From the NCBI RefSeq assembly GCF_025980345.1, contig NZ_JAPDUI010000002.1:1-64000 (forward strand): a stretch of DNA of 64,000 bases, in the 5' to 3' direction. Under the pieces are notes generated by a model. The model did not search any database. It saw only the letters and a list, made by a program, of their open reading frames with translations, and was not told the DNA's origin. The stretch comes from Arenimonas sp. GDDSR-1. Its GTDB lineage: Bacteria; Pseudomonadota; Gammaproteobacteria; Xanthomonadales; Xanthomonadaceae. The first letter of the stretch is position 1, and each line of letters starts with the position of its first letter. Positions 1 to 64,000 of this stretch are shown here, in pieces. Made by a program: the position numbers and the translations under genes.

Positions 1-1367
1 AATCGCTGACCCAACGCCTGTCCGGAACCCTGCAACGCCTGCGCGGCGTCGGCCGGCTGACCGAAGACAACATCAAGGATTCCCTGCGCGAAGTGCGCAT
101 TGCCCTGCTCGAAGCCGATGTCGCCCTGCCGGTGGTGATGGCCTTGATCGAGCGCATCAAGGCGCGCGCGGTCGGTCAGGAAGTGCTTAGTAGTCTCACC
201 CCCGGGCAGGCTCTGATCAAAATCGTGCACGACGAACTCGCCGCGGTGATGGGTGCCGAGGCGGTCGATCTGAACTTCAATGTGCCGGCGCCGGCCATCA
301 TCCTGATGGCGGGTCTGCAGGGTGCGGGTAAAACCACGACGGTCGGCAAGCTGGCCAAATTCCTGAAGGAAAAGCGCAAGAAGAAAGTCATGGTGGTCAG
401 CTGCGACGTCTACCGTCCGGCCGCGATCGCCCAGCTGGAAGCCTTGGCCAAGCAGGTCGGGGTGAACTTCTTCCCCAGCCAAGCCAGCCAATCACCGGTG
501 GACATCGCCAAGGCCTGCATCAGCGAGGCCCGTAAAACCTACATGGATGTGGTGCTGGTCGATACCGCCGGCCGTCTGGCCATTGATGCCGACATGATGG
601 CCGAAATCCAGCAGCTGCATGCGGCCCTGAATCCGGTGGAAACCCTTTTCGTGGTCGATGCCATGACCGGCCAGGATGCCGCCAATACCGCCAAAGCGTT
701 CAGCGAAGCGCTGCCGCTGACCGGTGTGATCCTGACCAAAACCGACGGCGACGCCCGCGGCGGTGCCGCCCTGTCGGTCCGCCACATTACCGGCCAGCCG
801 ATCAAGTTCGTCGGCGTCGGTGAAAAGCCCGAGGGTCTGGATGTGTTCCATCCGGACCGGGCCGCCAGCCGCATCCTCGACATGGGCGATGTGCTCAGTC
901 TGGTCGAGCAGGTGCAGTCGCAGGTCGATCACGAAAAGGCCGCCAAGCTGGCCCAGAAAGTGGCCAAGGGCAAGAAATTCGACCTGAATGACATGCGCGA
1001 GCAGTTCCAGCAGATGCAGTCCATGGGCGGCTTGTCCGGCCTGATGGACAAGCTTCCGGGCATGGCGCAGGTGCCGGATCACGTCAAAAACCAGGTCACC
1101 GGCAAGGAAATGCCGCGCATGATCGCCATCATCAATTCGATGACCCCGAAAGAGCGCCGCAATCCTGGGCTGCTGAACGGCTCGCGCCGGGCCCGCATCG
1201 CCCGCGGTTCGGGCACCACCCCGGCCGACGTCAACCGCCTGCTCAAGCAGTACCAGCAGATGGAAGGCATGATGGCCAAGCTCTCGCGTGGCGGCATGAA
1301 GGGCATGATGCGCGGCATGAAAGGCATGCTCGGCGGCGGCTTTCCGGGCGGATTCGGCGGTCGTTAA
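1..1367 (+). CDS. ffh: Signal recognition particle protein Ffh (5' end truncated by window edge)
   Basis: GTPase motifs (GLQGAGKTTTVGKLA, DTAGR, TKTDGDARGG) and Met-rich C-terminal M domain. The frame stays open upstream of the listed GTG start (SLTQRLSGTLQRLRGVGRLTEDNIKDSLREVRIALLEADVALPVV), so the gene starts outside the window. Confidence 0.97.
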   Translation, partial: SLTQRLSGTLQRLRGVGRLTEDNIKDSLREVRIALLEADVALPVVMALIERIKARAVGQEVLSSLTPGQALIKIVHDELAAVMGAEAVDLNFNVPAPAIILMAGLQGAGKTTTVGKLAKFLKEKRKKKVMVVSCDVYRPAAIAQLEALAKQVGVNFFPSQASQSPVDIAKACISEARKTYMDVVLVDTAGRLAIDADMMAEIQQLHAALNPVETLFVVDAMTGQDAANTAKAFSEALPLTGVILTKTDGDARGGAALSVRHITGQPIKFVGVGEKPEGLDVFHPDRAASRILDMGDVLSLVEQVQSQVDHEKAAKLAQKVAKGKKFDLNDMREQFQQMQSMGGLSGLMDKLPGMAQVPDHVKNQVTGKEMPRMIAIINSMTPKERRNPGLLNGSRRARIARGSGTTPADVNRLLKQYQQMEGMMAKLSRGGMKGMMRGMKGMLGGGFPGGFGGR

Positions 1368-1464
1368 GCTTCCGGCTTTCCATAAGGCCGGTTTGGGGCT
1401 ATAATATCGGGCTACCCGAGGCTTCGGCCCCGATTCCACCCCGAACTACAGAGCACATTACATT

Positions 1465-1719
1465 ATGGTCAAGATCCGACTGACCCGCGGCGGCGCCAAA
1501 AAGCGTCCGTTCTACCACATCGTGGTGACCGACCAGCGCAACAAGCGCGATGGCCGTTCCATCGAGCGCGTGGGCTATTACAACCCGGTTGCCCAAGGCA
1601 ACGAAAAGCGCGTCGAGCTGAACACCGACCGCGTCAACCACTGGGTTTCCCAAGGCGCGCAGCTGACTGACAAAGTCCGCATGCTCGTGAAAGAAGCCTC
1701 GAGCCAGGCCGCTGCCTGA
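1465..1719 (+). CDS. rpsP: 30S ribosomal protein S16
   Basis: [41 protein letters not shown]; position between ffh and rimM. Confidence 0.98.
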
Positions 1720-1735
1720 GCCCGTCCTCGCGGCC

Positions 1736-2260
1736 ATGACGCGAGGGCCTGACATTACGCCGGAGCGCCGCATCCTCATTGGCAGGATGGTCGGCGCTTT
1801 CGGCATTTCAGGCGAAATCAAATGCCAAAGCTTCGCCGATCCGCCCCAGCAGCTGCTCAAATACAAGCCGCTGATTCTGGTCAATGCGGGTCAGGAGCGC
1901 ATTCTGGAAAGCCTGAGCGGACGCATGACCGCGAAAGGGCCGGTGATTCGCCTGCCCGGTGTGGATGACCGCGACGCGGCCGAAGCCCTGCACGGTGCCG
2001 AGTTGTGGGTGACCCGCAGCCAGCTGCCCAAGGCCAAGCCGGGCGAATACTACTGGATCGATCTGGAAGGTCTGCGCGTGACTAACCGCGAAGGCGTCGA
2101 TTTCGGCACGGTCTCGCATCTGTTCGACACCCCGGCCAATCCGGTCATGGTGGTGGTCGGCGAGCGCGAACGCCTGATTCCCTTCCTGCTGGACCGGTTC
2201 GTGGATACCGTCGATCTCGAGGCCGGCGAAATCCGCGTCGATTGGGATGCCGATTTCTGA
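1736..2260 (+). CDS. rimM: Ribosome maturation factor RimM
   Basis: [24 protein letters not shown]-terminus; synteny rpsP-rimM-trmD-rplS. Confidence 0.95.
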
Positions 2261-3018
2261 TGCGCTTCGACGTCATCACCCTGTTTCCCGATTATTTCCG
2301 CCAGTGCCTGCAGGTCGGTGTGGTCGGCCGCGCCTTCGAGCGCGGTCTGGCCGGTTTGCATGTCTGGAATCCGCGGGATTTCACCCATGACAACTACCGC
2401 CGCATCGATGAGCGCCCGTTCGGCGGCGGGCCGGGCATGGTGATGATGGCCGATCCGCTGATGGAATGTCTGGATGCGGTGGTGCAGGCCGATGTGGCGC
2501 CCGCACATACCGTTTATCTGAGTCCGCAGGGACAGCCATTCACCCAGGCCAAGGCCCGCGAACTGGCCGGCCGGCCGCGTCTGGTGCTGCTGGCCGGACG
2601 TTACGAGGGCGTCGATCAGCGCTTTGTCGATGCCCGTATCGATGAGGAAATTTCGCTCGGGGATTATGTGCTGTCCGGTGGCGAGCTGCCGGCGGCCACC
2701 GTGATCGATGCCGTGGTCCGGCTGCTGGACGGCGTGCTCAATGATGCCGACTCGGCCATTCAGGACAGTTTTGAAGACGGCCTGCTGGACTGCCCGCATT
2801 ACACCCGCTCCGAGGCCCTCGGCACGCAGGGGGTTCCCGAGGTGCTGTTGTCCGGAAACCATGCCCTGATCGCCCGTTGGCGGCGCAAGCAGAGTCTGGG
2901 CCGGACCTGGCTGAAACGCCCGGATTTGCTGGATGAAACCCGGCTGAGCAGGGCCGATGCCGCGCTTCTGGCCGAGTTCAAAGCTGAACAGACCGGCAAT
3001 TCCCCGGCCAATGCCTGA
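2260..3018 (+). CDS. trmD: tRNA (guanine-N1)-methyltransferase TrmD
   Basis: [13 protein letters not shown] start, [41 protein letters not shown]. Start ATG overlaps the rimM stop (TGATG); the ORF-track start at 2242 is too early. Confidence 0.97.
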
Positions 3019-3109
3019 AACCCCTAGTCAAAACCGCAACTTTCGGGCTATAATAAGCGGCTAAACACGCCGAGAGGCGTCCCCCAGAACGACTGAATCG
3101 TGGTGTCCT

Positions 3110-3469
3110 ATGAACCTCCTGCAAAAATTCGAAGCCGAACAAATCACCCGCAAGCTGCCTGACTTCGGTCCCGGCGACACCGTCGTGGTCAACGTCAAAG
3201 TCAAAGAAGGCAACCGCGAGCGCGTGCAAGCCTACGAAGGCGTGGTCATCGCGATCAAGAACCGCGGCCTGAATTCCGCTTTCACCGTCCGCAAGATTTC
3301 GCACGGTTTCGGCGTCGAGCGCGTGTTCCAGACCCACAGCGCCACCATCGACTCCGTGTCGGTCAAGCGCCGCGGTGACGTCCGTCAGGGCAAGCTGTAC
3401 TACCTGCGTGACCTCGAAGGCAAGAAAGCCCGCATCAAGGAAGACCTCAACTACGGCAAAAAAGCCTGA
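3110..3469 (+). CDS. rplS: 50S ribosomal protein L19
   Basis: [53 protein letters not shown]. Confidence 0.98.
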
Positions 3470-3494
3470 GTTGATGCCTGACCGTTTTGCACAC

Positions 3495-3521
3495 ACGGCC
3501 GCTCACGCGGCCGTTTGCATT
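3495..3521 (+). terminator. Rho-independent-like terminator after rplS
   Basis: Perfect stem ACGGCCGC-TCAC-GCGGCCGT followed by TTGCATTT. Confidence 0.6.
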
Positions 3522-3931
3522 TAAAGCGCATGAACAAAGACCCCCTCACCGAAGTCCGTGCCGATGTCTGGCTATGGGCCGCCCGCTTCTTCAAGACCCG
3601 GAGTCTGGCCAAGCAGATGCTGGCCGGCGGCAAGGTGCAGATCGGCGGTCAGGCCATCAAGCCCTCGCGCATGCTGCGCCGCGGCGATGTCCTGCAGATC
3701 ACGCGCGCCAATGAGCTTTATGAAATCAGCGTGCTCGGCCTGAGCGAGCAACGCGGTCCGGCACCCGCGGCGCAGGCCCTGTATTGCGAATCCGAAGCCT
3801 CGCGCATCCGGCGTGAAAGCGAACGCGAGATGAAGCGCCTGGCCAATGCCGGCTACAAGGCGCCGCTGACCAAGCCCGACAAGCGCGCACGCCGGCTGAT
3901 CCAGGCGCTCGGCGACATCGACGCGCTCTGA
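3515..3931 (+). CDS. hslR: S4-domain RNA-binding protein (Hsp15 family)
   Basis: VRADVWLWAARFFKTRSLAKQMLAGGKVQIGGQAIKPSRMLRRGDVLQI S4 domain. Confidence 0.85.
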   Translation: MHLKRMNKDPLTEVRADVWLWAARFFKTRSLAKQMLAGGKVQIGGQAIKPSRMLRRGDVLQITRANELYEISVLGLSEQRGPAPAAQALYCESEASRIRRESEREMKRLANAGYKAPLTKPDKRARRLIQALGDIDAL

Positions 3932-3932
3932 T

Positions 3933-6512
3933 TCAGCGCAGCTGTTTCAGACGATACAAGGCTTCGAGCGCCTGCTTCGGCGTCAATTCATCCGGTTGCA
4001 GGGCGTCCACGGCATCGGCCAGCGCATTGTCGGTCACGAACAGGCCGAGCTGCGCGGGCTGCTCAAGCGCCTGCGCCTGCAGGTTCAAGGGCTGCTGCGG
4101 CTTGTTTTCCAGCTGGGCCAGCGCCTGTTTCGCACGGGTCAGCACCGGCCTGGGCAGACCGGCCAGCGAGGCCACCTGCAGACCGAAACTGCGGTTGGCC
4201 GGCCCGTCCTTCACCGCATGCATGAAGATCAAACGGTCGCCATGTTCCACCGCATCCAGATGCACGTTGCGGATGCCGGCGTGGGTTTCAGGAAGTGCGG
4301 TCAGTTCGAAATAATGGGTGGCGAACAGGCAGTAGGCGCGGTTGCCGTCACACAGGGCTTCCGCGCAGGCCTGCGCCAGTGCCAGACCGTCGTACGTCGA
4401 CGTGCCGCGTCCGATTTCATCCATCAGCACGAATGAACGGGGTCCGGCATTACGCAGGATGAAACTGGTTTCCGCCATTTCCACCATGAAGGTCGACTGG
4501 CCGCGCGCCAGATCATCGCCGGCACCGATGCGGGTCAGGATGCGGTCGATCGGGCCGAGCTGGGCGGACTCGGCCGGAACGAAACTGCCGATGTAAGCAA
4601 GCAGGATGATCAGCGCATTCTGCCGCATGTAGGTGGATTTACCGCCCATGTTCGGACCGGTGATCAGCAGCATGCGCTGCTCGCCATCGAGAATAAGATC
4701 ATTTGGTTCGAAAGCCTGCTCGCGGACCTGCTCCACCACGGGATGCCGGCCACGTCGGATGCGGATGCCATCGTCGTCCAGCAACTGCGGACGGCACCAG
4801 TTCAGGGCCTCGGCGCGCTCGGCGAAGGCTGCCAGCACATCACATTCGGCCAGGGCCTGGGCGCAGGCTTTCAGGCTCTGCAAATCGTCATTGAGCCGGT
4901 CGAGCAGCTGTTCATAGAGAAAGCGTTCGCGCGCCAGCGAACGTTCCCTCGCCGAAAGCACTTTGTCTTCGAAGGCTTTGAGTTCTTCGGTGATGAAACG
5001 CTCGGCGCCGGTCAATGTCTGGCGTCGGGTGTAGTGTGCCGGTGCTTTTTCGGCCTGGCCTTTGCTGATTTCGATGTAATAGCCATGCACGCGGTTGTAG
5101 CCGACCTTCAGCGTGGCAATGCCCGTTGCGGCTTTTTCACGCGCTTCCAGATCCACCAGAAACTGATCGGCATTGGTCGAAAGCACGCGCAGTTCGTCGA
5201 GTTCGGCATCGAAACCGCCGGCAAAGACGCCGCCATCCCGCAACAGGACCGCCGGTTGTTCCAGTAAGGCCGCCTGCAGGTGTGCTGCCAGTTCAGGATG
5301 CCGTCCCAGCGCGGCGCGCAACTCCCGCAGCCGGGGCGCTTCGGCCGGTTGCAGCACGGCTTCGATGTCGGGCAGACGCAGCAGTCCGTCGCGCAGGCCG
5401 CTGAGATCGCGCGGCCGTGCACTGCGCAGGGCAACACGGGTCAGCATCCGTTCCAGATCGCCGATGCCGCGGAACACGGCCCGAAGCGGCTCGGACCATT
5501 GACGGTCGAGAAGTTCGGCCACGGCCTCATGACGATGCCTGACGGTGTCGGCATTCCGCAAAGGACGGTGCAGCCAGCGCCGCAACAGGCGTCCGGCCAT
5601 TGGACTGCAGGTCGTATCGAGGACGCCCAGCAAGGTGTGCTGCAATTGACCATCGAAGCGCTCATCCAGCTCCAGATGCCGGCGGGTGGCGGCATTCATG
5701 GCGATGGCATCATCGCTTGCTTCCCATTGCAGCGAGCTCAGATGCGGCAGCCGCTGTTTCTGGGTTTCTTCCAGATACCCAAGCAAAGCCCCGGCGGCGG
5801 CGATCCCGGCGCTGTAAGAAGGCGTGTTTTCATCCAAGCCGAAACCGCTGAGGTCGGCGACCCCGAAAAACTGCAGAAGCTGCCGTGCGCTGGTTTCAGC
5901 ATCGAAATACCACACCGGCCGCCGGCGCAGGCCCTTGCTGCCGGCCAGAAGATTGGCGAGTTCATCGGAGTCCGGTATGAGGATTTCGGCGGGGTTCAGA
6001 CGCGCCAGTTCCGCCGTCAGTTGCTCGGCATCGCCGGCATAACTGAGCAGGAAGCGTCCTGCGGCAACATCGGCCCATGCCAATCCGAATCCCTGTTTGG
6101 TCCGGGAAACCGACAGCAGCAGTTGTTCACGCCGGTCGTCCAGAAGGGCTTCATCGGTCAGCGTTCCGGGCGTGATGACCCGGACCACTTTGCGTTCCAC
6201 CAGGCCCTTGGCCAGTGCCGGATCACCGATCTGCTCGCAGATGGCCACCGATTCACCGAGTGCGACCAGCCGGGCCAGATAGCCGTCGGCGGCATGGTAG
6301 GGCACGCCCGCCATCGGAATGGCGTTGCCGCCGCTCTGGCCGCGCTGGGTCAGGGTGATGTCGAGCAGACGCGCGGCCTTACGGGCATCGTCGTAAAACA
6401 GTTCATAGAAATCGCCCATGCGGAAAAACAGCAGCACATCGGGGTATTCGGCTTTGGCGCTGAAGAACTGCCGCATTAGCGGCGTGTGCTGGGATAAATC
6501 GTTCGAAGCCAT
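3933..6512 (-). CDS. mutS: DNA mismatch repair protein MutS
   Basis: [34 protein letters not shown]; Walker [35 protein letters not shown]. Confidence 0.98.
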
Positions 6513-6528
6513 GGGGTTTTCGCTTATG

Positions 6529-6540
6529 CTATGGCCATAG
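6529..6540. promoter_or_regulatory. 12-bp perfect palindrome CTATGGCCATAG in the mutS/pncC divergent intergenic region
   Basis: Read directly; lies in the 50 bp between divergent start codons. Confidence 0.35.
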
Positions 6541-6562
6541 TCTAACCCGAGGCAGACCCTGC

Positions 6563-7069
6563 TTGAACGCTTTCGTTGATGGATCCGATATTGCCCTGCA
6601 ACAGCTGGCCCGGCAGCTCGGCGACCGCCTGTTGGCGGAACACCTTACCCTGTGCACGGCCGAGAGCTGCACCGGCGGCTGGATCGCCAAGATCCTGACC
6701 GACATCCCGGGCAGCTCGGCCTGGTTCGATTGCGGCATGGCGGCCTACAGTTACGAGGCCAAACAGGCTTTGTTGCGGGTGCGTCCGGAAACCCTGATGG
6801 AACATGGCGCGGTCAGCAAGGAGACTGCCCTGGAAATGGTCTCCGGCGCGTTGATTACGTCCGGTGCAAGCCTGGCCGTGGCGGTAACCGGCATTGCCGG
6901 CCCGGGCGGCGGTCTGCCGGGCAAGCCGGTCGGCACGGTTTGGATTGCCTGGAAGCGGCGCGGCCATTATCCGAGCGCCCAGGTCTTTCATTTCGAGGGA
7001 GACCGCGAAGCCGTGCGCCGGCAAACGGTCGCAGTGGCTTTGCAGGGATTGATGCCCTTAATTGGTTAG
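6563..7069 (+). CDS. pncC: CinA C-terminal domain / nicotinamide-nucleotide amidohydrolase family protein
   Basis: [63 protein letters not shown]. Confidence 0.92.
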
Positions 7070-7123
7070 AGTTTCCGATTTCCGGCCACGGCTTGACCGG
7101 GGCTTTCAACGAAGGAAAATGTC

Positions 7124-9004
7124 ATGCGATTCCATCAATTTCTTACGGCGGTGCTGTTAGGCTGCGCTGCATCGGCTTCTTCGGCCGCGGAAACTTCACC
7201 GGAGTTCGTGCCGCAATGGGCGAAATCCGCCGTGTGGTATCAGATCTTTCCCGAGCGCTTCCGCAACGGCGATCCGTCGAATGATCCGACCGTGGCCGAC
7301 ATCGCCGGTGCCGATCCGATGGATCCGCCGAAGCAGTGGCGCGTTCATCCCTGGGGCAGCGACTGGTATCAGCTGCAGGACTACGAAAAAGCCAACGGTG
7401 AGCCGGAACTGTGGAAACATATGCAGCGCCGCCGTTACGGCGGCGACCTGCAGGGCGTAATCGACAAGCTCGATTACCTGCAGGATCTCGGCATCAATGC
7501 CATTTACCTGAACCCGGTCTTCGATGCGCCCTCGAACCACAAATACGACGGCGCCAGTTACCATCACATCGATCCGAATTTCGGTCCCGACCCCAAAGGC
7601 GACCGTGCTTTGATGGCCAAAGAAAACCCCGGCGATCCGAAAACCTGGGTGTGGACCAAAGCCGATGAGCTGGCGCTCAAGCTGATTGCCGAAGCCCACA
7701 GGCGCGGTATCCGTGTCATTTTCGACGGCGTCTTCAATCACATGGGCTTCAACAGTTTCGCGCTGCAGGACGTCCGCCGCAATAAGATGAAATCGCCGTA
7801 TCTGAGCTGGTTCACCATCAAGAACTTCGATGACCCGGCCTCAGGGGTTCAGTTCGACTACGAGGGCTGGTGGGGCAACAAGTCGCTTCCCGAACTGCGC
7901 GAGGACGCCAACGGCATCGTTGCCGGTCCGAAGGCCTACATCTTCGCCGCCACCCAGCGTTGGATGAACCCGAAGGGGCAGGGCACGCAGCACGGCATCG
8001 ACGGCTGGCGTCTGGATGTCGCCTACATGGTTGCGCATCCGTTCTGGAAGGACTGGCGCCGTCATGTCAAAGCCATCAATCCGGAGGCCTACCTCACTGC
8101 CGAGATCGTCAATACGCCCGAGGTCGTGAAACCGTACCTGCAGGGCGATGAATTCGACGCTGAAATGCATTACAACTTCGCATTCACGGCCGCCGAGTTC
8201 CTGTTCAACGAAGGCAAATACCGCATCAGTGCCCGCGAATTCGACCGCAAGCTGGCCGAGTTGCGCACGCTGTACCCGCCAGGCGTGGCCTATGTGAACC
8301 AGAATCTGTTCGGCAGCCATGACACTAACCGCATCGGGTCCTACATCGTCAACCGCGGCTTGGGCAACTTCCGCGACTGGGGCAAGTGGTTCCAGATGTC
8401 ACAGCCGATCAACAATCCGGCATTCAGCGTGCGCAAACCGAATGCCGCCGAGCTCCAGCTGCAGAAACTGTTCGTGGTGCTGCAGATGACCTATGTCGGT
8501 GCTCCGATGGTGTATTACGGCGATGAAGTGGGCATGTGGGGCGGCAACGATCCGGATGACCGCAAGCCGATGATCTGGCCGGACATCGTCTATGAAAAAG
8601 AACGGGCTCTGCCGAAGCAGGACCTGCGGCCGGAATCCGAAGCCGATACGGTGGTGCAGAATGCCGATCTCCATGCGTTCTACAAAAAACTGATCGGCAT
8701 CCGGAACGCCCATCCGGCGCTGCGTACCGGAAGCTACAAGACCCTGCTGGCGGACAATGGCGACGAGGTGTTCGCCTATGAGCGGCAGTCGGGCGACGAG
8801 GTCCTGTGGGTCATCCTCAATAATTCGGAAAGGGAACAGACCGTGCGTCTGCCGCGTGCGGGCTTCGATGAATTCGAAGACCTGCTCAACGGCCGGACCT
8901 ATGCGGGGCAGCGGGCGGAGATGGAATTCAGCGTATCCGCCAAACAGGCGGCGGTATTGCGTGCTGTGCGTGTTCCGCTCAATGGCAGCGCTCCGGGCCG
9001 CTAG
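7124..9004 (+). CDS. Secreted/periplasmic GH13 alpha-amylase family (cyclomaltodextrinase/neopullulanase-like) glycoside hydrolase
   Basis: Signal peptide MRFHQFLTAVLLGCAASASSAAE; GH13 motifs WYQIFPERF, GVFNHMG, DGWRLDVA, TAEIVN, GSHDTNR. Confidence 0.9.
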   Translation: MRFHQFLTAVLLGCAASASSAAETSPEFVPQWAKSAVWYQIFPERFRNGDPSNDPTVADIAGADPMDPPKQWRVHPWGSDWYQLQDYEKANGEPELWKHMQRRRYGGDLQGVIDKLDYLQDLGINAIYLNPVFDAPSNHKYDGASYHHIDPNFGPDPKGDRALMAKENPGDPKTWVWTKADELALKLIAEAHRRGIRVIFDGVFNHMGFNSFALQDVRRNKMKSPYLSWFTIKNFDDPASGVQFDYEGWWGNKSLPELREDANGIVAGPKAYIFAATQRWMNPKGQGTQHGIDGWRLDVAYMVAHPFWKDWRRHVKAINPEAYLTAEIVNTPEVVKPYLQGDEFDAEMHYNFAFTAAEFLFNEGKYRISAREFDRKLAELRTLYPPGVAYVNQNLFGSHDTNRIGSYIVNRGLGNFRDWGKWFQMSQPINNPAFSVRKPNAAELQLQKLFVVLQMTYVGAPMVYYGDEVGMWGGNDPDDRKPMIWPDIVYEKERALPKQDLRPESEADTVVQNADLHAFYKKLIGIRNAHPALRTGSYKTLLADNGDEVFAYERQSGDEVLWVILNNSEREQTVRLPRAGFDEFEDLLNGRTYAGQRAEMEFSVSAKQAAVLRAVRVPLNGSAPGR

Positions 9005-9029
9005 CCGGGACCGGCGGTAGCTGTCCCGG
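9005..9029. terminator. Terminator-like hairpin between convergent genes
   Basis: CCGGGAC-11nt-GTCCCGG stem without poly-T. Confidence 0.35.
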
Positions 9030-9050
9030 GTAGAGGCTCCGGCGGGCGTC

Positions 9051-10742
9051 CTAGAACTTCGACTTATCGAGGGGGCGTTCCCGGTGCATCAGCGTCCATT
9101 CGGCATGTTCGGCCAAGGCGGCCTCGCCCAGCGTACGCAGGATACGCCGCCGTTCCTCATCGGACCGGCTGCTGTCGAGCCGGCGTTTGGCGGCGTTGAA
9201 AATGCGGGCCATGAACCGGTACTGTTTGATCAGCTCTTTGTCGGCTTTCTTGTAAGCGTAGGCTTCATGCACCGCCGCCGTTACCGACAGCAGCCCCATG
9301 GTGGCGACCATCACGTTCTGCGCCAGGCCATCGATGGCGCGCGCGAATACCGCCAGAACCACGCTGATGCCGATGCCGATCCACAGGCAGGAAGCGGCCA
9401 GCCATTCATTGCGCCGGTGATGGCGGACGCGCTTTTCGGAAGTGGCCGAATAATACGCCAGCTGGCCGGGTGAATCCGAAGTGCCGATCCATTCGCGGAT
9501 GACCGTATCGATGCCATCCAATGAAGGATCCAGCGGTTTGAGCATGCCTTCCAGGCTGGCTGCACGCATCACATTGCGGATCCAGCCCAGCTCCACATCC
9601 TGCTTCTGCAGGAAATTGTCGTGGGCGAAAGCCGGCCGGCCGGTATCGACAATGCCGGCGCGGCGCCAATACGATTGCACGCGCAGTCCTTCAGCAAGGG
9701 CACGGTAATCGATGTACTGGCGATGCCACTCACGCCGTGTGGCAACGCTGTTGATGCCGATGCCGGCCAGGAAGAACAGCAGGAACAGATAGATCATCAC
9801 GTCCTTGGCCATGATGTCCGAGTACATGATGAAGGCATAGCCCATCAGGGCCGCAAGAACGTAGGTGATCAGCAGAATACGGCTGACCCGGCGCCGGTAG
9901 GTCGTCGCCAGCCAGTCGGCGCCGCCGAAGTAAACGCCGATAGGGCAGTCGGTTTTACCCAGGGATCCGGCTTCGAGGATTTCATCACGGTATTGCCGGC
10001 AATCATGATGGTATTCGACCTGTCGGCGGAACATGGTAGCGAAGGATTCCGGTATCCGTTCTGAAGGCTGGGCATCATCGCCCGAGGTCAGCCAACGGCC
10101 TTCGCCATCGAGGTCGGTTTCGCTGCTCTGGCGGCCGGCCGGAATGTGGAAAACCAATGATTCTTCATCGAGGCCCAGGTTTCCCGTGGCGGCTTGACGG
10201 CGGTCGACGGTCCCGGGCAGGGTGCCGTGCAGGTGGTATTCGACCACCTGCGCGGTTCCGCCGAAATGGCCGTTTTCGGAACCATCCCAGAGCGCCAGCA
10301 GGATATGGCAATGGCTGGAGGTGAACATGCCGGCATGGGCATACTGACGGTTGCGGGCATAGCCGCCATGACGGATATCATCCGGACTCCGTGCATCCTG
10401 CAATGCGAGCTCGAGGCAGGCGCATTGCTGCAGCTGCCGGTCGAATTCCGCCAGTTCTTCAGGGTCGTCGAAGTCACTCCGGTAGAGGACAGCCGGTACC
10501 GGCAGGGCGGCGATCACGCGGATGCCGCGTTCCAGCGCGATGCCGGCCACCAGCTGATCGGCGCCGGCCGCCAACGGGCAAAGCACCGTCAGCGGCAATT
10601 CGGGATAATCATGCTCCAGCAGATCGAACAACGCATGGATCTGTTTACGCAGGCGCGGTAATTCAGTGGCCCGCAGGTTACGGTGTCCGGTTACGCCAAT
10701 GACCAGGCCTGCCGTTTCAGCGGTTTGATGAGTTTGAGCCAT
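9051..10742 (-). CDS. SLOG-like (Rossmann) N-terminal domain fused to two 2TM hairpins (SLATT-like membrane effector)
   Basis: N-term VIGVTGHRNL, LAAGADQLVAGIALERGIRVIAALP, HCHILLALWDG..GGTAQVVEYH (LOG/DprA-like pattern). Four hydrophobic segments: RILLITYVLAALMGYAFIMY, VMIYLFLLFFLAGIGINSVA, WLAASCLWIGIGISVVLAVFA, NVMVATMGLLSVTAAVHEAYAY. C-term ALAEHAEWTLMHRERPL. Domain assignment by eye. Confidence 0.7.
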   Translation of the reverse strand: MAQTHQTAETAGLVIGVTGHRNLRATELPRLRKQIHALFDLLEHDYPELPLTVLCPLAAGADQLVAGIALERGIRVIAALPVPAVLYRSDFDDPEELAEFDRQLQQCACLELALQDARSPDDIRHGGYARNRQYAHAGMFTSSHCHILLALWDGSENGHFGGTAQVVEYHLHGTLPGTVDRRQAATGNLGLDEESLVFHIPAGRQSSETDLDGEGRWLTSGDDAQPSERIPESFATMFRRQVEYHHDCRQYRDEILEAGSLGKTDCPIGVYFGGADWLATTYRRRVSRILLITYVLAALMGYAFIMYSDIMAKDVMIYLFLLFFLAGIGINSVATRREWHRQYIDYRALAEGLRVQSYWRRAGIVDTGRPAFAHDNFLQKQDVELGWIRNVMRAASLEGMLKPLDPSLDGIDTVIREWIGTSDSPGQLAYYSATSEKRVRHHRRNEWLAASCLWIGIGISVVLAVFARAIDGLAQNVMVATMGLLSVTAAVHEAYAYKKADKELIKQYRFMARIFNAAKRRLDSSRSDEERRRILRTLGEAALAEHAEWTLMHRERPLDKSKF

Positions 10743-10750
10743 GGTCGCAA

Positions 10751-11161
10751 TTACTTGTTAATGACCCTGGGGTCGCAACTCAGGAGCTCGCCGGTCTGCT
10801 TGTTCCTGAGGTTTATTTGGTAGTAAACATCGGCCGGACCGGTGTTTGCATTGAATATGTTGAGTACATTGCCGTTCCCGCCAGCCGCCTCCCTGAGCTG
10901 ATCCGAACCTGGACCCTTGAATGAGGTCGGTTCGAAGACCAGGTCGTCGCCGTACAACACTTCGACCTGGATCTTCTTGCCGCCTGTTTTTTGCATGACC
11001 TCGACGTTCCCGTACCCATCCGTACCGCCGCTGAATTGGCAGCCGTTGATATTAAGTCCGACTTTGAAGTCCGGCACATTGCCATCCTGTGCGGATAGGC
11101 AGCTTGACCCAGCAATCATCGCCAACGCAAGGCCATGAAGATGAATTTGACTGAGGCGCAT
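10751..11161 (-). CDS. Small secreted protein of unknown family (signal peptide; paralogue of the adjacent ORF)
   Basis: MRLSQIHLHGLALAMIAGSSCLSAQ signal peptide. Shares SGGxxGxGNVE, KI/KKIxV, ADVxY and L(S)CDPR(V/I)(I/V)N motifs with 11251-11589. Tight operon spacing. Confidence 0.75.
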   Translation of the reverse strand: MRLSQIHLHGLALAMIAGSSCLSAQDGNVPDFKVGLNINGCQFSGGTDGYGNVEVMQKTGGKKIQVEVLYGDDLVFEPTSFKGPGSDQLREAAGGNGNVLNIFNANTGPADVYYQINLRNKQTGELLSCDPRVINK

Positions 11162-11250
11162 GTGATGTCCTTTGGATGATGAACGGCGTCGAGGTTCTGG
11201 GATGGCTTGGAATGGGCGGATTGCCGATGGACGGTCCGCGCCGTCATACT

Positions 11251-11589
11251 TTATTGATTGACAATCCTCGGGTCACAAAGCACATCGGGACCGCCGCTGG
11301 AGTCGCCGACGATGACCGTATATTTGACGTCGGCCGATGTTTGGCAATTGTCGTCGATATCGACCCGGCGCTCGTTGCCCTTGATGTCGAAGCTGAAATT
11401 TTCCTGTCCTGAACCCTGGAACTGGACGTCCTTGATGAAGTAGTTTGCGGCGGCATTCAGACTGACATGGATTTTCGAGGGTCCCTGGCCGACTGAGTTT
11501 TCGACATTGCCGTTGCCTTTGTTGCCACCGGAATACTGGTAGTTGCCGTTCTGTACGGATAATGAAACCTGCTGGTCTGAGTTGGGCAT
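11251..11589 (-). CDS. Small protein of unknown family, no signal peptide (paralogue of 10751-11161)
   Basis: MPNSDQQVSLSVQNGNYQYSGGNKGNGNVE...ADVKYTVIVGDSSGGPDVLCDPRIVNQ; start lies 2 nt beyond the stop of the TIR gene. Confidence 0.75.
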   Translation of the reverse strand: MPNSDQQVSLSVQNGNYQYSGGNKGNGNVENSVGQGPSKIHVSLNAAANYFIKDVQFQGSGQENFSFDIKGNERRVDIDDNCQTSADVKYTVIVGDSSGGPDVLCDPRIVNQ

Positions 11590-11590
11590 C

Positions 11591-13702
11591 TTAGTTCTCC
11601 TTGGAGGGGTTGATGGGTGAAGCGGATGAAACCAAAAATCCGGTCCCGCCAGGGTCCGGAGCGAAACGGGGGTCTTTGTAGCCGGCTTTCGACAATGCGG
11701 ATTCGGTTTCTAAAGCTTTTGCGGCATCGCCAAGATTGATTGCCAGTAGACGGCGTACAGGACTGAAATCAAAAATCCGTATGGTCTGGTTGTCCAGATG
11801 CTTGGCGGTCTCGCCCCAGGTATCCTTCGCCAGGCCGGCTTTGCCATCTGCCATCTGCGCAGAACCAAGAATCAGGGCCGATTTCGCCAGTTCCGCGACA
11901 AGCAGAGGGGATTGCTCGGATTCTTTAAGCAGAACGGCAATCTGGTTGTGGCTCATTTCGGCAGATGCGAGGGCTTCCGCGGTTTTGCCGTTCTGGAGTT
12001 TACGCAGCGCTTTTTCACGATGCATTCCGGAAAGTATGGTTTTATTTTTGGTGTTTGATGGATCCCTTTCAATCAGGGTATTTAATCGGCTGATCAAACC
12101 ATCCAGTTCAGCATCATGACTGCTCGACCAGCCACCACGGGGGATCATCGACAGACGTAGCAATTCGGCCTTGTGCAGCACCTGAAGCCAGTCGGCATTG
12201 TTCGGATCCTTCTGTGTCAGCATCGAAAGGATTCTCAGGGATTCCGCATTGAGGCGCTTTGCAGAATCGACATCGCCGATATAGAGTTTCGCATCCGTCT
12301 GGAATGTCAGGTTGGAGGCAAAAGTGAAAGTTGCACGCGCATTTTCATCTTTCAGGTAAATGGGTCGGAGCAGTTTCGCGATTTCGGTAAAGGCCTCATC
12401 GCTTCCGGCGAGATCGCCAAGGTCCATCTTGCTCGAACCGATCCAGGACCAGGCCTCGGCAAGGCTGTAGGCGAGTTCGACATCTTCTGGATTCTTTTTC
12501 AGCTCTTCGGCATTGATGTCGCGGCTTCGGATGAAATTATCGAGTGCTTCACGTGTATTTCCGCGCGCACGCGCCAGGCTGCCGAGATTGGAATACGCGT
12601 AGGACAGCTCCATGTTGTAGACCGAGTTGCCTGGGTCGCGTGCGAGCAGCTCGCGGCTATGCTGCATGTATTTGTTGAATGCATTTTCCGCGAGTTTCAG
12701 GTCGCCCCGTTCCCAGCCGACCGCGCCGACCCAGAATTCGGCCTGGCCGAGTTCGAACAGATTGTCATTGCTTTTCGGGTCGGCTTTGTAAAGGGCCTGC
12801 ATTTGTTTAAGCGATTCCTCGAAGGCGGTCAGGGCAGCTTTCAGATCGCCTTTCGATTTGCGGACTTCGCCGATCTGGTGCAGGGCCTTGCCGCGCTCAC
12901 GCAGTTCCTTGGGGGTGCCTCGGTCGCCGAGCGTTGCGAAATAATTCATGGCCTGGTCGCCGATGGAATCCAGGATTTCGAGCTTGCCGATGGGCTCAAG
13001 CCGTTCACGCAGGTCGCCGAGCATGAAGCCGATCAGGTTCTCGGCCTGGCTGCGGCGTATTTCCGATTCGCGTTTGGCATTCAAGGCGTAGACTGCCAGG
13101 CCGATGGTCAGTACCGAGATGAAGATCGCGCCGGCGGCCACGATCGACCAGAATCGGGCCTGTCGCTGGGCATCCCGGCGTTTGAGGTCATCAACGCCGA
13201 CATCGAGCAGGCCTGCCGCGATTTTAAGCATCGCATTGCGTTTTCCATCCCCGCCCGGGGCGGCATCGGCGGCCAGAGGCTCATGAATGATGTTGCCGTT
13301 TTCATCCTGCAGAATGGCCGATGGAAATGCGCAGTCCGATGCGTGCGGATCCGGACTGCCGGCGACCAGCAGACAGAAAATGCGGTGACCCCGGCCGGAG
13401 GCCCGGAAGCGGCGGATTTCCTCATTGACCCAATGCGAGGCGCGTGCCGCTGGGGAGCAGATCACAATTAGCGCATCCGAGTCATCCATTGCTTTGCGGA
13501 TCGATTCGGAAAGGTCGCCGCCGGAAGCCAGTTCATCGCGGTCACGGAACACCGGAAACAGGCGGGCGGGGAGTTCAGGTTTGCTCTGGCGAAGCGATTT
13601 CGGCAGCCGGTAACCTTCCAGCGCACGCTGAAGCCAGCGCGCCCAGGCCTCGTCGCTGTGGCTGTAACTGATGAATGCCCTGTAATGCCGTTGAACCGCC
13701 AT
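11591..13702 (-). CDS. TIR domain - transmembrane - TPR-repeat protein
   Basis: TIR: RAFISYSHSDEAWARWLQRALE, PVFRDRDELASGGDLSESIRKAMDDSDALIVICSPAARASHWVNEEI. TM: FWSIVAAGAIFISVLTIGLAVYAL. Then TPR-like helices (ALHQIGEVRKSKGDLKAALTAFEESLKQ, YSNLGSLARARGNTREALDNFIRS). Confidence 0.88.
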   Translation of the reverse strand: MAVQRHYRAFISYSHSDEAWARWLQRALEGYRLPKSLRQSKPELPARLFPVFRDRDELASGGDLSESIRKAMDDSDALIVICSPAARASHWVNEEIRRFRASGRGHRIFCLLVAGSPDPHASDCAFPSAILQDENGNIIHEPLAADAAPGGDGKRNAMLKIAAGLLDVGVDDLKRRDAQRQARFWSIVAAGAIFISVLTIGLAVYALNAKRESEIRRSQAENLIGFMLGDLRERLEPIGKLEILDSIGDQAMNYFATLGDRGTPKELRERGKALHQIGEVRKSKGDLKAALTAFEESLKQMQALYKADPKSNDNLFELGQAEFWVGAVGWERGDLKLAENAFNKYMQHSRELLARDPGNSVYNMELSYAYSNLGSLARARGNTREALDNFIRSRDINAEELKKNPEDVELAYSLAEAWSWIGSSKMDLGDLAGSDEAFTEIAKLLRPIYLKDENARATFTFASNLTFQTDAKLYIGDVDSAKRLNAESLRILSMLTQKDPNNADWLQVLHKAELLRLSMIPRGGWSSSHDAELDGLISRLNTLIERDPSNTKNKTILSGMHREKALRKLQNGKTAEALASAEMSHNQIAVLLKESEQSPLLVAELAKSALILGSAQMADGKAGLAKDTWGETAKHLDNQTIRIFDFSPVRRLLAINLGDAAKALETESALSKAGYKDPRFAPDPGGTGFLVSSASPINPSKEN

Positions 13703-13796
13703 GCCTTTACTGATCCCCTCGGCCCCCTTGCCTTGGCTAATACTACCCTTGAATCAAATGCTTGGGGTTTAATCAGGAATTATTCTTGCAAAGGGC

Positions 13797-13824
13797 TTGA
13801 CAGGCCGTAATTTGTTAGTAGTAT
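13797..13824 (+). promoter_or_regulatory. Predicted sigma70 promoter of lexA
   Basis: TTGACA (13797-13802), 16-nt spacer, TAGTAT (13819-13824). Confidence 0.65.
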
Positions 13825-13833
13825 TACTACTAA
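13815..13833. promoter_or_regulatory. LexA operator (SOS box)
   Basis: Perfect 19-bp palindrome TTAGTAGTATTACTACTAA; matches the TTAG-N6-TACTA motif reported for Xylella/Xanthomonas LexA; directly upstream of lexA. Confidence 0.9.
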
Positions 13834-14489
13834 TGGACATTTCAGACAACCAACAAGCCATACTTGCCTTCATTGCCCAATGCATCGAGGAGCAGGGCGT
13901 GCCGCCCTCCCAGACCGAAATCGCCAACGCGCTCGGCTTCCGTGGCGTCCGTGCCGCACAATACCATTTGGACATTCTCGAACAAGCCGGATACATCCGC
14001 CGCCTGCCCGGTCAGGCCCGCGGCATCCGCCTGTGCCACCCGCAATCCGATGAGGATGTGGAGATTCCCCTGCCTCGAACCCGGGTGGAATCGGCCAGCG
14101 ATGCCCTGCGTCTGCCCGTTTTGGGGCGGGTGGCGGCCGGCCTGCCGATCGGTGCCGATATTCCGTCGGATGACTTCGTCCTGCTCGACCGCGCCTTCTT
14201 CTCTCCGGCGCCCGATTACCTGTTGAAGGTGAAGGGCGATTCGATGCGCGATGACGGCATCTTCGACGGCGATCTGGTCGGCATTCATCGCACCCAGCAG
14301 GCCCTGTCCGACCAGATCGTGGTGGCCCGCATCGATGATGAAATCACCATTAAACGCCTGAAAATCGGCAAGCATGGCATTCGCCTGATGCCGCGCAACC
14401 CCGATTTCAAGCCGATCGAGGTTCGCCCGGACCAGGACTTCGCCATCGAAGGTCTTTACTGCGGATTGATCCGCCCTTCCGGAAAATGA
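13833..14489 (+). CDS. lexA: SOS repressor LexA
   Basis: QQAILAFIAQCIEEQGVPPSQTEIANALGFRGVRAAQYHLDILEQAGYI; VKGDSMRDDGIFDGDLVGIHR; upstream of recA. Start chosen as MDISDNQ rather than the ORF-track TTG at 13797. Confidence 0.96.
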   Translation: MDISDNQQAILAFIAQCIEEQGVPPSQTEIANALGFRGVRAAQYHLDILEQAGYIRRLPGQARGIRLCHPQSDEDVEIPLPRTRVESASDALRLPVLGRVAAGLPIGADIPSDDFVLLDRAFFSPAPDYLLKVKGDSMRDDGIFDGDLVGIHRTQQALSDQIVVARIDDEITIKRLKIGKHGIRLMPRNPDFKPIEVRPDQDFAIEGLYCGLIRPSGK

Positions 14490-14639
14490 GTACGCCGGTT
14501 TCCGACACCGGATTCCGTGTTTGCCTGACAGCGTGCCGGTCAGGCATGCAGCAAGATGATGTTACGGCGGTCTCAGCTTCTGCGACAGCCGTCGATTACG
14601 ATTCAATCACCCCCACGAAACAACCCTGAGGAACCGACG

Positions 14640-15671
14640 ATGGATGAGAACAAGAAACGCGCACTGGCTGCGGCCCTGGCCCAGATCGATAAACAGTTCG
14701 GTAAAGGCACGGTCATGCTGATGGGTGACAAAAGCATCGAGGCGGCCGAGGTCATCGGCACCGGCTCGATCATGCTGGATCTGGCGCTCGGTATCGGCGG
14801 TCTGCCGAAAGGCCGTGTCGTTGAAATCTACGGTCCGGAATCCTCGGGCAAAACCACGCTGACCCTGCAGACCATCGCCCAATGCCAGAAAGCCGGCGGA
14901 ACCGCGGCTTTCGTCGATGCCGAGCACGCGCTCGATCCGGGCTATGCCCAGAAACTCGGCGTCAATGTCGATGATCTGCTGATTTCGCAACCGGATACCG
15001 GTGAACAGGCCCTTGAAATCGTCGATATGCTGGTGCGCTCGAATGCCGTCGACATGGTCGTCATTGATTCGGTGGCGGCCCTGACCCCGCGCGCCGAAAT
15101 CGAAGGCGAGATGGGCGAAATGCAGGTCGGTCTGCAGGCCCGTCTGATGAGCCAGGCCCTGCGCAAGCTGACCGGCAATATCAAACGCAGCAACTGCATG
15201 GTCATTTTCATCAACCAGCTGCGCATGAAAATCGGCATGATGATGCCCGGCCAGAACCCGGAAACTACCACCGGCGGCAATGCTCTGAAATTCTACGCCT
15301 CGGTGCGTCTGGACATCCGCCGCATCGGCTCGGTCAAGAAGGGCGATGAGATCATCGGCAATGAAACCCGGATCAAGGTAGTCAAGAACAAGATGGCGCC
15401 ACCGTTCAAGCAGGTCATCACCGAAATCCTTTACGGCGAAGGCATTTCCCGTGAGGGCGAAATCCTTGATCTCGGCGTGGATGCCAAGTTCGTCGAGAAA
15501 TCGGGTGCCTGGTACAGCGCGCTTGGCGAGCGTATCGGTCAGGGTAAGGAAAATGCCCGTCAGTACCTGAAGGACAACCCGAAAATGGCCCTCGAGCTCG
15601 AAGCCAAAATCAAAGATAAGCTCAAGCCGGTCATCGTGCCGAAGAAGCCCATTGAAGATATCGAAGCCTGA
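14640..15671 (+). CDS. recA: Recombinase RecA
   Basis: [85 protein letters not shown]. Confidence 0.99.
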
Positions 15672-16162
15672 TGCGCAGAAAAGTTTCGGAGCTGCCGGCG
15701 TACCAGCAGGCCATGGGTCTTCTGGTACGCCGCGAGCATTCGAAGCGGGAGTTGAAGCAGAAGCTTCGACAGCGCGGCAAGGAGGACGGCGAAATCGACA
15801 CCGCGCTGGAAACCCTGTCACGGCAGGATTTCCAGAATGACGAGCGTTTTGCCATGGCCCTGGCGCGATCTAGGCAGGCCGCGGGATACGGTCCGGTCCG
15901 TATCCGGGCCGAAATGGCCCAGCACAGCCTGGCAGCCGAGATCATCGCTGAGGCCATTGCCGCACTGCCAGTTGATTGGCTGGAAACCGCCCGGAGCCTC
16001 GTCGCTCGGCGCTATCTGCGCAAAATCCAGACGGACCCGGCACAAAGCCGGAAAGCCGTTGACTTCCTGCTCCGGCGCGGATTTGAGCAAAAAACCGCCT
16101 ACAGTGCCGTAAAAATCACGGAATGGCCGGCGGAGCCGGATTTAATCGACGAAAGTCCCTAA
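15671..16162 (+). CDS. recX: Regulatory protein RecX
   Basis: ALGLLVRREHSKRELKQKL-type start, RRGFEQKTAYSAVK end; start overlaps the recA stop (TGATG). Confidence 0.9.
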   Translation: MRRKVSELPAYQQAMGLLVRREHSKRELKQKLRQRGKEDGEIDTALETLSRQDFQNDERFAMALARSRQAAGYGPVRIRAEMAQHSLAAEIIAEAIAALPVDWLETARSLVARRYLRKIQTDPAQSRKAVDFLLRRGFEQKTAYSAVKITEWPAEPDLIDESP

Positions 16163-16235
16163 AAGCATCGGCAAATGGTTTAAAATCAAGGCGTAGCGGC
16201 ACATTCGGCGCCGCGTTCCACGCTTCAGGTTGACC

Positions 16236-18902
16236 ATGACACAGATGACGTCGCGCTCGAGTGCGCAAATCCGCCAGGACTTTCTGGATTTCTTTGCCGG
16301 CAAAGGCCACACCGTCGTTCCCAGCAGCCCTCTGGTTCCGGGCAATGATCCGACCCTGCTGTTCACCAATGCCGGCATGGTGCAGTTCAAGGATGTCTTC
16401 CTCGGTGCCGAGAAACGCAGTTATAGCCGCGCCGTAAGCTCGCAACGCTGCGTCCGCGCGGGCGGCAAACACAACGACCTCGATCAGGTCGGTTACACCG
16501 CACGCCACCATACCTTCTTCGAAATGCTGGGCAACTTCAGTTTCGGCGATTATTTCAAGAAAGACGCGATTCAGTATGCCTGGGAGCTTCTGACCGAAGT
16601 CTGGAAGTTGCCCAAAGACAGGCTTCTGGTGACCATCTACCACACCGATGACGAAGCATTCGACATCTGGCATAGCCAGATCGGGCTGCCGGAATCACGC
16701 ATCATCCGCATCGGTGACAACAAAGGCGCCCCGTTTGCCTCCGACAACTTCTGGCAGATGGCCGATACCGGACCCTGCGGGCCGTGTACTGAAATCTTCT
16801 TCGATCACGGTGAGCACATCGCCGGCGGCCCGCCCGGATCCCCGGATGAGGATGGCGACCGCTTCATCGAAATCTGGAACAACGTGTTCATGCAGTTCGA
16901 CCGCCAGCCCGATGGTTCCCTGTTGCCGCTGCCGGCGCCGTGCGTCGATACCGGCATGGGTCTGGAACGTATCGCCGCGGTGCTGCAACACGTCCACAGC
17001 AACTACGAAATCGATCTGTTCGATCACCTGATCCGTTCGGCGGCCGTCTTGACCGGTACCGATGATCTCGGCAATAAATCGCTGCGGGTGATCGCCGACC
17101 ACATCCGTGCCTGCAGCTTCCTGATTGTCGATGGCGTCATGCCTTCCAATGAGGGGCGCGGCTATGTGCTGCGCCGCATCATCCGCCGTGCCGTCCGCCA
17201 TATCTGGAAGCTCGGTGCGCTGCGCCCGGATGGCCTGTTCTGGCGCATGCTGCAGCCGCTTTCCGAGAAAATGGCCGGCGCCTATCCCGAGCTGGAAAGC
17301 AAACGGGCCTTGATCGAGCAGGCGCTGAAAGCTGAAGAAGCCGCCTTCGCGACCACGCTTGATGCCGGCATGCTCCGGCTGGACGGCATGTTGGCCGCAG
17401 GCGGTCCGGCGGTCACCGGCGAGCAGCTGTTCCTGCTGCACGATACCTTTGGTTGCCCGCCCGATCTGGTCATCGACATTCTGCGTGAACGCGATCTGGA
17501 GCCTGCGCAGGATGCACTGGCGCAATACGAAGCCTTGATGGAGCAGCAGCGCGAACGGGCCCGCGGCGCCAGTAAATTCGCCGGAACGACCGGACTGCCC
17601 GCAGAGCTTGTCGCCACCCTGCATGCTACCGAGTTCAAAGGCTACGAAAAGCTCGAATGCGACGGTTGTCGGGTCGTTGCCGTGCTGCGTGACGGTCAAC
17701 CGGTCCCCGCACTCGAGTCCGGCCAGCGCGGCATCGTCCTGCTCGACCGCACCCCGTTTTATGCCGAGTCCGGCGGCCAGGTCGGCGATGCCGGCGTGCT
17801 GTGCTCAGCGGATGGCGTTCATTTCAGGGTAGAAGACACCCAGAAACTATCCGCCATATTCCATGCCCATGTCGGCGTGCTGGACAGTGGCCGAATCGCT
17901 ACCGGAGACAAAATCTCCGCCCGCGTCGATGCGGCGCGCCGCCAGGCCACGGTCATCAACCACTCGGCGACCCATCTGCTGCATGCGGCGCTGCGCAGCG
18001 TTCTGGGCGATCATGTCAGCCAGAAGGGCTCGCTGGTCAGTCCGGAACGCACCCGTTTCGACTTCTCGCATTTCCAGGCCGTTACCCCCGAGCAGCTGCA
18101 GCGCATCGAAGAAATGGTCAATAGCGAAATCCGCCGCAATGCCGAGGCCGAAGTCCATCACATGGGCATGCAGGAAGCCCTCGATTTCGGAGCCATGGCG
18201 CTGTTCGGCGAAAAATACGGCGAGCGCGTTCGTGTTCTGCGCATGGGAGATTTCTCCACGGAGCTGTGCGGCGGCACCCATGTGCATCGCACCGGCGATA
18301 TCGGCGTGTTCAAGATCCTGTCCGAAGCCGGCGTTGCCGCCGGCGTTCGCCGCATCGAGGCCACCACCGGCGCCAATGCCGTTGCTGCGTTCAAACACAG
18401 CGAGTCGGTCCTGCATAGGGCTTCGGAGCTGATCGGTGCCCGCGGTCATGATGTGCTGGACAAACTGGCACAGCTGCTCGAACGCCAGAAGAAACTCGAG
18501 CAGGCGCTGGAGGCGTTCAAAGCCAAGGCCGCTTCCGGCCAGAGTGCCGACATGGCCGCAAAGGCGACCGACATTGCCGGAATCAAGCTGGTCAAGCTCC
18601 GCATTGAGGGGGGTGACCCCAAGACGCTGCGGGAACTGGTCGACAATCTGAAGGTCCAACTTCCGGATTCGGTCATTGTTTTGGCCGCCGCGCAGGACGG
18701 TAAAGCCTCCCTGGTCGCTGGCGTACAGGGCAAAGCGCAGGCCAAACTGAAAGCCGGAGATGTGCTGGCGCACATCGCCGCCCAGATCGGCGGCAAAGGC
18801 GGCGGCAGGGCGGATTTCGCGCAAGGCGGCGGCGAGGATGGTCCGGCCTTGGTCAAGGCCATGGCCGAGCTGGATGATTGGTTGGCCGGGCGTCTGGCCT
18901 GA
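16236..18902 (+). CDS. alaS: Alanyl-tRNA synthetase
   Basis: [67 protein letters not shown]. Confidence 0.98.
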
Positions 18903-18984
18903 GCCTATTTGCCCTCGGCCCGAATGTGGTCTAGGATTTGCTGGCAATGATGGAAAATAGCAGTACCGAAAAAGGAGTGCGCCC

Positions 18985-19179
18985 ATGTTAATCCTGACCC
19001 GACGTGTCGGAGAAACGCTGATGATCGGTGATGAAATCACCGTGACCGTACTCGGCGTGAAGGGCAATCAGGTCCGATTGGGCATCACCGCGCCCAAGGA
19101 TGTCGGCGTCCATCGGGAAGAGATTTACCAGAAAATCGGCAGGGATTCCGCGGAAAACGCCGAACCCAAAGCAGATTGA
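18985..19179 (+). CDS. csrA: Carbon storage regulator CsrA
   Basis: [51 protein letters not shown]. Confidence 0.98.
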
Positions 19180-19245
19180 GGTTTACCGGACCGGCCAAAA
19201 GCCGTATCATGGTCAGCCTGTAGCGGTTCCGCCGTTTCAGACCCC

Positions 19246-19338
19246 GGAGAGATGCCCGAGAGGCTGAAGGGGCTCCCCTGCTAAGGGAGTATAGGGTCAA
19301 AAGCCTTATCGAGGGTTCGAATCCCTCTCTCTCCGCCA
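19246..19338 (+). tRNA. tRNA-Ser(GCT)
   Basis: GGAGAGA/TCTCTCC acceptor, CTGCTAA anticodon loop, long variable arm, GGTTCGAATCC T-loop, encoded CCA. Confidence 0.95.
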
Positions 19339-19349
19339 CCTTCCAAAAG

Positions 19350-19372
19350 CCACCCCTGCGGGTGGTTTTTTT
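19350..19372 (+). terminator. Rho-independent terminator after tRNA-Ser
   Basis: CCACCC-CTGC-GGGTGG followed by T7. Confidence 0.85.
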
Positions 19373-19450
19373 ATTGGCGTTCACATCGCCTCGGCAACCT
19401 GCCGCGCCAACGGCGGTATGATGGTTCATCTGCATTTGATGGGCCAGAGC

Positions 19451-21220
19451 ATGCCGTTCCCGGACACCAACCGCCGCCGTTTCGTTCAAGGTCTTGCTGC
19501 CGGCGGCATCGTTACCGGTCTGGGTGCGTGGCCGGCAGTTACGCATGCTGCGACCTCGGGCCCGGTCCTGCGAAGCAGCGATCTGCATTTGCGCATCGGC
19601 GAGCAACCGGTCAACTTTACCGGCAAGGCCCGGACTGCAGTCACCGTCAACGGCCGTCTGCCGGCTCCCGAAATACGCTGGCGGGAAGGCGATACCGTGA
19701 CCGTGCGCGTCGATAATCTGCTGCCGCGCGGATCCCTGTTCGGCGACACCACTTCGATCCACTGGCACGGCATCCTGTTGCCGGCCAACATGGACGGCGT
19801 GCCGGGCATGAGCTTCGACGGCATCCGCCGCGGCGAGTCCTGGCTATACCGTTTCCAGCTCCGGCAATCCGGAACCTATTGGTATCACAGCCATTCCGGA
19901 TTCCAGGAACAGGCCGGTCTTTACGGCGCGCTCATCGTCGAGCCGCGCGAGCCGGAACCCTTCAAATACGACCGCGACTACACGGTTCTGCTCAGCGATT
20001 GGACCGACTTGTCGCCGGCGGACCTGTATGCCCGGCTGAAGAAGATGTCGAGTTACGACAACTACGGAAAGCGCTCGGTGTCGGACTTCCTGCGTGATGC
20101 CGAGAACAAAGGGCTGGCGGAAACATTGGATGACCGCGGGGCCTGGGGTCGCATGCGGATGACGCCGACTGATCTGTCGGACGTCAATGCCAATACTTAC
20201 ACCTACCTGATGAACGGAACCACGGCATTGGGCAATTGGACCGGCCTGTTCCGTCCGGGCGAAAAAGTCCGCCTGCGCTTCATCAATGGCGCGGCGATGA
20301 CCTATTTCGACGTCCGCATCCCGGGCCTGAAGATGACCGTGGTCGCCGCCGACGGCCAGAACGTGCATCCGGTCACGGTCGACGAGTTCCGCATCGCGGC
20401 GGCGGAAACCTTCGACGTCATCGTCGAGCCCGCGGGGCAGGACGCGTTTACCGTTTTCGCCCAGGACATGGGCCGGACCGGCTACGTCAGCGGCACCTTG
20501 GCGGTTCGCGAGGGACTGCGAGCACCGATTCCGGGGCTTGATCCGCGTGTGATCCTCAGCATGGACGACATGGGGCACGGCGGAATGGATCATTCTTCGC
20601 ATGGAACATCGGCAAAACCGGATACCTCTGCAGCCACGGATCACAGCGGCCACGATATGGCCGCAATGCCGGGCATGGATCACGGCGGCACGGCGATGCA
20701 AAAACACCCCGACAGTGAAGCGGGCAATCCTCTGGTCGATATGCAGACCATGGCGCCGGTACCGAAGCTGGATGACCCGGGCATCGGCCTTCGCGGCAAC
20801 GGCCGGCGCGTGCTTTCCTATGCCGATCTGCACAGCGGTTTTGACGATCCCGACGGCCGCTGGCCGAAGCGCGAGATCGAATTGCACCTGACCGGACACA
20901 TGGAAAAATTCGCCTGGTCCTTCGACGGCATTCCTTTCGCCGGTGCCGAGCCCTTGAAGCTCAACTATGGCGAGCGCGTGCGCATCGTACTGGTCAACGA
21001 CACCATGATGACGCATCCGATCCACCTGCATGGTCTGTGGAGCGATCTGGAGGATGACAAGGGCGCCTTCATGGTGCGCAAGCACACCATCGATATGCCG
21101 CCGGGCAGCAAGCGCAGCTACCGCGTGCGTGCCGATGCGCTGGGCCGCTGGGCCTACCACTGCCATCTGCTGTACCACATGGAATCGGGCATGATGCGCG
21201 AAGTGCAGGTGGTCGAGTGA
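19451..21220 (+). CDS. copA: Copper-resistance multicopper oxidase CopA family (Tat-exported)
   Basis: Twin-arginine leader NRRRFVQGLAAGG; HWHGILLPANMDGVPG; YWYHSHSGFQEQAGLYG; THPIHLHG; WAYHCHLLYHMESGMM; Met/His-rich insert. Confidence 0.92.
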   Translation: MPFPDTNRRRFVQGLAAGGIVTGLGAWPAVTHAATSGPVLRSSDLHLRIGEQPVNFTGKARTAVTVNGRLPAPEIRWREGDTVTVRVDNLLPRGSLFGDTTSIHWHGILLPANMDGVPGMSFDGIRRGESWLYRFQLRQSGTYWYHSHSGFQEQAGLYGALIVEPREPEPFKYDRDYTVLLSDWTDLSPADLYARLKKMSSYDNYGKRSVSDFLRDAENKGLAETLDDRGAWGRMRMTPTDLSDVNANTYTYLMNGTTALGNWTGLFRPGEKVRLRFINGAAMTYFDVRIPGLKMTVVAADGQNVHPVTVDEFRIAAAETFDVIVEPAGQDAFTVFAQDMGRTGYVSGTLAVREGLRAPIPGLDPRVILSMDDMGHGGMDHSSHGTSAKPDTSAATDHSGHDMAAMPGMDHGGTAMQKHPDSEAGNPLVDMQTMAPVPKLDDPGIGLRGNGRRVLSYADLHSGFDDPDGRWPKREIELHLTGHMEKFAWSFDGIPFAGAEPLKLNYGERVRIVLVNDTMMTHPIHLHGLWSDLEDDKGAFMVRKHTIDMPPGSKRSYRVRADALGRWAYHCHLLYHMESGMMREVQVVE

Positions 21221-22029
21221 AAGGTTTGATATTCGGTCTTTGCATCGCGTGCGCTCTACCGGTTCTGGCGCAGGAATCGGGCGAGAAAGCCGTGGATGAT
21301 TTCTGGAACATGGAAACCCCGAAAACGCCGATTCCGCCGGTGACCGAAGCGGACCGGGCCGCGGCCTTTCCGCCCTTGGCGCATGACCATGCGCATGCCC
21401 CGCAGTGGCAAAGCAAAGTGCTGATGGAACGGCTCGAATTCTGGGATGCCGACCCCGGCACCGGTCTGGCCTGGGAAGGCAAGGCCTGGATCGGATCCGA
21501 TATCAATCGGCTCTGGCTTCGGAGCGCCGGAGAGCGCGTTGCCGGCGAGACCGAAGCCGCCGATATTGAACTGCTTTACGGGCGTGCGGTTTCTGCCTGG
21601 TGGGATGCCGTGGTCGGCGTGCGCCACGACCTCGACCCCGGCCCATCCCAGGACTTTCTGGCCATTGGTGTGATCGGTCTCGCGCCCTACAAGTTCGAGG
21701 TCGAGGCCACGGCCTACTTGGGGCAGGGTGGACAGAGCGGCCTGCGCCTGGGTGCCGAGTACGAGACCATTCTGAGCCGCCGCTGGATGCTGCAACCTTC
21801 GCTTGAGGCCGAGTTTTACGGCCAATCCGATCCGCAGCGCGGTGTTGGCGACGGCCTGAATACGCTCGAGGCGGGGTTGCGCCTGCGTTATGAAATCAGC
21901 CGGAAGTTCGCGCCCTATGTCGGTTGGAGTCATGTACGCCATTTCGGTGAAAGTGCCGAGTGGCGGCGTCTGGCCGGTGAGTCGACCCGTGAAAACCAGC
22001 TCGTGCTCGGCCTGAGAGTGTGGTTTTGA
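21217..22029 (+). CDS. copB: Copper-resistance outer-membrane protein CopB family
   Basis: KVLMERLEFWDAD, DINRLWLRSAGE, LLYGRAVSAWWDAVVGVRHDL, FAPYVGWSHVRHFG; GTG start overlaps the copA stop. Confidence 0.9.
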   Translation: MKGLIFGLCIACALPVLAQESGEKAVDDFWNMETPKTPIPPVTEADRAAAFPPLAHDHAHAPQWQSKVLMERLEFWDADPGTGLAWEGKAWIGSDINRLWLRSAGERVAGETEAADIELLYGRAVSAWWDAVVGVRHDLDPGPSQDFLAIGVIGLAPYKFEVEATAYLGQGGQSGLRLGAEYETILSRRWMLQPSLEAEFYGQSDPQRGVGDGLNTLEAGLRLRYEISRKFAPYVGWSHVRHFGESAEWRRLAGESTRENQLVLGLRVWF

Positions 22030-22126
22030 GGGCAATCGGGTCGATTTTGGGCCTTAACCGCCGATGACTTGCCGCAAATGGCGGTTGACGGCAAAGCCGC
22101 TTTCATTCATAATTTCATCCCTCAGC

Positions 22127-22203
22127 GCGCCCGTAGCTCAGCTGGATAGAGCAACAGGCTACGAACTTGTAGGTCGGGAGTTCGAATCTCTCCGGGCGCG
22201 CCA
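22127..22203 (+). tRNA. tRNA-Arg(ACG)
   Basis: Cloverleaf GCGCCCG...CGGGCGC, anticodon loop CTACGAA, encoded CCA. Confidence 0.95.
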
Positions 22204-22221
22204 TTTTTTTCAACAGCCCGT

Positions 22222-22298
<77 letters not shown>

Positions 22299-22354
22299 AC
22301 TGATGCACGAAAAGGCTTCCCTGAAATCCCGTCGTGGTGCAGAATCCCCTTTGA

Positions 22355-22431
22355 GCGCCTGTAGCTCAACTGGATAGAGCAACGGACTTCTACTCCGTTG
22401 GTTGGGGGTTCGAGTCCCTCCGGGCGCGCCA
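22355..22431 (+). tRNA. tRNA-Arg(TCT)
   Basis: GCGCCTG...CGGGCGC, anticodon loop CTTCTAC, encoded CCA. Confidence 0.95.
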
Positions 22432-22442
22432 GTTTCTCCAGT

Positions 22443-22520
22443 GGTGGATGTAGCTCAGTTGGTTAGAGCATCGGATTGTGATTCCGAGGGTCGCGGGTTC
22501 AAATCCCGTCTTCCACCCCA
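22443..22520 (+). tRNA. tRNA-His(GTG)
   Basis: Anticodon stem-loop CGGATTGTGATTCCG, encoded CCA; start includes a possible encoded G-1. Confidence 0.93.
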
Positions 22521-22646
22521 GTTCAAATTACGGCATAATAGCGGCAGTCCGTTGTTGTAACGAAACGGCGCCGGTCTGCGCTTTGCGAGTCCCTGTCTTC
22601 AGGGGGTGTGAAGCCGTCTTGCGTCCGAATCATCTGCTCGGTCCAT

Positions 22647-22731
22647 GCGAAAGTGGCGGAATTGGTAGACGCCCTGGATTTAGGTTCCAGTGGGGTAACC
22701 CGTGAGAGTTCGAGTCTCTCCTTTCGCACCA
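22647..22731 (+). tRNA. tRNA-Leu(TAG)
   Basis: GCGAAAG...CTTTCGC acceptor, CTGGATTTAGGTTCCAG anticodon arm, long variable arm, CCA. Confidence 0.95.
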
Positions 22732-22761
22732 TCTGCATGGAAGGGTGCTTCAGTCGTCAAG

Positions 22762-22788
22762 CCCGCTTTCCGCGGGTTTTTCATTTTT
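22762..22788 (+). terminator. Rho-independent terminator after the tRNA cluster
   Basis: CCCGC-TTTCC-GCGGG followed by TTTTTCATTTTT. Confidence 0.75.
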
Positions 22789-22817
22789 AGCTGCGCAATG
22801 CGCATGTAGGAGTTGCA

Positions 22818-24116
22818 ATGCAAATTTCAGTCGAAAACACCAGTACGCTCGAACGCCGCATGACGGTGTCCATCCCCTCCGATCGCCTGTCCTCGGTTAT
22901 CGATGGCCGGCTGCGCGATATGGCCAGCAAAGCCAACCTGAAAGGTTTCCGCAAAGGCAAAGTCCCGACCAAGGTGATCGAACAGCGTTTCGGCCCGCAG
23001 GTCCGTTCAGAAGCCTTCGGTGAACTGATCCGCGCCAGTTTCGACCAGGCCGTGCGTCAGGAAAACGTCCGCATCGCCGGCCAGCCGAGCATCGAAGCCG
23101 AGCCGACTGAAGCCGAAAATGAAATCCGCTATACCGCAACCTTCGAAATCGTCCCCGATTTCGGCACCATCGACGTCACCCAGCTGCAGATCACCCGCGT
23201 CCAGGCCAAGGTCGCCGATGCCGACATCGACCACATGATTGACACCCTGCGCCAGCAGCGCCGTACCTGGGAGCCGGTCAGCCGCGCCGCCCAAGTCGGT
23301 GATCTGGTGGCCGTGGAAACCTTCGCCAGCACCGCCGCGGCACGCGTGCCGGAAGTGGGTACCGAGAAGGGCGCTACCGTGATCGGTTCGGGCGTGATGT
23401 TCCCGGAACTGGAAGCCCAGCTTTCGGGCATGACCGCCGGTGACGAGCGTTCCGTGGAAATCACTTTCCCGGCCGACTGGCGCGTTCCGGCACTGGCCGG
23501 CCAGGCCGCCAAAGTCACCATCAAGGCCACCCAGGTGTCCGAACCGCGCATTCCGGAAGCCGACGAGGCCTTCGTCAAGAGCTTCGGCGTCAAGAGCGGC
23601 AAGCTGGAAGTGTTCCGCAATGAAGTGCGCGCCAATCTTGAGCGTGAACTGAAAGGCATGCTGATGAGCCGCCTTCGTGCGGAAGTGGCCCAGAAACTGG
23701 TCGCCGCCTACAGCCACGTCGAACTGCCGGCCAAGATGATTGAGCAGGAAGCCCGCAAATTGGCCGCCAATGCCCAGGAACAGGCCCGTCAGCAGGGTCA
23801 GGCCGATGCGGTCTATCCGTTCGACCAGTTCATGGTGCCGGCCCGTAACCGCACCGCCGCCGGCCTGTTGGTCGGTGAAATCGCGCGTCAGAATGCCCTG
23901 CAGCTGGATTTCAACCGCGTCAAGGAAACCCTGTCGCTGATCGCCTCGACCTACGAAGAGCCGAAACAGGTCATTGAATTGTACCGAAACGACCCCAACT
24001 TAATGTCAGGGCTGCAAAACCGCGTGATGGAAGAGCAGGTCATCGATTGGGTTGCCGAGCGCGCACAATCGACCGACCAGGAACTTTCCTTTACCGAAGC
24101 GATGCGTCCGGTTTAA
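22818..24116 (+). CDS. tig: Trigger factor
   Basis: MQISVENTSTLERRMTVSIP, LKGFRKGKVPTKVIEQRFG; upstream of clpP-clpX-lon. Confidence 0.97.
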   Translation: MQISVENTSTLERRMTVSIPSDRLSSVIDGRLRDMASKANLKGFRKGKVPTKVIEQRFGPQVRSEAFGELIRASFDQAVRQENVRIAGQPSIEAEPTEAENEIRYTATFEIVPDFGTIDVTQLQITRVQAKVADADIDHMIDTLRQQRRTWEPVSRAAQVGDLVAVETFASTAAARVPEVGTEKGATVIGSGVMFPELEAQLSGMTAGDERSVEITFPADWRVPALAGQAAKVTIKATQVSEPRIPEADEAFVKSFGVKSGKLEVFRNEVRANLERELKGMLMSRLRAEVAQKLVAAYSHVELPAKMIEQEARKLAANAQEQARQQGQADAVYPFDQFMVPARNRTAAGLLVGEIARQNALQLDFNRVKETLSLIASTYEEPKQVIELYRNDPNLMSGLQNRVMEEQVIDWVAERAQSTDQELSFTEAMRPV

Positions 24117-24152
24117 TCTACCCTGACCACTGCGCATTCGAAGGAGACCGCC

Positions 24153-24776
24153 ATGGCCGTTACCGAAGGACTCAACCTGATCCCCATGGTGGTCGAACAG
24201 ACCCCGCGCGGTGAACGCTCGTTCGACATCTACTCGCGCCTGCTGAAAGAGCGCGTCATTTTCCTGGTCGGCCCGATCGACGATTACGTGGCCAATGTCG
24301 TGGTCGCGCAGCTGCTGTTCCTCGAGGCCGACAACCCGGAAAAAGACATCAGTCTTTACATCAACTCGCCGGGCGGCGTTGTAACCGCCGGCCTGGCGAT
24401 TTACGACACCATGCGTTTCATCAAGCCGGATGTGTCCACCATCTGCGTCGGCCAGGCCTGTTCGATGGGCTCGTTTTTGCTGGCTGCCGGCACCAAGGGC
24501 AAGCGTTACATCCTGCCGAATTCGCGGGTGATGATTCACCAGCCGTCAGGCGGCACCCAGGGTCAGGCCAGCGATATTGCCATTCAGGCCAAAGAAATTC
24601 TCTATCTGCGTTCCCGCCTGAATGCCGAACTGGCCGCCAATACCGGCCAACCCATTGAAAAAATTGAGCTTGATGTCGAGCGCGATTACTTCATGGCCGC
24701 CGAAGAAGCCAAGGCCTACGGTGTGGTCGATTCCGTCATCGATCGGCGCCCTGCAGACAGCATCCAGCCGGCCTAA
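24153..24776 (+). CDS. clpP: ATP-dependent Clp protease proteolytic subunit
   Basis: [68 protein letters not shown]. Confidence 0.98.
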
Positions 24777-24797
24777 TCCCCATTCCCAGGTACTTTC

Positions 24798-24827
24798 ACC
24801 CTGAGCCGCTTGTGATATGCTCAGGGT
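24798..24827 (+). terminator. Hairpin in the clpP-clpX intergenic region
   Basis: Perfect 9-bp stem ACCCTGAGC-12nt-GCTCAGGGT, no poly-T. Confidence 0.4.
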
Positions 24828-24853
24828 GAGTGTCCTTTGCCGAAATACAGACT

Positions 24854-26137
<1,284 letters not shown>

Positions 26138-26163
26138 CCGGCGTGTTGCCGGGGTAAACCGAA

Positions 26164-26191
26164 ACGGAGCCGGATCGGCTCCGTTTTTTTT
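26164..26191 (+). terminator. Rho-independent terminator after clpX
   Basis: ACGGAGCCG-GAT-CGGCTCCGT followed by T8. Confidence 0.9.
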
Positions 26192-26202
26192 GTATAAAGG
26201 CA

Positions 26203-26231
26203 CTTGCAAGACGCACGGAAAAGCCCCATAA
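26203..26231 (+). promoter_or_regulatory. Candidate sigma32 (heat-shock) promoter of lon
   Basis: CTTGCAA (26203-26209), 14-nt spacer, CCCCATAA (26224-26231); close to CTTGAA-N(11-16)-CCCCATNT; 36 nt before the lon ATG. Confidence 0.6.
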
Positions 26232-26267
26232 AGGAAGCATGGCGGGCATTCCCGCGTTGGAGCTGAT

Positions 26268-28730
<2,463 letters not shown>

Positions 28731-28924
28731 GTTGCCATAAACCCTGCAAAGCCTGCAAATAAAGGCTTGCAGGGTATTGCACATCACAAGATTCACTGGT
28801 ATAAATTGTTGCAACCGGGCTCTGGACCTTAATTTCAGTGCTTCGGCGATATGGTTAAGTTGCGGGACGACCTGGACTTAATTTCTACATTTTCGCGAAT
28901 AATCGCATTGGGAGATTTATAAAA

Positions 28925-29200
28925 ATGAATAAAGCTGACTTTGTTGCTGCCGTAGCCGAAAAGGCCGACCTGTCGAAAGCCGCCGCCGCCGGCGCCGTCG
29001 ATGCCGTCATCGAAGTGATCACCAAAGCCCTGAAAAAAGGCGATACCGTGACTCTCGTCGGCTTCGGTACCTTCTCGGTCCGTAAGCGCGCTGCCCGTCA
29101 AGGCCGCAACCCGCAAACCGGTGCCACCATCAAGATCAAAGCCTCCAAGAACCCGGGCTTCAAAGCCGGTAAAGCACTGAAAGACGCCGTCAACAAGTAA
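28925..29200 (+). CDS. hupB: DNA-binding protein HU-beta
   Basis: [71 protein letters not shown]; downstream of lon. Confidence 0.96.
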
Positions 29201-29271
29201 TCCGGCGTTATTTCCGCCGATTTCTGTTGTCTTACGGCGGTAAAATGGTGTATGCTACGCATCCTGCTTGA

Positions 29272-29346
29272 GGGTGCTTAGCTCAGCGGTAGAGCGTCTC
29301 CCTTACACGGAGAGGGTCGGGGGTTCGAAACCCTCAGCACCCACCA
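29272..29346 (+). tRNA. tRNA-Val(TAC)
   Basis: GGGTGCT...AGCACCC, anticodon arm TCTCCCTTACACGGAGA, CCA. Confidence 0.95.
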
Positions 29347-29366
29347 GCGCTTCAAGCAAATGAACT

Positions 29367-29443
29367 GGAGTGGTAGTTCAGTCGGTTAGAATATCGGCCT
29401 GTCACGCCGAGGGTCGCGGGTTCGAGTCCCGTCCACTCCGCCA
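29367..29443 (+). tRNA. tRNA-Asp(GTC)
   Basis: GGAGTGG...CCACTCC, anticodon arm TCGGCCTGTCACGCCGA, CCA. Confidence 0.95.
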
Positions 29444-29450
29444 CTGTTGA

Positions 29451-29479
29451 AAAGGCACCTTCGGGTGCCTTTTCTTTTT
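29451..29479 (+). terminator. Rho-independent terminator after tRNA-Val/Asp
   Basis: AAAGGCACC-TTCG-GGTGCCTTT followed by TCTTTTT. Confidence 0.85.
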
Positions 29480-29543
29480 CGTGCGTTCCGGGGCCAAAAG
29501 CTTCATAATAGTGGCCTTGCCCAATCCGGTCCTGCGCCCCGCC

Positions 29544-31487
29544 ATGCTTCAGAATATTCGTGAAAAATCCTCCGGCCCGATCGCCAAACTGATCCTGGTC
29601 ATGATTATCGCCGTCATGGCATTTTTTGGTTACGAGGGCATGAATACCCCCGGTGCTGGCAACTATGTGGCCAAGGTAACCAAACCCGGTAAATTCCTCG
29701 GTTACGGCGAAGACTCGGTCGAAGTCTCCATGGCCGACTACAGCCGCCGCGTCGATCAGATCCGCCAGCAGCAGCGCCAGCAGCAGGGTGAATCATTCGA
29801 TGCGGCCGCATTCGAAAAGCCTGAAAACAAACGCCGCATCCTCGAGCAGATGATCGATGAGGCCGTGATGCAGTTGGGCGCCAAGCAGGCCGGCATCAAA
29901 ATATCCGATGCCATGATCCGTGATGAAATACTGAAAATCGATGCCTTCACCGTTGACGGCAAGTTCGACCAGTCCCGTTACCAGCTGGCCATCCAGCAGC
30001 TGGGTTATACGCCTTCCCAGTTCGAAGACCGCATCCGGCAGGATCTGATGACCCGGTTCATTGCCGATGAGTACGTCAGCTCCGGCATCGCCTCCTATGC
30101 CGATGCCGTTGGCATGCGCAAGCTTGCCGAACAAAAGCGCGATCTTTCCTACCTCGAAGTACCGCTGCCGGCATTGGATGCCAATGCGACCGATGCTGAG
30201 TTGATGGCCTGGTACAACAGCCACAAGACCGAGTACCGGACCGAGGAAACCGTGACCATCGAGTATGTCGAGCTTGACCAGAACGCCGTCCAGTCCGAGC
30301 TCAAGGTCGATGAAGCCGTTCTGCGTTCGCGTTACGAAGAACAGAAAGCCCAGTACGGCACCCCCGAGCAGCGCGTGGCTTCCCACATTCTCATTGAAGT
30401 TCCGGCCGGTGCTTCCGCCGCCGTGGAAGCCGCGGCCAAAGCCAAAGCACAGGCCATTGCCAAGCAGGCCCAGTCCAACCCGGGCAGTTTTGCCGAAATG
30501 GCCAAGAACTCCGATGATCTCGCTAGCAAAGATGCCGGCGGCGACCTCGGTCCGATTGAAAAAGGCATCTTCGGCGATGCGTTCGACAAGGCGTTCTTCG
30601 CCCTGAAGCCGGGCCAGGTTTCCGAGCCAGTCCGCCTGGAAGACGGCTGGCACGTGCTGTATTACCGCGAGCTGATCGCCGGCACCGCCAAACCGTTCGA
30701 AGCCGTCCGCGGCGAAATCGAAGCCGCATACCTCAGCTCCGAACTGGAGCGCCAGTTCAATGAGCTGGCCGGCAAGATGATCAATGCCGTCGGTGAAAAT
30801 GCCAGCTCTCTCGAGCCGGCGGCCAAGGCCGTCGGCAAGCCCCTGCTTCGAAGCGGCGCATTCACGCGGCGTGGCGGAGAAGGCATTGCCGCCCTTGAGC
30901 CGATCCGGAAAGCGGCCTTTTCGGAGGATATTCTGGTCGACCGCCGGGTCAGCGATCTGATTGAACTGGAACCGAACCACGTGGTCATTCTGCGCGTGGT
31001 CGATCACAAGCCCGTGGCCACGCTGCCATTTGCACAGGTCAAGGATGTGGTGCGTCTCGCCTTTGTCCAGGATCGTGCCGCCAAGCAGGCCGAAAAAGAC
31101 GCCAAGGCGCTTCTGCAGCGTTTGAACAAGGGCGAAACGCTCGAGCAGCTCGCCGCAGCCCTGTCGCGTCCGGTCATTCCTGCGCTCGCGGTAAGCCGCC
31201 AGGCACCGGTGCCGCAATTGCAGCCGGTCGTCCAGGAAGCATTCCGTCTGGCGCGTCCGGAAAACGGCAAGCCCGGCGGCGCCGGAATCGCGAAGCTGCC
31301 GGACGGCGGGTATCTGCTGATGCAGTTGAAAGCCGTGAACGAGCCCGATCTGTCGGCGCTGCCGCCGCAGGAACGCTCCGAAATGACCCGTTATCTCGGT
31401 CAGGTGCGCGGAGCCCAGCAGGTCGCCGAATACATCAAGGCCCTGCGCAGCAGTTTCAAAGTGGTGATTGCCGAAGACCGGCTCTGA
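29544..31487 (+). CDS. ppiD: Membrane-anchored peptidyl-prolyl cis-trans isomerase PpiD
   Basis: MLQNIREKSSGPIAKLILVMIIAVMAFFGYEG (SurA_N_3 anchor), rotamase domain VASHILIEVPAG...DGWHVLYYREL; downstream of hup. Confidence 0.9.
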   Translation: MLQNIREKSSGPIAKLILVMIIAVMAFFGYEGMNTPGAGNYVAKVTKPGKFLGYGEDSVEVSMADYSRRVDQIRQQQRQQQGESFDAAAFEKPENKRRILEQMIDEAVMQLGAKQAGIKISDAMIRDEILKIDAFTVDGKFDQSRYQLAIQQLGYTPSQFEDRIRQDLMTRFIADEYVSSGIASYADAVGMRKLAEQKRDLSYLEVPLPALDANATDAELMAWYNSHKTEYRTEETVTIEYVELDQNAVQSELKVDEAVLRSRYEEQKAQYGTPEQRVASHILIEVPAGASAAVEAAAKAKAQAIAKQAQSNPGSFAEMAKNSDDLASKDAGGDLGPIEKGIFGDAFDKAFFALKPGQVSEPVRLEDGWHVLYYRELIAGTAKPFEAVRGEIEAAYLSSELERQFNELAGKMINAVGENASSLEPAAKAVGKPLLRSGAFTRRGGEGIAALEPIRKAAFSEDILVDRRVSDLIELEPNHVVILRVVDHKPVATLPFAQVKDVVRLAFVQDRAAKQAEKDAKALLQRLNKGETLEQLAAALSRPVIPALAVSRQAPVPQLQPVVQEAFRLARPENGKPGGAGIAKLPDGGYLLMQLKAVNEPDLSALPPQERSEMTRYLGQVRGAQQVAEYIKALRSSFKVVIAEDRL

Positions 31488-31550
31488 TTGCGTAAAAGCA
31501 AGTGCGGATTACGAAAGCGCCCGGCAATGCCGGGCGCTTTCATTCAGGGA

Positions 31551-32315
31551 TCAGTTGCCGTTATCGGGCACCGGCGCCAACGGGTCGGTATCGATTTCCA
31601 ATGGCGTGAACACGGTTTCATTCGGCAGTGTCACGCCGAAGCTGGCCGGATTGAACATGAAGCAGCTCAGCGCCTGGATTTTCTTGACATAGGCGTAGGT
31701 GTGCGGCGCCAGACCCGTCGGTAGCCGCCGGTCGGCATCGGCCTTGTCCAGACCCTGGCGTCTCAGGCTTCCGCGCAAGCGGCTGTCACCGGCATTGTAG
31801 GCCATGATGCCGGTCTGCCAATCACCGAACATGTTCTGCAGTTTCTGCAGATAGGAAAGCGCGGCATCGGTTGATTGGATCACCGATAGCCGTCCGTCTT
31901 TTTTCCCGCCGATGCGAAGTCCGTAGTGCCGTCCGGTTTCCGGCATCAGCTGCCACAGGCCGGTCGGCCCGCCCTTGGCAACGGCTTTCGGCTGGAAGCG
32001 GCTTTCCACGAAAGGGATCAGGGCGTATTCCATCGGCAGGCCGCGTTTTTGAGCCTGATAACTGACATGGTCGAGTATCGGCAGCATCACCGACAGTTGC
32101 TGCCCGAACCGACCCGTGTCATGGATGTAGTCTTTCATCCACCGGCTCGAGGCGGCCGCTTCGGTGCAGGATGCGGGATCCAGGGCGCCGCTGATGCGCA
32201 GGAATACATCCTGCCCGCTGCGTTGGAATGCGGCCGGTTTCGGCGCGTCCTGCGCAGCCGATGATCCGGCAATGCCGAGCAGCATCAACAGAAGCCCTGG
32301 CCGCATCGGATTCAC
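31551..32315 (-). CDS. Lytic transglycosylase, SLT domain (MltD-like)
   Basis: LPMEYALIPFVESRFQPKAVAKGGPTGLWQLMPETGRHYGL; signal peptide; adjacent to gloB. Confidence 0.88.
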   Translation of the reverse strand: MNPMRPGLLLMLLGIAGSSAAQDAPKPAAFQRSGQDVFLRISGALDPASCTEAAASSRWMKDYIHDTGRFGQQLSVMLPILDHVSYQAQKRGLPMEYALIPFVESRFQPKAVAKGGPTGLWQLMPETGRHYGLRIGGKKDGRLSVIQSTDAALSYLQKLQNMFGDWQTGIMAYNAGDSRLRGSLRRQGLDKADADRRLPTGLAPHTYAYVKKIQALSCFMFNPASFGVTLPNETVFTPLEIDTDPLAPVPDNGN

Positions 32316-33076
32316 TGGAACCGGTCTTTCCAGGCGCGCAATGCGCTGAAACGCGCCTGGCGGGTCTCCGGCATGTAGCCGAGGTGTCTGGCCAGGCCAC
32401 TGAGTTGCTCGGGATGGTCCGAACGCAGAAACGGATTGCAGGCTTTCTCGACGCCGATCCGTGACGGCAGGCTCGGTTGTCCTGTGGCACGCAGGGCGCT
32501 AATTTCGGCAATCAGCCGGTCCCGCTCCGGATTGACCGGTTCCGCGGCGACTGCAAACCGGGCATTGGACAGCGTGTATTCGTGGGTGCAGCAGACCCGG
32601 GTGTCATCCGGCAGGGCGGCCAGCCGGTCCAAAGACATCAGCATCTGGTCCGGCGTGCCTTCGAACAGGCGGCCACATCCGAGGCTGAACAGGGTATCGC
32701 CGCAGAACAGCACATCGTCATCCGTATAGGCAAGGTGGCTGCGGGTGTGACCGGGGACTGCCAGAACCCGGAATGGCCGGAATCCGGGGGTATGAACGGT
32801 ATCGCCATCCCCGACAATCCGGTCGATGCCGCTGATGCGCGCATCCGCAGGTCCGAACACCGGACCGTTGAAAACTGCGCGCAGCGCCGGCAGGCCGCCG
32901 ATATGGTCGTTATGGTGATGGGTGATCAAGATGGCTTCGATGCGCAGGCCGTCGGCCATGGCGGCAAGGACGGGACCGGCATCGCCCGGATCAACCACGA
33001 TGCTTGCGCCATTGCTGCCGCGGTAGCACCAGATGTAGTTGTCTTCGAAAGCCGGAAGCGCAAGCAGAGCTGTCAT
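32312..33076 (-). CDS. gloB: Hydroxyacylglutathione hydrolase (glyoxalase II)
   Basis: MBL THHHNDHIGG, CGDTLFSLGCGRLFEG, CTHEYTLSNARFA. Confidence 0.95.
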   Translation of the reverse strand: MTALLALPAFEDNYIWCYRGSNGASIVVDPGDAGPVLAAMADGLRIEAILITHHHNDHIGGLPALRAVFNGPVFGPADARISGIDRIVGDGDTVHTPGFRPFRVLAVPGHTRSHLAYTDDDVLFCGDTLFSLGCGRLFEGTPDQMLMSLDRLAALPDDTRVCCTHEYTLSNARFAVAAEPVNPERDRLIAEISALRATGQPSLPSRIGVEKACNPFLRSDHPEQLSGLARHLGYMPETRQARFSALRAWKDRFQ

Positions 33077-33136
33077 GAAAGGTGACCATGGCCGTCATTT
33101 GACGCACAATAGTCCTAGTTTAAACGGTGCCGGCAC

Positions 33137-33748
33137 ATGACGGGCGAAAACAACTGGTTCGAGACCGACAAAGGCCAGGCCTTGGCGGCCGAGGGCGTTT
33201 CTCTGGCCGCGCCCTGGCTGTGGCCCCTGTGCGGCCATAATGCCCTTGTGCTGCAACCGTGCGCGCAGGGGCTTGAACTGCCCGGACTGCAGTGTTCCCC
33301 CGGCTATCAGCTCCAGCGTGCGAACGGACGGTTCTACGGGGATGTCATTGCCGATGATGATCGGCTGCCTCTGGCCAATGAATGCATGGCCCTGGTGCTG
33401 GCGGTATTCGTTCTGGAAACCGCTTCCGATCCGGCGGCACTGATCGCCGAATGCGAACGGATTCTGGTTCCCGAAGGACATCTGGCGGTGCTGCTGCTGA
33501 ATCCTTTCGCTCCGGTACGCTTTACCGGGGTCTGGTCCGGCATGCGCCTCGAAACGGCGCCGGTCTGGTCGGCGATGCTGCGCGATGCCGGTCTGGATCT
33601 GATTCGGCATGAGCAACTCGGCAGTGCTCGACTGCCGGTGTTGCGTTCGGTAAACTTCCTGTTGTTGCGGAAACGCAAATCCGCTCTCACTCCACTGCGC
33701 AAAAATGCCGCGGCCGTCGCCCTGGCCCGGGAAGAAACAAGCTCATGA
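33137..33748 (+). CDS. SAM-dependent methyltransferase (class I-like)
   Basis: [48 protein letters not shown]; gloB/rnhA neighbourhood. Confidence 0.75.
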
Positions 33749-34200
33749 ACGAGTCCACGACGTCCGTCCCCCATATAGAAATCCATACGGATGGGGCCTG
33801 TTCCGGAAACCCCGGGCCCGGCGGGTGGGGTGCGCTGCTGCGCTATGGAAAAACAGAGAAGGAACTCTCCGGCGGCGAGCGGCACACGACCAATAACCGG
33901 ATGGAGCTGCTGGGCGCCATCTGTGCGCTGGAATCGCTGAACCGGAAGTGCAAGGTGGATCTGTATACCGATTCGCAGTACGTGCAGAAGGGCATTACCG
34001 AATGGCTGCCGGGCTGGATCAGACGCGGATGGAAAAACGCCAAGGGTGAGGCGGTCAAGAATCAGGATCTCTGGCAGCGTCTGCACGAAGCCAATGCACG
34101 GCACAAGGTCCATTGGCATTGGGTGAAAGGGCATGCCGGCCATGCCGAAAATGAGCGTGTCGACGCCCTCGCGCGTTCCGCGGCCGAATCGTACAAATAG
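33745..34200 (+). CDS. rnhA: Ribonuclease HI
   Basis: [51 protein letters not shown]. Confidence 0.97.
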
Positions 34201-34208
34201 GAAAAAGC

Positions 34209-34904
34209 ATGCGCCAGATCGTTCTCGACACCGAAACCACCGGCCTTTCCTGGGAGAAGGGAAACCGCATCGTTGAAATCGGCTGCATCGAACTCATCAA
34301 TCGGCGGCCTACCGGCAGAACCTACCAGCAATACCTAAATCCGGGCCGCGAAATGGAACCGGGCGCGGCCGAAGTCACTGGATTGACCTTGGATTTCCTG
34401 GCTGACAAGCCCCGCTTCGAAGAATGCGCCCAGGACTTTCTGGCGTTCATCGCCGGTGCCGAGCTGGTCATCCACAATGCCGAGTTCGATGTCGGCTTCC
34501 TGAATTACGAACTGGGCCTGCTTGGGGCCGACTATGGCCGCATCGACCGGCATGCGGGTGTGCTGGATACCCTCAAGATGGCGCGGGAACTGTATCCGGG
34601 GCAGCGCAATTCCCTGGATGCACTCTGCAAACGCCTGGGGGTTGATAACAAACACCGGCAGCTGCACGGGGCGCTTTTGGATGCGGAATTACTGACCGAT
34701 GTCTATTTGGCCATGACATCCGGCCAAACCGGGTTCGGTTTCGACGACGCGGTTCCGGCGGCCGGTGCGGCCGATGCGGAAGTCATTGTTGCGGTTTCAG
34801 GTTCCGCGCTTGTGCTGAAGGCAACGGCGCAGGAGCTTGAAGCCCATCTCGCCCGGATCGGCAAAATCGCGGGCAAGTCGGGAAAAACCCTCTGGCCGGA
34901 TTAA
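34209..34904 (+). CDS. dnaQ: DNA polymerase III epsilon subunit
   Basis: RQIVLDTETTGLSWEKGNRIVEIGCIE, LVIHNAEFDVGFLN, HGALLDAELLTDVYLAM. Confidence 0.96.
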   Translation: MRQIVLDTETTGLSWEKGNRIVEIGCIELINRRPTGRTYQQYLNPGREMEPGAAEVTGLTLDFLADKPRFEECAQDFLAFIAGAELVIHNAEFDVGFLNYELGLLGADYGRIDRHAGVLDTLKMARELYPGQRNSLDALCKRLGVDNKHRQLHGALLDAELLTDVYLAMTSGQTGFGFDDAVPAAGAADAEVIVAVSGSALVLKATAQELEAHLARIGKIAGKSGKTLWPD

Positions 34905-35569
34905 GCGAGGCGCAGCAGCAGGGCGGTCAGGTTGTTGTTTGCTTCGCCGCGAAGGGCGTGCATCAATAGAATTTCTACCGCTTCCTGGGCGCCGAGACGC
35001 GCATCGCATAGACTGGCTTCCAGCTCAGGCCCGCTGCAGGCCTCCAGCATGCCGTCTGTGCACAGCATGATGCTCTGTCCGCGGCGGAATGCCATGCGTG
35101 CTTCGAATATGCAGAGTTTTTCGGTCGGGGTGACACCGAGCGCCTGAATGACATTGGCTCCGGTACCGGTGGCCTTGCCCGCTGTAGCTGCACCCGCATC
35201 CGCCGCAACCGTCCGGAAATGCCTGCCGTCCGAAAATATCGCCCTGCAGGTTCCGACCCAGGCCAGGTGCAGTCCGTCTTCGCTGTATCGTGCCGCAATG
35301 GCACTGGCACCGCTCGGTTGTGAGCCCTGCTGCGGACGCTGGATGCGCAGCGCCTGTCCGGCATTGCGCAGCGCTTCGGAGGGGCTGTCGCCCTGTTGCA
35401 GGCCCTTGCGCAGCTGGTCACGGACAAATGAAGCGGCGATATCGCCGGCATCCGGGCCGCCCATGCCGTCGACCACGACGGCCAGACCCGATGCGGAATC
35501 CAGATCGTAGGTGTCTTCATTCAGCAGGCGTTTTCTGCCGGGGTGGCTGATGTGGCCGATTTCAAACAT
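34901..35569 (-). CDS. PP2C-family serine/threonine protein phosphatase
   Basis: RLLNEDTYDLDSASGLAVVVDGMGGPDAGDIAASF; LCTDGMLEACSG. Start chosen at MFEIGHISHPGRKR. Confidence 0.88.
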   Translation of the reverse strand: MFEIGHISHPGRKRLLNEDTYDLDSASGLAVVVDGMGGPDAGDIAASFVRDQLRKGLQQGDSPSEALRNAGQALRIQRPQQGSQPSGASAIAARYSEDGLHLAWVGTCRAIFSDGRHFRTVAADAGAATAGKATGTGANVIQALGVTPTEKLCIFEARMAFRRGQSIMLCTDGMLEACSGPELEASLCDARLGAQEAVEILLMHALRGEANNNLTALLLRLA

Positions 35570-35683
35570 GTCTGGAATGGCAGTGGGGCATGCCGACATT
35601 ATGAACGGTTTGGTCCGTTTCGGGGATATACGGCTAGCCAAAAAGCCGCCGGGAACGCTATAATTGCCCTCTACCATGACGCC

Positions 35684-35773
<90 letters not shown>

Positions 35774-35781
35774 GTAGTTCT

Positions 35782-35806
35782 AAAGCCCCTGCCAGCAGGG
35801 GCTTTT
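35782..35806 (+). terminator. Rho-independent terminator after tRNA-Ser(CGA)
   Basis: AAAGCCCCTG-CCAG-CAGGGGCTTT. Confidence 0.8.
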
Positions 35807-35828
35807 CATTATCGAATTGCTTGCGCAA

Positions 35829-36572
35829 TCATGAGTGTTCTGAAAGGACCGCCAGCTGGTTATCGATCCAGTCAATCAATTGCAACAGCTCTTTCGAGCT
35901 GGCATTGGCCTGAATTTTTTTCTCCAGAGCTAGCGTTAACTCACTCAGAGCATTAAGGCCAATGGTCGCCGCGGATCCTTTCAATGCATGTGCAATATTT
36001 GTCAGTTCCGTGTAATTGCCATTGAAGAGCATGTTTCTCAATTTCATGCCGTCATCGCGATGACAGTCAACGAAAGCCTCATGCGCGCGCCGCAGTGCGC
36101 CAACATTCCCCAGAAAACGGGCTTCGGAAGCACTATTGAAAAACTCGACAGACGGGTCGGCTACCAGCTCGATTATTCCGCATGGTTTCAGCCAGCGAGT
36201 CAGGCATCCCCATAGTTCATCGACATCAATGGGTTTTGCCAGGAAGTCACTCATACCGGCGGCCAGGCAGGCGTTCTGATCTGCTCTGCTGCTCGCGGCC
36301 GAAAGTCCGACAATCGGCCTTCTGAAGCCACTCATGCGCATCTGATGCGCAGCTTCGATACCGTCCATGCCCGGCATCCTGACGTCCATGAAGACCAGAT
36401 CGGGATCAGCTACCTCGAGTGCCAAGCAGGCTTCCCCGCCGGTCCCGACCATTACCACGTCGATGCCCGCCATCGTCAGCCATTGGCGGATTATGGTCTG
36501 GTTGAACGCATTGTCTTCTGCGACCAAAATGCGAAGGCCACGGAACTCCTGAGGAACTGATAGCGATAGCAT
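35829..36572 (-). CDS. Orphan receiver (REC) + Hpt phosphotransfer protein, lacking a histidine kinase core
   Basis: LRILVAEDNAFNQTIIRQWL, DLVFMDVRMPGMDGIEAA, KPIDVDELW; Hpt motif IAHALKGSAATIG. Confidence 0.85.
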   Translation of the reverse strand: MLSLSVPQEFRGLRILVAEDNAFNQTIIRQWLTMAGIDVVMVGTGGEACLALEVADPDLVFMDVRMPGMDGIEAAHQMRMSGFRRPIVGLSAASSRADQNACLAAGMSDFLAKPIDVDELWGCLTRWLKPCGIIELVADPSVEFFNSASEARFLGNVGALRRAHEAFVDCHRDDGMKLRNMLFNGNYTELTNIAHALKGSAATIGLNALSELTLALEKKIQANASSKELLQLIDWIDNQLAVLSEHS

Positions 36573-36705
36573 TTGTGCTTGAAAAATGTCATGGCATATA
36601 TCTAAATCGATTCTAGCACGGACGCTTCGGCGCTCCGAGGCTTGTGGGCCATGGATTTTGCTTTACAATAGGTAGGGGGATGATCAGGGGTGTTTCAAGT
36701 CAGAC

Positions 36706-37392
36706 ATGCATATCGGAATCCTAGAAGACGAAATCACGCAGCAGGAGATGTATCGCCTGTGGTTCAGTGCGGGTGGGTTCAATTGTGATTGTTTCGACAC
36801 GGCACGGAATTTTACCGATGCTCTTCAGACCCGGAAATACGACATTCTGATTATCGATTGGATGGTTCCAGACGGTAATGGAATAGATGTGCTTGCCTGG
36901 GTCCGCAAGAATATCGGATGGAATATTCCTGTGATTTTCATTACTGCAAAGGATGCCGAGCTGGATATCGTGTCTGCACTCAAGGCCGGTGCCGATGACT
37001 ATGTGGTCAAGCCGCCAAAGAGCCATGAATTGAAGGCGCGGATCGAGTCGCTTGCCCGTCGCTCAAAGCCGGCTCAGGTTTTGAATTTCGGCGACTACCG
37101 GGTCGATCGCGACCGGCGGTGCATCGAAGTCGATGGCAAGGCGGTAGAGCTTACCCAGAAAGAGTTCGAGTTGGTCTGTCATATGTTCCAGAGTCCCGGC
37201 GTTTTACTGTCTCGGGTTGCCCTGCTAGAAAAGCTGTGGGGTCTGAATGCCGATGTCGATACCCGCACCGTCGACACCCATGTCAGCCGTATCCGGCGCA
37301 AGCTCGATATCGGACCGAAGCATGGCTGGCAGATATTCCCGGTCTACGGCTGGGGTTACCGCATCGAGAAGGTCAATAAAACCGTAGAGTGA
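36706..37392 (+). CDS. OmpR/PhoB-family response regulator
   Basis: IGILEDEITQQEMYRLWF, DILIIDWMVPDGNG, ITAKDAELDIVSALKAGADDYVVKP; winged helix VELTQKEFELVCHMFQSPGVLLSR, GWGYRIEK. Confidence 0.9.
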   Translation: MHIGILEDEITQQEMYRLWFSAGGFNCDCFDTARNFTDALQTRKYDILIIDWMVPDGNGIDVLAWVRKNIGWNIPVIFITAKDAELDIVSALKAGADDYVVKPPKSHELKARIESLARRSKPAQVLNFGDYRVDRDRRCIEVDGKAVELTQKEFELVCHMFQSPGVLLSRVALLEKLWGLNADVDTRTVDTHVSRIRRKLDIGPKHGWQIFPVYGWGYRIEKVNKTVE

Positions 37393-37405
37393 GGTTCGCT
37401 CAACA

Positions 37406-38803
37406 TCATCGATCGGACGGATTGAATAACAGGTCAAGTTTCATCGGATGGCCATTGGCCGTAACCGATTTTCTGCGATGGCCTTGCCGGGTCGACAATC
37501 GGGTCTGGAACAGATTCCCAAAACGTTCAGACGTCCGTAAAAGACTGTATTTCTGGAGTATTCGGGCTCGGCCGTAAACAGCCAGGCGCGTTCTGAGTTC
37601 ATCGTCGTCCATGAGGCGAAGAATGGCGCCTGCAAGCTCCTGGGCGTTATTTGGCTCGACTAGAAGTCCATCGGATCCCTCACGAATCAGTTCCAACATG
37701 CTAATTGTTCTTGAGCTTACGCAGGCCAGGCCGCTTGCCATCGCCTCCATTACGGGCAATGACATGCCCTCAGCCAGGCTTGAATTGACGAAGGTGTCAG
37801 CGCGTCCGTACCAGTCACTGAGGCGCTCTTGATGCAGGGCTCCGGCGAAAGTTACAGCATGTTCCATGTTCTTTCCCTTTGCCCGGGATTTAAGTTCAAC
37901 CTCATCGCAGCCGTTGCCAACGAAGACCAGCCGGATTTCTCGTCCATATTCTCTTAGCAAGCTGCAGGCTTCCAAGAGTGTTCTCTGGCCATTGTGAGGT
38001 TCGAGCTGGCCAACACAAAGGACTGTGAATATGCCTGGCTTCAATCGAAGCGGCTTTGGCTGATAACGCTGTGTATCAACCCCCAGGGCGCAGACATCAT
38101 ATTTATGCCAGTGTTGAGGGTGCGTAAGACGCATGAGGAGGTTTTTGGTGGCGGTTCCGACACAAATGATGAAATCAGCCGCTTCGACTTTTTGTTTCAA
38201 CCGAGTTGGCCCGGCATGATGAAGCTCATCCGAGTTGCTCAGGGTTAGTGAAACGGTAACAGGACGAAAGTGACTCATTAAAACAGCAACACGTGCCGCT
38301 TCGGTCCCAAAATGGGCATGCAGATGACCGATTCCGTTTTGACGCATCCATTGCGCCAAGTCAAGTACATCAGCGATATGTCGGTTTCTTATGAGGCCAA
38401 TCCAGCCATCAAGTCGGATAGCATGGTAAGCAAGGCGAAGATAAGACAGTGGTTTGGAAACTGCTCGCAGATGGTTGGCAATTTCATGTATTGCCCCGCG
38501 GGCTCTCACATAATGCGTTGCCTTGATTTCCGCTTTGATTTCCGAGCTTAAATCTTTGCAGTCCTGCAGTGTTGAGTCCAGTGCGGATAGTGCGATGTCG
38601 TATCCGACCCTGCGAAGGCAGCGTATTTCTTCGGCAGCGAATTGATTGCTGTGACAAGGATGCTTGGTCAGTAATACTGTTATTTTATTAGGTAAATCAA
38701 TAGCATGATTTTTGGACGTCGATAATCCTTGATCGCCGTCAATGGACTGTTCCGACCGAAAGGAGGGTAATGCCGCCGCAAATGCGCGCTCTTGGAATTT
38801 CAT
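37406..38803 (-). CDS. Glycosyltransferase family 4 protein
   Basis: GIFTVLCVGQLEPHNGQRTLLEACSLL, VNSSLAEGMSLPVMEAMASGLACVSS, GLLVEPNNAQELAGAILRLMDD. Confidence 0.88.
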   Translation of the reverse strand: MKFQERAFAAALPSFRSEQSIDGDQGLSTSKNHAIDLPNKITVLLTKHPCHSNQFAAEEIRCLRRVGYDIALSALDSTLQDCKDLSSEIKAEIKATHYVRARGAIHEIANHLRAVSKPLSYLRLAYHAIRLDGWIGLIRNRHIADVLDLAQWMRQNGIGHLHAHFGTEAARVAVLMSHFRPVTVSLTLSNSDELHHAGPTRLKQKVEAADFIICVGTATKNLLMRLTHPQHWHKYDVCALGVDTQRYQPKPLRLKPGIFTVLCVGQLEPHNGQRTLLEACSLLREYGREIRLVFVGNGCDEVELKSRAKGKNMEHAVTFAGALHQERLSDWYGRADTFVNSSLAEGMSLPVMEAMASGLACVSSRTISMLELIREGSDGLLVEPNNAQELAGAILRLMDDDELRTRLAVYGRARILQKYSLLRTSERFGNLFQTRLSTRQGHRRKSVTANGHPMKLDLLFNPSDR

Positions 38804-38905
38804 GACGAAGGATTGACAAAAGTGTGATTTCTGTCACATTAAGCCGGCACCAAGTGCGATTTGTGTCTTAACTGAAAACTCTTCGTGATAATTTCGTGAA
38901 GTGCG

Positions 38906-39325
38906 TCAATTTTTTTCCAAGGCCCAGCCATAACTGGTATTGAACGATTCGACCGGGCAGGCGCTGTTCCGGCTGGCGATGCTTTTTTCATCGACGAAGT
39001 AAAGTTCAGCGATAATGTTCTTGAACGGATAGGTCTTGCACGGTGCATCAAAGACGATACTGACTTCCGTGACATGACCATCGGCGGCGGTCACCGGATT
39101 GCAGGCCTTGGGAGTCAGCAATTCCGGCTCGTCACGGCCACGCTGGATTTTCAGCTGGCATTGGTTGGCCCCGGTCATCACGATGGTGCGTTTGACTTCG
39201 ATATTGGGATCGTCGACTGGTGGCGGCCGGCTGGCCTGCGCCTCCGGCGTGCTGCTGTTGCATCCGGCGGCAACTGCCGCAAGCATGCCGATACACAGAA
39301 ATTCAGTGAACGATTTCAATGACAT
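38906..39325 (-). CDS. Unknown lipoprotein, copy 1 (paralogue of 42955-43365)
   Basis: MSLKSFTEFLCIGMLAAVAAGC lipobox; Cys-containing mature domain; near-identical to copy 2. Confidence 0.75.
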   Translation of the reverse strand: MSLKSFTEFLCIGMLAAVAAGCNSSTPEAQASRPPPVDDPNIEVKRTIVMTGANQCQLKIQRGRDEPELLTPKACNPVTAADGHVTEVSIVFDAPCKTYPFKNIIAELYFVDEKSIASRNSACPVESFNTSYGWALEKN

Positions 39326-39430
39326 TGCCCCATCCCCGGAGTGTTCCCTATCTTCATAGTAGGGCAAATCCGGGTTTTTGTGAACCGATTCACATTCTGC
39401 CCCGGGAAAGGGGCCAGTGGCGACAATCCG
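38912..39430. repeat. ~0.5 kb direct repeat, copy 1 (lipoprotein gene plus upstream region)
   Basis: Same strand and order as 42960-43472: GCCCAGCCATAACTGGTATTGAACGATTCGACCGGGCAGGCGCTGTTCCGG ... CATAGTAGGGCAAATC(C/T)GGGTTTTTGT(G)AACCGATTCACATT(C/T)TGCCCCGGGAAAGGGG. Confidence 0.85.
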
Positions 39431-39444
39431 CATCGTCCGCTGAC

Positions 39445-39993
39445 TCAAGATTTCGGAAGTTCGGCTTCAGCCAAGGATACGCCTTTGCCGTCCTTTTCTG
39501 ATATGAGTGGAGTTGCGGTAATCGGCCAATCAACTGCCAATTTCGGGTCATCCCAGCGAATGCACCTCTCATGTTCCGGCATCCAGTAATCCGTGGTTTT
39601 GTAGACGAATTCGGTGCCGTCGGCAAGCGACAGGAAACCATGTGCGAATCCCGGCGGTATCCAAAGCTGGCGTTTGTTTTCAGCGGACAATTCGATGCCG
39701 ACCCAACGGCCGAAGCTCGGAGAGTTGCGCCGGATATCGACGGCGACATCAAAGGCGGCACCGGCAACGACCCTGACCAGCTTGCCCTGCGCATGCGAGA
39801 CCTGGTAGTGCAGACCGCGCAGGACATGCTTGCCGGACCGGGAATGGTTGTCCTGGACGAATTCCGGCGCGAAACCGGCGGCAGACTCGAATGCGCGCCG
39901 GTTGTAGCTTTCGAAAAAAAATCCGCGTTCGTCGCCGAAGATTTTCGGCTCGATGATCAGGACATCGGAAATCGCGGCAGGCGTGATGTTCAT
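39445..39993 (-). CDS. rfbC: dTDP-4-dehydrorhamnose 3,5-epimerase
   Basis: [50 protein letters not shown]. Confidence 0.96.
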
Positions 39994-40877
39994 GGGCCGT
40001 GCTTCTCGATCAGCAGATTCATCAGATACTGTCCGTATCCGCTCTTCTGCAGCGGCCTGGCCAGCTCCTCCAGGCGGATGTCATTGATCCAGCGCTGGCG
40101 CCAGGCAAGTTCTTCCGGGCAGGCGACTTTCAGTCCCTGTCGGCGCTCGATGGTGGCGATGAACTGGGACGCCTCCAGCATCGATTCATGGGTGCCGGTA
40201 TCGAGCCATGCGTATCCGCGGCCCATGCGTTCGACGTTCAATGTGCCGGCTTCGAGATATTTCCGGTTCAGATCGGTGATTTCAAGTTCGCCCCGGCTGG
40301 AGGGCTTCAGGGATCGTGCAATCCGCGTCACCGATTCATCATAGAAATACAGTCCGGTAACGGCGTAATTCGATTTCGGCTGCAGCGGCTTTTCTTCCAG
40401 GCTGACCGCCTTGCCCTTCGCATCGAATTCAATGACGCCGTAGCGTTCCGGATCCTGGACATGGTAGGCGAACACGGTGGCGCCTTCGCTGCGCATCATC
40501 GCCTGCTTCAGTTGACGGTGCAGGTCGTGTCCGTAATAGATGTTGTCGCCGAGGATGAGCGCACTCGGGCTGCCGTCGAGAAACGATTCGCCGATCAGGA
40601 ATGCCTGCGCCAGTCCGTCCGGACTTTCCTGCACGGCATACTGGAGGGTAATGCCCCACTGGCTGCCATCGCCCAGCAACTGCTCGAAACGCGGGGTATC
40701 CTGCGGCGTGGAGATGATCAGTATTTCCCGGATGCCGGCCAGCATCAGCGTGGTCAGCGGGTAGTAGATCATCGGTTTGTCGAAGACCGGCAGCAGTTGC
40801 TTCGATACGGCCATGGTGGCCGGATAAAGCCGTGTGCCGGAACCGCCGGCGAGGATGATGCCTTTGCGCTGTTTCAT
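39990..40877 (-). CDS. rfbA: Glucose-1-phosphate thymidylyltransferase
   Basis: [49 protein letters not shown]. The ORF-track upstream extension (to 41105) lies inside rfbD. Confidence 0.97.
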
Positions 40878-41764
40878 GGGGTTGGTGTCTCCTGGAGCAT
40901 GCGGATGATTCCGGACCGCCAGTCCGGAAGTACGAGATCGAAAGTGTTCTGGAACTTCTGGATTGAAAGCCTCGAGTTGCAAGGCCGCTTCGCGGGCAAG
41001 GGATATTCCGATGCCGGAATGGCCGATATGTTCTCCGGAGCAAGTTGCAGCGGCATGCCAAGCTGGAGTGCCTGCCCGATCAAAAAGCGGGCGTAACCGT
41101 GCCACGACGTTTCGCCGGCGGCCGTAAGGTGGTAGATGCCGCCGTCCGCACGTCCACGGATGAGATCATGGATGGCATGCGTCGAGGCGATCGCGATGGT
41201 ATCGGCGGATGTCGGTGCTCCGTATTGATTAGCGACGATGGACAGGGCATCGCGGGAGCGAGCGAGATTCAGGATGGTTCTGGCGAAATTGCTGCCGTGC
41301 ACGCTGTACACCCAGCTTGTCCGCAGCAGCAGGTGCCGGCAGCCTGATTGTCCGATTGCGGTCTCGCCGGCGGCCTTGCTCAGACCGTACTGGCTGAGCG
41401 GGCCGGTGCTGTCGGATTCCAGATACGGGCCCTGTTTGCTGCCGTCGAAGACGTAATCGGTCGAGTAGTGCACCAGCAACGCGCCGGAAGCGGCACAGTG
41501 CGCGGCCAGAATCTCCGGCAGGCCGGCATTGATGGCGAATGCTGTCTCGATTTCGGTTTCGGCGCGGTCCACCGCAGTGAATGCCGCGGCGTTGACGATG
41601 ATGTCGGGCTTCACCGCTTGCAGCAGCCGGCCGACAGCTTCGGCATCGGCGAGGTCGCAGTCGGCACGGCCGACGGCATGCATATCCCCGAGCAGCGGCA
41701 GGGTGCGCTGCAGTTCACGGCCGACTTGGCCATGCATGCCCAGCAGGAGTATTTGTCGTTTCAT
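40874..41764 (-). CDS. rfbD: dTDP-4-dehydrorhamnose reductase
   Basis: [54 protein letters not shown]. Confidence 0.96.
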
Positions 41765-42822
41765 CGCTGGCTGTAGTTCCTGTCGACCCATTCGCGGTAA
41801 TCGCCGGTGCGGACGCGTTCGACCCACTCCGGGTTGTCCAGATACCAGCTTACGGTTTTCTCGATGCCGGTGGCAAAGGTCTCGGCTGGACGCCAGCCCA
41901 GCTCGCGTTCGACTTTGCGGGCATCAATGGCATAGCGCCGGTCGTGTCCGGGACGGTCTGTAACGAAGCTGATTAGCCGCTCGTAGGGACCATCCGGATC
42001 CGGACGCAGGCGGTCGAGGATGCGGCAGATGGTGCGCACGATCTCGATATTCGGCATTTCGTTCCAGCCACCGATGTTGTAGGTTTCACCGATCCTGCCG
42101 TTTGCCAGAACTTCCCGGATGGCGCTGCAATGATCCCCGACATACAGCCAGTCGCGGACATTCATGCCATCGCCATAAATCGGCAATGCTTTTCCCGACA
42201 GGGCATTGGTAATCACAAGCGGAATGAGTTTTTCCGGAAACTGGTAAGGACCGTAATTGTTCGAGCAGTTGGTAGTCAGCACCGGCAGGCCGTAGGTATG
42301 GTGCCAGGCCCTGACCAGATGGTCGGAGGCGGCTTTGCTGGCCGAGTACGGACTGTTCGGTTCATAGGTCTTGCTTTCTGTGAACGCCGGGTCTTCATCG
42401 CCGAGTGAGCCGTAGACCTCATCGGTCGAGACATGGATGAAGCGGAACGCATTTTTTTCGCCACCGGCCAGCTCGCTCCAGTACGCGCGTACCGATTCGA
42501 GCAGGTTGTAGGTGCCCACGATGTTGGTCTGGATGAAGTCGCCCGGCCCGTGGATGGACCGGTCGACATGGCTCTCGGCGGCAAAATGGATGACCGCGCG
42601 CGGCCGATGCAGGGCCAGCAGCCAGTCGGTCAGTTTGCGGTCGCCGATGTCGCCTTGGGCCAGAACATGCAGTCCGTTCTGCGCGACATCGCGCAGGTTG
42701 TCGATGTTGCCGGCATAGGTCAGCTTGTCGAGGTTGATCACGCGCTCGTCGCGGCTGGAAAGCCAGTCGAGTATGAAGTTGGATCCGATGAAGCCGGCGC
42801 CGCCGGTGACGAGAATGGTCAT
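41761..42822 (-). CDS. rfbB: dTDP-glucose 4,6-dehydratase
   Basis: [73 protein letters not shown]. Confidence 0.97.
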
Positions 42823-42954
42823 GGGTTGGAAGTTCCGTTATTTGAAGCGCTGAGACCGAGGCTAAGGAAGGACAGACCCGGAAGGAGTTGCCGCAGGACA
42901 TAGCCCGCTTCGGCCAGGCCGCGCTTGGGCTCGGATTGCCTAAAAGGCCATCGA

Positions 42955-43365
42955 TCAGCTTTTTTCGAGGGCCCAGCCATAACTGGTATTGAACGATTCG
43001 ACCGGGCAGGCGCTGTTCCGGCCGGCGATGGATTTTTCATCCAGAAAATAGAGCTCTCCCTGGATGTTCTTGAACGGATAGGTCTTGCACGGCGCATCAA
43101 AAACGATGCTGACTTCCGTGATATGGCCATCGGCGGCCTTCGCCGGATTGCAGGCCTTGGGAGTCAGCAATTCCGGTTCGTCGCGGCCACACTGGATTTT
43201 CAGCTGGCACTGGCTGGCGCCGGTCATGACGATCGTGCGCTTGACTTCGATATTGGGATCATCGGTCGGTGCCGGCCGACTGGCCTGTGCCTCCGGTGTG
43301 CTGCTGCATCCGGCAGCAAATGCCGCAAGCATGCCGATACACAAAAATTCAGTGAACGATTTCAA
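42955..43365 (-). CDS. Unknown lipoprotein, copy 2 (probable TTG start; ATG of copy 1 is ACG here)
   Basis: Paralogue of 38906-39325; (T)SLKSFTEFLCIGMLAAFAAGCSSTPEAQASRP; ends at the same W-A-L-E-K sequence. Confidence 0.7.
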   Translation of the reverse strand: MKSFTEFLCIGMLAAFAAGCSSTPEAQASRPAPTDDPNIEVKRTIVMTGASQCQLKIQCGRDEPELLTPKACNPAKAADGHITEVSIVFDAPCKTYPFKNIQGELYFLDEKSIAGRNSACPVESFNTSYGWALEKS

Positions 43366-43472
43366 TGACGTTGCCCCATCCCCAGTCTGTTCCCTGACTT
43401 CATAGTAGGGCAAATCTGGGTTTTTGTAACCGATTCACATTTTGCCCCGGGAAAGGGGGGGGCGACAATCCG
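42960..43472. repeat. ~0.5 kb direct repeat, copy 2
   Basis: See copy 1 (38912-39430); the two copies bracket rfbBDAC. Confidence 0.85.
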
Positions 43473-43529
43473 TTCCGATTTGCCAGCATAGACTATAATC
43501 CTGAAACCTCAATCGCTTACGAGTGCCCT

Positions 43530-43928
43530 ATGTCTGAAATTCTCGCCCCCGTCTCCTTCGGTGAACTGCTTGATAAGGTGACCATATTGCAGATCAAATC
43601 CGAACGGATGAGTGACGCGGTCAAAGTCGCCAATGTCCGCAAGGAGCTCGGCGCTCTCGAAAAAACCTGGGCGGCGCATCCGGCCTCGGGCACCGACATC
43701 AGCGACCTGATGGGCCAGCTCAAGGCCGTCAATGAACGGCTCTGGGTCATTGAAGATGACATCCGGATCCTGGAAAAAGCCCAACGCTTCGATGCCGAGT
43801 TCATCCGTCTGGCGCGTGCGGTGTATTTCGAGAATGACGAGCGCGCACGCATCAAGAAAGACATCAATCTGGCGCTCGGTTCGGCCTATGTGGAAGAGAA
43901 GTCCTATCAGGACTACCGGAATCCCTGA
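43530..43928 (+). CDS. Conserved hypothetical protein, DUF6165-like
   Basis: MSEILAPVSFGELLDKVTILQIKSERM...VYFENDERARIKKDINLALGSAYVEEKSYQDY. Confidence 0.7.
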   Translation: MSEILAPVSFGELLDKVTILQIKSERMSDAVKVANVRKELGALEKTWAAHPASGTDISDLMGQLKAVNERLWVIEDDIRILEKAQRFDAEFIRLARAVYFENDERARIKKDINLALGSAYVEEKSYQDYRNP

Positions 43929-43930
43929 GG

Positions 43931-44956
43931 TCAGCGCTGATCGGCGCAATAGCGTTCGAAGCGGGCGATGACCTCGTCCACTTCGATTAATTCCATCACC
44001 CCCGGAAACTCGACACGTTTGCCCCAGGGCAGGGCAGCGGCCGGTTTGTCCAGAAAGCGGATGGCCGCCTCCGGATAACGGTTGACCGTGTAGCGCAGGT
44101 CCGAATAGGGCCCAGATCGGGTGGCGTCGGTGCAGGCGTACAGCCCCAGTACCTTGGTGCCCATGGCATTGGCCATGTGCGCCGGTCCGGAGTCCGGGCT
44201 CATCACCAGGTCGGCGCGGGCGAGCAGCGCCGGCAACTGTTTCAGGGTGTCCTTGCCGATCAGATCGATGGGCTGTTCCGGCATGGCGGCGATGATGGCA
44301 TCGCCCATGGCGCGCTCGAGGGCGCTTCTGCCGCCGCACAAAACCACCTGCCAACCCTTGTCGATGGCATGCGTCGCCACGGCGGCATAGCGCTCGGGAA
44401 GCCAGTTGCGCAACACATGGCTGGAACACGGCGAAATCAAGAGCGTCGGCTTGCCTGAAGGCCATTGTTGCATGGCCCAGGCGTGTGCTTCCGGCGGCAC
44501 CGGCATGTCCCAGTGGATTTCCGTCTGCCGGAATCCCAGGGGTTCGGCGAATAGGCCGAACACATCGAGCACATGGTGCCGATCATGGCGGATGCGTTCA
44601 TTGACGAATAAACCATGGCCTTCCTTGGCCCGTTCGCGGTCATACCCGATGCGGCGTTTGGCTGAAATCACTGCGGAAACCAGATTCGCGCGCAAGGCCA
44701 ATTGCATCTGCAGCAGGACGTCGAAGCGCCGTCCGTCCAGGGCCTGCGTCAGGTCCTTCAGACCCTGCAATCCGGCCTTCTTGTCGAAAGCGATCAGTTC
44801 GACGCCGTCCAGACCGTCCATCAGCTTGGCTTCGCCCTTGCCGAGAATCCAGGTGATCTTGGCGTCCGGCAGGTTTTTCTGCAGGGTGCGGATCAACGGC
44901 AGGACATGAGTGGCATCACCGAGCGCCGATAATCGCAAAATGCACACGGTTTTTAC
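43931..44956 (-). CDS. Glycosyltransferase family 9 (heptosyltransferase-like)
   Basis: VKTVCILRLSALGDATHVLPLIRTLQKNLPDAKITWILG, LISPCSSHVLRNWLPERYAAVA, LVMSPDSGPAHMANAMGTKVLGLY. GTG start is tentative. Confidence 0.87.
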   Translation of the reverse strand, partial: VKTVCILRLSALGDATHVLPLIRTLQKNLPDAKITWILGKGEAKLMDGLDGVELIAFDKKAGLQGLKDLTQALDGRRFDVLLQMQLALRANLVSAVISAKRRIGYDRERAKEGHGLFVNERIRHDRHHVLDVFGLFAEPLGFRQTEIHWDMPVPPEAHAWAMQQWPSGKPTLLISPCSSHVLRNWLPERYAAVATHAIDKGWQVVLCGGRSALERAMGDAIIAAMPEQPIDLIGKDTLKQLPALLARADLVMSPDSGPAHMANAMGTKVLGLYACTDATRSGPYSDLRYTVNRYPEAAIRFLDKPAAALPWGKRVEFPGVMELIEVDEVIARFERYCADQR

Positions 44957-44990
44957 GGCAGCAGCTGGGTTCACTTGGTACACTCTTGCA

Positions 44991-45722
44991 ATGATTGAAA
45001 AGGATGGCCAAACCGGATGCATCAAGTTCAACGGAGCGGACGGTGTCTGCACCGTCATATACGCATCCCGGGTGCTGCAGGCGCCGGATGCCGCCCAGTT
45101 TAACGCAAGTGCCTATGTCTCGGCGCGACCGGTCTCCGGGCAGGGCGGACGCGGTTCGGCATGGTATGTGGAAACGCCGGCCGGTTCTGCGGTACTGAAG
45201 CATTACCGGCGTGGCGGCCGCGCGGCCTTGCTGTCCGAGGCCTCCTATCTGTTCACCGGAATCGCGCATGTCCGAAGTATTGCCGAATACCGCGTGCTCG
45301 CCGCACTCCGCCGCCTTGATCTGCCGGTGCCCGAACCGTTGGCGGCCTTTTGTCTGCGCTCCGGCCTGGCCTACCGGGCGGCCCTGCTGACCCGTTGCAT
45401 TCCCGAAGCCCGCTCTTTGGCGGAATGCATCCGCGAAGGCAGTGCCCCCTGGGAGCAGGCCGGTACCCTGATTGCCCGTTTTCATCGTGCCGGTGCCCAA
45501 CATGCCGATCTCAATGCCAACAACATTCTCTGCAATGCCGACGGCTTCCATGTGATCGATTGGGATAAAGGACGTCTGCACGGCCAGCCGGGAATCTGGA
45601 CGGGTCGGGTGCTGGCTCGGCTGCAACGATCGATCACGAAAGAGTGCCCGCAAGTGGCCGCTGTCGCACGCGATGCCGGCTTCCAACGCCTGCTGGCCGC
45701 TTACGGCGAGGCGATGGCATGA
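44991..45722 (+). CDS. kdkA: 3-deoxy-D-manno-octulosonic acid (Kdo) kinase
   Basis: AVLKHYRRGGRAALLSEASYLFTG, EYRVLAALRRLDLPVPEPLAA, HADLNANNILCNADGFHVIDWDKGRL. Confidence 0.9.
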   Translation: MIEKDGQTGCIKFNGADGVCTVIYASRVLQAPDAAQFNASAYVSARPVSGQGGRGSAWYVETPAGSAVLKHYRRGGRAALLSEASYLFTGIAHVRSIAEYRVLAALRRLDLPVPEPLAAFCLRSGLAYRAALLTRCIPEARSLAECIREGSAPWEQAGTLIARFHRAGAQHADLNANNILCNADGFHVIDWDKGRLHGQPGIWTGRVLARLQRSITKECPQVAAVARDAGFQRLLAAYGEAMA

Positions 45723-46474
45723 GCTGGCATCTGCGCTTTCTCGGCGTCGGCAATTCCCAGGCCGCGCCTGTGCTGGGTTCGGCCAGCGCCGTGCTGGAAC
45801 GCGACGGCAGCCCGCAGCTGCTGATTGACTGCGGCCAGGAAACCCTGACCGCCTATCTGACGCGCTACGGCCAGGCGCCGCAGGCCATCTTCATTACACA
45901 TCTGCATCTGGACCACGTCGGTGGACTGGAACGCCTGTTCTACTCGGCCTATTTCGATGACGCCTTGCGCGGAAAAATAAAATTGTTCGTGCCTGCGGCG
46001 ATCGTTCCCGCCATGCAGTCCCGCTTGGCCGATTATCCGGGGGTGCTGGCCGAGGGCGGCGCCAACTGGTGGGATGCGTTCCAATTGATTCCGGTCAGCA
46101 CGGGATTCTGGCATGCCGGTCTGCAGTTCGCGGTGTTTCCCGTGCGCCACCACCAGCCGGAATCGGCGTTCGGTCTGCGCCTGCCCGGCAGCTTCTTCTG
46201 GACCGGCGATACCCGCCCGATCCCGGAACGGCTTGCAGAGGGCATAGATGCCGGCGAACTGATTGCGCACGACTGCGGACTGCACGGCAATCCTTCGCAT
46301 ACCGGACTGGCCGATGTCCAACGGGACTATCCCGCGTCATGGTGGCCATCACTGGTGCTTTATCACTACGCCTCTTCAGGCGATGCGGCCATCATGGCCG
46401 GACAGGGCTTTCGTGTCGCAGAGGCCGGTCAGGCTTTCGCGTTGAAGGCGCCAGAGCCGGGGCCGCTGGCATGA
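45719..46474 (+). CDS. Metallo-beta-lactamase-fold hydrolase (RNase Z-like)
   Basis: LRFLGVGNSQAAPVLGSASAVLE, IFITHLHLDHVGGLERLFYSAYF, FFWTGDTRPIPE. Confidence 0.82.
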   Translation: MSWHLRFLGVGNSQAAPVLGSASAVLERDGSPQLLIDCGQETLTAYLTRYGQAPQAIFITHLHLDHVGGLERLFYSAYFDDALRGKIKLFVPAAIVPAMQSRLADYPGVLAEGGANWWDAFQLIPVSTGFWHAGLQFAVFPVRHHQPESAFGLRLPGSFFWTGDTRPIPERLAEGIDAGELIAHDCGLHGNPSHTGLADVQRDYPASWWPSLVLYHYASSGDAAIMAGQGFRVAEAGQAFALKAPEPGPLA

Positions 46475-47487
46475 AACCGCATTTGCAGACGGTGGTGGCG
46501 GCACCCGTGACCGATGCACTCGGACGGCCGCTGCGGGATTTGCGCATTTCGGTGATGGAAACCTGCAATTACCGCTGCCCGTACTGCATGCCCGAAGGTT
46601 CCTTGGATGAGGCTGCGCTCGGTGCCAGACAGCGCCTGGATTTCGCCGATATCGCGCAGATCGCGAAAGCGTTCGTTGCCCAAGGGGTGCGGAAAATCCG
46701 CCTGACCGGCGGTGAGCCGCTGCTGCGACGGAATCTGCCGGAATTGATTGCCTTGTTGACGCAGATTGATGGCCTCGAAGATCTGGCCTTGACCACCAAC
46801 GGTTCACTGCTCGCCGCGCAGGCGGCGTCTTTGCGCCAGGCCGGCCTCGACCGGATCACGGTCAGTGTCGATGCGCTGGAGGATGCGCTTTTCCGCCGCA
46901 TGAGTGGCGGACGCGGAAGTCTGTCCCAGGTTCTGGAAGGAATCAGCGCTGCCGAACGCGCCGGGTTTTCGCCGATCAAGATCAACTGCGTCGTGCAGCG
47001 CGGCGTGAATGAATCCCAGATCCTGCCGCTGTTCGAATTCTTCCGGAACCGTGGCCACATCCTGCGCTTCATCGAGTACATGGATGTCGGCAGCTGCAAT
47101 GGCTGGCGCAGCGCCGATGTGGTTCCGGCCGCGGAGATTCTGGCCCGATTGCAGTCCGCTTACGAACTGACCCCATTGGCGCCGACCGCTGCGGGCGAGG
47201 TCGCCGCGCGCTACGGGGTTGCCGGCGGCGGCGAGGTCGGATTCATCACCTCGGTCAGTTCGCCATTTTGCGGCGACTGCAACCGGGCGCGGCTTTCCGT
47301 TGATGGAAAATTATTCACCTGCCTGTTTGCCGGCGCGGGCTTCGACTTGAAGCCCCATCTGCGATCGCCGGAAAAGCTCGCGTCGGAGATTGTCGCGCTG
47401 TGGCGGCACCGGACGGACCGTTACAGCGAGATCCGTCATGCCGCCGATGTCCGCAAGAAAATCGAAATGTACTTCATCGGAGGCTGA
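46471..47487 (+). CDS. moaA: GTP 3',8-cyclase MoaA
   Basis: [63 protein letters not shown]. Confidence 0.96.
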
Positions 47488-47488
47488 T

Positions 47489-47986
47489 GTGGCCGCAAAG
47501 AAACGCGTTAAACCGGAATTGACCCACCTCGATCCCGCCGGCCGGCCGGCCATGGTGGATGTCGGCGGCAAAGCCGTGACGGCGAGAACGGCCAGTGCCA
47601 GCGCCGATGTCCGCTTCCCCAAAGCCATTGCCGAGCAGCTGCGCGGGCAAGGCATGCGCAGCGCCAAAGGCGCCATCATCGATACCGCCGTCATTGCCGG
47701 CACCATGGCGGTCAAAAACACCGCGCAGTGGATTCCGTTCTGCCATGCCCTGGCCATCGAAGGCTGCGATTTCAGCGTGGACTGGCATGACCGGCAGACG
47801 CTGCGCATCCTCTGTACGGTCCGCGTCACCGGCAAGACCGGCGTCGAGATGGAAGCGCTGACCGGCGCTTCGGCTGCCGCCCTGACGGTCTACGACATGT
47901 GCAAGGCACTCAGCCATGCAATTGAAATCGGGCCGGTGAAGTTGCGTCACAAGAAGGGCGGCAAGCGCACGGTGGGCGTAAAGTGA
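47489..47986 (+). CDS. moaC: Cyclic pyranopterin monophosphate synthase MoaC
   Basis: [65 protein letters not shown] start. Confidence 0.95.
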
Positions 47987-48219
47987 GCGTGACCGTTCTC
48001 TATTTCGCGGGCTTGCGCGAAGCGGCCGGTCTCGGCGAGGAACAGCTGGATCGCCCGGAGTCTCTGCCGGCCCTGTATGCGACGCTGCGCGAGCGGCATG
48101 GCTTCACACATGGGCAGAACCAGCTGCGGGTGGCCTGCAACGGTGTGTTCTGCGATTGGCAACGGGTACCGGCGGATGGCGATGTCATCGCCTTCATCCC
48201 GCCAGTTTCAGGGGGCTGA
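47983..48219 (+). CDS. moaD: Molybdopterin synthase sulfur-carrier subunit MoaD
   Basis: Small ThiS/MoaD-type protein ending FIPPVSGG. Confidence 0.92.
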
Positions 48220-48630
48220 ATGCAGTTCCGCATCACGCAATCTGCAATCGACACTACGGCCTGGCGTGAGGCGCTTTGCGATTCGCGCTGCGGCGCGTAT
48301 GCGGCTTTCGAGGGCTGGGTGCGCGATCACCATGATGGCCGGCCGGTGCTCGGCCTGCATTACGATTGCTATGCCGAGCTGGCCGAACATGAGGGCGGGT
48401 GCATTATGGCGGAAGCGATGGCCCGATTCGAGATCGTCGATGCCCGCTGCATCCACCGGATCGGCGATTGCCGCATCGGGGACATGGCGGTCTGGGTCGG
48501 GGTCAGTGCTGCACACCGCGAGGCGGCCTTTGCCGCCTGCCGCTGGATCATCGATGAGGTCAAAACCCGGGTGCCGATCTGGAAGCGTGAACGCTATGCC
48601 GACGGGGATGCGCTCTGGCGCGAGGCGTGA
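48220..48630 (+). CDS. moaE: Molybdopterin synthase catalytic subunit MoaE
   Basis: CGAYAAFEGWVRDHHDGRPVLGLHYDCYAELAEHEG, HRIGDCRIGDMAVWVGVSAAHREAAF, PIWKRE. Confidence 0.94.
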   Translation: MQFRITQSAIDTTAWREALCDSRCGAYAAFEGWVRDHHDGRPVLGLHYDCYAELAEHEGGCIMAEAMARFEIVDARCIHRIGDCRIGDMAVWVGVSAAHREAAFAACRWIIDEVKTRVPIWKRERYADGDALWREA

Positions 48631-48744
48631 GGGTGGCAGCCCCTGCCGGTTGACCTCGTCGCCCGAATCAATCAATACCGTTGCTGCCTTCCGGCCCTGG
48701 CGGGGTTTTCAATCTATCGTCGCGAGGGCCGACAGGGGCCACCA
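48631..48744 (-). ncRNA. ffs: Bacterial SRP RNA (4.5S-type)
   Basis: Reverse complement contains GCCAGGGCCGGAAGGCAGCAACGG (conserved apical SRP hairpin) with terminal complementarity GGTGGCCCCTGTCGG / CCGGCAGGGGCTGCCACC. Confidence 0.88.
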
Positions 48745-48773
48745 TTGAAACGCGGCGCAAGGCCGTTAAGAAG

Positions 48774-48866
48774 TGGCGGAGAGAGAGGGATTCGAACCCT
48801 CGAAACGGGGTTTAGCCGTTTACACACTTTCCAGGCGTGCTCCTTCGACCGCTCGGACATCTCTCC
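48774..48866 (-). tRNA. tRNA-Ser(GGA)
   Basis: RC GGAGAGATGTCCGAGCGGTCGAAGGAGCACGCCTGGAAAGTGTG...GGTTCGAATCCCTCTCTCTCCGCCA; anticodon loop CTGGAAA. Confidence 0.95.
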
Positions 48867-48992
48867 GCAGATGTAAATCGCCTGATGTGAGCCGCGAATT
48901 ATACGCGAGCGGGGGCGTTTCCACAAGGCAAGCGCCCCTGTCCGGCGGCGGTCCAAATATGGCAAAATGAGCCTCTGAATACGGGAAAGCCC

Positions 48993-50618
48993 ATGTCTTA
49001 TCTGGTTTTAGCACGAAAATGGCGTCCGAAGCGGTTCGCCGAACTGGTCGGCCAGCAGCATGTGGTGCGTGCGCTCAGTCACGCCCTGGAGACAGGACGG
49101 GTTCACCATGCTTTCCTGTTCACCGGCACCCGGGGCGTCGGTAAAACCACCATTGCCCGGATTTTCGCGAAAAGTCTGAACTGTGAATCCGGCACCTCGA
49201 AAGACCCCTGTGGCGTTTGCGGCACCTGTACCGACATCGACAACGGCCGCTATCCCGATCTGATCGAAATCGATGCCGCCAGCCATACCGGGGTCGATGA
49301 TGTCCGGGCCCTGATCGACAACGCACAGTACATGCCATCGCGCGGCCGCACCAAGGTCTACCTGATCGACGAAGTGCACATGCTCTCGAAGAACGCCTTC
49401 AATGCCTTGTTGAAGACGCTGGAAGAGCCGCCGGAGCACGTCAAATTCCTGCTCGCCACTACCGATCCGGAAAAGCTGCCGGTCACCGTACTGTCGCGCT
49501 GTCTGCAATTCAATCTGCGGCGTCTGGAGCCCGAACAGATTTCCGGGCAGATGGAGCATATTCTCGCTGCCGAGGGCATCGGCTTCGATGCCGAATCCCT
49601 TGCGTTGCTGGCCGATGCCGCCGACGGCAGTCTGCGCGATGGCCTGTCGCTGCTCGATCAGGCGATTGCCTACACCGGGGGCAGTCTGCAGGCCGAATTG
49701 GTGCAGTCGATGCTGGGCACGGTCGATCGCAGCCAGATCGAACAGGTGCTGAGTGCCTTGACCGCACGCGATGGCGAAGCCCTGATGGCGGCGATTGAAC
49801 AGCTGGCCTCGTTCGCGCCCGACTTCGAACAGGTACTTGACCGGTTGGCGCAGGCCTTGCATGAAATCCAGCTGGCGCAACTGGTGCCGACTTACCGGCC
49901 GTCGCTGCAGCGGGTGTCGGTCAAGACCTTCGCGCAGCAGTTGGATGCCCAGCTGGTCCAGCTCTGGTACCAGATGGCGGTGATGGGACGGCGCGATCTG
50001 CATTTCGCCCCGGGAGCCCGCGTCGGTTTTGAAATGGCGCTGTTGCGCATGCTGGCGTTTGTTCCCGCAGGTGTCGATGCGCCGGATCCCGTGACGCGGC
50101 CGGCACCGCCGGTGCAGAAAGCACCCGCTCCGCCATCGGTTGCGGCCCCCCGTCATGAAGCCGCTGCGCCGCAGGCAGAAAGCCCGCCACCGGCTGCCGC
50201 GGCTACGGCAGCTCCGGCGGCACTGCCGGACACTCCCGAACAATGGCTGCAGCTGTTGGCGCGCTTGTCGCTCAAAGGACCGCTTGGCCAGATCGGTGCG
50301 CACACTGGATTTGTTGCCCGCAACGGCACTCAGCTGCGCCTGTCGTATCCGGCCGATCTGTACGACAGCCTCAGCCAGGGGCTTTGCGAACGATTTGAGA
50401 ATGCCCTCGGAGAAGCTTTCGGCAGTCCGGTGCAGCTGAAATTCGAAAAACTGGCCGAAGCCGGCGTACAGACCCTGCACGGCCGTCAGACCGAAACCAA
50501 ACTCAACCGGCAGAACGAAGCCGAGGCCGAGTTCCAGAACCATCCGGTGGTCAACGCCCTTCTGGCCGAAGGTGCGCAGATCATTCCGGATTCCATCCGT
50601 CCATTGGAATTGAAGTGA
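48993..50618 (+). CDS. dnaX: DNA polymerase III subunits gamma/tau
   Basis: VLARKWRPKRFAELVGQQHVVRALSHAL, FTGTRGVGKTTIARIFAKSLNCE, YLIDEVHMLSKNAFNALLKTLEEPP. Confidence 0.97.
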   Translation: MSYLVLARKWRPKRFAELVGQQHVVRALSHALETGRVHHAFLFTGTRGVGKTTIARIFAKSLNCESGTSKDPCGVCGTCTDIDNGRYPDLIEIDAASHTGVDDVRALIDNAQYMPSRGRTKVYLIDEVHMLSKNAFNALLKTLEEPPEHVKFLLATTDPEKLPVTVLSRCLQFNLRRLEPEQISGQMEHILAAEGIGFDAESLALLADAADGSLRDGLSLLDQAIAYTGGSLQAELVQSMLGTVDRSQIEQVLSALTARDGEALMAAIEQLASFAPDFEQVLDRLAQALHEIQLAQLVPTYRPSLQRVSVKTFAQQLDAQLVQLWYQMAVMGRRDLHFAPGARVGFEMALLRMLAFVPAGVDAPDPVTRPAPPVQKAPAPPSVAAPRHEAAAPQAESPPPAAAATAAPAALPDTPEQWLQLLARLSLKGPLGQIGAHTGFVARNGTQLRLSYPADLYDSLSQGLCERFENALGEAFGSPVQLKFEKLAEAGVQTLHGRQTETKLNRQNEAEAEFQNHPVVNALLAEGAQIIPDSIRPLELK

Positions 50619-50625
50619 GAATGTT

Positions 50626-50946
50626 ATGAGAGGCAATATCGCCCAGATGATGCAGAAAGCCCAGCGCATGCAGGAAAACATGCAGAAAGTGCAGGAAGAG
50701 CTGGCGCAGATGGAAGTGACCGGACAATCCGGCGGCGGTGCGGTGAAGGTCACCCTGACCGGTAAATTCGAAGCCCGCAAAGTGGCCATTGATCCCGGCG
50801 TTCTGGCCGATGCCGAAATGCTCGAGGATCTCATGGTCGCCGCCATCAACGATGCCGTGGCCAAAGCCAATGAGGAAAGCAATAAACGCATGGCTTCGGT
50901 CACCGCCGGCATGCCGCTTCCGCCGGGAATGAAGCTGCCGTTTTGA
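50626..50946 (+). CDS. ybaB: YbaB/EbfC-family nucleoid-associated protein
   Basis: [49 protein letters not shown]. Confidence 0.95.
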
Positions 50947-51542
50947 GCCAGAGTGATCTGCTCAGCCAACTGATGGAATCCCTGCGCTGTCTGCCCGGCG
51001 TGGGCCAGAAGAGCGCACAGCGCATGGCCTACCACCTGCTGGAGCGCAACCGCGAAGGCGGCATGCGCCTGGCCATCGCGTTGCAGGAATCCCTGAAACG
51101 CATCGGGCACTGCGTGCAGTGCCGTGATTTCACCGAGCAGGAGTGCTGCGCCATCTGTGCCAGCGCCGCCCGTGATCCGGCCCAGCTGTGTGTGGTGGAA
51201 ACCCCGGCCGACCGTCTGGTGATCGAGCAGGCCACCGGTTACCGCGGCCTGTATTTCATCCTGCAGGGAAGGCTGTCACCGCTGGACGGCATCGGTCCGC
51301 GCGAGCTCGGGCTCGATAAGCTGGCCAAGCGCCTGGCGGAAGGTTCCGTCACCGAAATGATCATTGCCACCAACCCGACCGTGGAAGGCGAGGCGACCGC
51401 GCACTATCTCGCCCAGCTCGCCCGCCAGTTCGAGGTCAAGCCCTCCAAGCTGGCGCACGGCGTGCCGATCGGCGGCGAGCTGGAATACGTCGATCGCGGC
51501 ACACTGGCGCACGCGTTCGGAACCCGCATCGATATGCCTTGA
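50943..51542 (+). CDS. recR: Recombination protein RecR
   Basis: [66 protein letters not shown] start overlaps the ybaB stop. Confidence 0.96.
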
Positions 51543-51550
51543 GGAACGTC

Positions 51551-51895
51551 ATGAGCGACAGCATCTTCGAAAAAATCATCAAACGCCAGATCCCGGCCGA
51601 CATCGTGTTCGAAAGCGATGACATCATCGCCTTCCGCGATATTTCACCGCAGGCGCCGGTGCATGTGCTGTTCGTGCCGAAACGCCGATTCAATACGCTC
51701 AATGATGTGCCCGAAACGGAAGCGCAGCTGCTCGGCAACCTGATGCTTTCGGCCCAGGCCTATGCCAAATCCATCGGCATCGCCGAAAACGGATACCGGC
51801 TGGTGATGAACTGCAACGGACATGGCGGCCAGACTGTATTCCACATCCATGTCCATCTGCTGGGCGGTGCACCGCTGACCGGCGGGTTTGCCTGA
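51551..51895 (+). CDS. HIT-family protein (histidine triad)
   Basis: SIFEKIIKRQIPADIVFESDDIIAFRDISPQAPVHVLFVPK, GGQTVFHIHVHLLGG. Confidence 0.94.
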   Translation: MSDSIFEKIIKRQIPADIVFESDDIIAFRDISPQAPVHVLFVPKRRFNTLNDVPETEAQLLGNLMLSAQAYAKSIGIAENGYRLVMNCNGHGGQTVFHIHVHLLGGAPLTGGFA

Positions 51896-51911
51896 ACAGC
51901 GCAACACAGGC

Positions 51912-52508
51912 TCAATCCGCATAACCCCATGGCGCGGGCGGCGGTGCTACCGGTTTGCTCAGGTCGAAATCCACCCGGAACTCGCGGCCTTCGCGGGTCA
52001 GCCGGTAGGTGAATTTTTCGGGATAGATGTACATCTGCCAGGTGTTGCCGTTGGATTGCGGATTGCCCGCTGCGGTGAACAGCTCTTTTGAATACTGGTC
52101 CGCCGGAAACGATTGCGCCGTTGCCCAGCCGGCGTCGAGCGTATGTCCGCCGTACATCGTCGACTTATCGCTGCTGCCATCCTTGTGGCGATGGTCGTGT
52201 TTCAGCTGCAGCCCCGAACCGGTCTTGCTGATCAGCCAGGTGCGTGAGCGGTCTTCGCCGACATGGAACGGAATCTGCAGCTGGCTGTCGGTGCATTTGC
52301 GGACATGCATCACCAGCCGGCCTTCGAAACCCGGCGATACCGGATTGTCGACGCTGACCTTGCCCTCGAATGCCTTGCCGCAATGGCGCCGGAGGGCATC
52401 GAAAAACGCATCATGGCTCGGAATCGAGACCGGTGCAGGCGGTGACGCCGTGCCCGCATCGGCGGATAACGGAAACAGCGCGGCGAGCAGTAATGCGTGA
52501 CGCAACAT
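51912..52508 (-). CDS. Conserved hypothetical exported protein
   Basis: Signal peptide MLRHALLLAALFPLSADAG; full-length ORF; no family recognised with confidence. Confidence 0.6.
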   Translation of the reverse strand: MLRHALLLAALFPLSADAGTASPPAPVSIPSHDAFFDALRRHCGKAFEGKVSVDNPVSPGFEGRLVMHVRKCTDSQLQIPFHVGEDRSRTWLISKTGSGLQLKHDHRHKDGSSDKSTMYGGHTLDAGWATAQSFPADQYSKELFTAAGNPQSNGNTWQMYIYPEKFTYRLTREGREFRVDFDLSKPVAPPPAPWGYAD

Positions 52509-52535
52509 GGCATTCTCCGAAAAAGATGATGATTA

Positions 52536-54482
52536 CTATACCCGCTGTCCGCTTTCGGATATCCGTGCGCGGGTCATTTTCCCGGCCAGACGCCGGATAT
52601 CGGCAATCAGCAATGCACGATCCCGCTCATCCAAGTCGGCCTTCCCGTAGCGCCATTGCGTATAGCGCGAAGCGATCGCCATCAGCTCGGAATCGACGCA
52701 GCGTGCCGCGAAATCCACAGCCGTTTCATGCACGGCCTTGTGCTGACCACAGTTTTCCAATGCCGCGACCAATCGGTGCCAGGCCGCATCAATCGGCTGT
52801 TCCGTGACGCGGGTCCTGCGTGACAGGCTGAATACGGCGAAAGAAATCAGACCGGCCAGGGTCAGCAGCATCAGCAGCATCTGCCAGCGTTCGGCCCGGG
52901 CGATGCCGATGTTCCGGAACAAAGTCATTTGCCGTGCGGCATTGAAGCCGATGACCCAGTCGTTCCAGCGTGCACGCATGAAGTCGCCATAGTCGAACAA
53001 GGGTGAAAAGGTGCCTCCGCCTCCCGCGTACTGTTCCTGTCCGGCCCTGCCTGCCAATGTATCCAGGATGTTTTCGGGAGACACCGCCGCAGTCGGGTCG
53101 ATCCGCACCCAGCCCTCGCCCTCGAGCCAGACTTCAGTCCAGGCATGGGCATCCTTGATGTAAAGCACCCAGTAGCCGCCGTAAGGATTGCGGTAGCCGC
53201 CGGCATAACCGGTGACCACGCGCGCTGGAATGCCGGCGGCACGCATCAGCAGCGCAAAGGATGAGCTGAAATGCTGGCAGAAACCCCGGCGGTCCTCAAA
53301 CAGAAACCGGTCCACGGCGTTGAATCGCGGCGGATCGGTGGCCAGCGTATAGCTGAAGTCACGCCGGATCCATTCCTGCACCCGGGCGATGTACGCGCGA
53401 TCACTGCCGGCCTGCGCCCGCCACTGCAACGCCAGCGCTTGCGTGCGCTTGTTGAAGGCCGTAGGAAACGCCAGCGCCCGGCGGCGTTCGGCGTCACTGA
53501 GCGGTCGGAGGGTATCCGCCTGCGTCCAGGCGCTCGCCGAATATTGCGTCATTTTCTGAATCGGCGTCTGCGAGTAAAGTCCCGAATCGGCACTCAGGGT
53601 GTAGGGTTCGGGCGCCAGACGCGGCCAATCTAGAACCGGCAGGTATTTCTTTTCCGTTGGTTCCAGACTGACCCGGTAAGCAATCACGGTGTCGCCGGCT
53701 GCCGGGGAATTCATCGGCATGGCCGGACCGGGAAGACTGTCCTGCGGATTGCGCCGCCACTCCATGCCATCGAAATCCCAAAGCACCGGGCCGCGCCAGT
53801 AGCGTTGTTCCGGTGCCGGCACGCGTCCTTTGAAATCGACGCGGAAGGCGATGCGGTCGTCGGCGAGGATATCCAGCCATTGGCCGGGCTTCATGCTGTC
53901 GCCCAGCCCGGTTCCCTGTTCGGACAGGCCCGGAAGACCCCACAGCGGCGTACCGATCCGTGGGAACAGCCAGAACAACGCGGCCGCCATCGGCAGTGCC
54001 ATGATCAGGGCGCGGAAAAGGGCTTTCAGGGATGACCCCGCTGATTTTTCCGGAAGGACGATTTTTCCCGTACTGCTGATTTGCAGGAGCAGCAGCCAGG
54101 ACAACACGCTGAGCAAGGAAAGTACCAGCGTCATCGGCGTCTGTACGCTCAGCAATGCCGAAAACGGCAGGAACAGCGCGAATCCGAGCAGGGCGCGCAG
54201 GTCCCGCATGTGTGTCGTTTCCAGGCACTTCAAGGCCATCATCAAGGCCAGCATGGCCGCGGCCGTGTCACGGCCGAAGCGGCCGTTGTAGGCAAACAGC
54301 AAAAGCAGCAGTGACGCGATCAGTACGCCGAGTATGAGCAGCAGATGCGGCTTGGGCAGCAGGTAGGCGACGGCCAGAATCAGCCCGATCAGCACCAGCA
54401 GCGATGCCGGCAATTGCGGCGCCAGCGGCAGCAGGGCCACGCAGGTGGACAGCGCACCGGATTTGCGCAGGAGCTCAGTCAT
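52536..54482 (-). CDS. TgpA-like membrane transglutaminase
   Basis: Multiple N-terminal TM segments, RRGFCQHFSSSFALLMRAAGIPARVVTGYAGG, DAHAWTEVWLEGEGWVRIDPTAAV. Confidence 0.92.
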   Translation of the reverse strand: MTELLRKSGALSTCVALLPLAPQLPASLLVLIGLILAVAYLLPKPHLLLILGVLIASLLLLLFAYNGRFGRDTAAAMLALMMALKCLETTHMRDLRALLGFALFLPFSALLSVQTPMTLVLSLLSVLSWLLLLQISSTGKIVLPEKSAGSSLKALFRALIMALPMAAALFWLFPRIGTPLWGLPGLSEQGTGLGDSMKPGQWLDILADDRIAFRVDFKGRVPAPEQRYWRGPVLWDFDGMEWRRNPQDSLPGPAMPMNSPAAGDTVIAYRVSLEPTEKKYLPVLDWPRLAPEPYTLSADSGLYSQTPIQKMTQYSASAWTQADTLRPLSDAERRRALAFPTAFNKRTQALALQWRAQAGSDRAYIARVQEWIRRDFSYTLATDPPRFNAVDRFLFEDRRGFCQHFSSSFALLMRAAGIPARVVTGYAGGYRNPYGGYWVLYIKDAHAWTEVWLEGEGWVRIDPTAAVSPENILDTLAGRAGQEQYAGGGGTFSPLFDYGDFMRARWNDWVIGFNAARQMTLFRNIGIARAERWQMLLMLLTLAGLISFAVFSLSRRTRVTEQPIDAAWHRLVAALENCGQHKAVHETAVDFAARCVDSELMAIASRYTQWRYGKADLDERDRALLIADIRRLAGKMTRARISESGQRV

Positions 54483-55440
54483 GGGGCAGCAGGGCCAGTG
54501 CTTCCAGGCAACGCCGCCGGTGTTCAGCGCCGGATCCGGTCTCCACGCGAAGCCCCGGAAGGCTCAGCGCGTATCGGCGTTGGCGTTGTTCGGCCTGCAC
54601 GACCCAGAGGCACAGCTGGGAAATTCGGGCTTCGTATTCCAGATTGCCAAGACGGTTCCAGTCCAGCAGCAGGGCATCGGCATTGCCCTGCTCATATTCG
54701 CGAACCTGCAGGGTTCCGGTGCGTGCGCTGGGTTTCCAGGCAATCTGTTTGCGGGAATCACCGCTGCGGTAGGTGCGCAGATGATGCGGTTGTTCGCTGT
54801 GCTGCCGGCTTTGCCGGCCGCTGCCGGTCTCGGCACTGGAAAAATAAACATTCAGATCCTGACCCTGGGGTGACGGATAGACCAGCGCCTGTTCCTGCAA
54901 ATTCAGGGTGCACCAGGCGCGTGCCAGACCCAGTGGGTGCAGGGTGGCGATCCGGAGACGGTCGATGTGAAGATGTCCGCGCTTTTCCGTGGGCAGCGAT
55001 AATGTCGTGCTGATCGGTTCGGCGCCGAGGCTGAAGGTGGATTCGGTATCGCCCTGCGATACCGTATAGTCCCGGGGCTCGGTGCCGCGGGGCGACACCA
55101 TGACGGTCAATGCCAGCGGCTGCCCGGCAAACACCGGTTCGGGTGGCTGCGATCGAAGTTGCAGGCCCAGCAGGGCCAGATGGCCGGAGATCAGGGCGTT
55201 GTTGCACAGACTGATGACCAGGAAACCGAGCAGCAGCGCGGCGTTGTTGTTGTAGTTCAGGCTGCCGAGATTCAGTACGGCCAGAGCCATGCCGATGAAC
55301 AGGCCGAATCCGGTGGGCAGCACATAGATGCGGCGGTTGCCGATCACCAGCGGTTGCGCATCACGCGGTCCGGCGCGGAACAGCGGAATCCGGCGCAGCC
55401 ATTGGGCAGGATTGAGATGACGGACAGCGCTGCCGGTCAT
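54475..55440 (-). CDS. DUF58 domain protein
   Basis: RTYRSGDSRKQIAWKPSARTGTLQVREYE; between moxR-type and tgpA-type genes. Confidence 0.88.
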   Translation of the reverse strand: MTGSAVRHLNPAQWLRRIPLFRAGPRDAQPLVIGNRRIYVLPTGFGLFIGMALAVLNLGSLNYNNNAALLLGFLVISLCNNALISGHLALLGLQLRSQPPEPVFAGQPLALTVMVSPRGTEPRDYTVSQGDTESTFSLGAEPISTTLSLPTEKRGHLHIDRLRIATLHPLGLARAWCTLNLQEQALVYPSPQGQDLNVYFSSAETGSGRQSRQHSEQPHHLRTYRSGDSRKQIAWKPSARTGTLQVREYEQGNADALLLDWNRLGNLEYEARISQLCLWVVQAEQRQRRYALSLPGLRVETGSGAEHRRRCLEALALLPHD

Positions 55441-55441
55441 G

Positions 55442-56380
55442 TCAGTCGACGGCAACGCTCTTGAGCAGGGCCTCGGCCAAATCCCGGTTCTTTCCGTCCA
55501 CCGCAGGATGGATGCGGTGTGCGGTCGCTTCGACAAAAACGGCCTGGATGTCGTTGGCGCTGACGTAATCGCGGCCTTCGATGTAGGCATGGGCTTTGCC
55601 GGCCGACAGCAGTGACATGCCGGCGCGTGGCGACAGGCCGACCCGTATTCCGGGGAACTGGCGGGATTGCGCAATCAGCCGCTGCAGGTAGTCAATCAAT
55701 GCGTCCGAGCAATGCATGGCCTGGACCTCGGCTCGGAGCTGCCGCAGCAGGTCCGGGCCGGGAAATGCGGATTGAACGGCATCGCCGCCGGCAACGCCGT
55801 GCTTGAGCAGGGCGCGTTCCTGTTCGGCGGGAATGTAGCCCATGCGGATGCGCAGGGTGAAGCGGTCGAGCTGGGAGTCTGGCAGCGGGAAAGTGCCGGA
55901 CAGATCGGTCGGATTCTGGGTCGCAATGACCAGAAACGGGTCGGGCAGGGGGTAGGTGCTGCCGTCGATGCTGACCTGGTGCTCGGCCATGGCTTCCAGC
56001 AGCGCGCTTTGCGTGCGCGGCGGTGCCCGGTTGATTTCATCGGCCAGAAGGATGGCGGTGAACACCGCGCCGGGGTGGAACTCGAACCGGCGTTTATCCG
56101 GATCGAAAACCGAAACACCGAGAATATCCGAAGGCAGCAGATCAGCCGTGAACTGGATGCGTTTGAAGGTCAGGCCGAGCGATGCCGCCAGCGTCCGTGC
56201 CAAGGTCGTTTTCCCGAGCCCGGGCAAATCTTCGATCAGCAGATGGCCGCCGGCCAAAAAGGCGATGAACGCGGATTTGACGGCATGGGGATTGCCCAGT
56301 ATTTGCCGGTTGCAGGCCGACATGGCAGCCAGAAGTTCAGCGCGGAGTGGGGTTAAGCGGCCTGCGGCGGGCGTGGACAT
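55442..56380 (-). CDS. MoxR-family AAA ATPase
   Basis: LIEDLPGLGKTTLARTLAASLGLTFKRIQFTADLLPSDILG, ILLADEINRAPPRTQSALLEAMAEHQVSIDG. Confidence 0.93.
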   Translation of the reverse strand: MSTPAAGRLTPLRAELLAAMSACNRQILGNPHAVKSAFIAFLAGGHLLIEDLPGLGKTTLARTLAASLGLTFKRIQFTADLLPSDILGVSVFDPDKRRFEFHPGAVFTAILLADEINRAPPRTQSALLEAMAEHQVSIDGSTYPLPDPFLVIATQNPTDLSGTFPLPDSQLDRFTLRIRMGYIPAEQERALLKHGVAGGDAVQSAFPGPDLLRQLRAEVQAMHCSDALIDYLQRLIAQSRQFPGIRVGLSPRAGMSLLSAGKAHAYIEGRDYVSANDIQAVFVEATAHRIHPAVDGKNRDLAEALLKSVAVD

Positions 56381-56598
56381 GGGCGGTTCCGGGCAAAAAA
56401 CCATTCTAAACCGCCCTTGTGGAAAACAGGTCAATATTCAGTAATGGCCGATAAATTCAATAAATACAATGAGATAATCTAAAATTACAGGCAAATGGCT
56501 TTCGCCGCCCGGATGCGGAGCCGACCGGCGAGCCTTTGGGAATCCCCAAAGGTGCGCGATTTGACTCAGGTCGATGAATCCATTAAAATTTAGCGCTT

Positions 56599-57111
56599 AT
56601 GTCTGTCACCTTGCCCCCGCAACTGGATGTTTGGCGCATGGTGGCGAACCAGCGTCGCTTCGAAGGAAGCCTGCCTTTGGCGCAAATGCCGCGTCTGGCC
56701 GGTGTACTCGCGGATGCCGAAGGAGACTGCCGGTACGTGGTGGAGTTTTACCGCGATCCGTTGAAGTTGGATGTCATGCACATTCAATTGAGTGCGGTGT
56801 TTCACCTGATCTGCCAGCGCACGCTTGAGCGCTTTGCGCTTCCGGTGGAAATCGACCAGCGTCTCGGGCTGATCAGCGATGAAGCGCAGGAAGCTTCACT
56901 GCCGGAAGACATGGAAGCGGTATTGATTGAGGGGCATGGTGAAGTTTCGCCGGCTCAACTGATTGAAGACGAGCTTCTGCTCGCGGTACCTTTGGTACCG
57001 GTCAATCCGGACGCTTCAGACCTGGATCCGAAATGGAGCGGGGATGAAGCGGTCGAGGAAGAAAAAAGCAGTCCATTCGCGGCCCTGAAGGCCTTGAAGG
57101 ACCACACGTAA
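56599..57111 (+). CDS. yceD: DUF177 / YceD family protein
   Basis: Acidic ~19 kDa protein immediately upstream of rpmF; VEIDQRLGLISDEAQEASLPEDMEAVLIEGHGEVSPAQLIEDELLLAVPLVP. Confidence 0.87.
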   Translation: MSVTLPPQLDVWRMVANQRRFEGSLPLAQMPRLAGVLADAEGDCRYVVEFYRDPLKLDVMHIQLSAVFHLICQRTLERFALPVEIDQRLGLISDEAQEASLPEDMEAVLIEGHGEVSPAQLIEDELLLAVPLVPVNPDASDLDPKWSGDEAVEEEKSSPFAALKALKDHT

Positions 57112-57138
57112 CATCAGCATTTCGTTTGGAGTCTTACC

Positions 57139-57336
57139 ATGGCCGTTCAAAAATCCCGTCGTACCCCGTCCACCCGCGGCATGCGTCGTTCTCACGATGC
57201 GCTGTCCGCCAAGCAGCTCGCCACCGATCCGACCACGGGTGAAACCCATCTGCGTCACCATGTGACCAAAGACGGTTTCTACCGCGGCCGCAAAGTGGTC
57301 GACGTCAAGTCGGCTGTCGAAGAAACCGAAGAATAA
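57139..57336 (+). CDS. rpmF: 50S ribosomal protein L32
   Basis: [22 protein letters not shown]. Confidence 0.96.
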
Positions 57337-57423
57337 GGCTTGCCCGCCTGTCGGGTATGCTCTAAGGTATTTAAGGCGAGCTCCGGCTCGCCTTAAGCTT
57401 TTCTGAAACAGGACGAATATTCC

Positions 57424-58398
57424 ATGGCCACATTTTCGCGCATCGCCGGCACCGGCAGCTATCTGCCCGAGCGGATCCTCACCAACGCCGATCTGGAGAA
57501 GATCGTCGACACCAGCGATGAGTGGATCGTCAGCCGCAGCGGCATCCGCGAACGTCATGTCGCGGCCGAGGGTGAAACCACCAGTGACCTGGCCTACCAG
57601 GCCTCCCTGAAAGCACTCGAAGCGGCCGGCATGCGCGCCGATGAAATCGAACTGATCATCGTCGGCACCACCACGCCCGATATCGTGTTCCCGTCCACCG
57701 CCTGCCTGCTGCAGGACAAACTCGGTGTCGGCGGCTGCGGCGCATTCGATGTCAACGCCGCCTGCTCCGGATTCATCTTCGCGCTGAGCGTGGCCGACCA
57801 GTTCATCCGCGCCGGAACCATCAAAAACGCATTGGTGGTCGGTTCTGAAACGCTGACCCGTCTGGTGGACTGGACCGACCGCGCGACCTGCGTGCTGTTC
57901 GGCGATGGTGCCGGCGCCGTCGTGCTGAAAGCCGACAGCGAAGCCGGCATCCTGTCCACCCATCTGCATTCCGACGGCGGCAAGAAAGAGCTGCTGATCT
58001 GCCCGGTCGGCCCGTCCAAAGGGTTCGACGTGGGTGCGCCCAATGCCGGCGTGAAAATCCACATGGCAGGCAGCGAAGTGTTCAAGCACGCGGTCAAGGC
58101 CCTGGATTCCGTGGTTGATGAAACCCTGAACGCCAACGGCTTGAGCAAGGCCGATCTGGACTGGCTGATTCCCCATCAGGCCAATCTGCGCATCATCGAA
58201 GCCACCGCCAAGCGCCTCGATATGTCCATGGATCAGGTCATCGTGACCGTCGACAAGACCGGCAATACCTCCTCGGGTTCGGTGCCGCTGGCGTTGGATG
58301 AAGCGGTGCGCTCCGGCAAAATCCAGCGCGGTCAATTGATGCTGCTGGAGGCTTTCGGCGGCGGCTTTACCTGGGGCTCGGCGCTGATCCGCTATTGA
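57424..58398 (+). CDS. fabH: Beta-ketoacyl-ACP synthase III
   Basis: [70 protein letters not shown]. Confidence 0.97.
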
Positions 58399-58471
58399 TC
58401 CGACCGGACTTGTGAGTACGGTCGAATAACTGGTCTAATGGCGGCCAATCCCAACCGGAGCCGCTCAACCC

Positions 58472-59416
58472 ATGATTCCGCAACTGGCATTCGTTTTCCC
58501 CGGACAGGGCTCGCAGTCGCAAGGCATGCTGGCCGAATTGGCTGCTGCCCATCCATTGATTGCCGAAACCTTCGCCGAAGCCTCGGAGGGCGCCGGCGTG
58601 GATCTCTGGCAGATCAGTCAGGACAATCCCGACGACCGCTTGAACCAGACTGAATTCACCCAGCCCGCACTGCTGGCCGCGAACATCGCACTTTGGCGCT
58701 TGTGGCAGGCCCAATCGTTGCCGGTGCCCGCGCTGCTGGCCGGTCACAGTCTGGGGGAATACGCGGCGCTGGTGGCCGCCGGTGCGCTGTCCTTGAAAGA
58801 CGGGGCCCATCTCGTGCGCCTGCGCGGTCAATTCATGCAGGCCGCCGTGCCGGCAGGTACCGGGGCCATGGCGGCCGTGCTCGGCGCCGAGGATGCGCAG
58901 GTCGAGCAGATCTGCAGCGAAACCAGTGCAGATGCCTCCGTCGTCGTACCGGCCAACTACAACTCGCCCGGCCAGATCGTCATCGGCGGCCATGCCGATG
59001 CCGTGGATCGTGCCCTTGCCGCATTGCAGGCCGCGGGTATCCGTAAAACCGTCAAGCTTGCGGTCAGCGTGCCCTCGCATACGCCGCTGATGCGCGATGC
59101 CGCGCTGCAGCTGCAGGAAGCCATCGCTGCCGCGACCTGGTCCATGCCGGACCGTCCGGTCATCCACAATGTCGATGCCGCGCGCAAAACCGATCTTGCC
59201 GCGCTTCAGCACGCGCTGGTCGAGCAGCTTTACCTGCCGGTGCAGTGGACACGCTGTACGCAGGCTCTGGCCGCAGCGGGCATCCGTCACGCCATCGAGT
59301 GCGGCCCCGGCAAGGTGTTGGCCGGCCTTGTCAAGCGCATCGACAAATCCATTTCCACCTATAATCTGGCCAGTGCCGCCGAATGGCAGGCCACGTCCAT
59401 ACAGACTTTCGAGTGA
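58472..59416 (+). CDS. fabD: Malonyl CoA-ACP transacylase
   Basis: AFVFPGQGSQSQGMLAEL, LAGHSLGEYAALVAAGAL, IECGPGKVLAGLVKRI. Confidence 0.97.
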   Translation: MIPQLAFVFPGQGSQSQGMLAELAAAHPLIAETFAEASEGAGVDLWQISQDNPDDRLNQTEFTQPALLAANIALWRLWQAQSLPVPALLAGHSLGEYAALVAAGALSLKDGAHLVRLRGQFMQAAVPAGTGAMAAVLGAEDAQVEQICSETSADASVVVPANYNSPGQIVIGGHADAVDRALAALQAAGIRKTVKLAVSVPSHTPLMRDAALQLQEAIAAATWSMPDRPVIHNVDAARKTDLAALQHALVEQLYLPVQWTRCTQALAAAGIRHAIECGPGKVLAGLVKRIDKSISTYNLASAAEWQATSIQTFE

Positions 59417-59425
59417 GAACACGCA

Positions 59426-60169
59426 ATGACCCATGACTTAAGCGGCGAAGTGGTTCTGGTGACCGGCGCAAGCCGCGGCATCGGCGCGGCGATTGCCGAC
59501 CTGCTGGCCGCGCGCGGCGCCAAAGTAGTCGGCACGGCCACGACCGAATCCGGTGCGCAGGCCATCACGGCCCGCATGGCCGCCACCGGCGGCATCGGCA
59601 AGGTGCTGGACGTCACCGACAGTGCGGCCGTCGACGCGGTGATCGAGGACATCGGCAAAAGCATCGGACCGATCAGTGTGCTGGTCAACAATGCCGGCAT
59701 CACCCGCGATCAGATTCTGATGCGCATGAAAGACGAAGACTGGAACATCATCCTGGATACCAACCTGAGCTCGGTCTACCGCACCAGCAAAGCGGTCATG
59801 CGCGGCATGATGAAAGCGCGCAAGGGCCGCATCATCAACATCGCTTCGGTCATCGGTTTGACCGGCAATGCCGGGCAGTCGAATTATGCCGCCGCCAAGG
59901 CCGGCATCATCGCGTTCTCGAAATCCCTGGCCAAGGAAATCGGCTCGCGCGGCATCACCGTCAATGTGGTTGCGCCGGGCTTCATCCAGACCGACATGAC
60001 CGATACCTTGCCGGAAGAAGCCAAGCAGGCACTGATGGGGCAGATTGCCCTGGGCCGATTGGGCAGCCCTGCCGACATCGCCGAGGCGGTGGCCTTTTTG
60101 GCCGGTCCGGCGGCGGCCTACATCACCGGGGAGACCCTGAACGTGAATGGCGGCATGTACATGCCGTGA
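59426..60169 (+). CDS. fabG: 3-oxoacyl-ACP reductase
   Basis: VVLVTGASRGIGAAIADLLAARGAKVVGTATTESGAQ, NNAGITRDQILMRMKDEDW, NYAAAKAGIIAFSKSLAKEI. Confidence 0.97.
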   Translation: MTHDLSGEVVLVTGASRGIGAAIADLLAARGAKVVGTATTESGAQAITARMAATGGIGKVLDVTDSAAVDAVIEDIGKSIGPISVLVNNAGITRDQILMRMKDEDWNIILDTNLSSVYRTSKAVMRGMMKARKGRIINIASVIGLTGNAGQSNYAAAKAGIIAFSKSLAKEIGSRGITVNVVAPGFIQTDMTDTLPEEAKQALMGQIALGRLGSPADIAEAVAFLAGPAAAYITGETLNVNGGMYMP

Positions 60170-60286
60170 CCATTCTGGTCAAAATTTGATAAAATACTCT
60201 AAATCCTGTCCGGCGTGGTTTGGGCCAAGCGCCGGCGGCATGATTCCACAGCCCAAAATCGTTACTCCTCGGGAGGAGACAGTTTC

Positions 60287-60526
60287 ATGAGCACTATTGA
60301 AGAACGCGTTAAGAAAATTGTGGTTGAGCAGCTGGGCGTGAAGGAAGAAGAAGCCACCGCCAACGCCTCGTTCGTGGATGATCTTGGCGCCGACTCGCTC
60401 GATACCGTCGAACTGGTGATGGCGCTCGAGGAAGAATTCGAATGCGAAATTCCGGACGAGGAAGCTGAAAAAATCACCTCGATCCAACAAGCCATCGATT
60501 ACATCAAAGCCCACGTCAAGGCCTAA
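60287..60526 (+). CDS. acpP: Acyl carrier protein
   Basis: [52 protein letters not shown]. Confidence 0.98.
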
Positions 60527-60589
60527 TCGCCGGGATAAGGACTGCCACAGGGCCGCTTCATGCGGCCCTGTTTGCTTCCGGGTGTTTTC

Positions 60590-61267
60590 ATGTCAACACG
60601 TCGATTGATCGTTCTGGCCTTCCTCACCGGACTCTGGGTTTGGGCAGGCTCCGTCTACTCGCCGTGGGCCGAAGATCTCGAGCCACGACTTTGGCTTTTT
60701 GATGTCCTTTTCTACACCGGCTTCATCCTGCTGTTTTGGTACGTGGCGGAAGCGCTGCTCTGGCTGCGCAGCTGCCGTGAAAGCAGCATTCCGTTCAGGG
60801 AGCGCTTGGCAGGCGCCTGTCTGTTGATGCTGACTGCCGTTGCCGGATTGACGGCAAACGTCTTGGCGGAAACCCAAATCGGTTGGCAATGGCGCGTTCG
60901 GATCAGCATGGCGGCGTTGACGCCCTATACCGAACCAAGCCATCAGGACTTCAGGCATCGGGTCGGCCTGTTTATCATCGATACCCAGCGGATGCCCTGT
61001 TCAGGACAGTCCTGGCTCTGGCTGGGCCGCCCGTTCGGCGGCGGCACCGGTACCAATCTGGCACTGGTCCACGGCAGCGGACGGGCGGTTCCGCTATCAC
61101 CGCAGCCGGAGGCTTTCCGCTTTCTCCACATGCATGAAAACTGGTGGCTGGCCTACCAGAATCCGGATTCGTATTCTGCCGAAACGAACGGTACAATAGT
61201 CTGCGTTGAAGGCCGGAGCGTGGCATCCCACGCGCAGGGGCTTCGTTTTATCGATTCACTTCATTGA
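60590..61267 (+). CDS. Hypothetical membrane protein inserted between acpP and fabF
   Basis: [18 protein letters not shown]... with several hydrophobic segments ([47 protein letters not shown]); family not recognised. Confidence 0.6.
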
Positions 61268-61313
61268 GGACGGCACGGCCGTCCCGAGCCGTCAAAATTC
61301 CGGAGTCTCGCTT

Positions 61314-62549
61314 ATGAAACGTCGTGTTGTAGTCACTGGTATGGGCATCCTGTCGCCGCTGGGCAATGATTTGGCCAGCAACTGGGATGCCGTCATGAAC
61401 GGCCGGTCCGGCATCGGCAACATCACCCATTTCGATGCCAGCGCCATGGCGACGCATATTGCCGGCGAGGTCAAGGATTTCGATCCGAAAGCCTGGTTCT
61501 CTCCGAAAGACGTCAAGAAAATGGACATCTTCATCCATTATGGTCTGGCCGCATCGTTCATGGCCATGCAGGATGCCGGTCTGGAAATCACCGAAGCCAA
61601 CGCCGAGCGCGCCGGCGTGCTGGTCGGCTCCGGCATCGGCGGCATCCGCGGCATTGAAGAGACCGCGGTTGATCTGCACCTGGGCGGCCCGCGCAAAGTC
61701 TCGCCGTTCTACGTGCCGAGCACCATCATCAACATGATTTCCGGGCAGCTGTGCATCATGAAGGGCTTCAAAGGCCCGAACTTCTCGGCGGTCTCGGCCT
61801 GCGCTTCCTCCAACCACTCCATCGGCATGGCCATGCGCATGATCCAGTACGGCGATGCCGACATCATGGTCGCCGGCGGTGCCGAACACGGCTGTACGCC
61901 CACGGCCGTCGCCGGATTCTGCGCCATGAAAGCGCTATCGACGCGCAATGACGAGCCCGCGCGCGCCAGCCGTCCGTGGGACCGCGACCGCGACGGCTTC
62001 GTGCTCGGCGATGGTGCCGGCATCCTGGTGTTGGAAGAATACGAACACGCCAAAGCGCGCGGCGCCCGCATCTATTGTGAACTGGCCGGCTTCGGCGCCA
62101 GCTCCGATGCCTATCACATGACTGCACCGAGCGACACCGGCGAAGGCCCGTCACGCTGCATGGTGATGGCGATGAAGGATGCCGGCGTCAATGCCGACCA
62201 GATCGACTACCTCAACGCCCATGGCACCTCCACGCCGCTCGGCGATCTGGCTGAAACCAATGCCATGAAGCTGGCGTTGGGCGATCATGCCTACAAAACC
62301 CTGGTCAGCTCCACCAAGTCGATGACCGGTCACCTGCTCGGCGCGGCCGGCGGTGTCGAGGCCGTGCTCTCGATTCTGGCCATGCAGCATGGCATCGTTC
62401 CGCCGACCATCAATCTGGAAAACGCCTCGGAAGGCTGCGATCTGGATTATGTGCCGAATGTGCCGCGCGAGAAGAAACTCGATGTGGTGATGTCGAACGG
62501 TTTCGGTTTCGGGGGCACCAACGGCACCTTGGTGTTCCGCAAGCTCTGA
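61314..62549 (+). CDS. fabF: Beta-ketoacyl-ACP synthase II
   Basis: [75 protein letters not shown]. Confidence 0.97.
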
Positions 62550-62556
62550 GGGCCTC

Positions 62557-63909
62557 GTGGCCCTGATCCGCCAGGACCTGCCTGCCGCCGTCGATCCGAC
62601 GGCATTGCAGCGTCTCGATTGCGCACGTTATCCGCTGCTGCTGCAGAGCGTGGCCGGCGGCAATGCCTTGTCGCGCTGGGACATCCTGTTCATCGCCAAC
62701 GGCGAAGGGCTCTATAGCCGTGACGGAATAACGCATGGACTGGATGGCGAAGTGCGTGAAGGTGGTTTCCTGCCGGCGTTCGATGCGGCATTCACACAGC
62801 ATACGAAGATCATCGATAAGGACGGTCTGCCGTTTCACGGCGGCTGGGCGCTGTATCTCGGCTACGAGATTGCCGGACAGATTGAAACCTCGCTTGATTT
62901 GCCGGCGTTTACAGGCCCCTTGCCGGATGCGCTGGCGCTGCGCTGTCCGGCGGCGATTCTTTTCGACCGCGTCGACAACCGCTGCTTGGCTGTGGCGGAG
63001 CCCGGTTATGGGCATCTGTTATCAGCCATTCAAGCCGACATTGCAGCTGCAGCGGCCTTGGCGCCGGTGCCCGAATGGCCCCAGGTCGGAGATTGCCACG
63101 AGGATGCACCGGAACGCTTCACATCCGGGGTTGCGCGCATTCTCGATTACCTGAAAGCCGGCGATGTGTTCCAGGTCAATCTGTCACGGGCTTGGAACGG
63201 CCGCTTTCCGGGCGCTGATGCCTACGCCCTTTACGCGCGCCTGTGCCGGATGAATCCGGCGCCGTTTGCCGGTCTATTGCGTTTTGCCGATTGGGCGCTG
63301 CTCAGTTCCTCGCCCGAACGCCTGGTCAGTGTCAGCGCCGGCAAGGCACAGACCCGTCCGATTGCCGGAACGCGTCCGCGCATGCCCGGCGATGATGAAG
63401 CCGCAAAGATCCGTGAGTTGATCGGCCATCCCAAAGAGCGTGCCGAACATGTGATGTTGATCGATCTGGAACGCAACGACCTGTCGCGCGTGTGCGAACC
63501 GGGTTCGGTGAAGGTCGATGAACTGATGTGCGTGGAAACCTACGCGCATGTGCATCACATCGTTTCCAACATCACCGGTTCGCTCAAGCCCGGAACCTCG
63601 CCCGGGGAAGTCATTTCCGCGGTGTTTCCGGGCGGCACCATCACCGGCTGCCCGAAGGTGCGCTGCATGGAAATCATCGCGGAACTGGAACAGGGCGGAC
63701 GCGGACCGTATACCGGCGCGCTCGGCTATGTCGATGGCAACGGCGACATGGACCTGAATATCCTGATCCGCAGCCTGTGGCTGCAGGGTGACCGGCTGCA
63801 GCTGCGGGCCGGTGGCGGCATCGTGGCTGATTCAAATCCCGACAATGAACTGCAGGAGACACGGGCCAAAGCCAAGGGTCTGTTGCGGGCCATCGGAGCC
63901 GTGGAATGA
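62557..63909 (+). CDS. pabB: Aminodeoxychorismate synthase component I
   Basis: LKAGDVFQVNLSRAWNGRFPG, RPIAGTRPRMPGDDEAAKIRELIGHPKERAEHVMLIDLERNDLSRVC, GTITGCPKVRCMEIIAELE; downstream of fabF. Confidence 0.93.
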   Translation: MALIRQDLPAAVDPTALQRLDCARYPLLLQSVAGGNALSRWDILFIANGEGLYSRDGITHGLDGEVREGGFLPAFDAAFTQHTKIIDKDGLPFHGGWALYLGYEIAGQIETSLDLPAFTGPLPDALALRCPAAILFDRVDNRCLAVAEPGYGHLLSAIQADIAAAAALAPVPEWPQVGDCHEDAPERFTSGVARILDYLKAGDVFQVNLSRAWNGRFPGADAYALYARLCRMNPAPFAGLLRFADWALLSSSPERLVSVSAGKAQTRPIAGTRPRMPGDDEAAKIRELIGHPKERAEHVMLIDLERNDLSRVCEPGSVKVDELMCVETYAHVHHIVSNITGSLKPGTSPGEVISAVFPGGTITGCPKVRCMEIIAELEQGGRGPYTGALGYVDGNGDMDLNILIRSLWLQGDRLQLRAGGGIVADSNPDNELQETRAKAKGLLRAIGAVE

Positions 63910-64000
63910 GCGCGCTGATTTTCCGGGGCAATGACCCCATTCAAGCACTGTCGGTTCAGGATCGTGGCCTGATGTACGGGGACGGGCTGTTTGAAACCCT
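63906..64000 (+). CDS. pabC: Aminodeoxychorismate lyase (truncated by window end)
   Basis: MSALIFRGNDPIQALSVQDRGLMYGDGLFETL; overlaps the pabB stop. Confidence 0.88.
   Translation, partial: MSALIFRGNDPIQALSVQDRGLMYGDGLFET

Follow-up and report, generated by a model that had tools for sequence, protein, structure and literature searches.

DP-EP-fold small proteins encoded beside transmembrane TPR receptors as their candidate partners in Arenimonas and other gammaproteobacteria

The window, which is the whole 64,000-nucleotide stretch of Arenimonas sp. GDDSR-1 DNA analysed here (contig C79 of a 2.04 Mb genome that is 91% complete), carries an operon of four genes on a single strand. In coding-strand order these are a TIR-TPR receptor gene, two small genes termed A and B, and a SLOG gene, with spacings of 1, 89 and 8 bp, the receptor stop codon ending 1 bp ahead of the A start codon. 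The genes around the operon are mutS, cinA, lexA and recA. The main features are as follows:

11591-13702, (-) strand: TIR-TM-TPR receptor of 703 aa (Pfam TIR_2 1.2e-15, ThsB_TIR 3.3e-9, TPR)
11251-11589, (-) strand: A, a 112-aa beta-sandwich protein with C-terminal CDPRIVNQ and no signal peptide (ORF and AF2 model)
10751-11161, (-) strand: B, a 136-aa exported paralogue of A (BLASTP against A; exported relatives)
11087-11161, (-) strand: Sec-type signal peptide of B, residues 1-25, MRLSQIHLHGLALAMIAGSSCLSAQ (read by eye)
9051-10742, (-) strand: 563-aa protein with a SLOG domain and SLATT-like membrane segments (SLATT 1.8e-8, below cut-off; AF2/Foldseek)
13815-13833: LexA-type operator TTAGTAGTATTACTACTAA, between the divergent lexA and receptor genes and immediately in front of lexA

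A LexA-type box is also found upstream of the receptor at loci L021/L077 and L081, and such an operator is common only to loci that neighbour lexA or carry this box upstream. We do not claim SOS control of the receptor, since the operator in the window belongs to the lexA promoter and is not clearly the receptor's. The same genome encodes a third copy of the small protein on contig C58, after another TIR-TPR receptor.

A preliminary description had presented A and B as members of one family, one exported and one not, placed between a TIR receptor and a SLOG membrane protein, and all three points held up. The two proteins are 31% identical over 95 residues (BLASTP, E 2e-12) and have in common the motifs SGGxxGxGNVE, KI/KKIxV, ADVxY and CDPR(I/V)(V/I)N; the same motifs are kept in relatives from other genomes, so their sharing by A and B is not due to chance. 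Read by eye, the N-terminus of B is a Sec-type leader, which A lacks, and the near relatives of B (L021, L022, L023, L080, L081) carry leaders as well. The L021 locus also encodes an orthologue of A that is 92.9% identical. In the small-protein tree the exported copies form two separate lineages, the clade of B and a group comprising L155, L157 and L159, and the majority of the small proteins, A among them, have no signal peptide. The members of the second exported lineage (L155, L157, L159) are cysteine-rich and are encoded beside TIR-TPR and SLOG genes. The split of copies between compartments is a local feature of the genus to which the window belongs.

Single-sequence searches with A or B of the PDB, plasmids, NCBIfam and PADLOC returned nothing usable. 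With a two-sequence profile of A and B, 15 of 300 genomes from the same order held a relative. Once the profile had been enlarged, relatives occurred in 62 of 397 genomes sampled from the same family, in 35 of 240 from the order and in 6 of 399 from the phylum, and four of these last come from different families within the class. A profile built on the first 15 relatives and run against 369 class-level genomes had no match beyond the order; the 51-row profile did reach beyond it. The PF08985 model matched neither in 274 genomes nor in the controls, which makes that search uninformative.

We then considered the fold of the family. The AF2 model of A (mean pLDDT 91) is a beta-sandwich, as the preliminary description had expected, and in a Foldseek search of the PDB its first 12 matches were all twelve chains of SO1698 (E 5.5e-7 to 3.6e-4), whose beta-sandwich fold this model, made for A, reproduces. 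The next-best and weaker fold matches were the PixA inclusion body protein and MakD (PDB 4lzk, 6tct), and matches to viral structures were set aside as generic beta-sandwiches. SO1698 of Shewanella oneidensis is the self-cleaving type protein of DP-EP (PF08985/DUF1888; PDB 3n55, 3njf-3njn), a family with, to our knowledge, one studied member and no known role. The 51-row profile (A4) aligned with almost the whole of SO1698 (E 3.4e-4), and in a small-set BLAST search SO1698 aligned over its full length, at 30% identity, with L166 and L163 (E 6e-11 and 1.5e-10). Neither A nor B reached a Pfam, NCBIfam or PADLOC cut-off: PF08985 matched B with E 0.028 at 15.2 bits, short of the cut-off of 25, and gave no match to A. 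Receptor-adjacent relatives at L163, L164, L153 and L154 do pass the Pfam DP-EP cut-off. A and B resemble SO1698 in their all-beta fold (for A, Foldseek E 5.5e-7, TM 0.74) and in the C-terminal DPxIxN motif of their family, and differ from DP-EP in scoring below the Pfam cut-off, in having Asn in place of Asp37 and, for B, in being exported. We therefore place them in the DP-EP superfamily, as divergent members that lie outside the Pfam family as defined. The earlier view that they belong to no recognised family is thus correct with respect to Pfam cut-offs and is superseded by the fold and C-terminal motif; no HMM search assigned either to a well-characterised unrelated family, the nearest being the poorly understood DP-EP.

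The kinship with SO1698 draws attention to the Asp-Pro dipeptide, which was located in both genes by alignment:

11269-11274, (-) strand: Asp106-Pro107 codons of A, equivalent to Asp116-Pro117 of SO1698 (profile alignments with SO1698)
10769-10774, (-) strand: Asp130-Pro131 codons of B, at the position of the bond cleaved in SO1698 (alignment)

In SO1698, Asp116-Pro117 is the scissile bond and Asp37 is required for cleavage, a picture that draws on PDB titles and chain lengths; Lys98 links to Asp116. The solved chains comprise 111-114 residues in the wild type and in Y26F, K98A, P115A and Q118A, and 120-122 in D37A, 119 in S114A and 119-122 in D116A and P117A, so the residues visible suggest that the wild type is cleaved and that D37A, S114A, D116A and P117A are uncut. 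A self-cleaving sensor or covalent tag is a minor possibility: the small protein would cut its own Asp-Pro bond as SO1698 does, perhaps in response to acid or binding, and the receptor would be switched by the cut, by the freed C-terminal peptide or by a reactive Asp intermediate. The fold match of A, the SO1698 chain lengths and the retention of Asp-Pro in 90 of 92 aligned rows despite great divergence elsewhere (the exceptions being the truncated L167, and L168, without Asp-Pro) all argue in its favour, as does the precedent of FrpC, in which Asp-Pro self-processing is established to yield a reactive anhydride (PMC7846742). Against it, the position of Asp37 holds Asn in both A (Asn28) and B (Asn52) and Asp in few family members, that of S114 is Leu in A (Ser in B), and that of Lys98 is Tyr in B (Lys89 in A, and Lys in 11 of the 92 rows). 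Moreover, the Asn that follows the dipeptide is conserved almost equally well (86 of 92 rows), so DPxxxN may be structural. Because Asp37 aligns with Asn in both proteins, self-cleavage of A and B, judged from their sequences, is doubtful. A bolder version, in which a self-processing or covalently reactive Asp-Pro protein is the built-in ligand of a widespread gammaproteobacterial receptor class, seems to us quite improbable; cleavage of the partner, or its cross-linking to the TPR module, would then act as a complement-like switch that activates TIR, STAND-transcription or kinase outputs.

The genomic neighbourhood of the family points to another reading, that A and B are dedicated partners, either regulatory ligands or co-receptors, of the transmembrane receptor encoded upstream, to which we assign a probability of about two in three. 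The small gene adjoins a membrane-TPR receptor gene in 78 of 82 loci (77 of 81 distinct ones, since L021 and L077 are one contig); the 78 comprise 75 identified by script as having a same-strand receptor just upstream, together with L085, where a receptor fragment lies at the contig edge, and L156 and L160, where the small gene is just upstream of the receptor. As the query of the family search was the small protein alone, this adjacency is independent of the query. The association is reciprocal, with 12 of 13 TPR-module matches in 16 genomes having an adjacent DP protein and the exception (L184) being a distant kinase-TPR beside a sigma-factor-like gene. ATGA overlaps between small gene and receptor are frequent, and the relatives that belong to DP-EP at the Pfam level (L163, L164, L153, L154) fill the same receptor-adjacent slot. 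The four exceptions are the degraded L087 and the three loci of one subfamily, L032, L103 and L143; these three, which have no receptor, count against the partner reading. The genes of this subfamily (MADPVGGII...) lie at L032 7733-8119, L103 4943-5332 and L143 1503-1883, and at L032 and L103 the DP-bearing gene comes after a TonB-dependent receptor-like gene. We found no description of a partnership of DP-EP with TM-TPR receptors in searches mostly confined to non-subscription literature.

These loci also bear on the relationships proposed earlier for the pair, in which a ligand or decoy, a regulator and a toxin/immunity couple had all been suggested. A link of the ligand/decoy or regulator kind to the TIR-TPR receptor is favoured by the adjacency. 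That A opposes B across the membrane as a toxin/immunity or decoy pair is very unlikely: tandem paralogues in different compartments, and tandem copies at L026, L072, L073, L078, L079 and L145, would suit it, but a lone small gene, with or without a leader, is the rule among the loci and a pair is never required; what is conserved is the association of the small gene with the receptor, not of A with B, and no toxin-like family was matched in Pfam, NCBIfam or PADLOC. At L026, L073 and L079 one TIR receptor is followed by three tandem small genes, and L183 has two very divergent tandem partners (4639-5151 and 5492-5980, FYWDPQIMNDG) after a TPR receptor in a 923-aa frame, near the detection limit of the profile. 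A chaperone-like or structural role, in which the small proteins only fold or anchor the receptor and take no part in signalling, is also unlikely: the near-constant adjacency and frequent translational coupling suit an assembly factor, but tandem duplication, fast partner divergence and export in two lineages better suit specificity or sensing.

The receptors share one architecture, which in the window comprises the following parts:

13358-13675, (-) strand: TIR domain, residues 10-115, bearing the TIR-NADase motif SxxW..E (Pfam and motif)
13091-13147, (-) strand: single transmembrane helix, residues 186-204, with N-in charge bias
11624-13090, (-) strand: TPR module, predicted periplasmic, common to all receptor types

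The part before the membrane helix is a TIR domain in 36 loci, a winged helix with nSTAND1 in 32 (in one of which the winged helix was not seen) and a Ser/Thr kinase in 9, the classes having been checked by Pfam on examples (nSTAND1, Trans_reg_C, Pkinase, TIR_2). The Ser/Thr kinase-TM-TPR receptors with DP-EP-type partners are those of L031, L149-L151, L153, L154, L158, L161 and L168. In nearly every receptor a single hydrophobic segment, weak in a few, lies immediately N-terminal of the TPR module, with positive charge higher on its N side. Since TIR, kinase and DNA-binding domains are expected in the cytoplasm, the TPR module would lie in the periplasm, a location that the leaderless majority of small proteins does not fit unless they have another export route or make a cytoplasmic contact. 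The TPR tree requires 2 changes of output class, which is the minimum, and the small-protein tree, short and poorly resolved as it is, agrees with it, requiring six against about 35 in shuffles. The distance matrices of receptors and small proteins correlate with r 0.67 overall and 0.81 among TIR loci, with 0 of 2000 permutations as high, an agreement for which the shared descent of linked genes can partly account.

The TIR branch of these receptors offers the clearest view of a possible output. A CSP...W..E motif is present in 36 of 36 TIR receptors, and the window receptor carries the catalytic Glu motif of TIR NADases as CSPAARASHWVNEEI. A SLOG protein is encoded in 20 loci, exclusively with TIR receptors. 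The AF2 model of the SLOG protein matches DprA and LOG folds in Foldseek, modestly (best E 2.8e-3), and the ThsA SLOG domain 7uxs with E 0.16 and probability 0.90; its SLATT match (1.8e-8) is below cut-off. This SLOG-SLATT protein is probably the effector of the TIR product. In Thoeris, ThsB proteins produce signalling nucleotides and cyclic ADP-ribose isomers activate the SLOG-bearing ThsA (PMC11204291). The operon resembles Thoeris, which pairs a ThsB TIR with a ThsA SLOG or TM-macro effector, in encoding a catalytic-motif TIR with a SLOG-containing effector and in the ThsB_TIR Pfam match of its receptor, and by this analogy it would work in a Thoeris-like manner. It differs in that its TIR domain forms one protein with a membrane helix and a TPR module, its SLOG protein has SLATT-like membrane segments and not SIR2, and DP-EP-fold partners are added; Thoeris models applied to the window gave 30.3 bits for ThcB4 against a cut-off of 220, 7e-5 for the PADLOC ThsB and no ThsA match. 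In SLATT/SLOG conflict systems, as described by Burroughs, Aravind and colleagues, a two-helix SLATT membrane effector is tied to nucleotide-signalling enzymes (PMC7159879). A SLATT-like putative membrane effector is common to these and to the window, where, in contrast, a single protein combines SLOG with the SLATT-like segments and is linked to a TM-TPR receptor.

Taken as dedicated partners of the receptor, A and B would act on a protein whose output domain is cytoplasmic and whose C-terminal TPR module, beyond a single membrane helix, is predicted to lie in the periplasm; the output domain is swapped among loci and the TPR module and DP-EP-fold partner remain paired. Exported B may bind the TPR module in the periplasm and so govern how active the TIR enzyme is. 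The product of that enzyme would act on the neighbouring SLOG-SLATT membrane protein, as TIR and SLOG do in Thoeris, with growth arrest, death or a stress response as the outcome. Its leaderless sister A may regulate this receptor from the cytoplasm, or may be released by another route. The analysis itself establishes the homology, the fold, the operon, the reciprocal adjacency, the agreement of the trees, the catalytic TIR motif and the SLOG fold. Physical binding of partner and receptor, the direction of control, the periplasmic position of the TPR module, signalling to the SLOG-SLATT protein and a role in defence are inferred, and the absence of phage-defence context around the operon speaks against the last of these.

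The new result is the genomic relation between receptor and partner. A DP-EP-fold family encoded beside TM-TPR receptors with three interchangeable outputs gives DP-EP a testable job, and it suggests a modular design of signalling in which sensor and partner are fixed and TIR, STAND-transcription or kinase outputs are exchanged. In its TIR form, this design would give Thoeris-like TIR-SLOG signalling, in which the cue that is sensed is a central question, an input that spans the membrane.
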